Of a DNA stretch of 64,000 nt, positions 1-64,000 are shown in pieces. The notes under the pieces were generated by a model. The model was not told the DNA's origin. It did no database searches and worked only from the letters and a program-made list of their open reading frames with translations. A program made the position numbers and the translations under genes. This DNA is from Nocardioides xinjiangensis (lineage in GTDB: Bacteria; Actinomycetota; Actinomycetes; Propionibacteriales; Nocardioidaceae), in the NCBI RefSeq assembly GCF_017916455.1, contig NZ_JAFMSY010000001.1, positions 1,285,977-1,349,976 of the forward strand, read 5' to 3'. Position 1 is the first letter of the stretch, and each line of letters opens with the position of its first letter.

Positions 1-206
1 GCCGCCTCGACCTCCGGACCGGTCGCCGCGAGCTGCGGCAGCACCCGTGCGCGCACCGCGTCGCTCCGCTCGTACGACGGCGACGCCGCCGGCTCGTCCC
101 CGCCAGAGGACGAGCAGCCCGCCGTGACGAAGACCACGGCGACGAGGCCGCTGGACAGACGCCTGCGCGAGGCGGAGCGAGGAGCGAGTCGAGGGGTGCG
201 GCTCAT
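1..206 (-). CDS. lipoprotein, N-terminal part only
   Basis: The reading frame starts at an ATG whose complement lies at 204-206 and runs off the left edge of the window, so only about 68 residues are visible. After a basic N-terminus rich in Arg there is a hydrophobic stretch ending in a lipobox (VTAGC) followed by Ser-rich residues, which is a type II lipoprotein signal. The predicted mature protein would be lipid-anchored outside the membrane. It is divergent from cysD. No function can be assigned from the visible part. Confidence 0.7.
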   Translation of the reverse strand, partial: MSRTPRLAPRSASRRRLSSGLVAVVFVTAGCSSSGGDEPAASPSYERSDAVRARVLPQLAATGPEVEA

Positions 207-308
207 TCGGCCGAGTCTGGCCGACCGCGCCCGGCAGTGCGAATTCTTCGTGGCGACGCTCGTCGCTACGATGAGGGCTGCTGTCCCAAGAGAGGCCCTT
301 GCCACGCC

Positions 309-1223
309 ATGACCACCACCCACGTCGACTACCAGCTGAGCCAGCTGGACCAGCTCGAGGCGGAGTCGATCCACATCTTCCGTGAGGTCGCCGCCGAGTT
401 CGAGAAGCCGGTCCTGATGTTCTCCGGCGGCAAGGACTCCATCGTCATGCTCCGCCTGGCGGAGAAGGCGTTCTTCCCGGCCAAGCTGCCGTTCCCGCTG
501 CTGCAGGTCGACACGGGCCTCGACTTCGACGAGGTCCTCGCCACTCGCGACTCCTGGGTCGAGCGCCTCGGCGCCCGCCTGGTCGTCGCCTCGGTCGAGG
601 ATGCGATCAAGGCCGGCCACGTCGTCGACGACGGCAAGACCAGCCGCAACCGCCAGCAGATCGGCGCGCTGCTCGCCGCGATCGAGGACAACGGCTTCAC
701 CGCCGCCTTCGGTGGCGGTCGCCGCGACGAGGAGAAGGCACGCGCCAAGGAGCGCGTCTACTCCCACCGCGACGAGTTCGGGCAGTGGGACCCCAAGATG
801 CAGCGCCCCGAGCTGTGGAGCCTCTACAACGGCCGCATCCACGCCGGCGAGCACATGCGCATCTTCCCGCTGTCCAACTGGACCGAGCTCGACATCTGGC
901 ACTACATCCACCGCGAGCAGATCGAGATCCCGTCGATCTACTTCGCCCACGAGCGCGAGGTCGTCGAGCGCGACGGCATGCTGCTGTCGATCGGCCCGGA
1001 GATCCAGCCCAAGGGCGACGAGCAGGTCGAGAAGAAGATGGTGCGCTTCCGCACCGTCGGCGACCGCACCCAGACCGGCTGCGTGGAGTCGGTGGCCACC
1101 GACACCGCGGCCATCATCGACGAGATCGCCATCGCCCGAGTGACCGAGCGCGGCGCCACGCGTGGCGACGACCGCTTCTCCGAGGCCGCCATGGAAGACC
1201 GCAAGAAGGAAGGCTACTTCTGA
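309..1223 (+). CDS. cysD: sulfate adenylyltransferase subunit 2 (CysD)
   Basis: CysD is the catalytic subunit of ATP sulfurylase, which makes adenosine 5'-phosphosulfate from sulfate and ATP in the cytoplasm; it works with the GTPase CysN. The 304-residue product has the PP-loop motif SGGKDS near residues 39-44, followed by LQVDTGLDF and the PAPS-reductase-family fold typical of CysD; its length fits the family. I chose the ATG at 309 because the protein from there (MTTTHVDYQL) matches a normal CysD N-terminus. An in-frame GTG at 237 would add 24 residues including three Cys and is unlikely. The stop overlaps the cysN start (TGATG), so the two are translationally coupled. Confidence 0.95.
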   Translation: MTTTHVDYQLSQLDQLEAESIHIFREVAAEFEKPVLMFSGGKDSIVMLRLAEKAFFPAKLPFPLLQVDTGLDFDEVLATRDSWVERLGARLVVASVEDAIKAGHVVDDGKTSRNRQQIGALLAAIEDNGFTAAFGGGRRDEEKARAKERVYSHRDEFGQWDPKMQRPELWSLYNGRIHAGEHMRIFPLSNWTELDIWHYIHREQIEIPSIYFAHEREVVERDGMLLSIGPEIQPKGDEQVEKKMVRFRTVGDRTQTGCVESVATDTAAIIDEIAIARVTERGATRGDDRFSEAAMEDRKKEGYF

Positions 1224-2524
1224 TGGCCAGCACCCCTCAGACCTCCGACGCCCACACGATGGCGCAGGGCGAGATGGACCTGCTCCGCTTCGCCACGGCC
1301 GGGTCTGTCGACGACGGCAAGTCCACCCTCATCGGGCGCCTGCTGCTCGACTCCAAGTCGATCTTCGAGGACCAGCTCGAGGCGGTGGAGTCGACCAGCC
1401 AGTCCAAGGGCTACGACTACACCGACCTCGCGCTGCTGACCGACGGCCTGCGCTCCGAGCGAGAGCAGGGCATCACCATCGACGTGGCCTACCGCTACTT
1501 CGCGACGCCCACCCGCAAGTTCATCATTGCCGACACCCCGGGCCACATCCAGTACACCCGCAACATGGTCACCGGCGCCTCGACCGCCGACCTGGGCCTC
1601 GTGCTGGTCGACGCCCGCCAGGGCCTGACCGAACAGTCGCGCCGCCACGCTGTGCTGCTGTCGCTGCTCCGCGTGCCCCACCTCGTGCTCGCGATCAACA
1701 AGATGGACCTCGTCGACTGGTCGCAGGAGGTCTACGAGAAGATCCACCGCGAGTTCACGCAGTTCGCGACGAAGCTCAACATCCCCGACCTCGAGGTCAT
1801 CCCGATCTCGGCGCTGCAGGGCGACAACGTCGTCAACCGCTCCGAAAACACGCCGTGGTACAGCGGACCCACGCTCATGCACCACCTCGAGCACGTCCAC
1901 GTCGCTTCCGACCGCGACCTGGTCGACACCCGCTTCCCCGTGCAGTACGTCATCCGTCCGAAGTCGGACCAGTACCACGACTTCCGCGGCTACGCCGGGC
2001 AGGTCGCCGGCGGCGTCCTCAAGAAGGGCGACGAGGTCGTCGTCCTTCCCAGCGGCATGCCGTCCAGGATCGCGCGGGTCGAGCTCTTCGACCATGAGAT
2101 CGCGGAGGCGTTCCCGCCGATGAGCGTCACGGTGCACCTCGAGGACGACGTCGACGTCTCCCGCGGCGACATGATCGCCCGGCCCAAGAACGCGCCCAAG
2201 CCCAGCCAGGACATCGATGCGATGGTCTGCTGGATGACCAACGAGCCGCTCAAGCCGCGGCAGAAGCTGGCCATCAAGCACACCACCCGCACCGGCCGGG
2301 CCATGGTCAAGGACATCCAGTACCGCCTCGACGTCAACAGCCTCCACCGCGACCAGGACACCAAGGAGCTCGGCCTCAACGAGATCGGCCGCGTCCAGCT
2401 GCGCACCACCGTGCCACTGCTGTGCGACCCCTACTCGAAGAACCGCACCACGGGCTCATTCATCCTGATCGACGAGGCGACCGGAGTGACCGTCGGCGCC
2501 GGCATGATCAACAGCGGCAGCTGA
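1223..2524 (+). CDS. cysN: sulfate adenylyltransferase subunit 1, GTPase (CysN)
   Basis: CysN is the GTP-hydrolysing partner of CysD and drives APS formation. It has the EF-Tu-type GTPase motifs: P-loop GSVDDGKS at residues 29-36, DTPGH near 103 and NKMD near 158, followed by the beta-barrel domains II and III. At 433 residues it is a stand-alone CysN and not a CysNC fusion, because no APS-kinase domain follows. It begins one base inside the cysD stop codon. A strong hairpin follows the stop. Confidence 0.95.
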   Translation: MASTPQTSDAHTMAQGEMDLLRFATAGSVDDGKSTLIGRLLLDSKSIFEDQLEAVESTSQSKGYDYTDLALLTDGLRSEREQGITIDVAYRYFATPTRKFIIADTPGHIQYTRNMVTGASTADLGLVLVDARQGLTEQSRRHAVLLSLLRVPHLVLAINKMDLVDWSQEVYEKIHREFTQFATKLNIPDLEVIPISALQGDNVVNRSENTPWYSGPTLMHHLEHVHVASDRDLVDTRFPVQYVIRPKSDQYHDFRGYAGQVAGGVLKKGDEVVVLPSGMPSRIARVELFDHEIAEAFPPMSVTVHLEDDVDVSRGDMIARPKNAPKPSQDIDAMVCWMTNEPLKPRQKLAIKHTTRTGRAMVKDIQYRLDVNSLHRDQDTKELGLNEIGRVQLRTTVPLLCDPYSKNRTTGSFILIDEATGVTVGAGMINSGS

Positions 2525-2550
2525 CGCCAGCAGCCAGTCGAACGCGCACC

Positions 2551-2582
2551 AGCGGCGGTCCCGTGCTTAGCGGACCGCCGCT
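2551..2582. terminator. bidirectional hairpin terminator between cysN and the polysaccharide operon
   Basis: An 11-bp perfect inverted repeat (AGCGGCGGTCC at 2551-2561 and its complement at 2572-2582) with a 10-base loop lies between the converging cysN and flippase genes. There is no long T tract, as is common in GC-rich actinobacteria, so its role as a terminator is inferred from position and stem strength. Confidence 0.6.
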
Positions 2583-2649
2583 GTTCGCGTATGCGCCGCC
2601 GACCCCGCGTTAGTGGCGGCCAGAAGCGCGCCCGGTCCCGTGTGCTTGC

Positions 2650-3891
2650 TCATGACACCGTCGCGTCGCGCTTGCCTCGCAAGCCCGCTACCAGGAGCGC
2701 CACGACGAGCACCTGCCCGACGACAGTCGCCGCGGTTGCTCCGACGACCCCCCATACCGCAGCTGCGGGCAGCGTGACGACCACCAGCACGAGCGCAGCG
2801 AGCGAGTACGACAGTGCGGCCGCACGCGCAGAGTCGCCCGCCACGAGGACGCTGAAGGCCCAGACCTCGAGCCCGGCCAGCAGCAGGGCAACGGAGAAGA
2901 GCTGCAGCACCAGGACCGCGACGGGCGCCTCGACACCCAGGTAGGATGTCGTAATCCACTCGGCGCTGAGGAAGATCGCCACGGCGAGGACCGCATGCGG
3001 AACGACGAGCGCCAGGAACGGCCGGCGCTCCCACCCCTGCACTCCACTCGCGTGGGCCAGGGACATCTGCGGGAAGAGAACTGTCTGCACCGGAGTCACC
3101 GAGCTCCGAGCCGCAGCAACGATGCGTGCCGCCCCGCTGAAAATGCCCACCTCAGCTGGTGTTCGGAGGACGCCGAGCGCGATGCTGCCGGCACCGATGA
3201 GCACCGCACTGGCAAGGGATGCGGTGAAGGCTGCCGAACCAGATCCGAGGGCCCGCGCCATGCCGCCGGTCGGCCTGGGAAGCCGCACCTCTCCTCGCAC
3301 CATGAGGAGCACCCAGCCGATTAGCGCAGAGCCCAGCACGGGCGACAGCATCAGAGCGAGGGCCACCTCGCGGTCACCTGGGCCGTCCACCATCAACGCC
3401 AAGGCGCCGAGCGCGACGAGCCGCGACGCCCCCAGCGAAAACGCGAGCGCTGCGACTTGCTGCAACGCCTGTAAGATCCACCCGACTTGGATGACGTTCC
3501 CAAGCAGGGACGCAGCGGCGATCAGCAGCAGAGGAGCGTCCAAGGTGGGGACGGTGAGCGCCACGGTGGTGGTCACCGTCGCGGCGAGCGCGGCAAGCAG
3601 CATGCGGGCACTGACCGTACGGGAGACTACCTCGTGCATCCGTTCCGGATCCTCGACGCGAGCTACCGTAAGGGCGTGCATCGAGCTGACGTTGAACCCG
3701 AAGTCGACCAATACGCCGAGATACATCGCGATGGTGAAGACGAACATCACCTCGCCGAAACCCGACAGGCCTAGCCTGGAGATCAGCAGCGGGGTCGCCA
3801 GTAGGGGAAACAGCATCGCGGTTGCTTGGCCAGCGAACATAAGCAGGAGCGCGCTACTGAAGCGCGCGCGGAGTTCACGCACGCGGCTCAT
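2650..3891 (-). CDS. polysaccharide flippase (Wzx/RfbX-like, MATE/MOP superfamily)
   Basis: This 413-residue integral membrane protein has roughly a dozen hydrophobic segments starting right after a short basic N-terminus (MSRVRELRARF), as in lipid-linked oligosaccharide flippases. It would move the undecaprenyl-linked repeat unit made by the upstream genes across the membrane. It is the last gene of the nine-gene operon. A GTG at 3924 overlaps the upstream stop as GTGA and would add 11 residues; both starts are possible, and I prefer the ATG because the first membrane segment follows it directly. Confidence 0.8.
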   Translation of the reverse strand: MSRVRELRARFSSALLLMFAGQATAMLFPLLATPLLISRLGLSGFGEVMFVFTIAMYLGVLVDFGFNVSSMHALTVARVEDPERMHEVVSRTVSARMLLAALAATVTTTVALTVPTLDAPLLLIAAASLLGNVIQVGWILQALQQVAALAFSLGASRLVALGALALMVDGPGDREVALALMLSPVLGSALIGWVLLMVRGEVRLPRPTGGMARALGSGSAAFTASLASAVLIGAGSIALGVLRTPAEVGIFSGAARIVAAARSSVTPVQTVLFPQMSLAHASGVQGWERRPFLALVVPHAVLAVAIFLSAEWITTSYLGVEAPVAVLVLQLFSVALLLAGLEVWAFSVLVAGDSARAAALSYSLAALVLVVVTLPAAAVWGVVGATAATVVGQVLVVALLVAGLRGKRDATVS

Positions 3892-3920
3892 CGTCGAGGT
3901 TTCTCGATGCCCGACGTCAG

Positions 3921-5294
3921 TCACGACATCCCGGATTGCGAGCGCGACGCAGCCTCGTCGGAGCCGGTGAGCATCGCGTTGAGCACCCCGGCGGCGAGCG
4001 CGACCCCCCATCCGTGACCGTAGGTCTGCAGGTAGGGGTTCGACCCGTTGGCGATCAGCAGGCACAACGCAGCCGTCGTGCAGGCGGCGATCACCGGTAC
4101 GTGCCCTGGGTGCGTGCGGGCGGCCGTACGCACGGCTCCCACCGCTATTAGCACCAAACAGATCGCCGACAGCACGCCCACCAGACCGAAGTTGAACAGA
4201 AACTGGTGATACTGCAGCTCGAACAACCACGGCCGCTCGAAGTTGCGCTCGAACCCGGTCGCCAGCTCGGCACCGAGGCCGCGCCCGAAAACGGGGTCCT
4301 CTCCCCAGGCAGCGATGAGCTGGTCGGCAGAAGTCCGTCGTAGCCGATCGTCGAGTTCCTTGTCTGTGGACACAGCGGAGCCGAGCCCGAGGAAAAGCGC
4401 CGCGCCGTCTCGAACTGCGGTCCAGCCGCGGGCCACCAAGCCAACACCCGCGGGCACGACCACGACGGCGAGCACCAACCCCGGGGCGAGGACGACCAGC
4501 GAAGGGGGGATCCGAAGCTGACGGGGGCCGGGGCGCAGGACCGACTGGATTTGGAGCATCAGCACAGGACTGAGGAGGGTCACGGCGGCAATGGCTCGTC
4601 TCCCGGCCACCAGGGTGGCGACTACCACCAACACGCCTGCCAGGACGGACAGCCATCGACGGGGCAGCAGGTCGTTCTTGCGCGCCACCATGCACGCTGC
4701 CATCAACGGCCCACCGGCAGCCAACGTGGACAGACCGTACAGCCGGATCGCGGAGCCACCGTCTGTCTCGGCGAACCCGGCTTCCTGACTTTCGAGGAGG
4801 GATGCAGGAAGGAGAGCGGGGACGAGACCCCGCTGTGCGGCGACGTAGTACACGATAAGCGTGCTGAGCGCGACGATGACGACCGCGATGCCCTCGAACA
4901 TGGCTCGCAGCCGTTCGACCTGGATGGCCAGCGTCCACGGGAGCCAGATGACGAGCATCCCGACCCACAACTGGCACTGATGGAGAAGGCCCGGGTTCCC
5001 GTGGAAGGAACCAACGAGGAGTCCGACGGACAGCAGGCAGAGGATGCCGAACAGCATCCCGCCCAGGTGGGCCGACAGGCGCGGCGGTGACGTGCGCATC
5101 ACGATCAGGGCCGAGCTGGCGGCGAGCACACCGAGAACGGCCAGGAGCACGGCCTGGTTCGAGACGGGGCGCCAGAGGACGTAGGCGAGGCACAGGAACG
5201 ACGTCACGCGCAAGGCGCTCCGAGGGGGGACGCTCGCCGCCGTATTGACCGTCCCACGTGATCGAGCGACGACGAACGGACATCGATGAGTCAT
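3921..5294 (-). CDS. O-antigen polymerase/ligase-like membrane protein (Wzy/WaaL type)
   Basis: This product of 457 residues has many hydrophobic helices (for example ALIVMRTSPP after the third, then FGILCLLSVGLLVG), with a large extracytoplasmic loop containing several charged residues towards the C-terminus. This is the layout of O-antigen polymerases and ligases. Together with the flippase it suggests a Wzx/Wzy-dependent polymer. The ATG start forms an ATGA overlap with the stop of the upstream glycosyltransferase. Polymerase and ligase cannot be told apart from sequence alone. Confidence 0.75.
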   Translation of the reverse strand: MTHRCPFVVARSRGTVNTAASVPPRSALRVTSFLCLAYVLWRPVSNQAVLLAVLGVLAASSALIVMRTSPPRLSAHLGGMLFGILCLLSVGLLVGSFHGNPGLLHQCQLWVGMLVIWLPWTLAIQVERLRAMFEGIAVVIVALSTLIVYYVAAQRGLVPALLPASLLESQEAGFAETDGGSAIRLYGLSTLAAGGPLMAACMVARKNDLLPRRWLSVLAGVLVVVATLVAGRRAIAAVTLLSPVLMLQIQSVLRPGPRQLRIPPSLVVLAPGLVLAVVVVPAGVGLVARGWTAVRDGAALFLGLGSAVSTDKELDDRLRRTSADQLIAAWGEDPVFGRGLGAELATGFERNFERPWLFELQYHQFLFNFGLVGVLSAICLVLIAVGAVRTAARTHPGHVPVIAACTTAALCLLIANGSNPYLQTYGHGWGVALAAGVLNAMLTGSDEAASRSQSGMS

Positions 5295-6319
5295 GGCCTG
5301 CGGCTCCGTCCTGCGTCGCGCCGGAGCCCATGGCTGGACCGCCGGGCACGGAAGGCGACGCCGTACAGCCACGGGCTTACCTTTAGGGCGGCGCAGCTCA
5401 GGGCCAGCCTTAGGTCCCCCGCCTCGATACACACTTTGATTCTGTTCCACGTCAAGTGGCCCATCGCGACGCCTCGAACTTCACGTGCGAGCTCCGAGTC
5501 GCTGCCGAATGCAAACGCCTGGTGACAGACCGTTCGACTCAGACGGAGCACCACCTGCGCGTCTAGGTGAGTCGCACGAGGCTCTCCGATGTGTGCGTGG
5601 ATGGACTGCACTGCCACGTCCATCCCGACGAAAAGGTGCAACACCGACGGCCGCAGCACGCCCGTCTCCGATCCACCCCGCCTGAAGTACCGGTACATCG
5701 GTTCAGGTAACACCCGCACGCTGCGAAGCGAAGGCAACGCCTCGGCCAGAAAGATGAAGTCCTCGAAGCGGTACCCCTCGGTGAAACGCGCGGAGTCGAA
5801 CACCTCGGCGGCGAACAGCATGAAGCAGACGGACGAGGGGAATCGACCCGTGCACATCCTCTCGAAGACTTCGATGCCAGCGAGGGTCTCTGCCGTGGTG
5901 GTTATGCCAAGGCGCTCCCCCGGCCGCCCGCCGATGACGGTCGCGCCACAAGCGGCCGCTTCGGTCTCCGAGGACAGGGCCGCTGTCGCGAGCGCCTCAA
6001 ACATTCCGTCCTCGACGACGTCGTCCGGGTCGACGAAGCCGATGTACTCACCACCGGCCGCCCGAACTCCTGTGTTGCGAGCACTCGACACGCCGGAATT
6101 GCGTGCGAGTCGGATCAACCGGCCCCGGAAGCCCGGGTGACTCGCGAAGTAGTCTGCGACGACGTCAGCGGAGCGGTCCGTCGACGCGTCGTCGACGACG
6201 AGAACTTCCAGAGACCGCCACGTCTGCCGCCGCAAGGAGTCCAGGCAGGCGACGACGAAGGGCTCTGCGTTGAAGAGCGGGACGACCACGGTCACTAAAG
6301 GCGCCGACGGGGCGTTCAC
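5291..6319 (-). CDS. family 2 glycosyltransferase
   Basis: The 342-residue protein begins with the classic GT-A fold of GT2 enzymes: VTVVVPLFNAEPFV, then the VVDDASTD motif and the metal/nucleotide-binding VDPDD motif. It would add one sugar to the lipid-linked repeat unit in the cytoplasm. The GTG start at 6319 forms a GTGA overlap with the upstream gene, so I use it in place of a longer in-frame start. The sugar specificity is unknown. Confidence 0.88.
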   Translation of the reverse strand: MNAPSAPLVTVVVPLFNAEPFVVACLDSLRRQTWRSLEVLVVDDASTDRSADVVADYFASHPGFRGRLIRLARNSGVSSARNTGVRAAGGEYIGFVDPDDVVEDGMFEALATAALSSETEAAACGATVIGGRPGERLGITTTAETLAGIEVFERMCTGRFPSSVCFMLFAAEVFDSARFTEGYRFEDFIFLAEALPSLRSVRVLPEPMYRYFRRGGSETGVLRPSVLHLFVGMDVAVQSIHAHIGEPRATHLDAQVVLRLSRTVCHQAFAFGSDSELAREVRGVAMGHLTWNRIKVCIEAGDLRLALSCAALKVSPWLYGVAFRARRSSHGLRRDAGRSRRP

Positions 6320-7380
6320 GCTGGCCTCCCCACGGGCGTGACCGGCAGGGCCAGCGCGGCGCACCACGCCTCACGCCAGGACTCGAACGAGTACTTCCGC
6401 GCGACCCCCGACGCAGCGGCCATACCTCGCGCCTGACGAAGGTGCGCAGGTTCGGCCAGGAGTTGCACCAGTGCGTCGACCCACTCCGACGCGTCTGCTG
6501 CGGCAATGCCGGCGAAGTCGGCCAGCGCCGCCTTGTTGGCGCCCACCGGGGAGCCGACGATGGGCAGTCCAGTCGCTGCGTACTGCAGCAGCTTGTATGC
6601 GCACTTTCCACGCGCATAGGGCGTGTCGGCCAGCGGCGCAATCGCGACATCGGCAGCGCTGAGGTGCTGCGCGAAGGTGTGCGGGTGCCACGGGACACGC
6701 CGCAAGATGGGCTCTAGGGCGGACAACCGTGGGTTCTCTTTACTCGAGCTGATGAGCGTCAGTGTCGCTCCGGTCAGTCGATGTACCTCGAGCAGGGGAC
6801 GAGCGACGTGCTCCACGTACTGCTCCGTCGCGAACGACCCCAGCCACACGATCGAGGGCCTGTCGCCACCACTCCAGCTCGACTTCAGCTCGTAGTCAGC
6901 AGGCTCGATGCACGACGGGATCATACGTACGTCACGCGCGTGGGCAGTGGCCCAATCGGCGAGCACCTCGCTCCCGGCGATGACCACGTCCGCGGCTCGG
7001 CTTAGACGCTGAGCCTTGTGCGTACCGCCCGATGCGCGCCTTGCAAGGCTCGGGGGCAAGTAGATGGCATCGTCGAAGTCAAACACCCCATGGTCCGCGC
7101 GACGGAGAGCCCGGGCTTCCGCCACGCCACGGCCGAATGGCGTTGCCTCGCGCGACACGATCATCCGTGCAGCGAGGGGCGAGAGGCGCCGCGTCCTCAC
7201 CTCAGCCTTCAAGGTTCGGACCGGGTGCGAGCACAGCGTGCGCGGGGTGTTGTCCGCCGTACCGGCGTAATCCGACAGCACCGATCGCAGACCCAGGTGG
7301 CGAATCCAGTCGTGGAGCCGGACTCGCGCACTCGATCCACCACGCCCGTACGAAGCGACTGCGTGCAGGTCGTACGTCAT
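6316..7380 (-). CDS. glycosyltransferase, GT-B fold (family 4-like)
   Basis: The 354-residue product has a C-terminal GT-B nucleotide-sugar-binding half with KCAYKLLQYAATGLPIVGSPVG, the region that contacts the donor in GT4-like enzymes, and an N-terminal acceptor domain. Its ATG overlaps the preceding stop (ATGA). It is predicted to add a sugar to the repeat unit. The donor and linkage cannot be read from the sequence. Confidence 0.8.
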   Translation of the reverse strand: MTYDLHAVASYGRGGSSARVRLHDWIRHLGLRSVLSDYAGTADNTPRTLCSHPVRTLKAEVRTRRLSPLAARMIVSREATPFGRGVAEARALRRADHGVFDFDDAIYLPPSLARRASGGTHKAQRLSRAADVVIAGSEVLADWATAHARDVRMIPSCIEPADYELKSSWSGGDRPSIVWLGSFATEQYVEHVARPLLEVHRLTGATLTLISSSKENPRLSALEPILRRVPWHPHTFAQHLSAADVAIAPLADTPYARGKCAYKLLQYAATGLPIVGSPVGANKAALADFAGIAAADASEWVDALVQLLAEPAHLRQARGMAAASGVARKYSFESWREAWCAALALPVTPVGRPA

Positions 7381-8519
7381 GACTCGTCCGACCGGGGCTG
7401 CAGACGGAGAACGTCGGCGACGATGGCTCGGGGCTCGAAGGCCGACACGACCCAGTCTCGACCCGACCTGCCCAGCGACTGCCGGTCGGCGTCCGAGGCA
7501 AGAGCCTCGATGGCATCGGCTAGCGCCGTCGCGTCGCCCACCGGGAAGATCAGGCCGGTCTTCCGGTCCAGAACACTGTCGACGCAGCCGGTTGCGTCGG
7601 AGACCACGCTCGGCACGGTCATCGATGCAGCCTCGAGCACCACGTTGGGGAAGCCCTCGCGGCGCGAGGGCAGGACGTGCACATCCGTGACCCGGAGGTA
7701 CGGTCGTGTGTCGACGACCGCCCCGGTCAGGATGACGCGCGCCGGGAGCCGCTCGAGCCTCTCGACCAGGCTCGGTGCGTCGGGCTCGTCCAGCGGGCCC
7801 ACCACCAGCAGCTGGTGCGCCACGTCACGGGCGGTCAGGATCTCCGAGGCCAACGCAAGCTCCTCGATCCCCTTGTCCCGCGTCAGCCGACCGATGAAGG
7901 TGATGGTCAGGAGTCCGTCCTGCAGGCCCATATCGCCCTTGGCGACCGGCGGGACGACGGACTCGTCGAAGTGGGCGGCGTCGACGCCGTGGCTAGAGCC
8001 CGGACTCGTCACGCGAAGCTTCCGTGACGGGGCCAGCCCCAGCTCCTCGTAAACGTCCCGGAGGGACCGGGAGTTCACGACGACCTCGGTCGCGCAGGCG
8101 ACCGTCAGCTTCTCCGTCAGCGTCAGGACGGAGCGCCGGAGCCCGGCTTCGCTTTCGAGCCGGAGTCCACCCGACAGGTAAAGCCTCCGGCGGGTCCCGA
8201 CGACACGGCCCGCCATCATCGACAGCAGCGCCGCCTTGGGCGTCATGGCCACGATCACGTCTGGACGTGACGCGCGAAGCCGGCGCACCCAGGCGATCAA
8301 CGCGACGAGGTCGCGTAGCGGTGTCACCTCGCGAGCCATCGGCAACGCGACCACTTCCGCCCTCGGGTGCCTGCGTGCGAGCGTCGCGAGTTCGGATCCG
8401 GGCGACGTGACGACCACCGTCTGGTGGTCGCCTGCCTCTAGCTGGTCCACGTACTCGCCCATAAACTTGTCGATGGTGACCGGCACGGTCGTCGTCACGA
8501 TCGCGCGCTTGCGCCTCAT
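7377..8519 (-). CDS. family 4 glycosyltransferase
   Basis: A GT-B glycosyltransferase of 380 residues. Visible family features are FIGRLTRDKGIEEL at the start of the C-terminal domain and SRREGFPNVVLEAAS, which is the GT4 E-x7-E-type motif. The N-terminal part (VTTTVPVTIDKF) resembles PglA/WbpU-like transferases that act directly on a bacillosamine-type lipid. This fits its position beside the amino-sugar genes but is an inference. The ATG start overlaps the upstream stop as ATGA. Confidence 0.87.
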   Translation of the reverse strand: MRRKRAIVTTTVPVTIDKFMGEYVDQLEAGDHQTVVVTSPGSELATLARRHPRAEVVALPMAREVTPLRDLVALIAWVRRLRASRPDVIVAMTPKAALLSMMAGRVVGTRRRLYLSGGLRLESEAGLRRSVLTLTEKLTVACATEVVVNSRSLRDVYEELGLAPSRKLRVTSPGSSHGVDAAHFDESVVPPVAKGDMGLQDGLLTITFIGRLTRDKGIEELALASEILTARDVAHQLLVVGPLDEPDAPSLVERLERLPARVILTGAVVDTRPYLRVTDVHVLPSRREGFPNVVLEAASMTVPSVVSDATGCVDSVLDRKTGLIFPVGDATALADAIEALASDADRQSLGRSGRDWVVSAFEPRAIVADVLRLQPRSDES

Positions 8520-9160
8520 CGTGCCGGTACCCCCTTCACCACGCTGCCACCGGCAACCTGCCGGACGACGCACGCCGCGGCCCCGACGACGGCGTCTCGG
8601 CCGACGGTGAGCTGGTTCAGCACGACGGCGCCCACTCCTACAAGCACGCCGTCCTCGATGACGCAGTCACCCGAGATGGATGACGATGGGTTGAGGCTGA
8701 CGAAGTTAGCCAACGTGGTGTCGTGGCCGACCGTGGCGTTGGGGTTGACGTGCACGTGCCTCCCGATCTGGATGTTGGTCGTCAGGCGAGCGCCGGCGCA
8801 GATGACAGACCCGGCGCCGACGGTTACCTCGGAGCCGAGGGTCGCCTGAGGGTGGATCAGCGTCGTCGCGGAGAAGCCCGCCGCATCGAGACGCTCGGCA
8901 ATGCGTCGGCGCACCGAGGGTGATCCGATGCCCACGACGTAGCGCGGGCGTGACTCGCGCGCGAGCAGGTCCTCAAGAGATCCCAAGTGCCGCAACCCAC
9001 GCGCGCGAAGGCGCTCGGCGTTTCGCGCTGTTAGGGCGTCGTCGACCAGCCCGCAAAGGTGCCAGGACGGAACGGCGGCAGCGGCGTTGATCGCCTCCAC
9101 GACGTCAACGGTTTCTCGTCCGAAGCCACCGGCGCCAACGATGATCAGGTCCTCAGCCAC
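8516..9160 (-). CDS. sugar O/N-acetyltransferase, PglD/NeuD family
   Basis: This 214-residue protein has the two-part architecture of PglD-type enzymes. The N-terminus (LIIVGAGGFGRETVDVV) is a small Rossmann-like substrate domain. The C-terminus is a left-handed beta-helix of hexapeptide repeats, with catalytic-type His in NATVGHDTTL. PglD acetylates a UDP-4-amino-4,6-dideoxysugar to the diacetamido form. It starts with GTG, eight bases inside the preceding phosphoglycosyl transferase gene. Its neighbours (dehydratase, aminotransferase, PglC-like) support this role. Confidence 0.82.
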   Translation of the reverse strand: MAEDLIIVGAGGFGRETVDVVEAINAAAAVPSWHLCGLVDDALTARNAERLRARGLRHLGSLEDLLARESRPRYVVGIGSPSVRRRIAERLDAAGFSATTLIHPQATLGSEVTVGAGSVICAGARLTTNIQIGRHVHVNPNATVGHDTTLANFVSLNPSSSISGDCVIEDGVLVGVGAVVLNQLTVGRDAVVGAAACVVRQVAGGSVVKGVPAR

Positions 9161-9764
9161 GCGTCGGCCCCATGAATTCAGGCATAGTCACATCCCCGCT
9201 CGCGGAAATGCCGTCACGGCGGGCCACCTGGGCGAAGGTGCGCCAGATGACCGCCAAGTCGAGTCGAAGGCTCCGGTTGTCGACGTATTCGATGTCCTTG
9301 GCGAACTTCTCGTCCCACGTGATGGCGTTGCGACCGCTCACCTGCGCCAGCCCAGTGACGCCGGGGCGCACCTCGTGGCGGCGGGCATGCTCGGATGTGT
9401 AGCGGTCGAGATAGTCCACGAGCAGCGGACGGGGTCCGACCAGGCTCATGTCGCCCTTCACCACGTTCCATAGCGACGGCAGCTCGTCGAGGCTGGTGGA
9501 GCGGAGGAACGATCCGAAGGCTGTCATCCGCTGCTCGTCTGTGACGAGCCCTCGGGACTCGTCGGGCTCCAGCATCGTGCGAAACTTGGCCAGCTCGAAG
9601 ATCTCGCCGTCCTTGCCCGGACGCGGCTGGCGGAAGAGGACGGGCGAGCCCAGCTTCCGGCGCACGATCAGTGCCAGTACACCCTGCAGGGGGGCGGAGA
9701 GAATCAGTGCGACTGATCCAACCACGACGTCGATGCCGCGCTTGACAAGGTCGTAGGGCTTCAC
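9153..9764 (-). CDS. initiating phosphoglycosyl transferase, PglC/WcaJ superfamily
   Basis: The 203-residue enzyme transfers a sugar-1-phosphate from UDP-sugar to undecaprenyl phosphate, the first membrane step of repeat-unit assembly. It has one N-terminal re-entrant or membrane helix (VVVGSVALILSAPLQGVLAL), then the conserved KFRTM, DELPSLWNVVKGDMSLVGPRP and RPGVTGLAQVSGR blocks. Its short length, without extra membrane helices, is like monotopic PglC and not WbaP. The GTG start at 9764 overlaps the aminotransferase stop as GTGA. Confidence 0.88.
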   Translation of the reverse strand: MKPYDLVKRGIDVVVGSVALILSAPLQGVLALIVRRKLGSPVLFRQPRPGKDGEIFELAKFRTMLEPDESRGLVTDEQRMTAFGSFLRSTSLDELPSLWNVVKGDMSLVGPRPLLVDYLDRYTSEHARRHEVRPGVTGLAQVSGRNAITWDEKFAKDIEYVDNRSLRLDLAVIWRTFAQVARRDGISASGDVTMPEFMGPTRG

Positions 9765-10906
9765 GCGACCGTCACCTCCAGGATCGCGTGTTCGATCCGC
9801 TCGAACTCGCTGTCCGTCAGCACGGAGCCGGCCGGGAGGGTCAGTCCATGAGCGAAGAGGCGCTCGGACGTTCCGTCGAGCGTTCCGCGAAGTCCCTCCG
9901 AAACCGGCTGCAGGTGCATCGGCTTCCAAACCGGCCGCGTCTCGACGTTCGCCCGGTCGAGGGCGGCGCCGAGATCGGCGGCCGTCCATGCGGACGTGTC
10001 AGGGTCGACGACGATCGCCGTCAGCCAGCAGTTGTCACCCGCGTCGTCCGCGCCGCCGAGGATCGACACACCCGGCTGGTCAGCGAGGAGTGCCCGGTAG
10101 CGCTCGCGCCACTCACGACGCCGCTTCAGCATGTCGTCGAGGCGCACGAGCTGCGCCCTGCCCATCGCAGCGAGGATGTTGGAGAGTCGGTAGTTGTAGC
10201 CGATCTCGGTGTGCTCGTAGTGCGGCAGGGGCTCGCGCGCCTGGGTGGACAGCTTTCGGACGTGCTGGGCAAGCGCAGCGTCGTTGGTCAGCAGCATGCC
10301 GCCGCCCGACGTCGTCATGATCTTGTTGCCGTTGAAGGAGATGACCGAGGCGTCACCGAAGGAGCCGGCGGGCTTACCCCGGTAGGTGGCGCCGAACGAT
10401 TCGGCCGCGTCGCAGAGGAGCCGGGCACCTGCACCGACGGCAATCTCGCCGATCGTCGCGTAGTCGACGCACTTGCCGAGCATGTCGACCGGCACGATCG
10501 CCGGGACGCTCCGCCCACGGGTGCGCAGCTGGTCCACCGCGTCCTGCAGCAGCACCGGACTCATGTTGCCCGTCTCGTCGCAGTCGACGAAGAAGGGCTC
10601 GGCACCGACGTAGCGGATGGCGTTGACCGTCGCAGCGAAGGTGAACGTCGAAACGGGCACGACATCACCAGGTCCGACGCCCCACGAGACCAGAGCGAGA
10701 TGGAGCGCTCCCGTGCCGGATGCCAGGCCGACGGCGTGGTCGACGCCCACGCGCGCCGCGACCTCGGCCTCGAAGGCGTCCAGGTCGGGACCGGCAGGGG
10801 CCACCCAGCCGGAGCGCATGGCGCGCATGACGTACTCCTGCTCGATCTCGCCCACGTCAGGCGGGGAGAGGAGGATCCGAGACTCACTCACAGACGAATC
10901 CTTCAC
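9761..10906 (-). CDS. DegT/DnrJ/EryC1 PLP-dependent sugar aminotransferase (PglE-like)
   Basis: This 381-residue aminotransferase would convert the 4-keto sugar made by the upstream dehydratase into a 4-amino sugar. Family features are SGTGALHLAL for phosphate binding, DAAESFGATYRGKPAGSFGD, and the PLP lysine in SFNGNKIMTT. The last matches the PglE/LegC-type group in having Asn-Lys where other members have His-Lys. It starts at a GTG that overlaps the dehydratase stop as GTGA. Glutamate as amino donor is assumed from the family. Confidence 0.87.
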   Translation of the reverse strand: MKDSSVSESRILLSPPDVGEIEQEYVMRAMRSGWVAPAGPDLDAFEAEVAARVGVDHAVGLASGTGALHLALVSWGVGPGDVVPVSTFTFAATVNAIRYVGAEPFFVDCDETGNMSPVLLQDAVDQLRTRGRSVPAIVPVDMLGKCVDYATIGEIAVGAGARLLCDAAESFGATYRGKPAGSFGDASVISFNGNKIMTTSGGGMLLTNDAALAQHVRKLSTQAREPLPHYEHTEIGYNYRLSNILAAMGRAQLVRLDDMLKRRREWRERYRALLADQPGVSILGGADDAGDNCWLTAIVVDPDTSAWTAADLGAALDRANVETRPVWKPMHLQPVSEGLRGTLDGTSERLFAHGLTLPAGSVLTDSEFERIEHAILEVTVA

Positions 10907-12762
10907 GAGACTGCCACAGGCTCGTCAATTCGCGCATCGACGACGGGCGCGTCCACCCGTGACGGGTCGGGCAGGTGCACCCAGTCCTCGAAGGCCTGCA
11001 GCATGCCGAGGTGGGTGCCGCGGAGGTCGTGCGCGCGCACCACGTCGACACTGAGCGGCGCGACGTTGGCGTGCGACACCATCGGGTGACGGGACCGCTC
11101 GTCGTCCTCAGCGCCGCCGAAGAGCTGCTCGTGCAGCTTCTCGCCCTCGCGCAGGCCGGTGAAGACGACCTCGATGTCCTTGCCCGACTGGGCGATCAGC
11201 TGGTGGGCGACGTCGAGGATCTTCACGGGCTCGCCCATGTCGAGGATCATCACCTCGCCGTCCTCGCCGATGGCGCCGGCCTGGATGACCAGCTGCACGG
11301 CCTCCTCGACGGTCATGAAGTAGCGGGTGACGTCGGGGTGCACCACCGTGACCGGACCGCCCGCAGCGATCTGGGCGGTGAAGGTGTGCAGCACCGAGCC
11401 CCGACTGCCGAGGACGTTGCCGAAGCGGACGCTGAGGTAGGAGCCCTCTGCCCTCTCGGCCATCGAGGCAGTCAGCCGCTCGGCGATGCGCTTGGAGTAG
11501 CCGAGCACGCTCTTGGGGTCGGCCGCCTTGTCGGTGGAGATGTTGACGAAGGTTTCCACGCCGACCTCGCACGACACTTCGAGGACGTTGGCCGTGCCGA
11601 GCACGTTGGTCTTCATCGCCTCGTAGGGGTACTGCTCCAGCATCGGCAGGTGCTTGAGCGCCGCGGCGTGGAACACCACCTCCGGCCGACGCTCCTGGAA
11701 GATGCGGCGCAGTGCCTCGATGTCCCGGATGTCGTTGAGCACGACCTCGTCGCTGTCGAGCAGGGCCTGGCCGCGGATCGACAGCTGCACCGCGTGCAGC
11801 GCCGACTCGTCCCGGTCGAGCATCATCAACTCTGCGGGGCCGAAGTGGTCAAGCTGGCGGCACAGCTCCGAGCCGATCGAGCCGCCGGCTCCGGTGACCA
11901 GCACCCGCTTGCCGGTGACGTAGCCGGCGATCGACGCGACGTCGGTCTCCAAAGCGGCACGACCGAGGATGTCGTGGAGGTTGACGTCGCGCACGTCGCG
12001 CACGTCCGCCTTCGAGGCGAAGCTCTCGGCGAAGCTCGGCAGCACCTTGAGCTCCACTCCAGCGAGCCGCGCCTGCTCGGCCAGTGGTCGCAGGAGGTCC
12101 TTGTCCGCCGACGGGATCGCGACCACGACGGTGTCGGCGTCGGTGCGGGCCACCACCTCGGGGAGCTGCTCCAGCGTGCCCAGCACCGAGATGCCGTAGT
12201 GGCTGCGACGTCGCTTCCACTGGTCGTCGTCGACGAAGGCGACCGGCCGGAAGCCGGTCTCCGGACGGCTCAGCATCGACCGCACCAGCCGGGTGCCGCT
12301 GTAGCCCGCTCCTACGACGACGGTGCGCTTGCCTTGGCTGGGAGTCAGCACGAAGACGTGGTCGGCACGGTAGCGCCACACCGCGCGAGCGACCAGCATG
12401 AGGAGCAGCGCCAGCGCCGTGCCGGTCAGCGGGACGCTGCGCGGCAGCCAGAACGGATCGGTGAGCATGTTGAGCACCGTGAAGGCGATGCCTATCGATC
12501 CCGTCACTCCCCCGAGCAGCAGGGTCTCCTCGATGGAGGCGACCGCCACCCGACCCCGGTAGAGGTAGGTGACGAGCCCCAGCACGAGCTGAAGCAGCAG
12601 GGCGACGACCGCCGTGGTGGCAGCGTGTCCGAGGTAGCCCTCGGGACCCGCGGTACGCACGAAGACCGCAACGACGTATCCCGCTACCAGGGCGACGGCG
12701 TCGAACGTCATCAGCACAGCCGGGCGTCGGCCGCGCACGGCAGAGTGAATCGTGGTGCTCAT
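10903..12762 (-). CDS. membrane nucleoside-diphosphate-sugar 4,6-dehydratase (PglF/WbpM/CapD type)
   Basis: This is a 619-residue long-form dehydratase. It has four N-terminal membrane helices, a CoA-binding-like Rossmann domain (VVVGAGYSGTRLVRSML) and a C-terminal SDR domain with VLVTGAGGSIGSELCRQL. It would convert UDP-GlcNAc to the 4-keto-6-deoxy sugar and is the first enzyme of the amino-sugar branch. In the active-site segment ADPKSVLGYSKR, the residue four before Lys is Leu; the classical YxxxK has Tyr there, and WbpM/PglF-type enzymes are known to have Met. It is the first gene of the nine-gene operon. I chose the ATG at 12762, leaving 157 bp upstream for a promoter. Confidence 0.88.
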   Translation of the reverse strand: MSTTIHSAVRGRRPAVLMTFDAVALVAGYVVAVFVRTAGPEGYLGHAATTAVVALLLQLVLGLVTYLYRGRVAVASIEETLLLGGVTGSIGIAFTVLNMLTDPFWLPRSVPLTGTALALLLMLVARAVWRYRADHVFVLTPSQGKRTVVVGAGYSGTRLVRSMLSRPETGFRPVAFVDDDQWKRRRSHYGISVLGTLEQLPEVVARTDADTVVVAIPSADKDLLRPLAEQARLAGVELKVLPSFAESFASKADVRDVRDVNLHDILGRAALETDVASIAGYVTGKRVLVTGAGGSIGSELCRQLDHFGPAELMMLDRDESALHAVQLSIRGQALLDSDEVVLNDIRDIEALRRIFQERRPEVVFHAAALKHLPMLEQYPYEAMKTNVLGTANVLEVSCEVGVETFVNISTDKAADPKSVLGYSKRIAERLTASMAERAEGSYLSVRFGNVLGSRGSVLHTFTAQIAAGGPVTVVHPDVTRYFMTVEEAVQLVIQAGAIGEDGEVMILDMGEPVKILDVAHQLIAQSGKDIEVVFTGLREGEKLHEQLFGGAEDDERSRHPMVSHANVAPLSVDVVRAHDLRGTHLGMLQAFEDWVHLPDPSRVDAPVVDARIDEPVAVS

Positions 12763-12919
12763 CAGATCAACATGTCCCCACAGCATGCGAACGGCCGCCC
12801 CCACGACGGCCTCGAACCCCGCCGCAAACCCACCGGCAGGCAATACCCACCCTACGTCAGATCGCCCTTGACATCCGGAACTTGACGATTAAACGAGACG
12901 TTCTTTGCGGTGGGTGCGC

Positions 12920-14707
12920 TCACTGTTCATCGACCCGGCACGGTGCAGGCACGAACTGCTCGGCTCCTCCGTGGTGCACACCGGGCGTGCTGATGAACTC
13001 GACGCCGCCCGAGTGACCGGGCCCGGACGTCGCCCGCCAGGTCAAGGTGACCACGTCGCCGGGAGTGAGCAGGATCGGCACCGACACCACCGGGCGTCCC
13101 CGGAAGGTCCGGTTGGTCCCCCGCGACTTCACGCCGTTGACGGTCACGTCGGTGATCTCGCCGCCGGTGGGCGCCACCAAGTCGAAGACGTTGAGGTGGT
13201 CGCCCCGGGCCACGCCGTAGCTGCCCGGACCCGTGACCGTCGGCGGCAGCGACGCGGCATCCGCGGGAGCCCTGGACTGGATTCGGAGCGTGCCGTTGAA
13301 GCCGATCACGTCCGCGGCGCACGACACGCTGCTGATGCGGGCGTCGTAGTCGAGGAAGTATCCCATCTTCGAGCCGGTGGCGTCGTTGACGTAGGCCGCG
13401 GCCTGCGCGGGTCCCTCGCTGCCGTGCGGGAACTCGCCCGCGATGCGCGTGCCGGCGAATGCCTCCTGGTCGGCGGGGTCGGAGGAGCGCACGAGCAGCC
13501 GACCCTCCTCGGCACCTCGCGACAGAGCGCTGACCAGGGCGGACGGGTCGGTGCCGGCACCCAGGATGCGATCGAAGAGGGTAGTCAGCACGCCGGAGAA
13601 GAAGGCGTCCTCTGCGGCCGGGTCGTCCTGGTAGCGGAGGTAGGGCTGGTGCAGCATCTCATCGACGAAGTTGTCGCTCGTCAGCTCGCGGCCGTCGATC
13701 GCGATCGGCCCGGTCGCCTCGAGCAGGTAGGACATCGCCACCGGGTCGACGGACAGGACGCCGTCGACGGACGCCCCGGTCTCGAGCTCCCAGCGCGCGG
13801 CCATGAGCTGGGCGGCTCGCTCGAAGTCCGGGATGAAGACGGCGTCCTGGAACCACGTCCCGGGCTGGTCGTGCCAGATCCCCTGCTCCTCCTCGGTCAG
13901 GGGCAGAACCGGCTCGTCCAGCTCACCGAACGTGCTGGTCGCGACGGTGTCACCTAGCGTGACCGCGCCCATGTCCGCCCGCAGCGGCGCCATGAGTCCC
14001 GGCATGCCGCCCAGCGAGCGCGGCTCGGCGTTGTTCTGGAAGACCAGGAGGTAGTCCCGGGCGCTGTCGGACCCGAGCATGGTCGGCAGCACCTCGGCCG
14101 CGCGGGTGGCGCCGTCGAGCGTCCGAACGCCGTCGTCCACCTGTTCGATGAGGGTCTCGAAGTCCGGGCGGAGCTCCCGCGCCAGTCGGTCCACCTCGAT
14201 GGGCTCGAGCTCGGCGCGCGCCGCCTCGAAGCCCCGCCGGGCTGCGGCCAGCGGTTGCGCGGCGTCCGCGATCCTTCCGACGGGCAGCCGTCCGTTGCGC
14301 GGGGCGAAGGTCTTCGCGCTCAGGCCGCTGGCCACCAGCGGGTCGACGGCCTCGCGGGCCAGGACGTCGACGGCCCGAGCCGCGTGCGCGGCAGCCCCGA
14401 AGTCGTCACCGACCACCGGGACGGCGCTCAGCACGCGCCAGGTGGCGCCGGAAGTGCGCTTCTCCGCAGCGGAGGCGTGCTGCTGGAGGTCATCGGCCAG
14501 CCGGGCGGGCTCGCCGCCGCCCCGCGTGAGCGCCGCGGGCAGACCGACAGCGGCCGTACGCGCAGCGCTGATGTCGCGCTGCGCCTGCCAGACCGTCCAG
14601 CCTGCCCACGCCGCCGCGAGGCCCAGCACCACGGCGACGCCGAGCGCGGGCCAGCGCCAACGACGCCGGACGGCTCGTTCGTTGCGCTCCCGAGAGGTCA
14701 CGGTCAC
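12920..14707 (-). CDS. DUF4012 domain membrane-anchored extracellular protein
   Basis: This product of 595 residues has a basic N-terminus and one membrane helix (about residues 19-40), then a long extracytoplasmic region matching DUF4012 (YLLVFQNNAEPRSLGGMPG is the recognisable core). DUF4012 proteins are common in actinobacterial cell-envelope polysaccharide loci, but their reaction is not known. It starts with GTG just upstream of an Arg-rich stretch. It lies between the polysaccharide operon and the BY-kinase, which suggests a role in export or attachment of the polymer. Confidence 0.8.
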   Translation of the reverse strand: MTVTSRERNERAVRRRWRWPALGVAVVLGLAAAWAGWTVWQAQRDISAARTAAVGLPAALTRGGGEPARLADDLQQHASAAEKRTSGATWRVLSAVPVVGDDFGAAAHAARAVDVLAREAVDPLVASGLSAKTFAPRNGRLPVGRIADAAQPLAAARRGFEAARAELEPIEVDRLARELRPDFETLIEQVDDGVRTLDGATRAAEVLPTMLGSDSARDYLLVFQNNAEPRSLGGMPGLMAPLRADMGAVTLGDTVATSTFGELDEPVLPLTEEEQGIWHDQPGTWFQDAVFIPDFERAAQLMAARWELETGASVDGVLSVDPVAMSYLLEATGPIAIDGRELTSDNFVDEMLHQPYLRYQDDPAAEDAFFSGVLTTLFDRILGAGTDPSALVSALSRGAEEGRLLVRSSDPADQEAFAGTRIAGEFPHGSEGPAQAAAYVNDATGSKMGYFLDYDARISSVSCAADVIGFNGTLRIQSRAPADAASLPPTVTGPGSYGVARGDHLNVFDLVAPTGGEITDVTVNGVKSRGTNRTFRGRPVVSVPILLTPGDVVTLTWRATSGPGHSGGVEFISTPGVHHGGAEQFVPAPCRVDEQ

Positions 14708-14730
14708 ACCAACACACTCCCTGAACGAGA

Positions 14731-14763
14731 CTGCTGCCCACTGGCGACGCCAGTGGGCAGCAG
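14731..14763 (-). terminator. hairpin terminator of the small secreted protein gene
   Basis: A perfect 15-bp inverted repeat with a 3-base loop (arms at 14731-14745 and 14749-14763) lies 25 bases after the stop of the minus-strand gene at 14789. It is strong enough to terminate and separates that gene from the DUF4012 gene. Confidence 0.65.
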
Positions 14764-14788
14764 GCCGACTTGATGCTGAAGGCCGCGA

Positions 14789-15208
14789 TCAGAAGCGGTT
14801 GCGCACCTTGATCTTGGCGGTCGAGGCGGAGCAGTTGCGGAAGACCGAGGTGCTCTTCGCGGCGGTGTCGAACTCGACGTAGTAGTTGCCCTTGCGCTCG
14901 AACGAGAAGTTCTTCGTCTGGGCCTTGTTGGCCGCGCCGCTCCAGAAGGAACCGGTCTCGACCACGCCGGTGCGCACCCGCCTCACGACGTACTCCACAC
15001 GACCCTTGGGCGTGATGTTGCCGTCGGCGGTCCACTTGAACTTGATCTTGACCGTGTCGCCGGGGCCGACCGTGGTGTCGGCGGCGACAGCAACGCACTC
15101 GGTGTCGATGGAGCGCGGGTAGGGGTCCGCCTGCGCCGCGGGCGCGACGACGAGCGAACCGAGAGCGGCAATGGTGGTGGTCGCAGCAGCGACGGCCATC
15201 TTCTTCAT
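14789..15208 (-). CDS. small secreted protein of unknown function
   Basis: The 139-residue product starts with MKKMAVAAATTT and a hydrophobic signal peptide ending at AQA-DP, so a mature protein of about 110 residues is exported. The mature part is a predicted beta-rich domain with one Cys pair (TECVAV and RNCSAS). A GGAAGG ribosome site lies ten bases before the ATG. It is encoded divergently from the BY-kinase in a polysaccharide locus, and I do not recognise a family. Confidence 0.75.
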   Translation of the reverse strand: MKKMAVAAATTTIAALGSLVVAPAAQADPYPRSIDTECVAVAADTTVGPGDTVKIKFKWTADGNITPKGRVEYVVRRVRTGVVETGSFWSGAANKAQTKNFSFERKGNYYVEFDTAAKSTSVFRNCSASTAKIKVRNRF

Positions 15209-15424
15209 GCGGAAGACCCTTCCATAGGTCTGAGAGTGGAACCGCCCCCTGCGTGTTCGGCCCCAGACGACTGCGCCCGATCTCCTTGACGAGTCAACGA
15301 GGCACACCGTAACCGAGACGTCCACGGGACGGGCAATGACCGTCAACATTCGGCCAAGTTGCCCTGCGCGCCCGCCGTGGCTGAGACTGGCCGCTGCTCG
15401 TCGACCGCTGGGGGATGGAGAATC

Positions 15425-16840
15425 GTGGAGCTGGCCGACTACCTGCGCATCCTGCGGCGCCGTTGGCGCCTTGTGATGGCAACGGTCCTCCTGGTCGTCG
15501 TCGCAGCAGCGCTGGTCACCTGGCGGACCACCCCGCAGTATCAGTCCACCACCCAGCTCTTCATCTCGACGAGCGCCTCGTCGTCGGCCGAGGCCTACCA
15601 GGGCAACCTGTTCAGCAGCCAGCGACTGGCGTCGTACGCCGACCTGGCCACCGGCACCGAGCTTGCCACGCGCGTGGTGTCCGCGACCGGCAGCTCGCTG
15701 TCGCCCAAGGAGCTGGCCGCCAAGGTCACCGCTCAGGCCTCGCCGGACACCGTCCTGCTGAGCATCTCGGTCACCGACCCCGACCCGGAGGTCGCCCAGC
15801 AGCTCACCCAGACCTACGGGGAGGAGCTGGTCGCCCTCGTGGCCGAGCTGGAGACCCCTCCCGGTCAGAGCAGACCGGTCCTCAAGGGCACGATCGTCGA
15901 CGCGGCCTCGCTGCCCGGTGGACCGATCTCCCCCAACCCCGTGCGCAACCTCAGCCTGGCGCTGGTGCTCGGACTTCTGCTCGGCGTCGGGCTAGCCGTG
16001 GTGCGCGAGCTGCTCGACACGAGCACGAAGTCGGCCGACGACCTCACCAACGCACTCGACGCGCCGATCCTCGGGACGATCGCCTTCGACCCCGAGGTGG
16101 CCAAGCGCCCGCTGGTCACGCAGCTCACTTCGCACGAGCCGCGCGCCGAGGCCTTCCGGGTGCTGCGGACCAACCTGTCGTTCGTCGACATCGACGCGAC
16201 GTCCAAGGCGATCGTCTTCACCAGCGCCCTGCCCGGAGAGGGCAAGTCCACGACGGCGGTCAACATCGCCCTGGCCTTGCACCAGGCCGGCGAGCGCGTG
16301 CTTCTCGTCGACAGCGACCTGCGCCGGCCACAAGCCGCGGCCCTGCTGAACCTCGACGGCACGATAGGTCTCACGACGGCCCTGGTGGGCAAGGTGGCGG
16401 TCTCGGACGTCGTGCTGGCCCACAGCTCCGGGCTGCACGTCCTGCCCTCAGGACCGGTACCACCCAACCCGGCCGAGCTGCTGCAGTCGCGGGCGATGGC
16501 CGTCGTGCTCGGGGAGCTGCGCGCGGCGTACGACGTCATCGTCATCGACGCGCCGCCCCTGCTCCCCGTCACCGACGCGGCGTTGATCGCGTCGCAGGTG
16601 GACGGAGCCGTCGTGGTGGTCCGGCACGGGAAGACCACCCGGGAGCAGCTCGCCGCCGCCCGCGAGCGCTTGACAGCCGTGGGCGCCCATACGCTCGGCG
16701 CGGTGTTCAACATGGTGCCGAAGAAGGGTCGCGGCGACTACGGCTCGGGATACGGGTACGGCTACGGGTACGGCTACGCACCCGAGGCGGCGCTCGAGGA
16801 GCGTCCCAGCGGCGAGTCCGCCGGGCGCCGACGCAAGTGA
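15425..16840 (+). CDS. polysaccharide co-polymerase / BY-kinase (Wzz domain fused to CpsD/Wzc-type tyrosine kinase)
   Basis: The 471-residue protein controls chain length and export in Wzy-dependent pathways. It has an N-terminal Wzz domain with a first membrane helix at about residues 15-35, a second helix near 180-200, and a cytoplasmic kinase. The kinase motifs are Walker A ALPGEGKSTT (about 265), Walker A' VDSDLRRP (about 297) and Walker B VIVIDAPP (about 375). The tail has alternating Gly-Tyr residues, the autophosphorylated Tyr cluster of such kinases. The start is a GTG at 15425 preceded by GGAG at proper spacing. Confidence 0.9.
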   Translation: MELADYLRILRRRWRLVMATVLLVVVAAALVTWRTTPQYQSTTQLFISTSASSSAEAYQGNLFSSQRLASYADLATGTELATRVVSATGSSLSPKELAAKVTAQASPDTVLLSISVTDPDPEVAQQLTQTYGEELVALVAELETPPGQSRPVLKGTIVDAASLPGGPISPNPVRNLSLALVLGLLLGVGLAVVRELLDTSTKSADDLTNALDAPILGTIAFDPEVAKRPLVTQLTSHEPRAEAFRVLRTNLSFVDIDATSKAIVFTSALPGEGKSTTAVNIALALHQAGERVLLVDSDLRRPQAAALLNLDGTIGLTTALVGKVAVSDVVLAHSSGLHVLPSGPVPPNPAELLQSRAMAVVLGELRAAYDVIVIDAPPLLPVTDAALIASQVDGAVVVVRHGKTTREQLAAARERLTAVGAHTLGAVFNMVPKKGRGDYGSGYGYGYGYGYAPEAALEERPSGESAGRRRK

Positions 16841-16868
16841 GTTGCTGCGGCTAACCAGTTGCGCGAGA

Positions 16869-16900
16869 TCTTGCCCGAAATCGACACCGTCGTGGCAAGA
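16869..16900. promoter_or_regulatory. inverted-repeat candidate operator upstream of the XRE-TPR regulator
   Basis: TCTTGCC at 16869-16875 and its complement GGCAAGA at 16894-16900 flank an 18-base spacer. The right arm lies just before a CACAAT -10-like hexamer (16908-16913) that is six bases from the ATG, so the transcript may be leaderless and the site could mediate autoregulation. The same GGCAA core recurs upstream of the convergent peptide gene. Confidence 0.4.
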
Positions 16901-16919
16901 CGTGCACCACAATGTCCGG

Positions 16920-18278
16920 ATGGACTCGCGTCACGCCGAGCTGCTGGAGCACACCGACCGGAAGGCACTGGGCCGTCGCCTGCGCGCGGCACGCCTCGCT
17001 CGCGGACTCACGCAGGGTGAGGTCGCCCGGACGATCATGTCGGTCGCCTACCTCTCCCGCATCGAGGCCGGGCACCGCGGGCCGACGTACCCGCTGCTGG
17101 TCGCGCTGGCCGAACGGCTCGACGTCACGGTCGAGTCGCTGCTCGGCGAGCCCGACCGCCACGCGGTCGACGAGATCCGGCTCGCGCTCGACTACGCCGA
17201 GCTGTCCCTGGAGTCCGGCCAGCCCGAGGACGCCGAGAGGCACCTCACGTCCGCCCTCGAGCAGCTGCAGACCTCACGGGTCGAGGGCATGCGCGATCGC
17301 GCGCGGCTCCTGCACGCGCGCGCTCTCGAGGCGACCAACCGCGAGGACGACGCGATCGTCGAGCTCGAGTCGCTGGTCGACGACGGCGAGGCCGACGGGC
17401 TCACGCGGATCCGCGCCGGCATCGCCCTCAGCCGCATCTACCGCGAGACGGGCGACCTGGGCCGCGCGATCGAGTGCGGCCAGCGGGTGATGGCCTACGT
17501 CGAGGAGGCCGGGCTCGACGCGTGCGACGAGGCCGTGCAGCTCGCCGTCACCATGGCCGCGGCCCACTTCGAGCGCGGCGACACCGGCCACGCCGTCCGC
17601 ATGTGCCGCAAGGCCATCACCCGCGCGGAGTCGCTCGGGTCGGCCCAGGCGCGCGCCTCGGCCTACTGGAACGCGAGCGCCATGCAGGCCAGGCGCGGCG
17701 ACGTCACCGCCGCGGTCCCCCTCGCCGAGCGCGCGTTGGCGCTGCTGAGCGAGGGCCGCGACGCCCGCAACCTCGCCCGCCTGCGCACCGAGGTGGGCCG
17801 GCTGCAGCTCGAGCTCGACCCGCCCGCGATCGACGAGGCGCGCACGAACCTCGAGCAGGCGGCCGCCGAGCTCGAGTGGAGCAGCGGCACGCCGGTGGAC
17901 CGCGCGTGGACGCTGCTCGGCCTCGCGCGCGTGGCGTTCCTCGCCGGCGACCCGTCGACCTGTCGCGAGCTGATCGCGCAGGTGCACGCCACCGCCGACG
18001 GGCACGCGCCCCTGGCCGAGGCCGAGGCGCTGGTCCTCGAGGGCAGGACCCTGGCAGCGGAGGGCGAGGCAGACCTCGCCGCGCAGGCCTACCAGCGGGC
18101 GGTGCACCGGTTGTCGGCCATCGGCGCCGACCAGAGCGCCGCCCAGCTGTGGTTCGACCTCGCCGACCTGCTCTCGAGCGTCGGCATGGCCGAGGCCGCC
18201 ATGGACGCCTACCGGCGCGCGGCGGTCTCCACCGGGCTGCGGGCGCGCGTGGCGTCCACCACGCTCGCCCGCAGCTGA
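16920..18278 (+). CDS. XRE-family HTH regulator with TPR-like helical repeats
   Basis: The 452-residue protein has a Cro/C1-type helix-turn-helix at about residues 20-75 (LRAARLARGLTQGEVARTI, then SRIEAGHRGPTYPLL). From about residue 85 to the end it has continuous TPR-type helical hairpins. This HTH plus TPR layout is that of RRNPP regulators (PlcR, Rgg, NprR), which bind short secreted peptides re-imported into the cell. It is convergent with a tiny gene for an exported peptide 43 bases downstream. The ATG at 16920 is preferred over an upstream in-frame start because the HTH follows closely. Binding of a peptide is an inference from architecture and context. Confidence 0.85.
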   Translation: MDSRHAELLEHTDRKALGRRLRAARLARGLTQGEVARTIMSVAYLSRIEAGHRGPTYPLLVALAERLDVTVESLLGEPDRHAVDEIRLALDYAELSLESGQPEDAERHLTSALEQLQTSRVEGMRDRARLLHARALEATNREDDAIVELESLVDDGEADGLTRIRAGIALSRIYRETGDLGRAIECGQRVMAYVEEAGLDACDEAVQLAVTMAAAHFERGDTGHAVRMCRKAITRAESLGSAQARASAYWNASAMQARRGDVTAAVPLAERALALLSEGRDARNLARLRTEVGRLQLELDPPAIDEARTNLEQAAAELEWSSGTPVDRAWTLLGLARVAFLAGDPSTCRELIAQVHATADGHAPLAEAEALVLEGRTLAAEGEADLAAQAYQRAVHRLSAIGADQSAAQLWFDLADLLSSVGMAEAAMDAYRRAAVSTGLRARVASTTLARS

Positions 18279-18321
18279 GTCGGCGTCAGCCGGACGCGAG
18301 GGCCGGCCGAGCGCTAGAGGG

Positions 18322-18441
18322 TCAGCAGCACCACACGGTGCGGGTCGTCGTACGGACCTGCGCCGCCTCGGCGGGCGCGGCGAGGCCGGCCACGCTGACG
18401 AGGGCGACGGCGGCGACGAAGAGGCGGGTGGCGCGGTTCAT
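18322..18441 (-). CDS. 39-residue exported peptide with C-terminal Trp-Cys-Cys
   Basis: A GGAGACACC-ATG start gives a peptide with a textbook signal sequence: basic MNRATR, hydrophobic LFVAAVALVSVAGLAA, and an AEA-type cleavage site. It is followed by a short mature tail rich in Thr and Arg that ends VWCC. The predicted mature peptide is about 12 to 13 residues. It has its own promoter region and lies tail-to-tail with the XRE-TPR regulator. It is a candidate signalling peptide for that regulator. Alternatively it could be a small membrane-associated or metal-binding peptide. Confidence 0.65.
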   Translation of the reverse strand: MNRATRLFVAAVALVSVAGLAAPAEAAQVRTTTRTVWCC

Positions 18442-18506
18442 GGTGTCTCCAGGGGTGAGTGCTGAGTGGGGTTGGCGGGCGTCCCGAGCCGGTCCAGCAG
18501 AAATCT

Positions 18507-18567
18507 TGTCAAAACAGATGCCGAGTGTCGCCGCCTTTGGCAAACTTGGGCAAGCCCCCTGGCAAAT
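18507..18567 (-). promoter_or_regulatory. promoter region of the peptide gene with three GGCAA-type sites
   Basis: On the plus strand the cores GGCAAA, GGCAAG and GGCAAA start at 18539, 18549 and 18561, spaced 10 and 12 bases apart, about one helical turn. On the minus strand they lie 25 to 55 bases upstream of a TTGACA box (complement of 18507-18512). That is a normal place for an activator, and no good -10 box is visible. The motif matches the inverted repeat at 16869-16900. Confidence 0.4.
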
Positions 18568-18643
18568 GGCCTCGGCGTCGGGTGGGCGACCTCGCAGGCT
18601 CCCCCCTGCGAGACCTGCACCGGACCCCACCCGGTTGCCGCTC

Positions 18644-18670
18644 GGACCCCCCGCCCGCGGCGGGGGGTCC
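18644..18670 (-). terminator. hairpin terminator after the PAS histidine kinase gene
   Basis: A perfect 12-bp inverted repeat (GGACCCCCCGCC at 18644-18655 and its complement at 18659-18670) with a 3-base loop lies 43 bases after the kinase stop. It isolates the peptide gene downstream on the same strand from kinase transcription. Confidence 0.65.
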
Positions 18671-18712
18671 CAGCACGTCCGCGGGACGACGGGCAAGCCT
18701 CGGACCGGCGGG

Positions 18713-20227
18713 TCAGTCGTGGCCGCCGGGCAGGAGCACGCGGACGCAGGTGCCGGCCCCGGGGGCGCTCTCGAAGCGCACCTCGCCGCCATGGGCCTCG
18801 ATGATCGTCCGTACGTTGTGCAGCCCCAGGCCCGCCCCGGGGACCCGGAGCCGGCGGGCGTTGCGGCCGCGGAAGAAGCGCTCGAAGACCTCGCCGACCT
18901 CGTCGTCGTCCATCCCCGGACCGTGGTCGGCGACCGTCACCACGGCGTGCGCCCCGTCCCGGACGAGGTCGACCGCCACGGTCCCGCCGGGCGGGCTGTA
19001 GGCGATCGCGTTGGCGAGCAGGTTGTCGAGGACCTGGCGCAGCCGCATGCCGTCCGCGACGAGGGCCAGCGACGCCGGGCGGCGGCAGGTGATGCGTACG
19101 CCCCGGTGCGCCGCGTCGAGCTGTGCTGCGTCGACGGCCTGGTCGAGCACCGACGCGAGGTCGACGGGGTAGCGGTCGACGAGCGCGGACCCGGCCGAGG
19201 CGCGCGTGCTGTAGAGCAGGTCCGCGACGAGGTGGGACAGCCGGAGCACGTTGCGGCGCACGGCGTTGACCTGCTGCTGGTCCTGGCGACTGACGTCGCT
19301 GGACTCGTCGAGCAGCTCGAGGTAGGCCAGGGCGGACGTCAACGGCGTCCGCAGCTCGTGCGACACGGTGGCCACGAACTCGTCCTTGACGTTGAGCGCG
19401 CGGACGAGATCGGTGACGTCGTGGTAGGCCAGCACGGCACCCGAGGCCGTCCCGGCGCGGTCGACCACGGCCCGCGAGGAGACGGAGAGGGCGCGGCGCG
19501 CGGCCGGGTCCTTGCCGACCCACACGCGCAGGTCGTCGAACTCCTCGCCCCGGGCGGCGCGCGCCGAGGGCATGTCGCGCGGCGCCAGGACGTGCCGCTG
19601 GTCGGCGCTGTAGGTGAAGCCCGCCTGGCCGGCGAGGCCGCGGTGTCCCGACGGGAAGGCCAGGGCGAGGAAGTCTCGGAGCCGGTCGTTGCAGGCGAGG
19701 TAGCGACCGCGGGTGTCGACCTGCAGGAGCCCGACCGACACGCCCTCGAAGATGGCGTGCGCCTTGCGCCGCTCGGTCTCGGCGGCGCTCTCAGCGGCGT
19801 CCAGCCGCTCCACGAAGGCCTGACGCTCGGTGAGGTCGGCGACCTGGGAGACGAAGTGGACCGGCGCACCGCCGGCGTCGCGGAGCAGGGCGACGGAGAG
19901 GTCGCCGACGACGATGCGCCCGTCGGAGCGGACGTAGCGCTTGGTGATCCGGTAGGAGCCGATCTCGCCCGCGAGCGTCCGGTCGACCAGCCGCAGGTCG
20001 TCGGCCAGGTCGTCGGGGTGGGTGATGTCGGACAGGGTGAGCGTCGCCAGCTCGTCGGGCTCGTAGCCCAGCATGTCGCAGAGCGCGCCGTTGGCGGTGA
20101 CGACGCCGCCGGCCAGGGAGACGATGGCCATTCCCACCGGCGAGTGCTCCATGGTGAGCCGCCAGAGGTCGTCGGCGAGGGAGACCCGACTGTCGGGCAC
20201 GACCACCTCTGCCCCTTCCGACGACAT
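18713..20227 (-). CDS. PAS-domain sensor histidine kinase, soluble, orphan
   Basis: The 504-residue kinase has two PAS-type domains (about residues 15-130, with GYEPDELATLTLSDITHPDD, and about 150-260). A HisKA segment follows, with the phosphoacceptor His in VSHELRTPLT (about 290), then a HATPase domain with NLLANAIAYSPPGG and GAGLGLHNVRTIIEAHGG. No membrane segments are seen, so it senses a cytoplasmic signal. No response regulator gene is adjacent, so its partner is elsewhere. GGAGG lies eight bases before the ATG. Confidence 0.88.
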   Translation of the reverse strand: MSSEGAEVVVPDSRVSLADDLWRLTMEHSPVGMAIVSLAGGVVTANGALCDMLGYEPDELATLTLSDITHPDDLADDLRLVDRTLAGEIGSYRITKRYVRSDGRIVVGDLSVALLRDAGGAPVHFVSQVADLTERQAFVERLDAAESAAETERRKAHAIFEGVSVGLLQVDTRGRYLACNDRLRDFLALAFPSGHRGLAGQAGFTYSADQRHVLAPRDMPSARAARGEEFDDLRVWVGKDPAARRALSVSSRAVVDRAGTASGAVLAYHDVTDLVRALNVKDEFVATVSHELRTPLTSALAYLELLDESSDVSRQDQQQVNAVRRNVLRLSHLVADLLYSTRASAGSALVDRYPVDLASVLDQAVDAAQLDAAHRGVRITCRRPASLALVADGMRLRQVLDNLLANAIAYSPPGGTVAVDLVRDGAHAVVTVADHGPGMDDDEVGEVFERFFRGRNARRLRVPGAGLGLHNVRTIIEAHGGEVRFESAPGAGTCVRVLLPGGHD

Positions 20228-20300
20228 GGTGCGAACCTCCACCGTAGGGGTGGGTCCATGCCGCCGTCCGGCCCTGTGGCCGATCAGTGGTGAAAATGAG

Positions 20301-20336
20301 GAGATCACCCCGGACTCGGGCGTCCGGGGTGATCTC
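20301..20336 (-). terminator. rho-independent terminator of the sulfurtransferase operon
   Basis: A perfect 15-bp inverted repeat (arms 20301-20315 and 20322-20336) with a 6-base loop lies 33 bases after the DUF1416 stop. On the minus strand it is followed within a few bases by TTTT. Confidence 0.75.
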
Positions 20337-20368
20337 GGGTGTCCAGACCAGTGCTGCTCGGCCGGCGG

Positions 20369-20683
20369 CTAGGCGGTGACGAGCACCTGCACCTCGGCCA
20401 CCGACCCGGTCGCGGCGACGACCCGGGTGTCGACCGGCTGCGCCTTGGGAGCGAGGGTCCGCAGGGTCCACTCCCCGTCGCCGGCGAAGAAGCGGAAGTG
20501 CCCCGTCGCCGAGGTCGGGACCTCGGCGGTGAACTCACCGCTGCGGTCGAGGAGCCGGACGTACGCGTTGGGGACGGGCTCGCCCCCGGCCGCGCCGCCG
20601 CGCAGGACCTGGCCCTGGATGACGGCCTCCTTGGCGACGTTCACCCCGTCGAGCGACAGGCCGCCCTCGGTCGCGCCGCACAT
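20369..20683 (-). CDS. DUF1416 protein (SseC-like)
   Basis: The 104-residue protein matches DUF1416, small beta-sandwich proteins encoded directly after thiosulfate sulfurtransferase genes in actinobacteria (sseC next to cysA2/cysA3 in mycobacteria). It begins MCGATEGGLSL with a conserved early Cys and has a VRLLDRSGEF core. Its start overlaps the sulfurtransferase stop by one base (TGATG), so the two are co-translated. The biochemical role is unknown; a link to sulfur transfer is inferred from this constant pairing. Confidence 0.85.
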   Translation of the reverse strand: MCGATEGGLSLDGVNVAKEAVIQGQVLRGGAAGGEPVPNAYVRLLDRSGEFTAEVPTSATGHFRFFAGDGEWTLRTLAPKAQPVDTRVVAATGSVAEVQVLVTA

Positions 20684-21531
20684 CAGGCTTCACCCGGCTC
20701 GTCGCCGAGGGCGACCGGGACGCCGACCAGCGAGCCGTACTCGGTCCACGAGCCGTCGTAGTTCTTCACGTTCTCGTGACCGAGGAGCTCCTTGAGCACG
20801 AACCAGGTGTGCGAGGAGCGCTCGCCGATGCGGCACAGGGCGATGGTCTCCTTCGTGTCGTCGAGGCCGGCGTCGGCGTAGATCTGGCGCAGCTCCTCGT
20901 CGGACTTGAAGGTCCCGTCGTCGTTGGCCGCCTTGCTCCACGGCACGTTGATCGAGGTCGGCACGTGGCCGGCGCGCTGCGCCTGCTCCTGCGGGAGGTG
21001 CGCCGGGGCCAGCAGCCGGCCGGCGTACTCGTCGGGGCTGCGGACGTCGACCAGGTTCTTCACGCCGATGGCGGCGACGGCCTCGTCGCGGAACGCGCGG
21101 ATGGAGTGGTCCTGCTCGGTCGCGGTGTACGACGTCTTCTCGCGGGTCGGCACCTCGGCCGTCAGCTCGCGGGAGTCGAGCTCCCACTTCTTGCGGCCGC
21201 CGTCGAGGAGCTTGACGTCCTGGTGGCCGTAGAGCTTGAAGTACCAGTAGGCGTAGGCGGCGAACCAGTTGTTGTTGCCGCCGTAGAGGACGACCGTGTC
21301 GTCGTTGGAGACGCCGCGCTCGGACAGCAGCGCCTCGAACTGCTCCTTGTTGACGAAGTCGCGGCGGACCTGGTCCTGGAGGTCGGTGGTCCAGTCGAGC
21401 TTGATCGCTCCCCGGATGTGGCCCTTGTCGTAGGCGGTGGTGTCCTCGTCGACCTCGATGAGGACGACGCCGTCGGTGTCGAGGTTGTCCTCGACCCACT
21501 GGGCGGTGACGAGCGAGTTCTCGCGGCTCAT
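20683..21531 (-). CDS. thiosulfate sulfurtransferase, rhodanese family
   Basis: This is a two-domain rhodanese of 282 residues, the usual length. The C-terminal domain carries the active-site loop LCRIGERSSH with the sulfur-carrying Cys; the N-terminal domain is inactive, as usual. It transfers sulfane sulfur from thiosulfate to thiol acceptors in the cytoplasm. It is the homologue of mycobacterial CysA2/CysA3 and is followed by DUF1416. The DUF4395 gene and a Cys-containing leader lie upstream on the same strand. Confidence 0.93.
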   Translation of the reverse strand: MSRENSLVTAQWVEDNLDTDGVVLIEVDEDTTAYDKGHIRGAIKLDWTTDLQDQVRRDFVNKEQFEALLSERGVSNDDTVVLYGGNNNWFAAYAYWYFKLYGHQDVKLLDGGRKKWELDSRELTAEVPTREKTSYTATEQDHSIRAFRDEAVAAIGVKNLVDVRSPDEYAGRLLAPAHLPQEQAQRAGHVPTSINVPWSKAANDDGTFKSDEELRQIYADAGLDDTKETIALCRIGERSSHTWFVLKELLGHENVKNYDGSWTEYGSLVGVPVALGDEPGEA

Positions 21532-21609
21532 GGTTGGTGTGCTCCTTGCTGGTGGTGAACAGTCGGGGTGCGGTGCGGTGGAGGGTGCTGGGTCGGACGT
21601 GACGTGCTG

Positions 21610-22092
21610 TCAGGAGGCGATGCGTCGGGCCGTGGCCCGGCGGATCAGGAGGTAGGCCTCGCAGCCCAGGCAGAGCCCGAAGGCGGCGTTGAGGAGGGCG
21701 GCCACCAGCGCGAGGCCGACCGCGACCTGGCCGACCACGGTGGCACCGGCCAGGAGCGCGAGCAGGCCCACGAGGGCGAACCCGAGGCCGACCGCCTGCG
21801 CGAAGCGGGGCGGCTCCGGCGCCTCCCACTCGCTGGGCGGGGCCAGTCGCGGGCGGACGAGCGTGCGGAAGAGCCACGCCTGCGGCGTGGCCTGCACGCC
21901 GCGCACGGCGCCGGAGGCGAAGGCCCCTGCCTGCGCGGCGAGCAGCACCACGTCGTACGGCGACGGGAGCAGGAGCACGGCGAGCAGGACGACCGAGGTC
22001 AGGGCGGCGGCGAGCTGGGGCCCGCGGGGGTCGATGCCCCCGTCCGGACGGGACGCGCCCGCTGCGGAGCGCGGTGTGGCGGTGGTGGTCAT
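21610..22092 (-). CDS. DUF4395 integral membrane protein
   Basis: The 160-residue protein has about four hydrophobic helices and the DUF4395 signature FGLCLGCEAYLLIRR near its C-terminus, with two Cys. DUF4395 proteins sit beside thioredoxin-like and rhodanese genes in many actinobacteria and are thought to act in thiol or sulfur handling at the membrane, but the function is unproven. The start ATG follows AGGAGAGAC. It lies between the leader peptide and the sulfurtransferase gene. Confidence 0.85.
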   Translation of the reverse strand: MTTTATPRSAAGASRPDGGIDPRGPQLAAALTSVVLLAVLLLPSPYDVVLLAAQAGAFASGAVRGVQATPQAWLFRTLVRPRLAPPSEWEAPEPPRFAQAVGLGFALVGLLALLAGATVVGQVAVGLALVAALLNAAFGLCLGCEAYLLIRRATARRIAS

Positions 22093-22152
22093 GTCTCTCC
22101 TGGGATGTCGGCGCCGCACGAGGCCGGGCGCACAGGGGCGCAGGCCAGGGCG

Positions 22153-22216
22153 GGTCCCACCGACGAGCACGGTCCCGTGGCGGGAGGACGTCGGGCTCAG
22201 GCGAGCGGCGGGACCG
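22153..22216 (-). promoter_or_regulatory. possible attenuator hairpins between leader peptide and DUF4395
   Basis: On the plus strand CGGGACCG at 22209-22216 is complementary to CGGTCCCG at 22170-22177, and also to GGTCCC at 22153-22158. In the minus-strand transcript the segment directly after the leader stop can therefore pair with one of two downstream partners, giving mutually exclusive hairpins. The geometry fits ribosome-controlled attenuation but has not been folded computationally. Confidence 0.35.
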
Positions 22217-22294
22217 CTACGACATTCGACACAGCGCCGAGCGCACGCGGCAGTGGTCCACTGCGCGGCGCCGGGTGAGCATGGTCGAGGACAT
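22217..22294 (-). CDS. 25-residue Cys-containing leader peptide of the sulfur operon
   Basis: An ATG at 22294 opens a short frame, MSSTMLTRRRAVDHCRV then RSALCRMS. The core with Asp, Cys-Arg-Val and Ser-Ala-Leu-Cys-Arg matches the actinobacterial putative leader peptide type found upstream of sulfur genes. A TACTGT -10-like hexamer ends seven bases before the ATG, so the message is probably leaderless. Comparable Cys-containing leaderless ORFs act as cysteine-responsive attenuators in mycobacteria. The role here is inferred. Confidence 0.6.
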   Translation of the reverse strand: MSSTMLTRRRAVDHCRVRSALCRMS

Positions 22295-22338
22295 GACCAC
22301 GACAGTAGGCGGTCCTGCGAGCCGCTCGCGCCGTGGTC

Positions 22339-22896
22339 TCACGATGTGGTCGACGCATCCGGATCTTGAGACGGCACGCGGGCCAGAGCCGTCAGGACCT
22401 GGTCGCGGGTGGGTGCGCCGGTCGCGCGGGTCACCTCGGCGCCCGACCCGTCGAGGACGAGGGTGGTCGGCGTGCGCAGGATGCCGAAGGCCCGCGTGGC
22501 GTCGAGGTGCTGCTCGGCGTCGACCTCGACGTGGGTGACCCCGGGGACGAGCCGCGAGACGTCCTCCAGCACGCGCCGGGTGGCGCGGCACGGCGCGCAG
22601 AAGGCGCTCGAGAACTGCAGCAGGGTGGCCCGCTCGCCCAGCTGCTGACCGACGACGGCGGCGACGTCCGCGCCGGGCGGCACGTCGGCGGGCGGAGGCG
22701 CCGCCACGTCGTCCGGGTCCTTCCCGTGCTCCACCTCCCGCAGGTGGGCCGGTGCCGGCGAGTCCCCCGCGCCGGGCGCGGCTGCAGCACCCACCGCGCG
22801 GCGCGGGCGGAAGCGGCCGTCCGTCGCGTTGCGCCACAGGCCGAGGCCGACCGTCAGCACGACGGCGGCGACGGCGATCCAGGCTCCTGTGGTCAC
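22339..22896 (-). CDS. membrane-anchored thioredoxin-like protein
   Basis: The 185-residue product starts at a GTG with one N-terminal membrane helix ([16 protein letters not shown]). After a flexible Ala/Pro-rich linker it has a thioredoxin fold with FCAPCRA as the redox motif and TPTTLVLDG containing the cis-Pro. It is the counterpart of mycobacterial ThiX, which lies near the cysA2-sseC2 genes. It probably reduces or delivers thiols for the neighbouring sulfur proteins. Confidence 0.82.
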
Positions 22897-23011
22897 ACCC
22901 GACGAACGTCGTGGGTGCAGCAGTTGTTCCGCACGACTGCGTCCCGGTTCGGAGCAGGCTCCGGAACTCGCGACGCGGCGGCGCCTCCTGCCGCTCGGCG
23001 GGGACGCTCGC

Positions 23012-23314
23012 TCAGCCGCCCGCGAAGGGCGGCAGCAGCTCCACCACCGTCCCCGGCGGCACGACGACCGCACCCGGGTCGCGCGACCCGACCGGCTGCT
23101 CGCCGAGGAGCACCGAGCAGACGGCGACGGTGCGTGCCATGCGGTCGCCGGGGTGACGCTCGAGGACCAGGTCGACCACGTCGGCCAGGGTCAGCTCGGT
23201 CCCGGCGACGTCGAACACGTCCTCCGCGGTCCCGGCCGCAGCCCGGGCACCCGCCCAGTAGCGCACGGTGATCGCTGTCTCACGCCTCCGGTCCCGGTCC
23301 GTGGGGTCGCTCAT
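23012..23314 (-). CDS. MoaD/ThiS-family sulfur carrier protein
   Basis: This small ubiquitin-like protein of 100 residues ends in the diagnostic Gly-Gly (LLPPFAGG), which is activated as a thiocarboxylate. [12 protein letters not shown] matches the first strand region of MoaD. It carries sulfur for molybdopterin or thiamine-type synthesis or for another acceptor. The neighbouring rhodanese and thioredoxin favour a general sulfur-carrier role. It is divergent from glnR, 63 bases apart. Confidence 0.85.
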
Positions 23315-23377
23315 GCGGACTATCCTTCACCATTCCCGGCTGGTCACCGGTCGGCCCGGCGAACGAGGAGGGTCCGC

Positions 23378-24094
23378 ATGAGCGCACTGCTGCTGCTCAC
23401 CAGCGCGCTCCAGCCCTCGGCCGAGGTGCTGCCGGGCCTCGCCCTGCTGGCCCACACCGTGAAGATCGTCCCGGCCCAGGGCAGCGCGCTGCTCGACGCC
23501 CCGGAGTCCGACCTGGTCCTCGTCGACGGCCGCCAGGACCTCGCCGCCGCGCGCGACCTCTGCCGCCTGATCCGCACCACCGGTGCGGACGCGCCGGTCC
23601 TCCTGGTGGTCACCGAGGGCGGCCTCGCCGTCGTGGCCCACGACTGGGGCATGGACGACGTGGTGCTGCACACGTGCGGGCCCGCCGAGCTCGACGCCCG
23701 GATCCGCCTCGCGATCGGCCGGGCGAGCGCCGCCGCACCCGACGACCCGTCGGCCCACGTCATCCACCGCGGCGAGGTGGTCGTCGACGACGCGACCTAC
23801 ACGGCGCGGATCGGCGGCCGCGCGCTCGACCTCACCTACAAGGAGTTCGAGCTCCTCAAGTACCTCGCGCAGCACCCGGGCCGGGTCTTCAGCCGTGAGC
23901 AGCTGCTGCAGGAGGTGTGGGGGTACGACTACTTCGGCGGCACCCGCACCGTCGACGTCCACGTGCGCCGCCTGCGCGCCAAGCTCGGCACCGAGCACGA
24001 GCACCACATCGGCACGGTCCGCAACGTCGGCTACCGCTTCGTCGTGCCCACGCGCGACTCCGCCGGCGCGGAGACCGAGTCCGCCTCGTCCTGA
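23378..24094 (+). CDS. glnR: OmpR-family orphan response regulator GlnR
   Basis: The 238-residue regulator aligns closely with actinobacterial GlnR, the global nitrogen regulator. It begins [13 protein letters not shown], has an atypical receiver domain ([11 protein letters not shown]) and a winged-helix DNA-binding domain ([20 protein letters not shown] and [21 protein letters not shown]). As in mycobacteria it is followed by mshD and lies next to sulfur-transfer genes. GAGGAGG precedes the ATG. It is expected to act as a dimer without a cognate kinase. Confidence 0.92.
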
Positions 24095-24174
24095 ACCCGG
24101 GTCCGGTCCGGGTCCGGCTGGGTCCGGCTCGGGCTCCGGCTCGCGTCGGACACCGGGCTCGCTAGGGTCGCGAC

Positions 24175-24987
24175 ATGGACGTCGTCGACCGGGTGCTGCA
24201 GATCGCCGGAGAGGCCGCGGCCGCCGACGGCGCCGACCCCCTCGACGAGGCGGCCCGCATCGCGCTGGCCGACGGCGTCGCCGAGGTCGGCCTCGAGGAC
24301 GACGGGTTCACGCTGCTCCACGACGGCGACCTGGCGCTCGTGGTGCGCCCGTCGGCGCGCCGCCGCGGGACGGGCGGCGCCCTGCTCACCCGCGCCGAGG
24401 CGTCGTACGACGGCGCGCTGACCGCCTGGTCGCACGGCGACCACCCGGGCGCCGCCCGGCTCGCGGACCGGCACGGGTGGGACCGGGTGCGTGACCTCTG
24501 GGTGATGCGTCGAGCGGCGTCGTTGCCGCTCCCGCCGCTCGTGACGCCGTCGGGCGTGAGGATCCGGTCGTACCGGGACACCGACGCCGCCGACGTCGTC
24601 GCGGTCAACGCCGCGGCGTTCGCCCACCACCCCGAGCAGGGCGCGATGGACGAGGACAACCTCGCCCGCCGGATGGCCGAGCCGTGGTTCGACCCGGCGG
24701 GGCTGCTCGTGGCAGAGGACGACTCCGGGATGCTCGGCTTCCACTGGACCAAGCAGCACGACGCGCGCCACGGCGAGGTCTACGTCGTGGGGGTGGCGCC
24801 GGCGGCGCAGGGACGCGGGCTCGGCAAGGTGCTGACCCTCGCCGGGCTGCACCACCTCGCCGGGCTGGGGGTCGACGAGGTGCTGCTCTACGTCGAGTCC
24901 GACAACGCCCGAGCCGTCGCGGTCTACTCGGGGCTGGGGTTCGGCCACGCGGACGCCGACACGCACGTGCAGTACCGGCGCCGCTGA
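24175..24987 (+). CDS. mshD: mycothiol synthase (MshD)
   Basis: MshD acetylates Cys-GlcN-Ins with acetyl-CoA, the last step of mycothiol synthesis. The 270-residue product has two GNAT domains: an N-terminal one with RPSARRRGTGGALL, and a C-terminal one with VYVVGVAPAAQGRGLGKVLT, the active acetyl-CoA site in this family. A TAGGGT -10-like box (24163-24168) ends six bases before the ATG, so the transcript is probably leaderless. The 3' end faces a repeat array. Confidence 0.92.
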   Translation: MDVVDRVLQIAGEAAAADGADPLDEAARIALADGVAEVGLEDDGFTLLHDGDLALVVRPSARRRGTGGALLTRAEASYDGALTAWSHGDHPGAARLADRHGWDRVRDLWVMRRAASLPLPPLVTPSGVRIRSYRDTDAADVVAVNAAAFAHHPEQGAMDEDNLARRMAEPWFDPAGLLVAEDDSGMLGFHWTKQHDARHGEVYVVGVAPAAQGRGLGKVLTLAGLHHLAGLGVDEVLLYVESDNARAVAVYSGLGFGHADADTHVQYRRR

Positions 24988-25046
24988 CTGGTGCCGCTGG
25001 CGTCGCTCCTGTCGCCGCCCGCCGCTACGTGTCGCTGACGGTCGCT

Positions 25047-25352
25047 GCGTCATGCGAAGGCGTACGTATAGGTGCGGGTTCGTATGACGCTCGCGCCGGC
25101 GCGCACCCGGAGCCTGCGTCATGCGAAGGCGTACGTATAGGTGCCGGTCCGTATGACGCCCGCGCCGGCGCGCGGACTGCGTCATGCGAAGGCGTACGTA
25201 TAGGTGCGGGTTCGTATGACGCCCCCGCCGGCCCGGGGCCCGCGTCATGCGAAGGCGTACGTATAGGTGCGGGTCCGCACGACGCCCGCACCGGCGCGCG
25301 CGCGGCCTGCGTCATGCGAAGGCGCACCTATAGGTGCCGGATCGCATGACGC
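25047..25352. repeat. array A: five copies of a 44-bp near-palindromic repeat
   Basis: Copies begin at 25047, 25116, 25179, 25242 and 25309. Each is 44 bp, bounded by GCGTCATRCGAA and a complement-type end (CGYATGACGC), and centred on a CTATAG or GTATAG core with exact dyad placement. The fifth copy is the most symmetrical: its middle 14 bases, GCACCTATAGGTGC, are a perfect palindrome. Spacers of 19-25 bases are GC-rich and resemble each other. The array fills the space between the converging mshD and ygfZ genes. Confidence 0.9.
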
Positions 25353-25362
25353 AGGCGCGACC

Positions 25363-26298
25363 TCAGCGGAGGGGGCGCACGTGCAGGCCGACCTCGGGGT
25401 CGACGACGACCTCCTGGGCGGCGGGCATCCCGTCGACGACGAGGGGCGCGTCGACCGGGACGTTGCGCTTGACCAGCGCCAGCGCGATGGGGCCGAGCTC
25501 GTGGTGACGGGCGCTCGACCCGACGAACCCGAGGTCACGGCCGTCGTGCGAGACGGGCGAGCCCGCGACGGGCAGCCGGTTCTCCGAGCCGTCGAGGTGC
25601 AGCAGCACCAGCCGCCGTGGGGGCCGGCCGAGCGTGTGGACGCGCGCGACGGTCTCCTGGCCGCGGTAGCAGCCCTTGTCGAGGTGGACGGCCGCACCGA
25701 TCCAGCCGACCTCGTTGGGGATCGTGCGGTGGTCGGTGTCGATGCCGAACCGCGGCTCGCCGCGCTCGATGCGCAGCGCCTCGTACGCCCACAGGCCGGC
25801 GGCGGGCCCGGCCGCCTCGGCGTACGCCTCCAGCCGCTCGCGCGGGACCAGGTCGTGGCGACCGCTGCCCTCCCCCGGGCGCCACATCACCGCGAGGTCC
25901 TCGACCAGCGAGACCTCGACGCGGGTCATGAACTTCATCCGCTCCAGCCACTGCACCAGGGCCGGCGCCGCGCCGGGCTCGGTGTGCGCGGTGAACGCCT
26001 CGCCGTCGTCGACGCCGGTGAAGGCGTGCTCGACGTGGCCCTGCGGGCTCAGCACGAGGGCCTGCGTCCAGGTGCCGGGCGCGAGCCCGTCGAAGTACTG
26101 GGTCGTGAGGCTGTGCAGCCACGAGAGCCGGTCGGGCCCCGCCACGCGGAACACGTCGCGGTGCGAGAGGTCCACGAAGCCGTCGCCCCGGGCGAGGCTG
26201 CGCTGCTCGGTGTTGAACGAGCCGTAGTGCGCGGCCACCGGCGCGTCGATGCCGTCGCCGGCGACGGCTCCCGGGAGGGCGAGGAGGGGGCTGGCCAT
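25363..26298 (-). CDS. ygfZ: folate-binding protein YgfZ (GcvT-like)
   Basis: YgfZ uses tetrahydrofolate in the repair or assembly of some iron-sulfur enzymes. The 311-residue protein has the GcvT-like fold and the family signature DKGCYRGQETVAR with the conserved Cys. Length and the AHYGSFNTEQRSLARGDGFVDLSHRDVFRV N-terminal region (a typical actinobacterial YgfZ opening) agree. It is downstream of a Fur-family gene on the same strand. Confidence 0.92.
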   Translation of the reverse strand: MASPLLALPGAVAGDGIDAPVAAHYGSFNTEQRSLARGDGFVDLSHRDVFRVAGPDRLSWLHSLTTQYFDGLAPGTWTQALVLSPQGHVEHAFTGVDDGEAFTAHTEPGAAPALVQWLERMKFMTRVEVSLVEDLAVMWRPGEGSGRHDLVPRERLEAYAEAAGPAAGLWAYEALRIERGEPRFGIDTDHRTIPNEVGWIGAAVHLDKGCYRGQETVARVHTLGRPPRRLVLLHLDGSENRLPVAGSPVSHDGRDLGFVGSSARHHELGPIALALVKRNVPVDAPLVVDGMPAAQEVVVDPEVGLHVRPLR

Positions 26299-26307
26299 GC
26301 CCCGAGT

Positions 26308-26742
26308 CTAGGTCGGCCGTGGCTGCTCGTCCGCGGCGGAGCAGTCCGCGCAGGTGCCGAAGATCGCGAGGTGGCCCACGTCGACCACGAAGCCGTCGTC
26401 GGCCAGCGCCGCGACGAGCGGCTGCACGAGCCCGGGGTCGTAGGAGCGCACGGCGTGGCAGCGGCGGCACACGACGTGCACGTGCTCGTGCTCGTCGGTG
26501 GAGTGGTACGTCGGCGCGCGGTCGCTGAGGTGGGTGTGCCGGACCAGGCCGAGCTCCTCGAGCACCTCCAGGGTGCGGTAGACCGTGGAGGCGTTGACCG
26601 AGCTCACCTGGTCGCGGACGTGTGCGAGCACCTCGTCGGGCGTCGCGTGCCGCAGCTCCTCGACCGCCCGGAGGATCAGCTGGCGCTGCGGGGTGAGCCG
26701 CAACCCCTGCTCGCGCAGCCGCTGGGCGAGGTCGTCGCTCAT
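26308..26742 (-). CDS. Fur-family metal-dependent transcriptional regulator
   Basis: The 144-residue regulator has the Fur winged helix (RLTPQRQLILRAVEEL, then VNASTVYRTLEVLEELGLV). The dimerisation domain has metal ligands HSTDEHEHVHVVCRRC and a second Cys pair GTCADC, so the structural zinc site is intact. Whether it senses zinc, iron or peroxide cannot be decided; the His-rich EHEHVH segment is common to Fur and Zur. It lies between the nitrobindin-like gene and ygfZ on the same strand. Confidence 0.9.
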   Translation of the reverse strand: MSDDLAQRLREQGLRLTPQRQLILRAVEELRHATPDEVLAHVRDQVSSVNASTVYRTLEVLEELGLVRHTHLSDRAPTYHSTDEHEHVHVVCRRCHAVRSYDPGLVQPLVAALADDGFVVDVGHLAIFGTCADCSAADEQPRPT

Positions 26743-26760
26743 GGGATGGTCCTCATGGCG

Positions 26761-27255
26761 TCAGGCCCGCTGGAGCCGGGCCCACGTGTGCGGCTGGAGC
26801 TCCTGGCCAGCGGCTGCGAGGTCGTTGGCGTACAGCAGGTCACCCTCGACGTTGCCGTACATGCGCGACCCGGCCGTGACCTCCTTGGCCGTCTCGGTGT
26901 AGGAGACACCCGCGGTGTGCAGCTCGATCCGGCCGCCTTCGGCCGCGCCGTACCAGATCTCCGAGATGCCGGTGTTGTGCGCGAGGAGGAGCTCGACCTT
27001 GCCGGGCTCGGGGCACCTCAGGAACCCCGTCTCCATCGCGCCCTCGCGGACGAACTCCCCCTGCTCGTCGACGACCCAGGCACGCGACATGTAGTGGAAG
27101 AACGGGCGGCCGTCGTGGGTGAAGATCAGCTCCTGGCCGAACTGGAACGACTCGATGGTCGGGTACGCCCCGTGGCCGTTGCCGCGCCACGTGCCGAGCA
27201 ACCAGGCGACGGGGCCGCAGTTGGGATGCAGGTTGTCGGGCAGCTCGAAGGGCAT
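26761..27255 (-). CDS. FABP-family / nitrobindin-like heme-binding beta-barrel protein
   Basis: The 164-residue protein matches the actinobacterial nitrobindin-like family (formerly DUF1794). It has the opening LLGTWRGNGHG motif, a ten-stranded barrel pattern, and a C-terminal QPHTWARLQRA containing the likely proximal His for heme. A role in nitric oxide or peroxynitrite chemistry is known for nitrobindins but unproven here. A TAGAGT hexamer close to the ATG suggests leaderless transcription. Confidence 0.87.
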   Translation of the reverse strand: MPFELPDNLHPNCGPVAWLLGTWRGNGHGAYPTIESFQFGQELIFTHDGRPFFHYMSRAWVVDEQGEFVREGAMETGFLRCPEPGKVELLLAHNTGISEIWYGAAEGGRIELHTAGVSYTETAKEVTAGSRMYGNVEGDLLYANDLAAAGQELQPHTWARLQRA

Positions 27256-27290
27256 GGGTCGACTCTAGTCCGCCCGCTTAGGCTGCCGGC

Positions 27291-27653
27291 ATGGCTCGAT
27301 CACTGGTCGTGAAGGTCACCTGCGGGGCCGAGGACGCCGAGCGCTGCAACCAGGGGTTCACGGTCGCCGCGGCGGCCGCGGCGTCCAGTGCGGAGGTCTC
27401 GCTCTGGCTCACCGGGCAGGCCGCCTGGTTCGGGGTGCCCGGCCGGGCCGAGGAGTTCAACCTCGACCTCGCCACGCCTCTCGACCAGCTGATGCAGGCC
27501 GTGCTGGCGTCTGGGTCGGTCACGGTCTGCTCGCAGTGCGCTGCGCGTCGCGGCATCGTCGCCGGCGACCTGCGCGACGGCGTCACGATCGCCGGCGCCG
27601 CGGTGTTCGCCGAGCAGGTGCTGGGTGAGGGCGTGCAGGCGCTGGTGTACTGA
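27291..27653 (+). CDS. DsrE-family protein
   Basis: The 120-residue protein has the DsrE/DsrF-like fold. Features are [19 protein letters not shown] at the start, Ala-rich [18 protein letters not shown], and a loop with [12 protein letters not shown] carrying Cys residues at the position used for sulfur binding in related proteins. It may handle sulfur or act as a peroxiredoxin-like protein; the exact role is not known. TAGGCT ends six bases before the ATG, so the message may be leaderless. Confidence 0.8.
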
Positions 27654-27659
27654 GGCGGA

Positions 27660-27681
27660 CGTCACCCGGCGTTCACCAAGC
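27660..27681 (+). promoter_or_regulatory. PHO-box-like direct repeat upstream of ppk
   Basis: Two 11-base units, CGTCACCCGGC and GTTCACCAAGC, follow each other directly, with the TCACC cores exactly 11 bases apart. This matches the PhoP direct-repeat format known in Streptomyces, where ppk is PhoP-controlled. It ends 18 bases before the ppk ATG. Confidence 0.5.
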
Positions 27682-27699
27682 GGTGCCACACTGGAAGGC

Positions 27700-29877
27700 A
27701 TGACCGACCCGGCCACCCTCACCAGCGCTGCCTCCCCGTCGGTCGAGGAAGGGCCGGTCGCCGAGCCGTTCGGGCACCCGAGCGACACCTTCGACGTCGA
27801 GCCGCCCTACACACCCGACGCCGCGGCGATCGAGGCGGTGCAGAAGTTCGAGGACCGGTTCATCGACCGCGAGACCTCGTGGGTGCGCTTCAACCAGCGC
27901 GTCCTCGAGCTCGCCGAGGACCCCATCCTGCCGCTGCTGGAGCGGGCCCGGTTCCTCGCGATCTTCGCCAGCAACCTCGACGAGTTCTTCATGGTCCGCG
28001 TCGCCGGACTCAAGCGCCGGATCGCCGCGGGCGTCGCCGTGCGCGCGGCGAGCGGGCTCATGCCGCGCCAGCAGCTGATCCAGCTGTGGACGGGTAGCCG
28101 GGAGCTCATGGAGCGCCACGCCCAGGCGTTCGTCGACCTCCTGCCCGAGCTCAGCGAGCAGGGCATCGAGATCGTGCGCTGGGACGAGCTGAACCGGGAG
28201 GAGCAGAAGGTCTGCAAGAAGCTCTTCAAGGAGCGGATCTTCCCGGTCCTGACCCCCCTCGCGGTCGACCCGGCCCACCCGTTCCCCTACATCTCCGGCC
28301 TGTCGCTCAACCTCGCGGTCGTCGTACGCCACCCCAAGACCGGCACCGAGCACTTCGCCCGGGTCAAGGTGCCGCCGACCTTCGGCCGCTTCGTCGGCCT
28401 GGGCAACCAGCGCTTCGTGCCGATCGAGGACGTCATCGGCGAGCACCTCAAGAAGCTCTTCCCGGGGATGGAGGTCATCGGCTCGCACACGTTCCGTGTC
28501 ACCCGCAACGAGGACCTCGAGGTCGAGGAGGACGACGCCGAGAACCTGCTGAAGGCGCTGGAGAAGGAGCTGCAGCGACGCCGCTTCGGTCCCCCCGTCC
28601 GGCTCGAGGTCGAGCAGTCGATGGACCCCAAGGTGCTCGACCTGCTGGTCTCCGAGCTCGGCGTCGGCCGCGACGAGGTCGTGTCGCTTCCCGGTCCGCT
28701 CGACCTCACCGGGCTGCACTCCATCGCCGACCTGCCGCGCGACGACCTCAAGTACGCCGCCTTCCTGCCGTCGACCCACCCCAGCCTGGCGGAGGTGGAG
28801 TCGTCCTCGCCGGTCGACGTCTTCGACTCGGTCGGGCGGCACGACGTGCTGCTGCACCACCCCTACGACTCCTTCGCCACGTCGGTGCAGCGCTTCCTCG
28901 AGCAGGCGGCCGCCGACCCGCACGTGCTGGCGATCAAGCAGACGCTGTACCGCACCTCCGGCGACAGCCCGATCATCGAGGCGCTCATCGACGCCGCCGA
29001 GGCGGGCAAGCAGGTCTTGGTGATCGTGGAGATCAAGGCGCGCTTCGACGAGCAGGCCAACATCCGCTGGGCACGCAAGCTCGAGCAGGCCGGCTGCCAC
29101 GTCGTCTACGGGCTGGTCGGGCTGAAGACCCACTGCAAGCTGTCGATGGTGGTGCGCGACGAGCCCGAGGGGATCCGGCGCTACGTCCACCTCGGCACCG
29201 GCAACTACAACCCGAAGACCGCCCGCGTCTACGAGGACCTGGGCTTGCTGACCGCCAACCAGGAGATCGGCGAGGACGTCGCGCTGCTGTTCAACAACCT
29301 GTCCGGCATCAGCCGCAACCGCACCTACGACCACCTCCTCGTCGCGCCGCACAGCGTCCGCGAGGGCCTCATCGCGCAGATCCACCAGGAGATCGCCCAC
29401 CACCAGGCGGGGCGACCCGCCGGCATCCGGATCAAGGCGAACTCGGCGGTCGACGAGGCGGTGATCGACGCGCTCTACCTCGCCTCGCAGGAGGGCGTGC
29501 GCGTCGAGATGCTGATCCGCGGCATCTGCGCCCTGCGCCCCGGCGTACCCGGGCTGTCGGAGACCATCCGCGTGCGCTCGATCCTCGGTCGCTTCCTCGA
29601 GCACAGCCGCATCTTCTGGTTCGACAACGGCGGCGACCCCGCGGCCTGGATCGGGTCGGCGGACATGATGCACCGCAACCTCGACCGCCGCGTCGAGGTG
29701 CTCGTACGCCTGCGCGACCCGCACGTCGTCGAGGAGGTCGACGCGCTGCTGGACCTCGCGCTCGACGAGCGGACGACCGCGTGGGAGCTGGGGCCAGACG
29801 GCGAGTGGCAGCTGCGGCACGGCGAGCGTCACCTCCACGACGAGCTCATCGTCCGCCAGCGCAGCCGGCGGCGCTGA
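27700..29877 (+). CDS. ppk: polyphosphate kinase 1
   Basis: Ppk reversibly polymerises the gamma-phosphate of ATP into polyphosphate. The 725-residue protein has the N-terminal domain ([16 protein letters not shown] and [19 protein letters not shown]), the head domain, and the two catalytic PLD-like domains. The phosphorylated His lies in [10 protein letters not shown] (about residue 478) and the second His in EHSRIFWF (about 634). A GGAAGG site precedes the ATG. It is followed by phosphate-uptake genes, and a PHO-like repeat lies upstream. Confidence 0.95.
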
Positions 29878-29983
29878 GCGCTCCGTCACACGAGCGTGCG
29901 CGGAGGCACCCGAACTTGCGTCGTTGGGCCGTCGACCCCCTAGCATGAGGCACGGTTCATCCGCCCCCCGTTCGGAGTTCGCC

Positions 29984-30601
29984 GTGCGTTTGAAGTTCCG
30001 CCCTGTCGACAGCTCGTTCTACGACCTCTTCAGTGAGGCCGCCAACCACCTCGTCGTCGGCGCCCAGCTGCTCAGCGAGATGCTGTCGGCCGGCAACTCG
30101 AAGGCCGAGATCGCGCAGCGCATGCGTGAGGCCGAGCACGCTGCCGACGAGACCACCCACTCGATCGTGCGCCGGGTCAACAGCACCTTCGTCACCCCGT
30201 TCGACCGGGAGGACATCTACTCCCTCGCGTCGGCGCTCGACGACGTCATGGACATGATGGACGAGGCCGTCGACCTGGTGCTGCTCTACGAGGTCACCTC
30301 GCTGCCCGCGGAGACGACCCAGCAGGTGGAGGTGCTGCAGCGCTGCGCCGAGCTCACCGCTGCCGCCATGCCGTCGCTGGAGTCGATGAGCTCGCTCGAC
30401 GAGTACTGGATCGAGATCAACCGGCTCGAGAACACCGGGGACAAGGCGTTCCGCCGGATCCTGGCCAACCTCTTCAGCGGCGAGTACGAGGCGCTGGAGG
30501 TCCTGAAGCTGAAGGACGTCGTGGAGTCCCTCGAGGGGGCGATCGACGCCTTCGAGAAGGTCGCCAACATCGTGGAGCAGATCGCCGTCAAGGAGTCCTG
30601 A
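29984..30601 (+). CDS. DUF47 / PhoU-like regulator of the PiT transporter
   Basis: This all-helical protein of 205 residues belongs to the DUF47 (TIGR00153) family, distant PhoU relatives encoded directly before pit genes and thought to control low-affinity phosphate uptake. The DREDIYSLASALDDVMDMMDE segment, with its acidic clusters, is the family hallmark. The GTG start at 29984 has GGAG at proper spacing. TAGCAT at 29941-29946 is a candidate -10 box. It is followed by pit five bases after its stop. Confidence 0.87.
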   Translation: MRLKFRPVDSSFYDLFSEAANHLVVGAQLLSEMLSAGNSKAEIAQRMREAEHAADETTHSIVRRVNSTFVTPFDREDIYSLASALDDVMDMMDEAVDLVLLYEVTSLPAETTQQVEVLQRCAELTAAAMPSLESMSSLDEYWIEINRLENTGDKAFRRILANLFSGEYEALEVLKLKDVVESLEGAIDAFEKVANIVEQIAVKES

Positions 30602-30606
30602 CCCTG

Positions 30607-31602
30607 ATGGAGATCGGGATCATTCTCGCGGTGGTCGTCGTCGCCCTGGTGTTCGACTACACCAACGGCTTCCACGACGCCGCCAACGCGATCGCCACGT
30701 CCGTCTCGACGGGCGCCCTCAAGCCGCGGGTCGCCCTGGCGATGGCCGCGGTCATGAACTTCGTCGGCGCCTTCCTCGGGCAGGAGGTCGCCACCACGGT
30801 GTCCGACACGATCGACCCGGGGACGGGCAGCCACGGGCTGGTGATCGTCATGTGCGGCCTCCTCGGCGCCATCACGTGGAACCTCATCACCTGGTACTAC
30901 GGCCTGCCGTCGTCCTCCTCGCACGCGCTCATCGGCGGCCTGGTCGGCTCGGCCGTCGCGGCCGGCGCGACCGCGAACTGGGACGTCGTGCTCGAGAAGG
31001 TCGTCATCCCGATGTTCCTCTCGCCGCTGGTCGCCTTCAGCCTCGGCTTCGCCCTGATGGTCCTGATCATGTGGGCGTTCCGCAACGCCAACCCCGGCCG
31101 CGCCAACCGCGGGTTCAAGGTGGCGCAGACCATCTCGGCCGCCGCCATGGCGCTGGGTCACGGCCTCCAGGACGCGCAGAAGACGATGGGCGTCATCTTC
31201 CTGGCGCTGCTCGCCGGTGGCTACGTCGCGGAGTCCGACCCGCTGCCGCTCTGGGTCATCTTCGCCGCCGCGGCCGCCATCTCCGCCGGCACCTACTCCG
31301 GCGGCTGGCGCATCATGCGCACGCTCGGCCGGCGCATCATCCACCTCGACCCGCCGCGCGGTTTCGCCGCCGAGGCGGTCGCGGCCTCGGTGCTCTACAC
31401 GACCGCGTACGCCTTCCACGCCCCGATCTCGACCACGCACACCATCACCTCGGCGGTCATGGGCGTCGGCGCGACCAAGCGGCTCTCGGCGGTCCGCTGG
31501 GGCGTGGCGAAGTCGATCCTGACGGCGTGGGTGCTGACCTTCCCGGCCGCTGCCTTCGCCGCGGCGGTCTGCTACTGGGTCGCGCGGATCTTCCTCCCCT
31601 GA
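30607..31602 (+). CDS. pit: PiT-family inorganic phosphate transporter
   Basis: The 331-residue membrane protein has the two inverted PiT signature repeats: DYTNGFHDAANAIATSVSTG at the start, and GHGLQDAQKTMGV with VAASVLYTTAYAFHAPISTTH in the second half. It takes up phosphate with protons or cations at low affinity. It is co-transcribed with the DUF47 gene. Its 3' end faces array B of the 44-bp repeats. Confidence 0.93.
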   Translation: MEIGIILAVVVVALVFDYTNGFHDAANAIATSVSTGALKPRVALAMAAVMNFVGAFLGQEVATTVSDTIDPGTGSHGLVIVMCGLLGAITWNLITWYYGLPSSSSHALIGGLVGSAVAAGATANWDVVLEKVVIPMFLSPLVAFSLGFALMVLIMWAFRNANPGRANRGFKVAQTISAAAMALGHGLQDAQKTMGVIFLALLAGGYVAESDPLPLWVIFAAAAAISAGTYSGGWRIMRTLGRRIIHLDPPRGFAAEAVAASVLYTTAYAFHAPISTTHTITSAVMGVGATKRLSAVRWGVAKSILTAWVLTFPAAAFAAAVCYWVARIFLP

Positions 31603-31678
31603 CCTCGCGGCCCGGGGTCCTCGGGCGTCCGAGGGTCGCCGGAGGGTCTTCGCGGCGTCGTTCCGGCGGCGCCGGCCA

Positions 31679-31938
31679 GCGTCATACGAAGCCGACGCTA
31701 TAGGTGCGGGTCCGTATGACGCGCGGGGCGGCGTCGGGCTTGGGGCGCCGGGCTCGGAGCGCCGGCGAGCGTCATGCGAAGCCGTTGCTATAGGTGCGGG
31801 TCCGTATGACGCTCGGGGCGCGGGCAACGCAGCGTCATACCAAGCCGTTGCTATAGGTGCGGGTCCGTATGACGCTCGGGGCGCCAACGACGCAGCGTCA
31901 TACGAAGTCGTCCCTATAGGTGCAGGTCCGTATGACGT
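31679..31938. repeat. array B: four copies of the 44-bp near-palindromic repeat
   Basis: Copies start at 31679, 31769, 31832 and 31895; the last three are exactly 63 bases apart. They share GCGTCATACGAA-type ends and the central TATAGGTGCGGGTCCG half with array A, but have GCCGNNGCTATAG in the left half. The fourth copy ends in GACGT instead of GACGC. The array lies between the converging pit and DUF559 genes and fills most of this 400-base gap. Confidence 0.9.
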
Positions 31939-32003
31939 CCGGGGCGTCAACTTGGCGCCGGCGGCCTCTCGCCGGCTGCAGCTCGAGGGCGTACGCCGTC
32001 CGG

Positions 32004-32972
32004 TCAGGCCGCGGGACCAAGGCCGGACCATCCGGCGTCCACGAGGGCGCGCTCGATCTGCGCGAAGAACTCGTCCGCCGCCACACGGAGTCCGAGGACG
32101 GGCAGCCGGAGGACGGTGAGGTTGACCAGGGTGACGTCGTTGTGCCGGAGCGCGTCGGCGACGACGTGGTCGGCGAGGACGTGCTGGATGCCGTCGACCT
32201 CGACGACGACGCCCCACTCCTCCCAGAGGACGTCGAGGTAGTAGCGGCCGTCCGGCCCTCGCCGTACTGCCTGGCGGGACGGTTCGGGCAGCCCTCGGTC
32301 GCGGCACGCGCGGGCGAAGTCGAGCTCGGCGAGGCTGCGGACGCCACCGAGCAGGTCGGTCACGACGTCGGTGACGAGCGCCAGTCGACGATCCCTCTTC
32401 ACCCGCAGCAGCGCGCGGGCCACGAGCTCGGCCGACGCGACGCCCTGCTGCACCGCCATCGTCAGCAGCAGTGCGGCCTGGCGGTCGCTCCTCGCCCACA
32501 GCGCGGCTCGTACTGCTGCGACCTCGGTCCGCGTGCGGGCCGGGCCGGGGCCGGGCGCGAGGTCGTCGTCGCGCCACCTTCGGGTCTGGCGTACGTCGAC
32601 GAGCTCGTCACGGAACACCCTCGCTCCTCTCGGGACCGACACCCGGTGGCGCTCGACGGTGAAGCCCGTCAGGCCGCTCGCGACCAGTGACGACGCCCCG
32701 TCGAGCCGCGCGCGCGGTCCTCCCGAGAGCTGGGCGGCCCACAGCACCGTCTCTTCGGCCAGCGGACCGTTGTGCACGACGACGACGTGCCGTCCCACCC
32801 GCTGCCAGCGTCGCGCCCTCACGTTGGCCCTCACCTCCGCGCGCGTGAACCCGGCGGCGTAGAGCTGGCTCCGGGAGAGCGCGCCTCCCTGTCGGCTGGC
32901 GGCGCGCTCGGCGCGGCGCCGCCGGGCGTGCCGCAGCGAGGCGGAGGCGGAGCGGGGCTCGGGCTCGGGCAT
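32004..32972 (-). CDS. DUF559 endonuclease-like protein with AbiEi-like N-terminus
   Basis: The 322-residue protein has an N-terminal winged-helix-like part (LSRSQLYAAGFTRAEVRANV) as in AbiEi antitoxins. The C-terminal DUF559 domain is related to very-short-patch-repair nucleases, with YYLDVLWEEWGVVVEVDGIQH, a PD-(D/E)xK-type pattern. This combination is frequent in Nocardioides and other actinobacteria, usually as single scattered genes without a known partner. It is flanked on both sides by 44-bp repeat arrays. Its role is unknown. Confidence 0.8.
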   Translation of the reverse strand: MPEPEPRSASASLRHARRRRAERAASRQGGALSRSQLYAAGFTRAEVRANVRARRWQRVGRHVVVVHNGPLAEETVLWAAQLSGGPRARLDGASSLVASGLTGFTVERHRVSVPRGARVFRDELVDVRQTRRWRDDDLAPGPGPARTRTEVAAVRAALWARSDRQAALLLTMAVQQGVASAELVARALLRVKRDRRLALVTDVVTDLLGGVRSLAELDFARACRDRGLPEPSRQAVRRGPDGRYYLDVLWEEWGVVVEVDGIQHVLADHVVADALRHNDVTLVNLTVLRLPVLGLRVAADEFFAQIERALVDAGWSGLGPAA

Positions 32973-33093
32973 GCCCCCACGGTCCTCCTGGCGCGTGTCC
33001 GCCGCACGCGGGCGATCGCCGCCCTGGTGATCGTCCCGCGGAACGGTGCCCTGTGGAGGTTTTGCGCGCCGACCCGTCGGAGGCGAGCCGCCA

Positions 33094-33221
33094 GCGTCAT
33101 ACGAAGCCGAACCCATAGGCGCCAGCCCGCATGACGCAAGCCCCGGCCCAGGGAAACGAACCGCCCCAGGACCGCCAGCGTCATACGAAGCCGAACCCAT
33201 AGGCGCCGGTCCGCATGACGC
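33094..33221. repeat. array C: two copies of the 44-bp near-palindromic repeat
   Basis: Copies lie at 33094-33137 and 33178-33221. They have GCGTCATACGAAGCCGAACC on the left and GGTCCGCATGACGC or a close variant on the right, with CATAGG in the centre. They sit between pstB and the DUF559 gene. The remainder of the gap to 33274 holds GC-rich tandem-like sequence (GGGGGACGGACCGCGA repeated with small changes). Confidence 0.88.
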
Positions 33222-33274
33222 AAGTCCCGGCCTGGGGGACGGACCGCGACCCCCGGCCCGGGGGACGAACCGCG

Positions 33275-33295
33275 AGCCCCGGCCGCGCCGGGGCT
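33275..33295 (-). terminator. hairpin terminator of the pst operon
   Basis: AGCCCCGGC at 33275-33283 and its complement at 33287-33295 form a 9-bp stem with a 3-base loop directly after the pstB stop codon on the minus strand. Confidence 0.6.
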
Positions 33296-33301
33296 GTCGG
33301 C

Positions 33302-34081
33302 TCAGCCGAAGCGGCCGGAGATGTAGGCCTCGGTCGCCTCGTTGTCGGGGTTGGCGAACATCTTCTGCGTGGAGTTGAACTCCACGAGGTGTCCGGGCTG
33401 GCCCGCCGCCTTGAGGTTGAAGAAGCCGGTCTCGTCGGAGACCCGGGCGGCCTGCTGCATGTTGTGGGTGACGATGACGATCGTGTAGTCGGACTTCAGC
33501 TCGTGGATGAGGTCCTCGATCGCCGAGGTGGAGATCGGGTCGAGGGCCGAGCACGGCTCGTCCATCAGCAGCACCTGCGGCTTCACGGCGATCGCGCGGG
33601 CGATGCAGAGGCGCTGCTGCTGCCCGCCCGACAGTCCCATCCCGGGCTTGTCGAGGCGGTCCTTCACCTCGTTCCAGAGGTTCGCGCCCTTGAGCGAGCG
33701 CTCGACGACGTCGTCGGCCTCGGACTTCTTCATCTTCTTGGAGTTGAGGCGGTTGCCGGCGAGCACGTTCTCGTAGATCGACATCGTCGGGAACGGGTTC
33801 GGGCGCTGGAAGACCATGCCGATCTGGCGGCGTACGGCGACCGGGTCGACGGCGGCGTCGTAGAGCGACTGCCCGTCGACGGTCACCTTCCCCTCGACGC
33901 GGGCGCCCGGGATGACCTCGTGCATGCGGTTGAGCGAGCGCAGCACGGTGGACTTCCCGCAGCCCGAGGGGCCGATGAAGGCGGTCACGGAGCGCGCCTT
34001 GATGTGCAGGTTGACTCCCTGCACGGCGAGGAAGTCTCCGTAGTAGATGTCGAGGTCGGAGACGTCGATGCTCTTGGCCAT
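33302..34081 (-). CDS. pstB: phosphate ABC transporter ATPase PstB
   Basis: PstB energises high-affinity phosphate import. The 259-residue ATPase has Walker [10 protein letters not shown], the Q-loop [18 protein letters not shown] typical of PstB, signature LSGGQQQR, and Walker [13 protein letters not shown]. The start [10 protein letters not shown] has AGGAG upstream. It is the last gene of pstSCAB. Confidence 0.96.
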
Positions 34082-34122
34082 GGTGGGGGTGACTCCTTGA
34101 GGGGGCTCGGTCGAGCGGGCGC

Positions 34123-35211
34123 TCAGCGGCCGGTCTTGGGGGCGAACGCCTTGCCGACGATCCTCGCGACGAGGTTGAGCGACATGACGATGATGATGAG
34201 GAAGAGGGCGGCGCCCCAGACCCGGTCGGTCCAGATCTCGCCGTACTTGAAGTGGGTGGTCTGCCCGAGGGACTGGAAGATGTAGACGGGCAGGGTCTGC
34301 ACGGGGCCCTCGAACGGGTTCCAGTTCGCGACCCGAGCCGTGCCGAGGATGAGGAGCAGCGGTGCGGTCTCGCCGGCGACGCGCGCGATCGCCAGGGTGA
34401 CGCCGGTGACGATGCCCGCGACCGCGGTCGGGAGGACCACCTTCACGATGGTGCGCCACCGCGGCACGCCGAGGGCGTACGACGCCTCGCGCAGGTCGTC
34501 GGGCACCAGCTTGAGCATCTCCTCCACCGACCGGATCACCGTCGGCAGCATGAGCAGGGACAGCGCGATGGCGCCGCCGATGCCGACCCGGGGCAGCGGG
34601 TCGCCGGTGATGACGATGAAGAGGGCGATGGCGAACAGTCCGGCGACGATCGACGGGATGCCGGTCATCACGTCGACGAGGAAGGTGATGACCTTGGCGA
34701 GGCGGTTGTTCTTGCCGTACTCGACGAGGTAGATCGCGGTGAAGAGGCCGATCGGCACCGCGATGACGGCCGCGATCAGCGTGATCATGATCGTGCCCAT
34801 GATCGCGTGGTAGATGCCGCCGCCGACCCCGAGCAGGGCCCGCCCGCTCATGTCGTCGTTGAGGAACTGCGGGGTCAGCACGGGTGCGCCGCGGGCGACC
34901 ACGGTCCACACCAGGCTCACCAGCGGCACCATCGCCACGGCGAACGCGGTCCACATGAGGGTCTTCACCAGCGTGTCGGTGGACTGTCGGGAGCCCTCGA
35001 CGGCGCGGGTCCAGCCGGTGATGCCGACCAGGTACGCCAGCCAGGCGACGACCACCGCGCCGCCGACGCCGAGCCCGAGGAGCCAGGCCAGCACACCCAG
35101 CGCCACCGAGCACACGCCGACGAGGACCGGGGCGATGCGCGGCAGCGTGCCGCCGGTGAGGGGCTCGAGCCGGTCGACCGGCTGGGTGTCGGTGTCGATG
35201 ACGGTGCTCAT
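34123..35211 (-). CDS. pstA: phosphate ABC transporter permease PstA
   Basis: The 362-residue protein is one of the two channel subunits of the Pst importer. It has an extended N-terminal region with two or three helices and then the BPD permease core with the EAA-type loop [21 protein letters not shown]. Its ATG overlaps the pstC stop by four bases (ATGA), so the two channel subunits are translated together. Confidence 0.93.
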
Positions 35212-36158
35212 GCCTTCACCTGCCCGCGGGTCGCGATGTAGCGACCCAGGAAGTTGACCACGAATGTGAGGACGAAGAGGGCCAGGCCGGCGAAGATCAG
35301 CACGTTGATCTTGAGGCCGGCCGCGTTGGCGTAGTTGTTGGCGATGCTGGCGGCGATGGTGTTCGAGTTCGCCGACGAGATCACGTCGAAGCTGACGATG
35401 GCGCCGGTGGCCGAGAGCACCATCGCGACCGCCATGGTCTCACCGAGGGCGCGGCCCAGGCCGAGCAGCAGCGCGGCGACGATGCCGGAGCGCGCGTAGG
35501 GCAGCACGGCCATCCGGATCATCTCCCAGCGGGTCGCGCCGAGGGCGAGGGCGGCCTCCTCGTGCATCGTCGGCGTCTGGGCGAAGATCTCGCGCAGGAT
35601 CGCGGTCACGATCGGCAGCGCCATCAGCGCCAGCACGACCGACGCGGTCAGCAGCGTGCGCCCCGAGCTCGACACCGGCCCCCCGAAGAGCGGGATCCAC
35701 CCGAACCAGCTGTTCAGCCATTCGTAGACCGGCACCAGCCGCGGCGCCAGCACAGCGATGCCCCACAGGCCGAACACGACGGACGGCACGGCCGCCAGCA
35801 GGTCGACGAGGTACCCCACGGGCTTGGCGACCCGGCGGGGGGCGTAGAGCGAGATCACGAGGGCCAGGCCGATCGCGAGCGGCGTCACGATGACCAAGGC
35901 CAGCACCGAGGACAGCACGGTGCCGAAGAGGAGCGGCCCGACGAGGGACCACACACTGGGCTTGCCGTACGCCTGCTCGCCCGAGGCCTCCAGGGCAGGC
36001 AGGCCCTGCGCCACCAGGAAGACGGCGACTCCGGCGAGCATGCCGACGACGAGCAGCGCGGCACCGAGCGCGGTGCGGCTGAAGACCGCGTCCCCCACGC
36101 GGGTGGTCCGGGCCCGTTCCTGTGGTTCCTGGAGGGGCTCCTGGATCGCGGTGGTCAC
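35208..36158 (-). CDS. pstC: phosphate ABC transporter permease PstC
   Basis: The 316-residue channel subunit has about six helices and the EAA loop [22 protein letters not shown] well-conserved segment, [12 protein letters not shown], is typical for PstC. It follows pstS, with a hairpin in between, and overlaps pstA. Confidence 0.93.
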
Positions 36159-36201
36159 TCTTCTCCTCCTGTGGCGGCTGCCGGGTGACGACGTGTCGGC
36201 A

Positions 36202-36228
36202 GGGGCCGGGCCTGATCGGCCCGACCCC
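36202..36228 (-). terminator. intercistronic hairpin between pstS and pstC
   Basis: Arms at 36202-36212 and 36218-36228 pair over 11 positions with one G-U wobble in the minus-strand RNA and a 5-base loop. A partial terminator or RNA-stabilising hairpin here would raise PstS above the channel subunits, as is usual for binding-protein transporters. Confidence 0.5.
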
Positions 36229-36249
36229 CGCCGCTGTGCTGGTCGGTGC

Positions 36250-37392
36250 TCAGCCGGCCGAGATGGTCTCGACGATGGACTGCGCCTCGCTGATGACCGT
36301 GTCGGTCAGCGGGGCGGAGCCCGCCTCGGACGAGCCGATCTCCTGGCCCTCGTCGCTGAGGATGTAGGAGAGGTAGCCCTTGACGTTCGCGGCGGTCGCC
36401 TCGTCGTCGTAGGTCTGGCAGGCGATCATGTAGGACGTGAGGACGATCGGGTAGACCCCCGCCTCCTCGGTCGTGTAGTCGAGGTCGTAGGCCATGTTGA
36501 CCTCCGAGCCCTCGTCCACGCGGGGGGAGACCTCGAAGATCTTCGCGGCCGCCTCCGGGCTCGGCGCCACGAACTCCTCGCCCACGCCGATGTTGGCCTG
36601 GCCGAGGCCGCCCGCCTGGCTGGCGTCGGCGTAGCCGATGGTGTTGGGGGCGTCGGTGACGACCTGCACGACGCCGGAGGTGCTCTTGCCGCCCTCGCCG
36701 CCGGCCTCGTTGGGCCACTGCTCGACCTCGCCGTAGGTCCAGGTGTCGCCGGCGACGGTCGAGAGGTAGTTGGTGAAGTTGCCGGTGGTGCCCGACTCGT
36801 CGGAGCGGTGGACCGGGGTGATGTCCTCGTCCGGCAGCTCGGCGTCCGGGTTGTCGGCGACGATGGCCTCGTCGTTCCAGCTGGTGATCTCACCGGCGAA
36901 GATGCCGGCGAGCGTCTCGGGCGAGAGGTTCAGCTCGTCGACGCCCTCGAGGTTGTAGATCACCGCGATCGGCGAGACGTAGTTGGGGATGGTGATGGGC
37001 TCGGAGCCGCACGTCTCGGTCGCCGCGGTGAGCTCGCCCTCCTCGTCGTCGAGGTAGGAGTCGGTGCCGGCCGTCGGGAAGCCGCCGGAGATGAAGTTCT
37101 CGCGACCGCCGCCGGAGCCCACCGGGTCGTAGGAGACCGTCACGCCGGGCGCCACCTCGCCGAAGCCGACCATCCAGGCGTTCTGCGCGGACTCCTGCGA
37201 GGAGGCGCCGCCGATGGCGAGCTCGCCGGACAGGTCGGCGTAGTCGCCGCTCGACTCCGAGGAGCCCGTGTCCCCGGTGTCGGCCGCGGCCTCATCGGCC
37301 GAGTTGCCGCCACCGCAGGCGGTCAGGGAGATCGAGAGGGCAAGCACGGCCACGCTGGGGGCCAGCAGCTTGCGGTAGGAAGTGCGCTTCAC
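36250..37392 (-). CDS. pstS: phosphate-binding lipoprotein PstS
   Basis: The 380-residue binding protein has a lipoprotein signal ending LTACGGG and an acidic Ser-rich linker, then the periplasmic-binding fold with phosphate-contact segments GGASSQESAQNAW and SDESGTTGNFTNYL. It captures phosphate outside the membrane for PstCAB. It is the first gene of the operon, preceded by a PHO box. Confidence 0.95.
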   Translation of the reverse strand: MKRTSYRKLLAPSVAVLALSISLTACGGGNSADEAAADTGDTGSSESSGDYADLSGELAIGGASSQESAQNAWMVGFGEVAPGVTVSYDPVGSGGGRENFISGGFPTAGTDSYLDDEEGELTAATETCGSEPITIPNYVSPIAVIYNLEGVDELNLSPETLAGIFAGEITSWNDEAIVADNPDAELPDEDITPVHRSDESGTTGNFTNYLSTVAGDTWTYGEVEQWPNEAGGEGGKSTSGVVQVVTDAPNTIGYADASQAGGLGQANIGVGEEFVAPSPEAAAKIFEVSPRVDEGSEVNMAYDLDYTTEEAGVYPIVLTSYMIACQTYDDEATAANVKGYLSYILSDEGQEIGSSEAGSAPLTDTVISEAQSIVETISAG

Positions 37393-37476
37393 TTCGGGTG
37401 CTCCTGATGAGTCTCGTGAGTCTGATGAGTGCTGACGCCGGTGACGGTAGGCAGGCCAGGAGAACGACCACCGCGC

Positions 37477-37498
37477 CGTCGGTGAACGGCCGATGAAC
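37477..37498 (-). promoter_or_regulatory. PHO box upstream of pstS
   Basis: On the minus strand two contiguous 11-base units read GTTCATCGGCC and GTTCACCGACG, matching the PhoP direct-repeat consensus of actinobacteria. They lie 85 bases upstream of the pstS ATG. A single extra unit, GTTCATGTGAT, is the complement of 37543-37553. A TACCGT sequence about 25 bases downstream may be the -10 box. Confidence 0.65.
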
Positions 37499-37603
37499 TC
37501 GATCAGGCCGGTTGGCGTCGCGCATCCGTGCGTGAGACGGCGATCACATGAACTCGCCCGTCAGGCCTTGACGGGCGCGGCGCCACGCAATAGGCGCCGA
37601 CGC

Positions 37604-38458
37604 TCAGGGACGGTGCACCTCGGTGGCCACGACCCGGCCCTTGCGGTGGTGCACCACCAGCATCGCGGCCGGCTCGAGCTTGACGTCGGGCACCTGCAGC
37701 GCGTCGAGCACGGTCGGCAGCACGGGCCGGTGGGTGCACAGCACGGTCCCTTCGCCGCTGTCGAGCAGGCCGTCCACGAGGTCGACGACGGCGTCGACCG
37801 AGGCGTCCTGCTCGCTCAGCTCGTCGTGGAGCTTGACCGGCCACCCGGTGGCGTCGGCGTACGGCGTCACCGTCTGCACGCAGCGCGTGCTCGAGGACGT
37901 GTGGGCGACGGTCACGTCGAAGGCCGCGAGCAGTGGCACCAGCCGCTGCGCCTGCGCCTCGCCGATGGGCAGCAGGGGGCGCAACCGGTCGTCTCGCGTC
38001 CACGACCCGCGTGAGCGTGCCTTGGCGTGGCGGAGCACCACCAGGGCACGGGTCCTCCGGCGCAGGGGTCGGGCCTCGGCGAGGGTCGCCCGGTCGTGGG
38101 CGTACGTCAGCCGGCTGACCGCGGCCTTCCGGTCCACCCACTCGACCGCGTCGATCTCGTCGTTGGGCTGGTAGCCGCCCACGTCGTCGCTGCCGACCAC
38201 GCGCGCGGTCCAGTAGTCGACCGTCTTCCACCTGCCGGTGGCCAGCCGGTAGCGCTGCTGCGACAGCGCCGGGCCGAGGCGGACGTGGAGCCCGGTCTCC
38301 TCGGCCACCTCGCGCACCGCGGCGGCGAGCACGTGCTCGCCGGCGTCGACCTTGCCCTTGGGAAAGGACCAGTCGTCGTACTTGGGCCGGTGGACGAGCA
38401 GGACGTCGTCACCGCGCGTCACCACGGCACCGGCAGCGCGCACGTCGCGGGGCTCCAT
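37604..38458 (-). CDS. Nudix hydrolase fused to a SixA-type histidine phosphatase (MutT1-like)
   Basis: The 284-residue protein joins an N-terminal Nudix domain to a histidine phosphatase. The Nudix box is complete (GKVDAGEHVL, then REVAEETGL); the phosphatase has the VVLRHAKA motif with catalytic His. This is the architecture of mycobacterial MutT1, which hydrolyses 8-oxo-GTP or dinucleoside polyphosphates and lies beside ppk there. Here it is near the phosphate genes. The ATG at 38458 is used because the Nudix domain begins immediately after it. Confidence 0.9.
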   Translation of the reverse strand: MEPRDVRAAGAVVTRGDDVLLVHRPKYDDWSFPKGKVDAGEHVLAAAVREVAEETGLHVRLGPALSQQRYRLATGRWKTVDYWTARVVGSDDVGGYQPNDEIDAVEWVDRKAAVSRLTYAHDRATLAEARPLRRRTRALVVLRHAKARSRGSWTRDDRLRPLLPIGEAQAQRLVPLLAAFDVTVAHTSSSTRCVQTVTPYADATGWPVKLHDELSEQDASVDAVVDLVDGLLDSGEGTVLCTHRPVLPTVLDALQVPDVKLEPAAMLVVHHRKGRVVATEVHRP

Positions 38459-38499
38459 GGAAGTAGTGTCACACCGACCCCCGGACCGCGAGGAGCGCC

Positions 38500-39570
38500 G
38501 TGCCACATCGTGTCGTGCCCCGCGCCACCCTTGTCATCGCAACCGTCGTGGCGGTCGTCGCGGCGGCCGTCGGGGCCCTCGCCGCCTGGCGCCTCGTGAG
38601 CCCGGAGACGCCGCTGGCTCGTGCCATGGCGCTCGTGCCGGCGGACGCCACGCGCTTCTCCTGGACGGACTGGGCGGGAGTGCGCGCCGAGCTCGGCGCC
38701 GACCTCGACGCCCGCTCCTCGGCCGAGGAGGTGGAGGCCTTCCTCGCGGAGGCCTTCGAGGAGGACCTGTCCTCGATGTCCGCCCTCGCGACGTCGGCCG
38801 GGGTGATGCAGGACGAGCTCGGCTTCTCCCCCGCCACGGTCTCCTGGGAGCTCCTGGCGCAGTCCGGGTCAGGTGCGGTGGCGGTGATGGGCGTCGGCGA
38901 CGACGTCGACCTGGACCGCGTGGCGGACCTGCTGGCCTCCCACGGCTGGTCGCCGCCCGACGACCCGGGCGGCGTGTGGGAGGGCGGACCCGACGTGCTG
39001 TCGGGCGTGGGCCCGATGCTCACGCCCGAGCTGCAGCACCTCGCGCTGCTGGCCGACGAGGGCGTCGTGCTGGCGTCGGACCAGGCGCCCCACCTCGAGC
39101 AGGTGCTGCGGGTGGTCGCCGGTGAGGCGGACGGCGCCGACGGGCTCGCGGAGGTCGTGGCGCGGCTGGAGGAGCCGCTGGCCGCGGCGGCGTACGACGG
39201 GGCGTACGCCTGCGAGCACCTGGCCATGGCGCAGGCCGACGACGCGGCGCGCGCCGAGGCCGACGGGCTGCTCGCGGCGGCGGGCGAGGTCCACCCGCTC
39301 ACGGGGTTCGCGATGGGCGTGCTGCCCGGCGGCGACGTGCGGGCGGTGCTGCAGGTGGAGGACGCCGACGACGCCCCGCGCGACGCGGAGGCGCGTGCGG
39401 CCCTGGCGTCGGGACCGGCTCCCGGACAGGGTGGCGACTTCACCGACCGCTTCTCGGTGGAGGCGGCGGGGGCGGAGGGGCGTGAGGTCGTGCTCGACCT
39501 CAGGCCGGTCGCGGGCAGCTACGTCCTCTCGGACCTCACCAGCGGTCCGGTGCTCTTCGCGACCTGCTGA
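38500..39570 (+). CDS. membrane-anchored extracytoplasmic protein of unknown function
   Basis: The 356-residue protein begins at a GTG preceded by GAGGAG. After a few basic residues it has one hydrophobic helix (LVIATVVAVVAAAVGALAAW), then an acidic Ala-rich domain without recognisable motifs. It lies divergently 41 bases from the Nudix gene. I do not recognise the family; a DUF3352-like extracellular domain is possible. Confidence 0.65.
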   Translation: MPHRVVPRATLVIATVVAVVAAAVGALAAWRLVSPETPLARAMALVPADATRFSWTDWAGVRAELGADLDARSSAEEVEAFLAEAFEEDLSSMSALATSAGVMQDELGFSPATVSWELLAQSGSGAVAVMGVGDDVDLDRVADLLASHGWSPPDDPGGVWEGGPDVLSGVGPMLTPELQHLALLADEGVVLASDQAPHLEQVLRVVAGEADGADGLAEVVARLEEPLAAAAYDGAYACEHLAMAQADDAARAEADGLLAAAGEVHPLTGFAMGVLPGGDVRAVLQVEDADDAPRDAEARAALASGPAPGQGGDFTDRFSVEAAGAEGREVVLDLRPVAGSYVLSDLTSGPVLFATC

Positions 39571-39582
39571 GCCGCGACGCGG

Positions 39583-39744
39583 TCAGTCCTGCGGCTTCCT
39601 CGGGGTGACCCCGAGCAGCCGGTCGATCTCCTCCTGGGAGAGGTGGTCCTCGGACTCGCTGGCCGCGATGATCAGGGTGGTGGTGAGCTCGACCTCGCCG
39701 AGGAGGTCGCCGTCCTCGAGGGTCACGTCGAACTGGTCGTGCAC
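39583..39744 (-). CDS. 53-residue acidic small protein
   Basis: A GTG start preceded by GGGAGGG opens a frame for 53 residues beginning VHDQFDVTLEDGDLLGEVEL. It ends with HLSQEEIDRLLGVTP, an amphipathic helix. The strong ribosome site, regular codon use and clean placement between two genes support a real gene. The C-terminal motif resembles short actinobacterial proteins of unknown function. Confidence 0.65.
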   Translation of the reverse strand: MHDQFDVTLEDGDLLGEVELTTTLIIAASESEDHLSQEEIDRLLGVTPRKPQD

Positions 39745-39850
39745 GTCACCCTCCCTTCACTCCCACCTTCGACTGTAGGTGCTCGGATCAAGTCTGACGG
39801 ACGCCCCGGCCGGACGGAATGACCCGAACGAGTCACCTGCCCCGAAAACG

Positions 39851-39887
39851 AACCTGGCCCCACCCCGTTACGGGGAGGGGCCAGGTT
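39851..39887 (-). terminator. rho-independent terminator of the cold-shock gene
   Basis: AACCTGGCCCC (39851-39861) and its complement (39877-39887) form an 11-bp stem. It extends inward through an A-A mismatch into CCCCG/CGGGG, leaving a 3-base loop. On the minus strand it is followed by CGTTTTC. Confidence 0.8.
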
Positions 39888-39922
39888 GCGGTCAGACCTT
39901 GAACAGGTCCATCGTCAGCCGA

Positions 39923-40126
39923 TCAGAGCGGACGGACGTTCTCCGCCTGCGGGCCCTTGGGACCCTGCGTGACGTCGAACTCGACCTTCTGGTTCTCGTC
40001 CAGCGACTTGTAGCCGTTGGTCTGGATGGCCGAGTAGTGCACGAAGACGTCGTCGCCGCCGTCCTCCTGTGCGATGAAGCCGAAACCCTTCTCGGCGTTG
40101 AACCACTTGACGGTGCCCTGAGCCAT
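39923..40126 (-). CDS. cold-shock domain RNA-binding protein
   Basis: The 67-residue protein has the CspA fold with RNP1 KGFGFI and RNP2 VFVHYS and binds single-stranded RNA or DNA as a chaperone. AGGAG precedes the ATG. A TAGTGT -10-like box complementary to 40299-40304 would give a 5' leader of about 165 bases, typical for csp genes whose leader responds to temperature. Confidence 0.95.
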
Positions 40127-40410
40127 GATGCTCGTTACTCCTTTGTCGGGGCGGGAGTCGCCACCTCGGCGACCCGCACCAGATGCGGTGACACGCCGCT
40201 TGCGACTCACGAGCTGGCAGGGCCCGAAGAACAAACGCCGTTGGATCACAAACTCCGCGGGCGTCGACCTGCTGGAACTTGCACCTGTTGCAGGACAGAC
40301 ACTACCAACAAATCGGCCCACGTCACCGCTCGCGAGCCACGTCGTGGTGAACTCTCACCCCACGGGGCTGCCGAGGGACCTCCCGGAGCCGCCTGACACC
40401 ATCCGGGAAC

Positions 40411-41925
40411 GTGACCACCGACGCCCGCCGTCCGGCCCCTCCACGCGTCGCCGTGTGCGGCATCAGCCTGGAGGCGTCGACGTTCTCGCCGGCCCTCACC
40501 ACGGCCGCGATGCTCGCGCCGCGCCGGGGGCGGGACGTCCTCGACGCCTGGGACTTCTGGGGCGAGGGCGGCGCGCTCTTCGACCGGGCGGAGTGGATCG
40601 GCATCCTCCAGGCGCGCAGCATCGCCGGGGGCGCCATCCCCGCCGACGACTACGCGACGCTCAAGGCCGAGATCCTCGCCGGCCTGGTCGCCACTGTGGC
40701 CGAGGCGCCGCTCGACGGCCTCGTCCTCGACGTCCACGGCGCCGCGAGCGTGGTCGGGCTCGACGACATGGAGGGCGATCTCGCCGTGGCCGTCCGCGCG
40801 GTCGTCGGGCCCGACTGCCTCATCAGCACGGGCATGGACCTGCACGGCAACGTGTCCCGCACGCTCGCGGAGACCGTGGACCTGCTGACGACCTACCGGA
40901 CAGCCCCGCACGTGGACTGGCAGGAGACCAAGGAGCGTGCGGCCCGCAACCTGCTCGAGCGGCTCGCGCTGCCGCCCGGCGCCCGGCGACCCGCCAAGGC
41001 GTGGGTGCCGCTGCCGATCCTGCTGCCCGGGGAGATGACCAGCACGCGCCAGGAGCCGGCGAGCAGCCTGTACGCCCGGGTGCCGCGCATCGAGTCGCTC
41101 GACGGCGTCCTCGACGCGGGCATCTGGATCGGCTACCCGTGGGCCGACGAGCCCCGCAACGGCGCGGTCGTGATGGTCGTCGGCGACGACGCGGAGCGCG
41201 CGATGGCCGAGGCCACCGGGCTCGCGGGCGAGCTGTGGGAGCGGCGCGAGGAGTTCGGCTTCGTCGCGCCGACCGGCACGCTGCCGCAGGTGCTGCGCGC
41301 GGCGCTCGCCGCCCCGACGGGGCCGTACTTCATCTCCGACTCGGGCGACAACCCCACCGCCGGCGGTGCCGGCGACGTGACGTGGACGCTCGCCGAGCTC
41401 CTCGCCAGCGAAGAGCTGGCCGCGAGCGGCAAGCGGGCGATCTACGCCTCGATCCCCGACGCCGCCGGCGCGCTCGCCGCGGCGGAGGCCGGCATCGGGG
41501 CCGACGTCCGCCTCACCGTCGGCGCCCGGGTCGACGCGCGACCGGCTCCACCGCTGGAGGTGTCGGGCGAGGTCGTCGCCGTGGTCCCCACCGACGACAA
41601 CCTCGAGGTCGTGGTTCGCACGCCGGCGGTCGACGTCGTCGTGACGCGCAGGCGCCGTCCCTACCACCTCGAGTCCGACTTCACGCGGCTCGGCCTCGAC
41701 CCCCGCCGCGCCGACATCGTGGTGGTCAAGATCGGCTACCTCGAGCCGGAGCTCTTCGACATGGCGGCCGACTGGATGCTCGCCCTCACCCCCGGCGGCG
41801 TCGACCAGGACCTCGCGCGGCTCGGGCACCGCCGGATCCGCCGGCCGATGTTCCCGCTCGACGACGTGTCAGACGTGGACCCGCTCGCCCACGCCGTCCT
41901 GTTCCCCGGCGACACGGCCGGCTGA
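40411..41925 (+). CDS. M81 family metallopeptidase (MlrC-like)
   Basis: The 504-residue protein matches MlrC, the zinc enzyme that ends microcystin degradation in some bacteria. Most homologues act on other, unknown peptides or amidated compounds. Family features are LVLDVHGAAS, STGMDLHGNVS with metal-binding Asp and His, and SDSGDNPTAGGAGDVT. It starts at GTG 40411. Its length fits, and no linked catabolic genes are seen. Confidence 0.88.
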   Translation: MTTDARRPAPPRVAVCGISLEASTFSPALTTAAMLAPRRGRDVLDAWDFWGEGGALFDRAEWIGILQARSIAGGAIPADDYATLKAEILAGLVATVAEAPLDGLVLDVHGAASVVGLDDMEGDLAVAVRAVVGPDCLISTGMDLHGNVSRTLAETVDLLTTYRTAPHVDWQETKERAARNLLERLALPPGARRPAKAWVPLPILLPGEMTSTRQEPASSLYARVPRIESLDGVLDAGIWIGYPWADEPRNGAVVMVVGDDAERAMAEATGLAGELWERREEFGFVAPTGTLPQVLRAALAAPTGPYFISDSGDNPTAGGAGDVTWTLAELLASEELAASGKRAIYASIPDAAGALAAAEAGIGADVRLTVGARVDARPAPPLEVSGEVVAVVPTDDNLEVVVRTPAVDVVVTRRRRPYHLESDFTRLGLDPRRADIVVVKIGYLEPELFDMAADWMLALTPGGVDQDLARLGHRRIRRPMFPLDDVSDVDPLAHAVLFPGDTAG

Positions 41926-41934
41926 GCGGGACCC

Positions 41935-41970
41935 GGTGGGCGACCTGGTGGGCGACCTGGTGGGCGACCT
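41935..41970. repeat. three tandem copies of a 12-base unit
   Basis: GGTGGGCGACCT is repeated three times without gaps in the 47-base space between the converging M81 peptidase and cutC genes. It is probably a simple slippage repeat. Confidence 0.85.
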
Positions 41971-41972
41971 GG

Positions 41973-42701
41973 TCAGCGGCCCAGCGCCGCCATGACGTCC
42001 GCCAGCACCGCCGCGCTGGTCACGCTGCGCCGGCCGTCGTCGTAGCCCGCGGACACCCCTGCGGGGGTGACGGTCCCGGGTGCGCGCAGGTGGACCTCGC
42101 GGGCACCCGTGGCGTCGACGATGCGCGCCACGTTGGCCGGACGTACGCCGCCGCCGACCGCGATGCGCACGTCGTCGCCGCCGCGCCGCACGAGGTCCGC
42201 CAGCTCCGGGAGGTGCTCGAGCGCGGGGCCCGGGCCACCCGATGTCAGCACCCGCGAGACGCCCAGGTCTGCGAGCAGCGCCAGCCCCGATGCCTTGTCG
42301 GGCACGGAGTCGAAGGCCTTGTGGAAGGTCACCGGGGCGTCCCCGCACGCGGCGACGAGTCGGCGTACGGCGTCCACGGCGACGGCGCCGTCCGGCTCGA
42401 GCGTGCCGACCACGAAGCCGAGGGCGGCCGCGTCGCCGATCACGGCCCGGGTGGCCTCGATGTCGGCGACCATCACGTCGACCTCCTGCGGGGAGTGCAC
42501 GAAGTCGCCGGGCCGCGCGCGGACGAGCACACGGACCGCGAGTCCGGGAGCAGCATCGGCGCAGTGGCGGACGAACCCGAGCGTCGGGGTCGTGCCGCCG
42601 TCCGCGAGGCCGGCGCACACCTCCAGCCCGTCCGCGCCCGCGGCCGCGGCGAGGGCCGCTCCCCCGACGTCCTCCAGGCAGATCTCCACGAGCGTCGTCA
42701 T
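41973..42701 (-). CDS. cutC: CutC family protein
   Basis: The 242-residue TIM-barrel protein matches CutC, with EICLEDVGGALAAA-like N-terminus, VTFHKAFD, VLTSGG and IAVGGGV. CutC was linked to copper homeostasis in E. coli, but its enzymatic role is not settled. It starts at the ATG at 42701 and is the last gene that looks like ordinary chromosome before the accessory region. Confidence 0.9.
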   Translation of the reverse strand: MTTLVEICLEDVGGAALAAAAGADGLEVCAGLADGGTTPTLGFVRHCADAAPGLAVRVLVRARPGDFVHSPQEVDVMVADIEATRAVIGDAAALGFVVGTLEPDGAVAVDAVRRLVAACGDAPVTFHKAFDSVPDKASGLALLADLGVSRVLTSGGPGPALEHLPELADLVRRGGDDVRIAVGGGVRPANVARIVDATGAREVHLRAPGTVTPAGVSAGYDDGRRSVTSAAVLADVMAALGR

Positions 42702-42968
42702 GGGACCACGCTAGGGCTCCAGGCGGCGCCCGTGCGCACGGCGCGGCTCGCGCCTCTGAGATGATCGGCCCAGGCGCGACGTGCCCGCGCCACGGGCCTC
42801 TGGGGGGTCAGGGGATTAGTTCTGACCTGCTAGTTGCAGAGAAGGCTGGCCCCCGGGCACTCGATGAATGGAACGCTCGGACCTCAGTGTCGGAACGACA
42901 CTCGGCTCTCTGGCCCAAGGTGAGCCCGCGGCGTACGGGTGCAGTCAACAACCTCATGAAGTAGACGA

Positions 42969-43208
42969 CTAACTCCGTGCGCCGTCCGCCCGCTCGATGC
43001 TCAGCCGGTACTTCCGACGGAGCCGCGCCTCCTCGACGGCCGTCACCGCCGCGTCCCACAGATGCCCGCCCTCGTCACGTACCCGGACGAGGTCGTCAAC
43101 AGCAAGTTCTTGGCCCGCGTCCAGGTAGACATCGTGCAGGTACGTCACCCCGATCTGCCGCGCCATCGGGGACAGCTCCAAGTCAAAGATTGGAACTGAC
43201 GTGGTCAT
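42969..43208 (-). CDS. small protein of unknown function
   Basis: The 79-residue product MTTSVPIFDLELSPMAR and so on has a beta-rich look, with VDDLVRVRDEGGHLWDAAV resembling a small SH3-like or KOW-like barrel, and a basic C-terminal helix. No family is recognised. It lies at the left end of the accessory region, 167 bases downstream of the NACHT-partner gene on the same strand. Confidence 0.5.
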   Translation of the reverse strand: MTTSVPIFDLELSPMARQIGVTYLHDVYLDAGQELAVDDLVRVRDEGGHLWDAAVTAVEEARLRRKYRLSIERADGARS

Positions 43209-43375
43209 ACTTGCGACGGTACCTCGGGGCCGCCGACAGTTGCACCGACCTCAAGGTGAACGAACTGTGCGAACCAGGTTGTTGAATTCGGAACGCGCTC
43301 ATTGCGGCATGAGCGGACATTGGGCCGAGCCAGGCAGCGTGTCGCCGCCACACTTGTCGGTTGATTGAGGAGCCG

Positions 43376-44482
43376 TCACGGGGCGGGTCGGGACCACACG
43401 GTCGCCGTTCCGACCAGCGGACGTCCCACACCCCTGACCCGCATGCCTTCGGCTTGGTCGAAGGTGAAGCCGAGACGTGTTAGGTGCACGGCGTCCGGGA
43501 GGAGCGGGTCGTCCAGCCAGACGATGCTCCCAGGGTCGAGATGAACCGTGTCCTCGACGGTGAACTCCACAGTGCCCGGCTCTTCCCCGTGGGCGGCGAG
43601 ATCGGTGACGCCGGTCAGGCCGACGGCACCATAGACGGCGAGCTGGCCGAACACGTCGCTGGCTGCGAGTTCGATGAGCCGGTCGGCTGCGTCGAACGAG
43701 TCCGCGTAATCACTCGCCGGCCCGGTGAGCGCCCCCACGGCGTCGGCGACGACCTGCTGCCGGTAGGCATCCCGCGGAATGGCGAGGTCGGGCTCATGGG
43801 CGTCTACGACGGCCGACTTCAGTGCGTCGGCAATCGCCTTCCGCGCCGCTATGAGCTCGGCGCGGTCGTCCGGCGAAAGCGCGGCGTCGGCCGCGTGGAG
43901 CCGCTGCCACTGCGCCGTCCCTGCCAGCGCGAGCGCGAGCTGCCGCGCCGCCTCGCCCGCACGCGCGGCCTGCTGCTCCGTGGCGCCGAGAACCTGCAGC
44001 GGCTTGGTAGGCGGGTCCTGGAACTGAAATCCGGCCGCAAGTTCTTCCCGTGTCCACGGGAGCCGATACGTGAACTCGTCGGTCGTCAGGGGCGTTCCCC
44101 GCCCTAGCTGCGGGGCGGGGAGCTGCGGGTATCTGGGCAGCCGTGACCGCAGCCACGCGATCGTGACGCGGTGGACCCCCTCCACGTAGGACGCGTCCTC
44201 GAGCCACTGGTGGAGGACGCCTTGGTCGACCGATGGAACGCCGTCGCCGACGATGGAAAGCATTTGGGGCACGTTCGTGCCCGACCGCAACGGCCGGCCG
44301 GCAACCTCGCCCCCGCTGGCGGTGACGTGTTGGAGCAGGCCCGGGAGTCCGAGCGACCGCTGGGACGCGTTGCGGGGCAGCTGCGCGGCGAAGCGGCGGA
44401 TCACCGGCAGGTCCGCCCAGACCGACGCCTGCCTTGCCACCGCCTCCCAGAGGGCGGCCTCGCCGCCCGAAGCCACGGTCAC
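43376..44482 (-). CDS. unknown partner protein of the nuclease-NACHT ATPase
   Basis: The 368-residue protein has a mixed helical first half (WLRSRLPRYPQLPAP, then long Ala-rich helices about residues 170-230) and a beta-rich C-terminal part (TVEFTVEDTVHLDPGSIVWLDDPLL). No known motif is seen. The GTG at 44482 forms a GTGA overlap with the NACHT gene stop; a GTG six bases upstream is also possible. The overlap implies equimolar expression and a joint function, perhaps as sensor or regulator of the ATPase. Confidence 0.7.
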   Translation of the reverse strand: MTVASGGEAALWEAVARQASVWADLPVIRRFAAQLPRNASQRSLGLPGLLQHVTASGGEVAGRPLRSGTNVPQMLSIVGDGVPSVDQGVLHQWLEDASYVEGVHRVTIAWLRSRLPRYPQLPAPQLGRGTPLTTDEFTYRLPWTREELAAGFQFQDPPTKPLQVLGATEQQAARAGEAARQLALALAGTAQWQRLHAADAALSPDDRAELIAARKAIADALKSAVVDAHEPDLAIPRDAYRQQVVADAVGALTGPASDYADSFDAADRLIELAASDVFGQLAVYGAVGLTGVTDLAAHGEEPGTVEFTVEDTVHLDPGSIVWLDDPLLPDAVHLTRLGFTFDQAEGMRVRGVGRPLVGTATVWSRPAP

Positions 44483-47073
44483 AGCCACCGCCCCCCGGCC
44501 ATCCTGTCGATCGCCTTGCTGACCCGTTTCGCGGCCTCCGCCGACGCTGGGACACCGATCATCGAGTCAAGCGTCCCGCGCGAGAGGTGCACGTCGCCCA
44601 CCGAAGGCCCGTCGGAGACGCTGACGTCGATGCCCTCGGTCCGCGTGTAGGCCACGGTCCAATCAAAGCCGTCGCGTCGCAGACTATCGGGTGCGGGAAG
44701 GAGCTGTCCGGTGAGGCCCTTAGGTCCGATCTCGGCCGCGACGGCGGCGCGGTGCCCGGCAGGTACTGCCGCGCCGACGAGCCTCTCGATCTCGGCGGCA
44801 ACATCAGCTGCGTGCGACGCCACGGCGTCGCGGGCCTCCTCCGCCGACCTAGGGCGCGGCAGGCCCGCCCCGCCCGAGCCTCGCAGAACGGCGACGAGCC
44901 ACTGACGCCAGAGCCGGACCGCGACGTCGACTGGTCCGCCCGTTCCTACCACCCAAGGCCGCGAGGCCATCGCTCCGCGGGCGTCGTCATCCGTCAACCA
45001 CGCGCCAGCGTCGGAGCGGGGGAACGCGACCACCCGGCCGTCGGGGTGGCGCCAAAGGTCCGCCCCAGCGGGTGCGCCGGGCGGGAGGACAGTTCGCAGG
45101 ACCGCCGACACCTCTTCGGCGGAGCCGTCGCCGAAGCCGCGCTGGTCGAGGGGGGCGAGCCTAGGTAGGGTGAATGGGAGCCGCGACGCGACGGCTTCGG
45201 CGAAAGCCCGATCGATCCCGCCGATCTGCGCCGCGAACAGCAGGCGCTCCTGGTCGCCCGGCTTGACGTCAGCGGGGAACGGCACCGCTCCACGGGCGAG
45301 CGCCAGCCCCGCGAGGTAGTCCGCGAATGAGTCGTGGACCGCCGCGACCGTCTCCGACTGGCCAAGCCGTACGATCAGGCCGGATCTGCGGGCCGCCTCG
45401 TCAATCACGGCCGCTTCGATAGGCCCGATGACGGTAGATTGGTCCCGCACTGCCTCGACCACGAGACGGCGCCACGTGTAAGGATCGGCATAGCGGCGGC
45501 CGTCGTCGAGGAGCCGGGCGAAGCACGCTCCGAGCACGACGGTCGCTACGCCGAGCCCGTCGGCGCCTGTCTTGATCGCGAGCTGGTCGAGGAACGCGCT
45601 GTACACCGCCGCGCGATCCTCAAACGGCACCCCCGACGCGATCAGGCCGAGCGTCATTTCGAGGAGCATCGGGTTTCCCGCGGCGTCGCCAAGGGCCCTT
45701 TCCGCCCGCGCCAGGACGACCCGGGCCGCGCCGTTGTCAGCACTGGTGTCGACGGCGGCCTCCGCGAGGGCCTCTCGGCGCTCGCGCCCGAACGGTTCCA
45801 TGCGGAACAGGGACGGCGCGGACGACGCCGGCAGAACCGAGCGGACGGCGGCGAGGTCACGCCCGAGCAGGATGAGGCGCGCCCCGCGCCCGGCCGCAAC
45901 GGGCGCCCGTAGATCCTCTGCGAGGGCGGCCCGGACCGGCTCGGGGACCTCGGAGACGCCGTCGATAACGACGGCGGTGCCGTTGTCCGCAAGGATTTGG
46001 CGGCCGGTCAGCGTCGGGATCTCACGGCGCAGGACGTCGGAGACGGCCTCGGCGACGAGTGCGTCGACGCGGCCGGGAATGTAGGTCTCCGCGTGCGCCA
46101 CGACGACGACGCGGCCTTGCGTAGCCGCCGCGGTCCTGAGCTCGCGGGCCGCGGTCGACTTGCCGGCGCCGGTCGGCCCGGCCACGGCCGCCGGCATGAC
46201 CCCATCGGCCAGCAGCGCGTCGACGCCCACCGCCAACTGGTCCGCCTCGGGCTTGAGCCTGGCCGGGACGGCCGCTGCCGGGGCCTCAGCGGCGATCGCG
46301 GCGAGGTACCGGTCGCGTACGTCGCCGGCCCATGGCCGGACCGCCGTCGAACTCGGCGGGATTCCCAACGCACAGCAGATCTCGTCCCGCGACACCACGC
46401 GGTCCGCTGCGTCCGGCCGGCAGGCGCGGTCCAGCAGGAGCCGCAACAGCGCGTCCACGGCGGATCTTGCCTGCTCCATCGCGTCGGTCGCCGACCTGGC
46501 AGACGGGAGCAGCGCCATCACCTGCCGGTCCGCCCGTGCGAGCAGTGCGCCCGTGCCGCCGGGGTCTTGGACGACGGTGGCACGGGCAGCCCTGCGCACG
46601 GTGGCGCCGTCGGCCTCCTCCCCCAGTAGAGCGGCGAGCGAGTCTCGGCAGCCCGACGCGGCCTCTGCCAGGGCATCGCGGACTTGTTCGCCGGAGGGCC
46701 CGAGGCGCCCGTCTGTTACAAACTGGAATGTGGCACCGTCTGGGGCGTCGACCGCCGCCCACCGACGGAGCAGCCCGACCAGGTCGGCTTTGGCCCACGT
46801 GTACTCGTCGGCCCGGACCTTGGCCTGCTTTCCGATGGCGACCCGACCTTTTGTGTCAAGCAATTCGATGTCGATGACGTCATCGGCGCCCTCGACCCTA
46901 ATTGCCGAGAACTCGTCGCTCTCCAGGACGTCGAGCGCGGACAGGACGGCCTGCGCGTGCTGGTAGGCGATGCCACGATACGTGTCGACGCCCCCCACGG
47001 GCCGTAACTCTAATCGACGCGGCGGCTTCGTCGATCGGGCCGGGAGGAAGCGGAGCCGGTCGCTCATCGGCAT
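44479..47073 (-). CDS. PD-(D/E)xK nuclease-like domain fused to NACHT-type STAND ATPase, putative antiphage protein
   Basis: The 864-residue protein has an N-terminal domain (about 25-115) with RVEGADDVIDIEL followed by GKQAK. This is a D...QxK nuclease core like that of DUF4297/Cap4-type effectors. The central NTPase has Walker A GPTGAGKSTAA (about 295), Walker B TAVVIDGVSEV (about 360), the NPMLLEM sensor-like motif and HDSFADYLAGLAL. These are typical of NACHT/STAND proteins. The C-terminal 250 residues are unassigned and may sense the trigger. Bacterial nuclease-NACHT proteins are known antiphage systems. I chose ATG 47073; a TTG 21 bases upstream and an ATG six bases downstream are alternatives. 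Confidence 0.75.
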   Translation of the reverse strand: MPMSDRLRFLPARSTKPPRRLELRPVGGVDTYRGIAYQHAQAVLSALDVLESDEFSAIRVEGADDVIDIELLDTKGRVAIGKQAKVRADEYTWAKADLVGLLRRWAAVDAPDGATFQFVTDGRLGPSGEQVRDALAEAASGCRDSLAALLGEEADGATVRRAARATVVQDPGGTGALLARADRQVMALLPSARSATDAMEQARSAVDALLRLLLDRACRPDAADRVVSRDEICCALGIPPSSTAVRPWAGDVRDRYLAAIAAEAPAAAVPARLKPEADQLAVGVDALLADGVMPAAVAGPTGAGKSTAARELRTAAATQGRVVVVAHAETYIPGRVDALVAEAVSDVLRREIPTLTGRQILADNGTAVVIDGVSEVPEPVRAALAEDLRAPVAAGRGARLILLGRDLAAVRSVLPASSAPSLFRMEPFGRERREALAEAAVDTSADNGAARVVLARAERALGDAAGNPMLLEMTLGLIASGVPFEDRAAVYSAFLDQLAIKTGADGLGVATVVLGACFARLLDDGRRYADPYTWRRLVVEAVRDQSTVIGPIEAAVIDEAARRSGLIVRLGQSETVAAVHDSFADYLAGLALARGAVPFPADVKPGDQERLLFAAQIGGIDRAFAEAVASRLPFTLPRLAPLDQRGFGDGSAEEVSAVLRTVLPPGAPAGADLWRHPDGRVVAFPRSDAGAWLTDDDARGAMASRPWVVGTGGPVDVAVRLWRQWLVAVLRGSGGAGLPRPRSAEEARDAVASHAADVAAEIERLVGAAVPAGHRAAVAAEIGPKGLTGQLLPAPDSLRRDGFDWTVAYTRTEGIDVSVSDGPSVGDVHLSRGTLDSMIGVPASAEAAKRVSKAIDRMAGGRWL

Positions 47074-47421
47074 GTCCGTACGTCTCGACCCCAAGGGCTG
47101 TCACACCGCAATCGCAGAGCGGCCGCGGGCTCACCGGTTGTCGACAAGTCTGGATGATCGAATAGCAGTAGGAAAACGTGACGTCTGGCGTCCGGTCCTC
47201 TTCGATTGACTGGTGCGTTCGGCGGACAACGGTGAGCCGACGCACCTAACATCTCTTGCGATTCGGGCGGGCAGAAGAAATGTCCGTGGAGACCGTCACC
47301 ATCAGCCACGTCGCTTCCGGGGCGACGCGAGACTCGGCGCCAAGGCAAGCGGCCTGTAGTTCGCGCGTCGTCCTGTGCGGCAAGGCGCTGCTACGCAATG
47401 TGAGAAATTTACGGGGGAACC
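47074..47421. other. intergenic region between two divergent defence-type genes
   Basis: This 348-base gap holds the divergent promoters of the NACHT and helicase genes. ACGGGGGAACC before 47422 is the helicase ribosome site. The base composition is noticeably less GC-rich than the flanking core genome. I see no convincing further gene or repeat in it. Confidence 0.5.
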
Positions 47422-50115
47422 ATGAGCACGGTTGACGAGCAGATCACGAGCGCGGCGGGCGCAATTTCACAAAACATTGCTGCGCTTCGCCATGACCGAG
47501 CCCTCATGGCACAGAACATCCTCAGCCAGATGCGAAACCTCGTCGAAGGAGTCGCGGTCCGCGCTCAGGCCGGTCGCGGCGACATCACGTTCGACTACGC
47601 ACTAGTCGGAGCGGCCATCTCGCACGTTGGCTCCCACGGACGGCTGAACTTTCTTTCGAGGCTTCACAAGCTCATTCAGATCAGTGCCTCGCACTACACC
47701 ATGGGTGGCGATCCGTCCGAACGACTGATGCTGAAGTACTACAGCTACCTTCACCGGATCCGTGACCTGGCGAGCAACGAGCTGGGCATGGCGATCCTGC
47801 CGAACCTCGAAGACTTCCCGGTTGATCTGGACCCGTCCCTGCGTGAATTCCACGACAAGATCGCTGCCCGAATCGCGGCCGCGCGCACACGCTCACTGAC
47901 GAACGCACGAAAGTCTCGGTACTACATCCACGCCGTACGACCCTTCTACTCCGCAGGCCGCATCTACTACGAGGTCACCTTCTACAACGCCGCGAACCGC
48001 GTCCCAAAGCACGACCGGATCATCGGCTTCACGGACATCGACATCACGGGCCAGTACTCCGCCAATCTCACGTTGGAGAGCGATTCCATCGACGTGCTCG
48101 GCGAAACGATGCCGGTGACCATCATCCGTGAGTGGGAGGTGTCGATCCGACCGTGCGAGTTCGACAACTTCGCGCGCATCTTCGACCACAAGATGAAGGT
48201 GTCCACTACTAGCTCCGAGTACCGGCGACTCATGGAGTACCTGACTAGTTCTGCCTCCACGCTGCTCGACGTCGTGGACATGTCTGACGAGCAGTACGCA
48301 CACCTCACAGCATGGGTGACCCAATCCTCGCAGCGTCCTCAGATTTTCCCGATCCTGGACCGGACGCGAGCGATAATCCAACGCAAGGGTCCCGGAGCGA
48401 ACGTATTGCGTTACCTACTCCTCCGGATGAACAATCAGATCATCAAGTGGCAGTACGCAACCGAGCCATGCGGTCGACTCTCGGGCCTGCACCTCGAATG
48501 GGGCTGCATCCCCTTTGACACGATGCCGTTCTGCACCTCACTGTTCGGCCACAACCCACGCTTTGCGGATCTCGCGGAAAGCATCGACACAACCGACCGA
48601 GTCCACGAACTGCTTGCTCGACGAGTCAAGACCAACGTCGAAAGCCGCGGCATTCTCTACACGTCAATCGCTGACCTGCAAGACATGGGTGACGTCGACG
48701 AGCTCGTGCGGGCCTACAACTCCAAGCTGTACTACAAGCACACCGGCCGCACCATGATAAAAGACATGGGCCACGTCTTCATGCGCGACTACGAAGACGG
48801 CACGGTCGAGATCATCCAGGAGCTTCAAAGCCGCGCCGGAGCCGGCGTCCCCGGTTACCGCACGGCAACCGAGCAGGGGCTGGCGCAGACGACCCCGGCA
48901 CCCGACGACCCAGTCAAGGTCGATGCCCTAAAGGACTTGTTCGCTGACTCGCAGGTGGCGTTGATCTACGGCGCGGCAGGCACCGGAAAGTCGACTATGG
49001 TCAGCCTCATCGCTTCGTACTTCAACAGCAACAACAAGCTCTTCCTCGCGCACACCCACCCGGCCGTAGACAACCTCGAACGTCGAGTCAAGGCGCAGAA
49101 CTCAACCTTCCGGACGGTTCGGAGCCAGGCCAATCGCAACGACTCCACCGTCTACGACGTCCTCGTGATCGACGAGTGCAGCACGGTGAGCAACGCCGAC
49201 TTGCTTGCAGTGCTTCGGCGAACCAAGTTCAAGTTGCTTGTCTTGGTTGGCGACGTCTACCAGATCGAGTCGATCCAGTTCGGGAACTGGTTCGGCCTCG
49301 CTCGCTCATTCGTCCCTGACACGGCAGCGTTCGAGCTGACCACGCCCTACCGCACCAAGAACGACGACCTCCTCGACTTGTGGTCCACGGTGCGCGAGTT
49401 GAAGGACGACATCTCCGAGACGCTGGCACGGAACGGCTACTCCACCGTCCTCGATCAGAGTCTCTTCACCGCTCAGCGCGACGACGAGATCGTCCTGTGT
49501 CTCAACTACGACGGCCTGTACGGCATCAACAACGTCAACCGCTTCCTGCAGAGCAGCAACCCCGGTGCTGCCACGGTGTGGGGTGCGACTGTGTACAAAG
49601 TCGGCGATCCCGTGCTCTTCAACGAAACGAACCGCTTCGCCCCCCTGATCTACAACAACTTGAAGGGCAGGATCGAGAAGATCGACGTGACGCCGGGCCG
49701 CATACGATTCGACGTCTCAATCGATCGGCCCGTGACAGCCATGGACGTTGACGGCGTGAACCTGAGGTACGTCGGCGACGCAACGGTGCAGTTCGACGTG
49801 TACGAGATCGGCAACGGTGACGACGATGACGACAGTTGGACCGGGTCCGTGCCCTTCCAAGTTGCCTACGCGGTCTCGATTCACAAGGCGCAGGGCCTCG
49901 AATACGACTCAGTGAAGATCGTCATCACAGACGCCAACGGAGACGACATCTCGCACAGCATCTTCTACACGGCTATCACCCGCGCGCGAGAACGTCTCAG
50001 CATCTTCTGGACCCCGGAGACCGAGCACGCGGTCATCAACAGCCTGGAGCGCCCTGTGAACAGGAAGGACGCGAGACTGTTGGCGAATCGGCGCGGTCTG
50101 ACCTTGGCGCCCTAG
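47422..50115 (+). CDS. large SF1 (RecD/UvrD-like) helicase with unknown N-terminal region
   Basis: This protein of 897 residues has about 500 N-terminal residues of unknown fold, with SRYYIHAVRPFYSAGRIYYEV as a notable segment. An SF1 helicase follows: Walker A YGAAGTGKSTM (about 515), motif II LVIDECSTVSN (about 585), motif III VGDVYQIESI, motif V SIHKAQGLEYDSV (about 820) and motif VI YTAITRARERL (about 850). Less GC-rich codons than the neighbours suggest recent transfer. It stands alone between two defence-type loci, so an antiphage role is plausible but inferred. Confidence 0.8.
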   Translation: MSTVDEQITSAAGAISQNIAALRHDRALMAQNILSQMRNLVEGVAVRAQAGRGDITFDYALVGAAISHVGSHGRLNFLSRLHKLIQISASHYTMGGDPSERLMLKYYSYLHRIRDLASNELGMAILPNLEDFPVDLDPSLREFHDKIAARIAAARTRSLTNARKSRYYIHAVRPFYSAGRIYYEVTFYNAANRVPKHDRIIGFTDIDITGQYSANLTLESDSIDVLGETMPVTIIREWEVSIRPCEFDNFARIFDHKMKVSTTSSEYRRLMEYLTSSASTLLDVVDMSDEQYAHLTAWVTQSSQRPQIFPILDRTRAIIQRKGPGANVLRYLLLRMNNQIIKWQYATEPCGRLSGLHLEWGCIPFDTMPFCTSLFGHNPRFADLAESIDTTDRVHELLARRVKTNVESRGILYTSIADLQDMGDVDELVRAYNSKLYYKHTGRTMIKDMGHVFMRDYEDGTVEIIQELQSRAGAGVPGYRTATEQGLAQTTPAPDDPVKVDALKDLFADSQVALIYGAAGTGKSTMVSLIASYFNSNNKLFLAHTHPAVDNLERRVKAQNSTFRTVRSQANRNDSTVYDVLVIDECSTVSNADLLAVLRRTKFKLLVLVGDVYQIESIQFGNWFGLARSFVPDTAAFELTTPYRTKNDDLLDLWSTVRELKDDISETLARNGYSTVLDQSLFTAQRDDEIVLCLNYDGLYGINNVNRFLQSSNPGAATVWGATVYKVGDPVLFNETNRFAPLIYNNLKGRIEKIDVTPGRIRFDVSIDRPVTAMDVDGVNLRYVGDATVQFDVYEIGNGDDDDDSWTGSVPFQVAYAVSIHKAQGLEYDSVKIVITDANGDDISHSIFYTAITRARERLSIFWTPETEHAVINSLERPVNRKDARLLANRRGLTLAP

Positions 50116-50279
50116 CGCGACCACACCAGCCTCACGCCTAGCCGATTCGCCTCGTCGCGTATTGCGGCATGTGCGTGCTTGCTGGACACGCGCGCTACCC
50201 ACCGCGGTCGCATAGGAGCAGCGCGGGCGCCGAACGATGACCGCCTGTCAAAAGCCGCCGTCCGCGGGTTCGTGCTCAT
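50112..50279 (-). CDS. possible 55-residue basic protein
   Basis: A frame opened by ATG at 50279 encodes MSTNPRTAAFDRRSSFG and so on, ending in a helix-like IRDEANRLGVRLVWSR. Its stop overlaps the helicase stop by a few bases. The frame has fairly regular codon use but no good ribosome site, so it is weakly supported. Confidence 0.25.
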   Translation of the reverse strand: MSTNPRTAAFDRRSSFGARAAPMRPRWVARVSSKHAHAAIRDEANRLGVRLVWSR

Positions 50280-50315
50280 ACCATCGGAAAGACCAATCAG
50301 AGACGGGGAGCATTG

Positions 50316-52760
50316 GTGGAGACGAACGTTCGTACGCCATTGGATGTGTTCAACCTGCCGCAGCACCTAGTGGTGCCGCTCTTTCAGCGGCCCTACGTGT
50401 GGGACGAGACCGAACAGTGGCTGCCCTTGTGGCAGGACGTACGCCGTCTCGCGGAGTTGCGGCTCGCGGACCCGTACGCGCCGGCGACTCACTTCCTCGG
50501 TGCTGTGGTGCTGCAAGCGCAAGACAACCCCACGGGCAATCTCCCGTCGCGGAACGTCATCGACGGACAGCAGCGCCTAACCACCCTGCAGCTGTTGATG
50601 GACGCCGCTGGGTCGGTGCTCGACGAACACGGCTTCGACACACTGTCCGGGCAGCTCGAGGTGCTCACGCACAATCTGGAGCTCTACGTCACCGGTGACG
50701 CCGTCCGGTTGAAGCTGCGCCACACCAACCGGGATCAGGCTGCCTTCGACGAGGTGATGAACGCAGAACCGCCCATCGACCACGACACACTGAAGCATTC
50801 CGGAGCGCTGCTCGTTCGCGCCCACCGGTTCTTCACCGACACGGTCGCGACCTGGCTGGGCGAGGCACCAGACGAATCCGGAGTGGTCTCACGTGCGACC
50901 ACGTTGGTGCAGGTCCTCACCCGGCACCTCCAGCTGGTGGTGATCGATCTCCAAGCACAGGAGAACTCGCAGGAGATCTTCGAGACTCTCAACGCACGAG
51001 GAACGCCGCTCACCGCCGCGGACCTGGTGAAGAACTTCGTCTTCCAGCGCCTCGATGCCGAAGGCGTAGACACCCGGCGCGCCTACGCCGAGGACTGGCC
51101 GTTCGAGTCGAAGTTCTGGGAGACCGAGGTCAGCGTCGGTCGGTACAACATCTCCCGCAGCTCGCTGTTCCTCAACCAGTGGCTGGGTTCGCGTACGGGC
51201 GAGGAGGTGAGCCCGCGCACGACCTTTACCCGGTTCAAGCACTACGCCGATCATCAGGCCGGGCAGAAGATGAGCGAGCTGCTCGCCGTCATCAAACAGC
51301 AGGCCGATCTGTACGAGGAGTGGACTCTCGCCGCAGCCGACCCGGACCGGGCCCTGACGCCGGCTCAGATGGCGGTCTACCGGATGCAGGCCGCTGGGAT
51401 CGAGCTGCTCAAGCCGATCTTGATCTGGCTGCACGACCCGGAGCTCGACATTCCCGAAGCCACCGCCCACCAGGTGATCGCCGCGACCGAGAGCTGGGTC
51501 ATGCGCCGGCTCATGCTCCGGCTCCCGTCCGCTGACTTGGGCCGCATCGTCGCGGAGATCATTCGCACGCACCGCACCGCACCACCAGACGAGCTCGACG
51601 AACGCACGGTGGCACACCTGACCGGCCTCGCCTCGGCCAGCAGCTACTGGCCTGGAGACGACGAGGTCCGCAGCAACCTGGCCACGGAGAATGCGTACCG
51701 ACGCTTCCCCAGAGCGCGACTCCGGATGCTGCTGGAGACGGTCGAGGACCACCTGCGGGGAAAGTACGACTACCCACCGGTTCCGCGACGGGGGTACCAC
51801 ATCGAGCATGTGCTGCCACAGAAGTGGGACACCCACTGGCCCGTCCACGGCCTGGAGGAAGAGCTGCAGCGGGGCGCCCACGTGCACCGCCTCGGCAACC
51901 TCACCCTGCTCACCCGCGGCCTCAACGCCGCCGTCTCCAACGGTCCGTGGGACCTCAAACGGGCCAAGGTCGCTCAGCACGACGTGTTCTTGATGAACCG
52001 CCTTTTCCAAGACCCCGCAAGTGAGACCTGGGACGAAGAGCAAGTCGACGCCCGCTCACAGGCGATGATCGATGCGCTTCTCACCACCTGGCCTGTTCCC
52101 GCTGGCCACACCGGCGCGGTTCAAGACGCTGGGCAGAAGGATCAGATGTCGTGGGTGGAGCTGAAGCACCTCGTTGGTGCCGGCCTGCTCCAGGCCGGCG
52201 ACCGGCTCATCCCGCGCGCCGGCCAGTGGACATCCACCGAAGCTGTCGTCCGCGCCGACGGGACGCTCGACATCGACGGCAAGACCTTCGCCACGCCTTC
52301 GGGTGCCGGCAAACACGTCAAGGGCGGCATCACTAACGGGTGGCACTTCTGGCGTCTTCAAGACGGCCGGAGGCTCGCAGATGTGCGCGCCGCCTACCGC
52401 GGCAGCCGTCCGGCCAGCGAGGTAAAGAAGGCAGCCTTCGACTGGTCCGGGCTCCACGCAATCCTGGAAGAGCTGCCCGAGGGCAGGTGGACCACCTACG
52501 GCGACCTTGCAGACGTCGTGGGTACGGCCCCTCAACCGCTGGGCGCCCACATCATGAACTGCGGGCAGTGCGCTAACGCCCACCGCGTCCTCACCAACGA
52601 CGGACGAGTAGCCGAAGCATTCAAGTGGGGCGACCCAGACGATCGCCGTGACCCCAGGACCATGCTGGCCGCCGAAGGACTTGGCCTGGTGGAGGGAAGA
52701 GCGGAGCCGGATCAGCGCCTGAGCTCGTCGGAGTTGACCGCGCTGCTCCGCGAAGCCTGA
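50316..52760 (+). CDS. GmrSD-type modification-dependent restriction enzyme with RAMA-like and alkyltransferase-like C-terminal domains
   Basis: The 814-residue protein is a fused GmrS-GmrD enzyme. The N-terminal DUF262 domain has NVIDGQQRLTTLQLL (about 80) and IFETLNARGTPLTAADLVKN (about 225). The DUF1524 HNH nuclease has YHIEHVLPQKW (about 493) and RLGNLTLLTRGLN. About residues 615-695 form a RAMA-like domain (GAGLLQAGDRLIP, then NGWHFWRL). About 707-800 form an MGMT DNA-binding domain (GRWTTYGDLADVVGT, ANAHRVLTNDGRV) in which the alkyl-accepting Cys of PCHR is replaced, as in ATL proteins. It should cut DNA carrying modified bases. GTG 50316 has GGGGAG five bases upstream. Confidence 0.85.
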   Translation: METNVRTPLDVFNLPQHLVVPLFQRPYVWDETEQWLPLWQDVRRLAELRLADPYAPATHFLGAVVLQAQDNPTGNLPSRNVIDGQQRLTTLQLLMDAAGSVLDEHGFDTLSGQLEVLTHNLELYVTGDAVRLKLRHTNRDQAAFDEVMNAEPPIDHDTLKHSGALLVRAHRFFTDTVATWLGEAPDESGVVSRATTLVQVLTRHLQLVVIDLQAQENSQEIFETLNARGTPLTAADLVKNFVFQRLDAEGVDTRRAYAEDWPFESKFWETEVSVGRYNISRSSLFLNQWLGSRTGEEVSPRTTFTRFKHYADHQAGQKMSELLAVIKQQADLYEEWTLAAADPDRALTPAQMAVYRMQAAGIELLKPILIWLHDPELDIPEATAHQVIAATESWVMRRLMLRLPSADLGRIVAEIIRTHRTAPPDELDERTVAHLTGLASASSYWPGDDEVRSNLATENAYRRFPRARLRMLLETVEDHLRGKYDYPPVPRRGYHIEHVLPQKWDTHWPVHGLEEELQRGAHVHRLGNLTLLTRGLNAAVSNGPWDLKRAKVAQHDVFLMNRLFQDPASETWDEEQVDARSQAMIDALLTTWPVPAGHTGAVQDAGQKDQMSWVELKHLVGAGLLQAGDRLIPRAGQWTSTEAVVRADGTLDIDGKTFATPSGAGKHVKGGITNGWHFWRLQDGRRLADVRAAYRGSRPASEVKKAAFDWSGLHAILEELPEGRWTTYGDLADVVGTAPQPLGAHIMNCGQCANAHRVLTNDGRVAEAFKWGDPDDRRDPRTMLAAEGLGLVEGRAEPDQRLSSSELTALLREA

Positions 52761-52778
52761 TCAAGGGCGGCGCACCGA

Positions 52779-54184
52779 TTACGCCGGGAAACGTCCGAAG
52801 GGACCGACCCAGTTCTGGAGGTGGGGGGCCAGGAACTCCTGCGTGAGGGCGGGCGTGACAGGTACGGCATGCACGTCGCGCATGGGGTCGGTGCGTGCGA
52901 GATGCCGTCGCGACCACTCGATCCACTCGATTGCCGCAGCTCGTTCTTGCTCGGGGCGCCCCGCGAGATGCCGTTCGACCTCATGGATGTAGGCGGCTGT
53001 GTTCCGCCACTCTCGCCAGGATCGGGCACGCTGCGTGAGTACGTCTGCGCGGTAGGCCCGGGTGGCGCGGATCGCGGCGTCCTCCACAGCCTTTGTCCAG
53101 CGTTGTTGCTGCTCACGCGCGTCAACTTCGCGTTCTTGTTGTTCCTGCTGGTGTTCCAGCAGGCGCATCTCGATCTCGCGCACGACCCCAGACACGACCT
53201 CCTCCAACCGGTGGTTTCGGGTGTCACTGAATCGGAGCTGGCGGCCCGCGCGGAGACCGTAGGCTCCTCCGACCTGCAAGGTGAGGTTGCCGGTGGAGAT
53301 GAACTGCTTCTGGCGGCGTGCCTGCCAAGCAGGCAGCGTCTTGAACCGCCCAGTTGTGTAATGCGGGGTTGGAGCTCCACCGGGTGCCGACTTCTCCGAG
53401 AGGCGCACCGGAACACTCCAGTCGCCGACTCGGGCGCGGAACTGGCCGTCGGGCGCGTGCCTCGTGTCAAGGACCAGCTCAAGGCCGAGCTCCTCGAGCG
53501 TTGTGGCGAGCGCATGCACAATCCGTACAGCACGGGTCACATGCGAATTCGACACCTCGTGGTGGTCACGATCGACGCGATAGTCACGCGCCACCGGATG
53601 AGGTTTCGTGAGTCTCGTCGGAACGGGGACGGGACGTGCCGCAACGACCGCCCGCGGGTCGTCGGCGAGGTAGAGAAGCTGGTGGTGCCAGCCCCTACGT
53701 CGTGTGCGGAGCACTCGACCGGAAGGCGCGAGCCCTGACTCGAGTAGGTCGCGGGCGGCCCGGCCAACTCCTGCGTCGGCGACCTCCATACGGCCACCCG
53801 CCACGAGCAGGCGCAAGTAGAGCCGCTGGGCGTCCGTCGGGGCGGGAGGCTTAGGGGAGTGGCATCCGCGATCGGGTGAGGCTGTCTCGGTTCGGCTGCT
53901 AGGTCTGGCGTGCTTGCAGAGAGGCGGCGGCGCGCTCGCGCCGGCATGTTCGCCTCTGGGTCCCGCGGCTCGTCTGGAAACGTCCCATGGTCGAGGAAGT
54001 GTGCGCCCGCCTCGGTGATCGACGCTGTCCATCTACCGTCCCTGCGCGTTACGCGCGCAAGCCCACGAGCGGCAAGTGCACGCGCCGAGTGCTTGTGCGA
54101 CTCGTCGGGCCAAGCCCGGTTCGGACACCCCTCGGCGATCCAACGGAGCACCTCGACTTGGCGTGAGTTCACAGCCCGGTTCAT
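52779..54184 (-). pseudogene. frameshifted gene of an actinobacterial accessory-protein family
   Basis: An ATG at 54184 begins MNRAVNSRQVEVLRWIAEGC, with a winged-helix-like N-terminus (ALAARGLARVTRRDGRWTASITEAG). The rest of the protein, from about PTDAQRLYLRLLVAGGR to the end at 52779, is in another frame. The switch lies in the C-rich runs at about 53835-53865, and the total length is consistent with one missing base. The C-terminal part has a coiled coil (EHQQEQQEREVDAREQQQ). Either it is a real pseudogene or there is a one-base sequence error. The family is seen in actinobacterial accessory regions, function unknown. Confidence 0.6.
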
Positions 54185-54815
54185 CGCTGCACCGTAAAGG
54201 TTGGCAAGCAAACAACGCCGAACCTGTGTATGACTGCTTCTCGACAGGCGCGAGGGGCTTCCGCTGAGATGTCCTGTGCGTTCCTCGTTGGACTTGGGCT
54301 GGCGGCATTCGGGCCGGGGCGGGTGCCGTCTTCGAGTGCGGTGTGGTTCACCTCCGATCTGACCGGACTCGGGTTGGGCGACACCCCGGCCCGTCTCGTG
54401 GAGCCGCTCGGGTTTGCCTGACTTGTTCCACTCTTGAGTTGTCAAGATTCCCCCAGCCGTGGCGTCACAGCTGACAGCGGCGACCGTCGGCGGTGCCTGC
54501 CGCTGCGCAATCGACCTTTTCGGAGTCCGGCGCAAGTGGCCAGCACGGCCCAGCGAGACTTCGGGCGCCTTATTGAGCGTGGCCATGTCCGGTGCGGGAC
54601 GTGGACCCTCAACCCCGTTAGTCGTGGCGTCACGGATGGACCCGATGGCAGCAGGTGACATCGAGACGTACCAGGCGCCGCACCAACCTGGCATCGAGCA
54701 CGTGTTCGGTCTTGTGATGCAACTCCGCCCCCTCGGCGAAGCCTGACCTCATGAGCCGGACGGTGGTCGTGGAGAGCCAGTCGGTTGGTGTCGCGCGACC
54801 GGTAACGTGCCACGC
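54185..54815. other. gene-poor stretch
   Basis: No convincing gene was found in these 631 bases on either strand; the open frames lack ribosome sites and family features. A short imperfect direct repeat (CCGTGGCGTCACAG and CGTGGCGTCACGG, near 54459 and 54620) is the only structure noticed. It separates the frameshifted gene from the presumed mobile module. Confidence 0.4.
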
Positions 54816-55262
54816 ATGTCAGATTGGGCTGACGAGTGGGTGACCATCGAAGAGGCCGCTCACCTCTTGGGCGTTCACTACTCAGCCGTGCCGAAAATGA
54901 TCCGTCGCGGAGACCTGACCTCGCGCCGAACACGCCCCAGCCTGTCGCGGCAGGCGATCCTCGAACTGCGTGCCGCCAGAGACGAGCAAGCACTTCTGCG
55001 CGCGCTGCCGACCCCGCCTCGCCAGGCGCCGCTACCGCAGCCGCCGGACGAAGAGCACGACTGGGTCGATGCCAAGGCTGTGGCGGCCCATCTCAAGGTC
55101 GGCGTCACCGCAGTCCACCAGCGCGCTCGCCGGGGCCGCTTGGCATTCACCGTGGGATCGGACGGACTGACGCGCTTCTACCGGCTGGCCCAGGTTGACA
55201 TGGCAATTCGCGCGCAGGAGGCCACCCGGCGGCAGCAACTCCCGGACATGTCCTCGGGCTGA
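54816..55262 (+). CDS. double HTH (excisionase-like) DNA-binding protein
   Basis: The 148-residue protein has two MerR/excisionase-type helix-turn-helix units: WVTIEEAAHLLGVHYSAVPKM near the start, and WVDAKAVAAHLKVGVTAVHQ after a Pro-rich linker. Such small proteins act as recombination directionality factors or as regulators in mobile elements. The ATG at 54816 is preferred to a GTG nine bases upstream. Its 3' half lies antisense to the end of the minus-strand frame from 56384. Confidence 0.65.
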   Translation: MSDWADEWVTIEEAAHLLGVHYSAVPKMIRRGDLTSRRTRPSLSRQAILELRAARDEQALLRALPTPPRQAPLPQPPDEEHDWVDAKAVAAHLKVGVTAVHQRARRGRLAFTVGSDGLTRFYRLAQVDMAIRAQEATRRQQLPDMSSG

Positions 55263-56384
55263 CCTACGTCCACCATTGCACTCGCACGCGGGTTGCGGAC
55301 CGATCCCGACCGATACTTTGCCAATGTGTAGGTCGGGATAGGCGCCGGCCCGGCGGGTCGTGGAGTCCCGCGACTCCCTTCCAGGCGGTAGCCACCGCGC
55401 GTAGAGCAGCAGATCGCTGACGGCGCCAAAGTCACCGACCGCGTCGGTGACCGTAGTGGCGAGGGCAGCCGTGGTCGTCAGAGCCCGAATGTCGATGGGC
55501 TGATCCCAGTAGAAGGTTCCTGCGGCGTGGTTGAACATGAGCGTGAGAAGGGCCCACTCAAGCGGGACGAACCAGGCAATCGGCCCACACCTCTTGAGAA
55601 GCTCCTCGTCGTCGTGATCGGGGTCGGTGCTGACTAGGCGCGCTCGATGGGCCGCGATGACAGAGATGAGCGCCGACCAGATGTCCTCGAGGCGTGGGGA
55701 GTCAGCCAGGCAGGCGCTGAGATCGTCGAAGACGTCCTGAGCCTCGAGGTCCGACTGGGCGGCCAGCAGATGGGCGATCAAGACATCGGCCACGCCCTCG
55801 GGGGCGGGCATGGAGGAGATGAAGTCACGAACGCGAACGAGGGCGGAACGGTCGAGAGCTTCGCGAGTGAAGACAGCAATCGGTTCCCGGTAGGCCATCA
55901 CGGCCACGTCCTCAAAGTCGTCGCGCGTTCGTGCGTGCGCCAGAAAGGGAGGGGCGTCCCGCGGCGAGGGGCGCAGGGTGCGGAACAGCATGCGCAGGGC
56001 GGTGCGACGGGCATGACGGGTGGCCAGCTCGGGCGCTCGTCTCTTCACGGTGCGGGCGTCGACGAATCCGCGACAGTGAAGGGTGGTGATGTCGGCCGGC
56101 GCGGTGACCCCCTGCGCATCCAGCCTGCGCGCGAAACGGGTGGCGGTCTCGCCGCACCGGGTCAGGGTCTGCTCCGAGACCTCTCCGGAGGCTGCCCAAT
56201 GGGCGACCACGGCGGCGACGATCGCAGGGATGACGCCGCGGCCCGGCCGCGGCCCGTCGGCACCCCCAGACGGTTCGAGGTCCGCGGCGACCGCCTTCTC
56301 GGGGACCCCGTTGCCGCGCTGGGCGAGCTCGTCTGCGCCGCCGGCCTGGTGGCTGTTCGGTGCTTGCGGATCTGAGGGGGACAT
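55032..56384 (-). CDS. helical protein of presumed mobile module, integrase core-binding-like N-terminus
   Basis: The start is well supported: GGTGGAGAGAAGCG precedes the ATG at 56384. Residues about 55-135 (SEQTLTRCGETATRFARRLDAQ, then LHCRGFVDA) resemble the SAM-like core-binding domain of tyrosine recombinases. No catalytic R-H-R-Y set follows. The frame ends at 55032, but its last 77 codons are antisense to the HTH gene at 54816 and look like non-coding shadow (Arg- and Cys-rich). The gene may be truncated or frameshifted near 55300. The function is unknown. Confidence 0.45.
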   Translation of the reverse strand: MSPSDPQAPNSHQAGGADELAQRGNGVPEKAVAADLEPSGGADGPRPGRGVIPAIVAAVVAHWAASGEVSEQTLTRCGETATRFARRLDAQGVTAPADITTLHCRGFVDARTVKRRAPELATRHARRTALRMLFRTLRPSPRDAPPFLAHARTRDDFEDVAVMAYREPIAVFTREALDRSALVRVRDFISSMPAPEGVADVLIAHLLAAQSDLEAQDVFDDLSACLADSPRLEDIWSALISVIAAHRARLVSTDPDHDDEELLKRCGPIAWFVPLEWALLTLMFNHAAGTFYWDQPIDIRALTTTAALATTVTDAVGDFGAVSDLLLYARWLPPGRESRDSTTRRAGAYPDLHIGKVSVGIGPQPACECNGGRRSARGHVRELLPPGGLLRANCHVNLGQPVEARQSVRSHGECQAAPASALVDCGDADLEMGRHSLGIDPVVLFVRRLR

Positions 56385-56604
56385 CGCTTCTCTCCACCTC
56401 TGACGCTAAGGCGCAGCGTCCCCTGACGGCCAGCCTCTGAGCCGTGCCGGAACGCCGGCGGCCGGCTTCCAGAACGGGTAGCGCGAAACGAACTTCGAGA
56501 TGAGGGGTGCAGCGACTGCGCAGCTCTCTGGGCACCAGACCTTCCTCGGTTGCCAGAACCGGCGCATCAGCGCCGGACCAGAACCGAGTACGGAGAGACC
56601 ACCC

Positions 56605-58445
56605 ATGCCCATCAACCCCTTTGTGCGAAGTCGCAACACCTCGACCGGTGGATCGAAGATGACCCCCGGCGACCAGATCGTGGCCCTGTTCGGATTCATC
56701 GGGCTCCACGAGCTCCGGAACGTGTTCCTTCCCGCCGAGTCCCTTCCCAGCGAGTCCCTTCCCGCCGAGTCCGACGCCTCGGGTGACATCACGTCCACCC
56801 CCACGGCTGACTCCGACTGCAACTCCGAATCGACGCCGGCTCAGCGCCGCGGACGCAAGGCGGCTACCCACCGCTGGCGCTCCTCGCCGTCATCGCCGCC
56901 GGTCGCAGCACCGGATCGCTGACCTCGGCGCTCGCCTTGCTCCACGACGACAACGCCCTGTGGGAGCGCTGCGTCGAGGCGTTCGAGCAGCGCTCCGGGC
57001 TGCGGCTTCCCCCTGTGGCGCCGACCCGCGATCAGGTGGTCTACTTCCGCGACCAGCTCGCCGTGGCCCCCGACCAGATGGAAGACCTGCAGAGGACGTT
57101 CCGTGGCCTGGCCATTGGGCAGGCGAGGATGCTGGGCAACCTGCGCACCGGCCAGGAGCCGAACTGGGCCGACCCTCTGGAGTCGCACGTCGTCTACGGG
57201 ACCGTGATCGCCAAGTACTCCGACGTCCGAGAGGTCGTGCATCCCGCGACCGGTGAGGTCACGGTCCTCGGTAGCCGCGCCAAGCACCCGGCGATGGCAC
57301 GCATCCAGCGCTTCGCCAGCGCGTTCGACGAGGACGGCAAGCAGGGGCAGGTCCCCGACGGACTGAACATGGTGGCGATGCACACCCGGACGACGAGCGG
57401 GCGCGTCACCCTGGGCACCGCGGTAGCACTGGGCGGGGAGGCGTGGGCGGCGATGGAGCTCATCGAGAGCCTGCACGAGATTGCCGGCGACGGCATCCAC
57501 TCCCTCGTCTACGACCGCGCCATCACCGGCTGGCACGTGGACTCCCTCATGGCGAACCAGCGCATCCAGGTGATCGGAAAGGCCGTCGGCGCGACGTCCG
57601 AGCAGCCGGCGTCGGAGCGGATCACCGACAGCGACCTGCGCGACGCGGTTGCCCGGCGCGCGGCCGAGTACGACGTGGCCAGCAGCACCGACACCCTGCA
57701 CCTGCTTCGCCGCGACCTGCTCGCGGACATGCTCCGCTACCACGAGCGCCTGCCGCTCGGGCTGTGCCTCTACCCCACCAGCAACCGCAACTTCGACCTC
57801 GTCCGCGGCTGGACTCGCGAGCTCAACCCGGTCGTGCACCAGGGAACCGACGGCGAGTGCGTGCACCGCATCGCCGTCGACGACGGCGGCCTGTTCGAGG
57901 TCGAGGAGCACCCAGACAACGACGACCAGCTCCGCAAGGTCCGGGTCCTGCGCTGCGCGAGCAGCACGCCGTTCAAGAGCGACGACGACCGGTGGGGCAC
58001 TCGCAACCGCTACCCCATCGCCTGCATCCACGGCGACACCGAGTACCTCCACACCTGGACCCCGGTCGGCGTCCGGCACAAGCCCGACAGCAACCCCAAG
58101 AACCGGGCGCCGAAGGACCCCGTCGGATGGCGCCTCAGGCCCCTGTCGCGCGCCGACGACATCGCCGCCTGGTACAACGCCCCGCAGGGAACGACCGACC
58201 ACTTCGAGACCCCGCGCCCCTTCAGCGACATCTACTCCAGACGCAACGACTCCGAGTCCTTCAACGAGTGGTACCAGCAGAGCCTGCCCCACCACGGGCG
58301 CGCCGCCAGCCTGCTCATGGCAGCGCAGGAGATCGACTTCCTCGCCGGCGCACTGCTCAACAACTGCATCACCTGGGCCAACCGCCGGCGCACGCTTTCT
58401 GGCGTCGACACAGGTACGCGTGAAAGCGCCACAACTCCACGGTGA
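56605..58445 (+). pseudogene. transposase-like (RNase H-fold?) gene with a frameshift near 56862-56880
   Basis: GGAGAG precedes ATG 56605 (MPINPFVRSRNTSTGG). The first frame continues to about RRGRKAATH, then closes at 56922. The next frame is open from about 56815 and reads YPPLALLAVIAAGRSTGSL, with no normal start before a TTG at 56937, then continues to 58445. The segments join naturally across 56862-56880 with a -1 shift. The long part has VVYGTVIAKY, then NMVAMHTRT and SLVYDRAITGWHVD, suggestive of a DDE transposase core. A 15-base unit is repeated three times (56727-56771, coding PAESL/PSESL). I see no slippery heptamer. Confidence 0.55.
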
Positions 58446-58536
58446 CGCAAGCCGGGTGCAGCGATTGCCCGACCCCCCGCCCTACGAACGGTTCCACCCG
58501 TCCTCTTATCCCCTACCCCAGAAGGACGGGTTACCC

Positions 58537-59592
58537 ATGAGCTCCAAGACCAGCTCCAAGACCAGCTCCAAGAACAAGAAGCCGGACCTCTCTCCGACGT
58601 TGCGGACCCTCCCGGCCGTGACGGGCATCGAGCGGCTGCGTGCGCTCAACGACGAAATCGGCCTCATCCCCCAGCCGGCCGCCGCCGGCATCGACGCTCT
58701 CCTCGCTGACCTGGAGGAACTCTTCGTCGAACACCAGATTACGACACTCGAGCTGGCCGCCAACGGTGCACGCGTGCTCGGTATCGCAGCAGGAATCGAG
58801 GACACGGCGGTTAGCCGTTACCACGCCACCGAAGTCGCCGAACGACTGCACGCCTACCGCAACCTGATGGTCGCTATCGCGGCACTGGCCGCCAGCACGA
58901 TCGAGACCTCGTCGCCTGGGACCGACCCGGCAACCGTGTACGCCCACGCCGTCCGGCTGACTCGCCGCACCGTGCAGGTACGTCGCGCGTTCGCCGACGA
59001 CGAGGTCGTGCTGTTCCGGGTCGCGGCGTACCTGGCCGCGACCTCCGACCCTCGCCACCACACCGCCGCCGTGTACACCCTCCTCGACGCCGGCCTCGTG
59101 CCAGGCGAGACGACCGCCGTCCGGATCGACGACAGCGACGACGCCGAACAGCCCACCGAGCTGCTGGCCGCCGGCAACGCCCACCTGAAGTCCCGCTTCG
59201 TGCACCTCGACCCCTTCACGCGCTTCGTCCTCAGCCGCCACCTCCAGCACGCCCTCCGGGCCGGTTTCGACCCCACCACCCCGCTGCTCTACACGCCGCA
59301 GAACCGCGGTAAGGACACGCACCAGCCCGGATCGCCGTCGGCCACCGCCTCCGCTCAGCGGTGCATCGACCGGTTCATCGCTCAGCTCGGCCTTCCCACC
59401 GGCGACATCACCGCGAGCAGCATCACCCAGTGGCGGGTCGGTGCCACGCTCTTGAGCCACGGGTCCGACACCGCGTGGGCCCTCAGCGGCCGAAGCAGCA
59501 AGGAGGCCATGTGGCGCGCACTGGGAGCGACCAGGCCCCGTACGACCATCCGCCCCGACGACGACGGTGAGTCCTTCGCCGCAGCCATCTGA
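58537..59592 (+). CDS. helical protein of the presumed mobile module
   Basis: The 351-residue protein starts with a Lys/Ser-rich tail (MSSKTSSKTSSKNKK). The rest is almost entirely helical, and its last 120 residues (LLYTPQNRGKDTHQ, then LGLPTGDITASSITQWRV) resemble the C-terminal region of tyrosine integrases without the catalytic residues. It follows the transposase-like gene by 91 bases. A strong hairpin follows its stop. No function can be assigned. Confidence 0.6.
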   Translation: MSSKTSSKTSSKNKKPDLSPTLRTLPAVTGIERLRALNDEIGLIPQPAAAGIDALLADLEELFVEHQITTLELAANGARVLGIAAGIEDTAVSRYHATEVAERLHAYRNLMVAIAALAASTIETSSPGTDPATVYAHAVRLTRRTVQVRRAFADDEVVLFRVAAYLAATSDPRHHTAAVYTLLDAGLVPGETTAVRIDDSDDAEQPTELLAAGNAHLKSRFVHLDPFTRFVLSRHLQHALRAGFDPTTPLLYTPQNRGKDTHQPGSPSATASAQRCIDRFIAQLGLPTGDITASSITQWRVGATLLSHGSDTAWALSGRSSKEAMWRALGATRPRTTIRPDDDGESFAAAI

Positions 59593-59622
59593 TCAACGAC
59601 ACGGCCACAAGTGCCGACCATC

Positions 59623-59662
59623 CCGACCGGCCCGCAGCGCACCTCAGCTGCGGGCCGGTCGG
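59623..59662 (+). terminator. hairpin terminator at the end of the mobile module
   Basis: A perfect 15-bp inverted repeat (CCGACCGGCCCGCAG at 59623-59637 and its complement at 59648-59662) with a 10-base loop lies 30 bases after the stop at 59592. Confidence 0.7.
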
Positions 59663-59962
59663 CGTCACCCCCCGTCCTCCCGAGACGCAGCAACGTCGTC
59701 CAGTGCCCACATACCAGCGCGTCAGCCCGCGGACTTCTCAAGTAGCCACGTGTGAACGACTTCGCTGGGCCACGACCCGTGGGAGACGTCCGCCGGCCAC
59801 TCAGGTACGGGGATTGCGCCCCCGCAGCCATCACCGACCATCCACGTCGTCCGACCGGCCAGCCCGCTCCTTCTCACGAACGGAGCGTCGCTTCGGAACG
59901 GACCTGCCACTTGACAACTCCACAGAGGAACGAGCCCGACCATTGGCGCACGGTCCGTGCTT
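59663..59962. other. intergenic DNA with possible promoter
   Basis: No credible gene was found here. TTGACA at about 59912-59917 is a good -35 box, but no matching -10 box is clear. If used, it would transcribe the structured region that follows (59963-60065). Confidence 0.35.
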
Positions 59963-60006
59963 GAGGGCGGCCGGACGAAAGGAGGTGAAACACCCCGGCC
60001 GCCCTC
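59963..60006 (+). ncRNA. candidate structured RNA: hairpin with a Shine-Dalgarno sequence in its loop
   Basis: GAGGGCGGCCGG (59963-59974) and its complement (59995-60006) form a perfect 12-bp stem. The 20-base loop contains AAAGGAGGTGA, fully complementary to the 3' end of 16S rRNA, with no suitable start codon after it except a GTG inside the motif itself. A second imperfect stem (GGGAACGGGCC with GGCCCGTCCC) follows within 60 bases. It could be a small RNA, an anti-anti-SD element or an unusual leader. Confidence 0.35.
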
Positions 60007-60096
60007 CGGGAACGGGCCGCCGACTGGGTGCCAGACGGGCAAGCAGCCACCGGCCCGTCCCGAGCCTCACTTAACCCCGATGGACCTGCGACACTA

Positions 60097-60161
60097 GTTT
60101 TCTGAAAACTCTTGCAGTCAATGAGTCCACGTGATTGACTGGCGCACGTCAATCAGAAAAC
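60097..60161. promoter_or_regulatory. nested inverted repeats upstream of the NYN-methyltransferase operon
   Basis: GTTTTCTGA (60097-60105) pairs with TCAGAAAAC (60153-60161). Inside them AGTCAAT (60116-60122) pairs with ATTGACT (60134-60140), and a third GTCAAT occurs at 60148. TTTTCTGAAAA is itself palindromic. The AT-rich islands in GC-rich DNA and the position 20 to 80 bases before the NYN gene suggest the promoter and operator of this operon. Confidence 0.5.
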
Positions 60162-60179
60162 CGCTGTTAGGAGTTGGGT

Positions 60180-60683
60180 ATGTCAACAGGTTCACGGGTC
60201 GCGCTCCCCGCCAAGAAGCGCATTAGGCAGGGACGACGGCTCGTGTTGGTCGACATCGAGAACCTCGCCGGCGGGGCCGACCTCTGCCCTACGTCGGTAG
60301 CGGCGTGGCATGACGATCTGGCCGCCAGTGGCCTCATCCATGGCAGTGACCAGGTCGTCCTTGCCGGCAGCCACCACGCGATGCAGGTCGCAGCCTTTGC
60401 CTGGCCCGGCCAGCCGCTGCGCAAGGTTCGTTCGGGTCCAGACGGAGCCGACCTGGCGCTGCTGGATCACCTGGACTACACCGTCGGGCAACGGTTCGAC
60501 TCCGTCGTCATCGTCTCGGGCGACGGCATCTTCACCTCCGCCGTAGCCCCGCTGACAAGCCAAGGGGTGATCGTCACGGTGGCAGCACGCACCGAAACCC
60601 TGTCCGCCCGGCTCCGACTCGCGGCCACCCATGTGGTCTTCCTGTCCGATCTCCTGCATGCCGATGAGAAGGTGTCCGCCTGA
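60180..60683 (+). CDS. NYN-domain (PIN-like) ribonuclease
   Basis: The 167-residue protein has the NYN fold with acidic catalytic motifs in the right order: LVLVDIENL (about 22-30), GADLALLDHL (about 89-98) and VVIVSGDGIF (about 109-118). NYN proteins are metal-dependent RNA nucleases. AGGAG precedes the ATG. Its stop overlaps the next start (TGATG), so it belongs to the restriction-modification-like operon. An RNA-targeting effector guarded by the downstream proteins is one possibility. Confidence 0.8.
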   Translation: MSTGSRVALPAKKRIRQGRRLVLVDIENLAGGADLCPTSVAAWHDDLAASGLIHGSDQVVLAGSHHAMQVAAFAWPGQPLRKVRSGPDGADLALLDHLDYTVGQRFDSVVIVSGDGIFTSAVAPLTSQGVIVTVAARTETLSARLRLAATHVVFLSDLLHADEKVSA

Positions 60684-62785
60684 TGAGCCCCGACCAGAAC
60701 CCCCCGCGCAACGAACACCTGATCACGTCCAGCGAGATCGCGAACCTCGCCGGCGTCCAGCGCCCGACCGTCAGCAACTGGCGCCGTCGCAACGTCGACT
60801 TCCCCCCGCCCGTCGCAGGTAGCAGCACCAGCCCCCTCTTCGATCGACGCGAGGTGGACGCCTGGCTGGCCACCAAGGGGTACTCCCTTGGCCGCAACGC
60901 CGAGGAGGAATCGCTGTGGAGGGCGCTGTCGGTGATGCGCGATGCCGGTTTCGGCACCGAGGAGCTCGTCGACATGGCCCTCACGGTCGCCACCGCGCGC
61001 AGGCTGTCCGACGAAAGCGCCAGCCTGATGCCGCCCTGGCAGCAGATCGTTGCAGACTCACCCCAGATTGGCTTCGGCGCCCAGCTGACCGTGGCGGCCG
61101 CCGAGTCACTTCGTGACAAGCGCTGGAGCGACCTCGCCGACGTCCCGACCCACTGGATCAACAGGGTCCCTCACAACGTCGTGGCCGCCCTCGTCCTGGC
61201 AGTCGACCAGATCGACCCGGCTGACTTGGGTGACGTCACCGACCGAATCCTGGCTCGCCTGAACACAACGCGAGGCCGCGGCGGGTTCGAGTTCGGCTTC
61301 GTCGGGTCCCGCACCTCCAAGGCGCTCGCCAACATGGTCGAGTTCGTCGACGGACCTGTGTACGACCCCGCGTGCGGTATCGGCGAGGCGCTCCTGCAAG
61401 TCGCCAAAGACCACGGCAACGACGACCACTTCGTCGGGCACGAGGTCAACGCCGACGCCGCGCGAACAGCGCAACAGCGTTTCCTCCTCCACGGGGTCCA
61501 GACCGATGTCGTGGTGGGCGACGTCCTTGCCAAGGACCCGGACCCCGCGTTGAAGGCAAGGCACATCGTCCTCGAGCCGCCCATCGCCCTGAAGTGGGAA
61601 GGGTCTCGCAACATCAACGACCCCCGGTGGCGTTATGGCATTCCACCAGCCTCCTCGGCCGACTTCGCCTGGATCCAGCACTGTCTTGCCCACCTCGAAG
61701 ACGGTGGTCGCGCCCACGTCATCACCGCCATGGGTTCCCTTTTCCGCGGCGGACAAGAAGGCGCCATCCGTAGCGAGCTGATCCGACACGGGTGCGTGGA
61801 CGCCATCGTTGCCCTTCCTGGGAAGATGCACCCCGGCATCTCGGTCCCCCTCGCCCTCTGGATGCTGTGCCCACCCGGCGACGCCAACGACGACACGGTT
61901 CTCCTCGTCGACGGCAGCGACGTACCCGACGCCGAGAATCATGTCCGACGGTGGATGGCTCTGGGCGGGGGTCAGGAAGCAGAGGATGACCCGCCCTGGG
62001 CCGTCGTCCCTTACGCGGAACTGCTCTCCAGCGGATCCGTACTAACGCCGCGCAGGTGGATCGGCGAAAAGGACACCGACACACAGGAGATCCGCCGCCT
62101 CCACCACGCGGCGCGACACCAGGTGGCCAGCTCCGCCAGCCTGATCGGCGACCAGGCGCGGCGACTGGAGGAGGGGTTCACACACGCTGCCCCCACCTCG
62201 CAGGCTCGACTCATTGCCATGCGGGACCTGATCGCCGTCGACGCCATCAACGTGCGAACGGGGCGCCAGCGCTCCGACGAAGGCGGCCCGCTTTCCGTCA
62301 TCACGCCTCGCGATGTGCGATCCGGGGCGCTCGCCTCCCTCGAGAACGAGACACCCGCGCTCGGCGACTCTTTGAGCCTCAACCCAGACCTCACCAGGCC
62401 AGGCGACGTGCTCGTCACCACGATGAACGGCATCCACGCCATGGTCGACCACCAAGGCGGCCATGCGATCGGCATCGGCGTCCAGCGTGTCCGGGTCTCC
62501 CAGCCTGACCAGATCCTCCCCGAGTACCTGGCGGCCGCGCTTGTCGGGTCCTGGAACGAGCGCTTCCAAACGGGGCACACCGTTCCAAAGGCGGACCTCA
62601 AGTCGCTGGAAATCCCCGTCCTTCCCCTCGCCGATCAGCAACGACTCGTCGATGCGATCACCGCCCTTCGAGAACTCGGCGCCGGAGCCATCGCATTGCA
62701 GGCCGCAGCTGAAGCTGCGGCAAGGACCCTCCTTGAGGCCGTACGGTTCAACGTTGAACTCGACCCCAGCGAGGCCCCCGAATGA
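60683..62785 (+). CDS. HTH-N6 methyltransferase-like protein with altered catalytic motif and S-like C-terminus
   Basis: The 700-residue protein has an N-terminal MerR-like HTH ([21 protein letters not shown], residues about 16-64), a helical region, and an N6-adenine methyltransferase fold with SAM motif [12 protein letters not shown] (about 228). Where active enzymes have NPPY/F, it reads LEPPIALKW (about 297), so the catalytic Asn is Glu. The C-terminal third ([12 protein letters not shown], then [17 protein letters not shown]) resembles an HsdS target-recognition domain. It probably binds DNA but may not methylate. It is coupled to NYN upstream and HsdM downstream. Confidence 0.82.
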
Positions 62786-64000
62786 GCAGCACGAGCGACC
62801 CTTCCGAGGTGCCTACCCCTAGGGTGCCCGACGGTCAGCGCCCGCCGAGCCCTGCTGGTGCACCCCACGCTCACCCCTCAACGTCCCAGAATGGAATCCC
62901 ACGCGTGTCGCAGATGACCAAGGAAGCCGAGCGCTCCGAACTCCACAAGACCATCTGGAGGATCGCCAACGACCTGCGGGGCAGCGTCGACGGGTGGGAC
63001 TTCAAGGCCTACGTCCTCGGCATGCTCTTCTACCGGTTCATCTCCGAGAACCTCACCGCGTACCTCAACGCCGCTGAGCGGGAGGCGGGTGACCCCGACT
63101 TCGACTATGCGAATTTGGGTCACGCCGACGCGGAGCATGGTCGCGCCGAGATTGTGGCCGAAAAGGGCTTCTTCATCATGCCCGGCGAGCTCTTCGCCAA
63201 CGTGCGTGCCAACGCCCGGGGCGACGAGAACCTGAACGAGACCTTGGCCCGGGTCTTCGCCAACATCGAGGGCTCCTCGGTCGGCACGCCGTCCGAGCAC
63301 GACTTCAAGGGCCTCTTCGCCGATCTTGACGTCAACAGCGCCAAACTGGGGCCGACGGTCGCCAAACGGAACGAGCGGCTGGTCAAGCTACTCGACGCCA
63401 TTGGCGGCCTCCCGCTCGGCGGGGAGTTCTCCGAGAACACCAACGATCTCTTCGGAGACGCTTACGAATTCTTGATGGGAATGTACGCCTCCACGGCCGG
63501 CAAGTCCGGTGGCGAGTACTACACCCCTCAGGAAGTCTCCGAGCTCCTCGCAAAAATCGCGGTCGCTGGGAGGACTGAGATCAACAAGGTCTACGACCCC
63601 GCGTGCGGATCCGGCTCGCTGCTTCTGAAGTTCGCCAAGGTGCTCGGCCACGGCAAGGTACGCGCGGGGTTCTTTGGGCAGGAGATCAACCTGACCACCT
63701 ACAACCTCGCGCGCATCAACATGTTCCTCCACGACGTGCCGTACGAGAAGTTCGACATCGCGCACGGCGACACGCTCACCGACCCCGCGCACTGGGACGA
63801 CGAGCCGTTCGAGGCGATCGTCTCGAATCCGCCCTACTCAGTGTCTTGGCCGGGTGACGCCGACGTCACGCTCATCAACGATGAGCGCTACGCTCCCGCC
63901 GGGGTGCTCGCCCCCAAGAGCAGGGCCGACATGGCCTTCGTCATGCACATCCTTCACTGGCTTTCCGTGGACGGCACCGCCGCCATCGTCGAGTTCCCCG
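62782..64000 (+). CDS. hsdM: type I restriction-modification DNA methyltransferase subunit HsdM, 3' end outside window
   Basis: This is a canonical HsdM: N-terminal domain [23 protein letters not shown] motif [15 protein letters not shown] (about 270) and catalytic NPPY (about 349), followed by [15 protein letters not shown]. It methylates adenine with an HsdS subunit. The ATG at 62782 overlaps the upstream stop as ATGA and gives a 44-residue Pro/Ser-rich extension before the usual start ([14 protein letters not shown] 62914). The frame is open to the window end, so hsdS and hsdR, if present, lie to the right. Confidence 0.93.

Follow-up and report, generated by a model that had tools for sequence, protein, structure and literature searches.

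The closest described counterparts of the gene pair analysed here belong to peptide-signalling systems of Bacillota. NprR is a receptor of ca. 420 aa with an XRE-type HTH and nine TPRs that is encoded beside an exported propeptide, and it resembles the pair in our window (i.e., the whole stretch of 64,000 nucleotides of the Nocardioides xinjiangensis genome that was analysed); its peptide, NprX, is not known to have a CC end and is encoded co-directionally with its receptor. In Rgg-SHP and ComR-ComS, too, an XRE-type regulator has next to it a small gene for an exported peptide with a hydrophobic or aromatic tail; ComS and SHP are likewise not known to carry CC. The yeast alpha-factor comes from a leader-bearing precursor in which several identical signal units are set between variable spacers. 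Gamma-butyrolactone systems employ small molecules and TetR-type receptors, not peptides and TPR receptors. They are given as a means of density signalling in Actinobacteria, i.e., the same phylum, in the available part of PMC4748050, and PlcRa is described, in the portion of the published account at hand, as a transcription-factor receptor with HTH and TPRs and a heptapeptide signal. The accessible part of PMC10075063 describes Actinomycetota communication as small-molecule based, with a screen that, as stated there, covered Firmicutes and viruses only. Among the matches listed in a literature search restricted to titles and the beginnings of abstracts, there was no actinobacterial RRNPP-like pair and no signalling peptide ending in CC (subscription journals, preprints and the tails GNWPDPM and DISWP were outside its scope).

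The locus in the soil bacterium N. xinjiangensis consists of two convergent genes separated by a gap of 43 bp, and we regard it as probable that they form a peptide-signalling module that operates as RRNPP systems do in Bacillota. The features are listed below.

16869..16900, no strand assigned: TCTTGCC-N18-GGCAAGA, an inverted repeat lying before the regulator gene (arms 16869-16875 and 16894-16900)
16908..16913, plus strand: CACAAT, -10-like element of the regulator gene (role inferred)
16920..18278, plus strand: regulator gene, XRE-type HTH and TPRs, 452 aa (ATG at 16920, TGA at 18278), proposed cytosolic receptor
18322..18441, minus strand: propeptide gene, 39 aa, leader and tail ending RTVWCC, MNRATRLFVAAVALVSVAGLAAPAEAAQVRTTTRTVWCC
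18325..18363, minus strand: predicted mature tail AQVRTTTRTVWCC, if cut after AEA (site judged by eye and inferred, without SignalP)
18447..18450, minus strand: GGAG, ribosome-binding site of the propeptide gene (direct reading)
18500..18514, minus strand: promoter-like element TTTTGACAAGATTTC between operator and start (by eye; promoter role inferred)
18539..18565, minus strand: operator-like site of the propeptide gene, three TTGCC direct repeats (sequence and conservation; no binding data)

An earlier note on this DNA had described a 452-aa regulator facing a 39-aa leader-bearing gene that ends VWCC, with GGCAA cores at 18539-18543, 18549-18553 and 18561-18565 and the inverted repeat with arms at 16869-16875 and 16894-16900; all coordinates of the two genes were confirmed from the sequence and all of these motifs are present. 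Judged by what the accessible part of PMC10075063 sets out for RRNPP systems, the peptide qualifies as a propeptide (10-100 aa, Sec signal, adjacent), having 39 aa and a leader by our own filter, and the regulator qualifies as a receptor (250-500 aa, peptide-binding-type TPRs) by Pfam and model, not by that paper's HMM set. Unlike NprR-NprX of the Bacillus cereus group, pairs of this type are convergent or divergent; PlcR-PapR and PlcRa-PapRa, also of Bacillota, differ in the shorter PlcR chain (293 residues) with fewer TPRs and in the peptide, and Rgg-SHP and ComR-ComS of Streptococcaceae have a shorter TPR domain.

HTH and TPR domains with a confidently predicted fold are established for the regulator, i.e., Pfam HTH_3 at aa 21-72 (1.4e-12), TPR_12 (3.2e-12) and nine predicted TPR helix pairs at aa 80-437 in a structure model with pLDDT 91.6, the pairing of helices being our reading of the model. 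After designed TPR proteins, PlcR was the best profile match (1.7e-12, query 13-195), and the HTH was matched in the profile search by ComR and by 4yv6 as well, an entry listed as "transcriptional regulator" that we take to be Rgg. Over 347 residues, the TPR part of the model aligned with RapI at Z 25.2 and with apo NprR at Z 23.4; with the NprR-NprX complex it aligned over 338 residues at Z 21.0. However, eukaryotic LGN outranked Rap and NprR in the same fold search (Z 27.8), so TPR fold similarity is not diagnostic of RRNPP kinship, and the absence of a family from this search is no evidence against that family. The RRNPP-like layout suggested in the earlier note is a fair account of the anatomy, given the two Pfam domains, the PlcR profile match, the model and the RapI and NprR alignments, yet HTH_3 and TPR are promiscuous domains. 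NsdA-type regulators likewise carry TPRs, but the window regulator reaches only 24.9 bits with the NCBIfam NsdA model (NF053720), far under the cut-off of 75, and membership is not met. Within the TPR pairs, first helices are more conserved than second helices (2.71 vs 2.32 bits), and N251 is retained in 105 of 113 CC-paired regulators vs 24 of 49 others; phylogeny confounds the statistics on N251 and on the tail, and the tree used here was built quickly, with weak support at many of its forks.

A peptide search in 149 genomes of the family returned 13 sites with E < 0.002, spread over 10 genomes with that of the window among them, and the regulator adjoins the peptide in all 10 genomes with a confident match; seen from the regulator side, the CC peptide is present at 24 of the family's 30 regulator loci and, by a strict filter, at 52 of 80 named loci (contig ends truncate three of these), with pairs found in Nonomuraea gerenzanensis and many named Nocardioides. 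The expectation of the earlier note that homologous regulators would adjoin a leader-bearing ORF with a conserved C-terminus was borne out for 108 of 162 distinct regulators (adjacent ORF ending in CC or CC plus one residue, peptides tallied per regulator), with 73 pairs convergent, 33 divergent and 2 tandem; on a relaxed reading a candidate propeptide lies beside 120 of the 162. In a census that imposed no end condition, 108 of 131 opposite-strand leader-bearing small ORFs located at most 400 bp from a regulator end in CC (up to two further residues allowed), as do 3 of 25 same-strand ORFs and 9 of 223 elsewhere, the latter nine belonging to tandem arrays or lying next to a second regulator (inferred for L066). 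Across the 80 named loci, CC ends occur in 58 of 62 leader-bearing small ORFs within a zone of 730 bp on the convergent side of the regulator and in 6 of 153 outside it in the same DNA; four of these six flank the regulator's other end, and those of L114 and L152 sit 1.6 and 2.7 kb past its end. At distant loci 6 of 45 CC ORFs fell elsewhere; a further reading with a slightly different filter accounts for these as array members or second-regulator neighbours. A frame of only 39 codons in very GC-rich DNA could be a chance ORF opposite the regulator, but leader, ribosome site and tail recur over dozens of loci, and the two orientations, together with the spread over several families and classes, argue against an antisense artefact. 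A chance or antisense ORF is ruled out for the family by the census and the two orientations, and for this locus we give the explanation practically no credence.

Leaders were called throughout by charge, hydrophobic core and an AxA-like site, not by SignalP. The final six residues, RTVWCC, are the best-conserved portion of the propeptide: among 24 close propeptide genes pN/pS is 0.35 for the final six codons, and the last three, TGG TGC TGC, are unchanged, whereas the leader (1.04) and the whole gene (0.76) are under weak constraint, with few sites. The frame is undisrupted in close relatives, so that the refuting condition of a disrupted frame, named in the earlier note, is not fulfilled; nor is its other one, a lack of any conserved peptide gene next to homologous regulators. 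Some loci carry the propeptide gene as 2-3 tandem copies, and those in L090, L095, L098 and G117 retain at least the last five residues. The window peptide has no match in Pfam and only BRANT in NCBIfam, at 15.8 bits against a cut-off of 44; for the 25 members of A2, a set of such peptides, E is never better than 0.024 (Pfam) or 0.022 (NCBIfam), and no named small-peptide family is indicated (judged by E value alone). A small palindrome, GCACC/GGTGC, lies within the codons of RTVWCC; a terminator hairpin was rejected, the palindrome being absent, by eye, from RNVWCC tails and divergent loci. Small hydrophobic peptides with XRE repressors are frequent in toxin-antitoxin-like modules, and the compact pair could be of that kind, a membrane-active peptide restrained by its repressor. 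We hold this to be very improbable: a TPR domain of 360 residues is superfluous for a repressor, the tail is conserved and the hydrophobic segment is not, there are loci with 2-3 tandem peptide genes, and the regulator is also found without the peptide.

Across the family the tail residues read xWCC, WPxMCC, WPHCC, NWPKH, YPWPK, GNWPDPM and DISWP, and tails outside the CC class are of an aromatic-Pro type (GYPWPK, NWPKH, APWPHCC). In one distant genus (g27), a homologue of one divergent propeptide is present in 121 of 121 genomes. Among the 30 g27 propeptides read, 8 have two, 19 three and 3 four units, all 85 of which read [VI]GNWPDP[MV], while the spacers comprise 41 distinct sequences among 55, and the last element is a unit in 30 of 30. 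Judging from sequence, these multi-copy precursors point to a processed signal, and they share the alpha-factor-like multi-copy design, though the alpha-factor is eukaryotic with a cell-surface receptor and the window's own peptide is single-tailed. The regulator HMM matches 29 of 30 g27 loci of 3.2 kb; these regulators are distant (93-116 bits), so the step from the g27 precursors to the window's peptide rests on homology. Repeated aromatic-Pro units were found in none of 764 distant leader-like ORFs used as control. The repeat scan yielded four repeat-bearing ORFs, and that of L150 (QYPS) looks spurious. Since examples were already known when the repeat scan and the class of aromatic-Pro tails were set up, these counts are descriptive, the control excepted.

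For a linear pheromone it is unusual to end in two cysteines, and a different chemistry might be involved. The pair could instead serve self-sensing in the producing cell, with CC oxidised outside or an uncleaved peptide sensed upon export failure, and so report on secretion, envelope or redox state without communication. The vicinal cysteines are invariant in the CC class, and C229 of the regulator is retained in 59 of 63 rows of alignment A3; taken over all CC-paired regulators, however, it is present in just 71 of 113. Tails outside the CC class and in g27 lack cysteine, however, which rules out redox chemistry as what all of them have in common, and we rate this explanation as very unlikely, if a little less so than the toxin-antitoxin-like pair; self-sensing via the same receptor remains compatible with the data.

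Upstream of the peptide gene, the GGCAA cores of the earlier note stand as sequence but are better read as TTGCC direct repeats on the peptide strand, 10 and 12 bp apart from start to start. A comparison of upstream regions, which the note had proposed as a test of this motif, came out in its favour: the operator is conserved in 19 of 20 close loci, where it lies 97-108 bp before the peptide start. The two repeats nearest the peptide gene, CTTGCCCAAGTTTGCC, have one exact copy in the own genome, and this 16-mer occurs once each in 20 of 147 genus genomes (control, 1 of 147). A motif shared by 44 non-redundant peptide-gene upstream regions reached a log-likelihood of 263.9 vs 67.9-79.1 in 8 dinucleotide-shuffled sets, six of the 44 lacking a good site (< 10 bits). 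By eye, the TTTTGACAAGATTTC element resembles its counterpart in close relatives. The inverted repeat at the regulator is recovered as TTGMC-N18-GKCAA in 14 of 21 close loci but, by eye, not beyond them, and an autoregulatory role for it is possible; at the -10-like element of the regulator, CA[CG]AATG is kept in 29 of 49 relatives.

The strict operator matches the peptide promoter only, so no shared output gene is visible. A relaxed pattern gave 3 sites in the own genome vs 0 in the control; one between a secreted-protein gene and a Wzz/CpsD gene was dismissed as a target, not being kept as such in the two relatives that share the region. With its sole conserved operator at its own promoter, the peptide may itself be the output, i.e., a secreted bacteriocin, a thiol- or metal-binding or a surface-active peptide, with CC as a reactive, metal-binding pair, dosage raised by tandem copies, and the regulator a dedicated switch that senses something else. 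We consider such an effector unlikely, if less so than self-sensing. No immunity, processing or transport gene common to the loci was found with our rough gene calling, the groove-side, first-helix positions of the TPR pairs are conserved, and relatives carry tails of down to ca. six residues (cleavage inferred) without cysteine or a conserved heptapeptide-like unit between free spacers, which a recognised ligand fits better than metal binding or killing.

Not every regulator has a peptide. By filter, the CC peptide is absent beside 54 of 162 regulators; on relaxed reading five of these have CC at or near the end, seven (L158-L161, L221, L224, L225) adjoin aromatic-Pro or repeat propeptides, and 42 remain without any candidate, including 5 of 6 of family f3, 2 of 2 of f7, 7 of 8 of f90 and several Nocardioides. 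Repeat propeptides are present in f2 (2 of 2) and f3 (1 of 6). In three of the four f90 loci read, an apparent in-frame stop in the regulator is simply its normal C-terminal stop. Besides the regulator itself, no gene cluster was found at more than 18 of the 80 named loci (rough gene calling). A histidine kinase was excluded as a fixed partner, its cluster being present in 18 of 80 loci, all within the close clade, and so was a polysaccharide kinase, the Wzz/CpsD cluster not being among those found in at least 8 of 80. The sole phage record matched looks like mislabelled bacterial DNA, not a phage-borne copy, since 4 kb of it can be aligned with DNA of Nocardioides pini at 82.6%. Streptomyces plasmids gave matches as well, and the CC peptide is absent in the four loci read, from 14 Streptomyces records.

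Returning to a signalling module, comparison of sequences alone establishes that the two genes are paired, that the propeptide is laid out as leader plus tail, that the tail is conserved and also kept by tandem genes, and that the operator-like site is conserved and single-copy, whereas export, cleavage site, re-import, peptide binding, direction of regulation, intercellular role and output genes are inferred. We postulate that the propeptide would be exported through Sec and cleaved to leave a short C-terminal tail as the signal, within AQVRTTTRTVWCC and probably its last 6-8 residues. The tail would re-enter the cytosol via an oligopeptide permease (one SBP_bac_5, PF00496, oligopeptide-binding protein is encoded in the genome, which makes re-import possible, no more) and would bind the concave groove of the neighbouring regulator's TPR domain. 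The peptide-loaded regulator would then bind the TTGCC direct repeats immediately upstream of the peptide promoter and raise peptide expression, i.e., positive feedback, and it may also control its own gene via the inverted repeat. A single synthetic peptide and a single reporter would suffice to test this hypothesis directly.

Beyond this locus, and with somewhat less assurance than for the module itself, we lean towards a phylum-wide peptide language of Actinomycetota: one XRE-TPR receptor family, many of whose members would have their own encoded pheromone read intracellularly, with tail and orientation diversified by lineage, one genus using a multi-copy, alpha-factor-like precursor and another branch having vicinal cysteines in the signal (free, in a disulfide or modified). 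It would surprise a specialist that the family is so broad, that the CC end is invariant and that repeat precursors exist. If true, this would be, within the literature searched, the first peptide quorum sensing with an intracellular receptor outside Bacillota and their mobile elements. Should these pairs indeed signal, a genetically encoded peptide code would exist in a phylum with many antibiotic producers; the sequence of such a signal is available directly from the genome and can be made synthetically, so that regulons could be activated at will.

The window's regulator and peptide genes run head-on, with 43 bp between the regulator stop and the peptide gene, and a histidine kinase gene lies beyond:

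16920-18278, + strand: regulator, XRE helix-turn-helix plus TPR repeats, 452 aa (direct reading and domain search)
18322-18441, - strand: peptide gene, 39 codons with GGAG in front, product MNRATRLFVAAVALVSVAGLAAPAEAAQVRTTTRTVWCC
18713-20308, - strand: PAS histidine kinase adjoining the peptide gene; present at 18 of the 80 regulator loci, close clade only

This kinase next door forms the largest neighbour cluster; with rough gene calling, no common partner gene besides the regulator reached more than those 18 loci. The regulator of this Nocardioides-like genome is 87% identical to that of N. ganghwensis and 82% to that of N. astragali. Its own genome holds a single extra match to it, confined to the HTH, and no second peptide copy at E <= 10.

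When the 39-aa peptide was searched against 149 same-family genomes, 10 of them, the own genome among these, had between them 13 sites at E < 0.002. These 10 genomes all belong to the window's genus, and in each the regulator adjoins the peptide. The regulator occurs at E <= 1e-20 in 37 of the 149, and 24 of the 30 regulator loci read carry a leader-bearing ORF ending in CC (a CC peptide); none was seen in the remaining loci of these 30 (L060, L061, L062, L064, L067, L070). When named genomes were scanned with the regulator alignment (best 80 of 117 loci retained, 3 of the 80 truncated at contig ends), a strict filter found a convergent CC peptide at 52 of 80. Relaxed reading adds peptides on the same, convergent side at L112, L120, L121 and L131 (ending WCCL), and divergent ones flanking the regulator's other end at L143, L144, L146 (CCR), L153 and L155.

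As selecting on CC proves nothing, small leader-bearing ORFs were therefore counted regardless of their end. Within the 730-bp convergent zone of the named loci 58 of 62 such ORFs end in CC; the remainder of this DNA (1.28 Mb in all) has 153 such ORFs, of which 6 end in CC, and four of these 6 lie at the opposite end of a regulator. A wider census covered 162 distinct regulators, allowing up to two residues after CC and counting each ORF once per regulator. Among opposite-strand ORFs within 400 bp (<=400 bp) of a regulator, the CC end was found in 76/83 convergent and 32/48 divergent ones; the figures were 3/25 for same-strand ORFs and 9/223 for all others. These last nine are members of tandem arrays (L053, L095, L098) or neighbours of second regulators (L152, L231, L238), and we infer that the CC ORF at L066 is likewise the peptide seen from the second regulator of that locus. 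In a similar count of distant ORFs, CC ends numbered 0/82 in the Nocardioidaceae-type clade and 6/45 in distant loci.

By the filter, 54 of the 162 regulators lack a CC peptide. Beside five of them relaxed reading finds an ORF with CC at or near its end (L204, L209, L211, L235, L236), and seven (L158-L161, L221, L224, L225) have aromatic-Pro or repeat propeptides, leaving 42/162 with no candidate after filter and relaxed reading, including 5/6 in family f3, 2/2 in f7, 7/8 in f90 and several Nocardioides. Mapped on a quickly built tree of 161 rows, the four labels require 32 changes versus a shuffled mean of 72.1, thus the trait tracks descent, with repeated gain, loss or side switch. Receptors without a neighbouring peptide may sense the peptide of another locus, or something else. 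A single CC peptide gene has several XRE-TPR receptors close by at L152 (Pimelobacter simplex) and at L231 (G060:C11), as if one signal were read by several receptors.

Within the peptide, the last six codons of 24 close-clade genes have a pN/pS of 0.35, and the final TGG TGC TGC is unchanged in all 24. Across ten genes of equal length pN/pS is 1.04 for leader codons 2-20, 0.65 for the middle and 0.47 for the last six (0.76 overall); all these values rest on small numbers of sites. Judged from these codon comparisons, the tail is the conserved part of the peptide. Some loci carry the peptide gene in tandem (L085 and L090 twice; L095, L098 and genome G117 three times), and these copies agree in at least their last five residues; the two of L085 are wholly identical, and the others differ in leader or middle.

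The earlier note had placed GGCAA-type motifs upstream of both genes, as an inverted repeat (16869-16875 and 16894-16900) and three cores (18539, 18549 and 18561), and every coordinate held on re-reading. Read on the strand of the peptide gene, the cores are TTTGCCA-N5-CTTGCCCAAGTTTGCCA. In 19/20 close loci the 16-mer YTTGMCNNARTTTGMC precedes the first peptide gene by 97-108 bp (L079 lacks it), and more distant clades have a similar layout with TTGAC, TTTAC or TGTGAC half-sites. Across the genus the 16-mer occurs in 20/147 genomes, once in each (reversed control, 1/147), with the first peptide gene downstream of it in the six of these 20 where position was checked; the own genome has one exact and, elsewhere, one one-mismatch copy. 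An EM search of 44 of 61 upstream regions (near-copies removed) returned acTTGcC.aAATtTGaC with a log-likelihood of 263.9, versus 67.9-79.1 in eight shuffled sets; six of the 44 score under 10 bits, and part of the motif may be promoter sequence at some distant loci. The inverted repeat at the regulator, TTGMC-N18-GKCAA, is present in 14/21 close loci. The genome has only three TTGMC-N5-TTGMC sites. One, at 15332-15346, is 1.5 kb from the regulator and upstream both of a Wzz/CpsD-type gene and of a gene for a small leader-bearing protein (- strand, start 15208); it is not retained as such in two relatives sharing that region.

In a profile search of solved structures, PlcR was the best match after designed TPR proteins (1.7e-12, query 13-195), with ComR and others ranking lower as HTH-level matches. 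The TPR superhelix of the predicted model (pLDDT 91.6, pTM 0.77), compared with 959 aligned chains, fits RapI (Z 25.2, 347 residues, rmsd 5.1), Rap-CSF (25.0) and NprR (23.4); it also fits eukaryotic LGN (Z 27.8) and MalT (21.7), so fold alone is not decisive. In TPR proteins the first helices of the pairs line the groove, and here they are more conserved than the second (2.71 vs 2.32 bits, positions not independent). By TPR consensus numbering, R172 and R175 (repeat 3), Q207 (repeat 4), W250 and N251 (repeat 5) presumably sit on or beside groove positions; N251 is retained in 105/113 CC-paired regulators versus 24/49 others.

Across the class, 394 genomes were searched at E <= 1e-25, with scoring limited to four candidates in each; 95 genomes from 34 of 137 genera had a regulator. 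CC peptides are mostly divergent from the regulators read in families f92 (tails including WPGMCC, MYCC and DFCC), f82, f90, f93, f98, f99 and f106, occur in both orientations in f87, and Nonomuraea gerenzanensis has a divergent one ending DAGCC. The pair is also present in very small genomes of f98 (G922, G748, G811 and G981, 1.6-2.2 Mb; L209-L212), with tails GGIWCC, AQGCCG, WCCLV and WCCDAIPA. Searching 396 genomes of the phylum gave 36 matches and 29 loci (L248-L276), partly from genomes already covered; 17 of the 29, all outside the class, have a 25-35-aa ORF divergent from the regulator. The tails of these ORFs are GYPWPK, GFPWPK, YPWPK, SFPWGGT, SFPGP, NWPHVP, NWPKH, NWPHH, GWPKH, GWPRH, KWPWG, RYPWR, PYWP, APWPHCC, APWPPCC, APFPGCCG and LPTWPHC. 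Tails in f9 and f92 that combine an aromatic-Pro pair with CC bridge the two classes. Cysteine-free candidate signals (aromatic-Pro tails like YPWPK and NWPKH) occur outside the class especially at L250, L251, L252, L256, L259 and L274. A regulator fragment, 67% identical to the window's, lies in an unannotated human faecal 'Bacteriophage sp.' entry (MT836207.1, L246); phage origin was rejected, as the entry aligns to a Nocardioides pini locus (82.6% over 4 kb) and looks like mislabelled bacterial DNA.

The most telling relatives are the multi-copy precursors of g27, a distant genus within f2, where L224 and L225 carry a divergent leader-bearing ORF with GNWPDPM twice and three times. All 121 g27 genomes searched have a propeptide homologue. 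In the 30 loci read (L277-L306), propeptides hold two (8), three (19) or four (3) units; 85/85 units fit [VI]GNWPDP[MV], 41 distinct sequences occur among the 55 spacers, and a unit stands at the C-terminal end in 30/30. The regulator HMM matches 29 of these loci (3.2 kb each) at 93-116 bits, with none in L295. One of six f3 regulators, and only that one, has a repeat-bearing leader ORF:

L221:1870-2148, - strand: leader-bearing ORF, 92 aa, DISWP three times, divergent, 372 bp from the f3 regulator

At a distance from regulators, none of 764 leader-like ORFs repeats an aromatic-Pro 4-mer. Precursors that encode a pheromone in several copies, yeast alpha-factor for example, are built from conserved units separated by freely varying spacers, and the g27 propeptides likewise have conserved units and variable spacers; on this pattern, selection is read as acting on the unit and not on the whole protein.

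No Pfam or NCBIfam model matched 25 peptides better than E 0.022, and no actinobacterial case was found in the literature searched (titles and abstract beginnings). As far as tested, the pair satisfies the criteria by which a study confined to Firmicutes and viruses screened for RRNPP systems (PMC10075063). It probably works like RRNPP, with formal membership awaiting binding evidence. We postulate that the propeptide would be exported and cleaved, that the cleaved peptide would be re-imported (the genome has one SBP_bac_5 protein) and bind the TPR groove of the regulator, and that the loaded regulator would activate the peptide promoter via the TTGCC repeats. The parts exist and are conserved; every further step is inferred, and the most likely reading is an RRNPP-like autoinducing loop.
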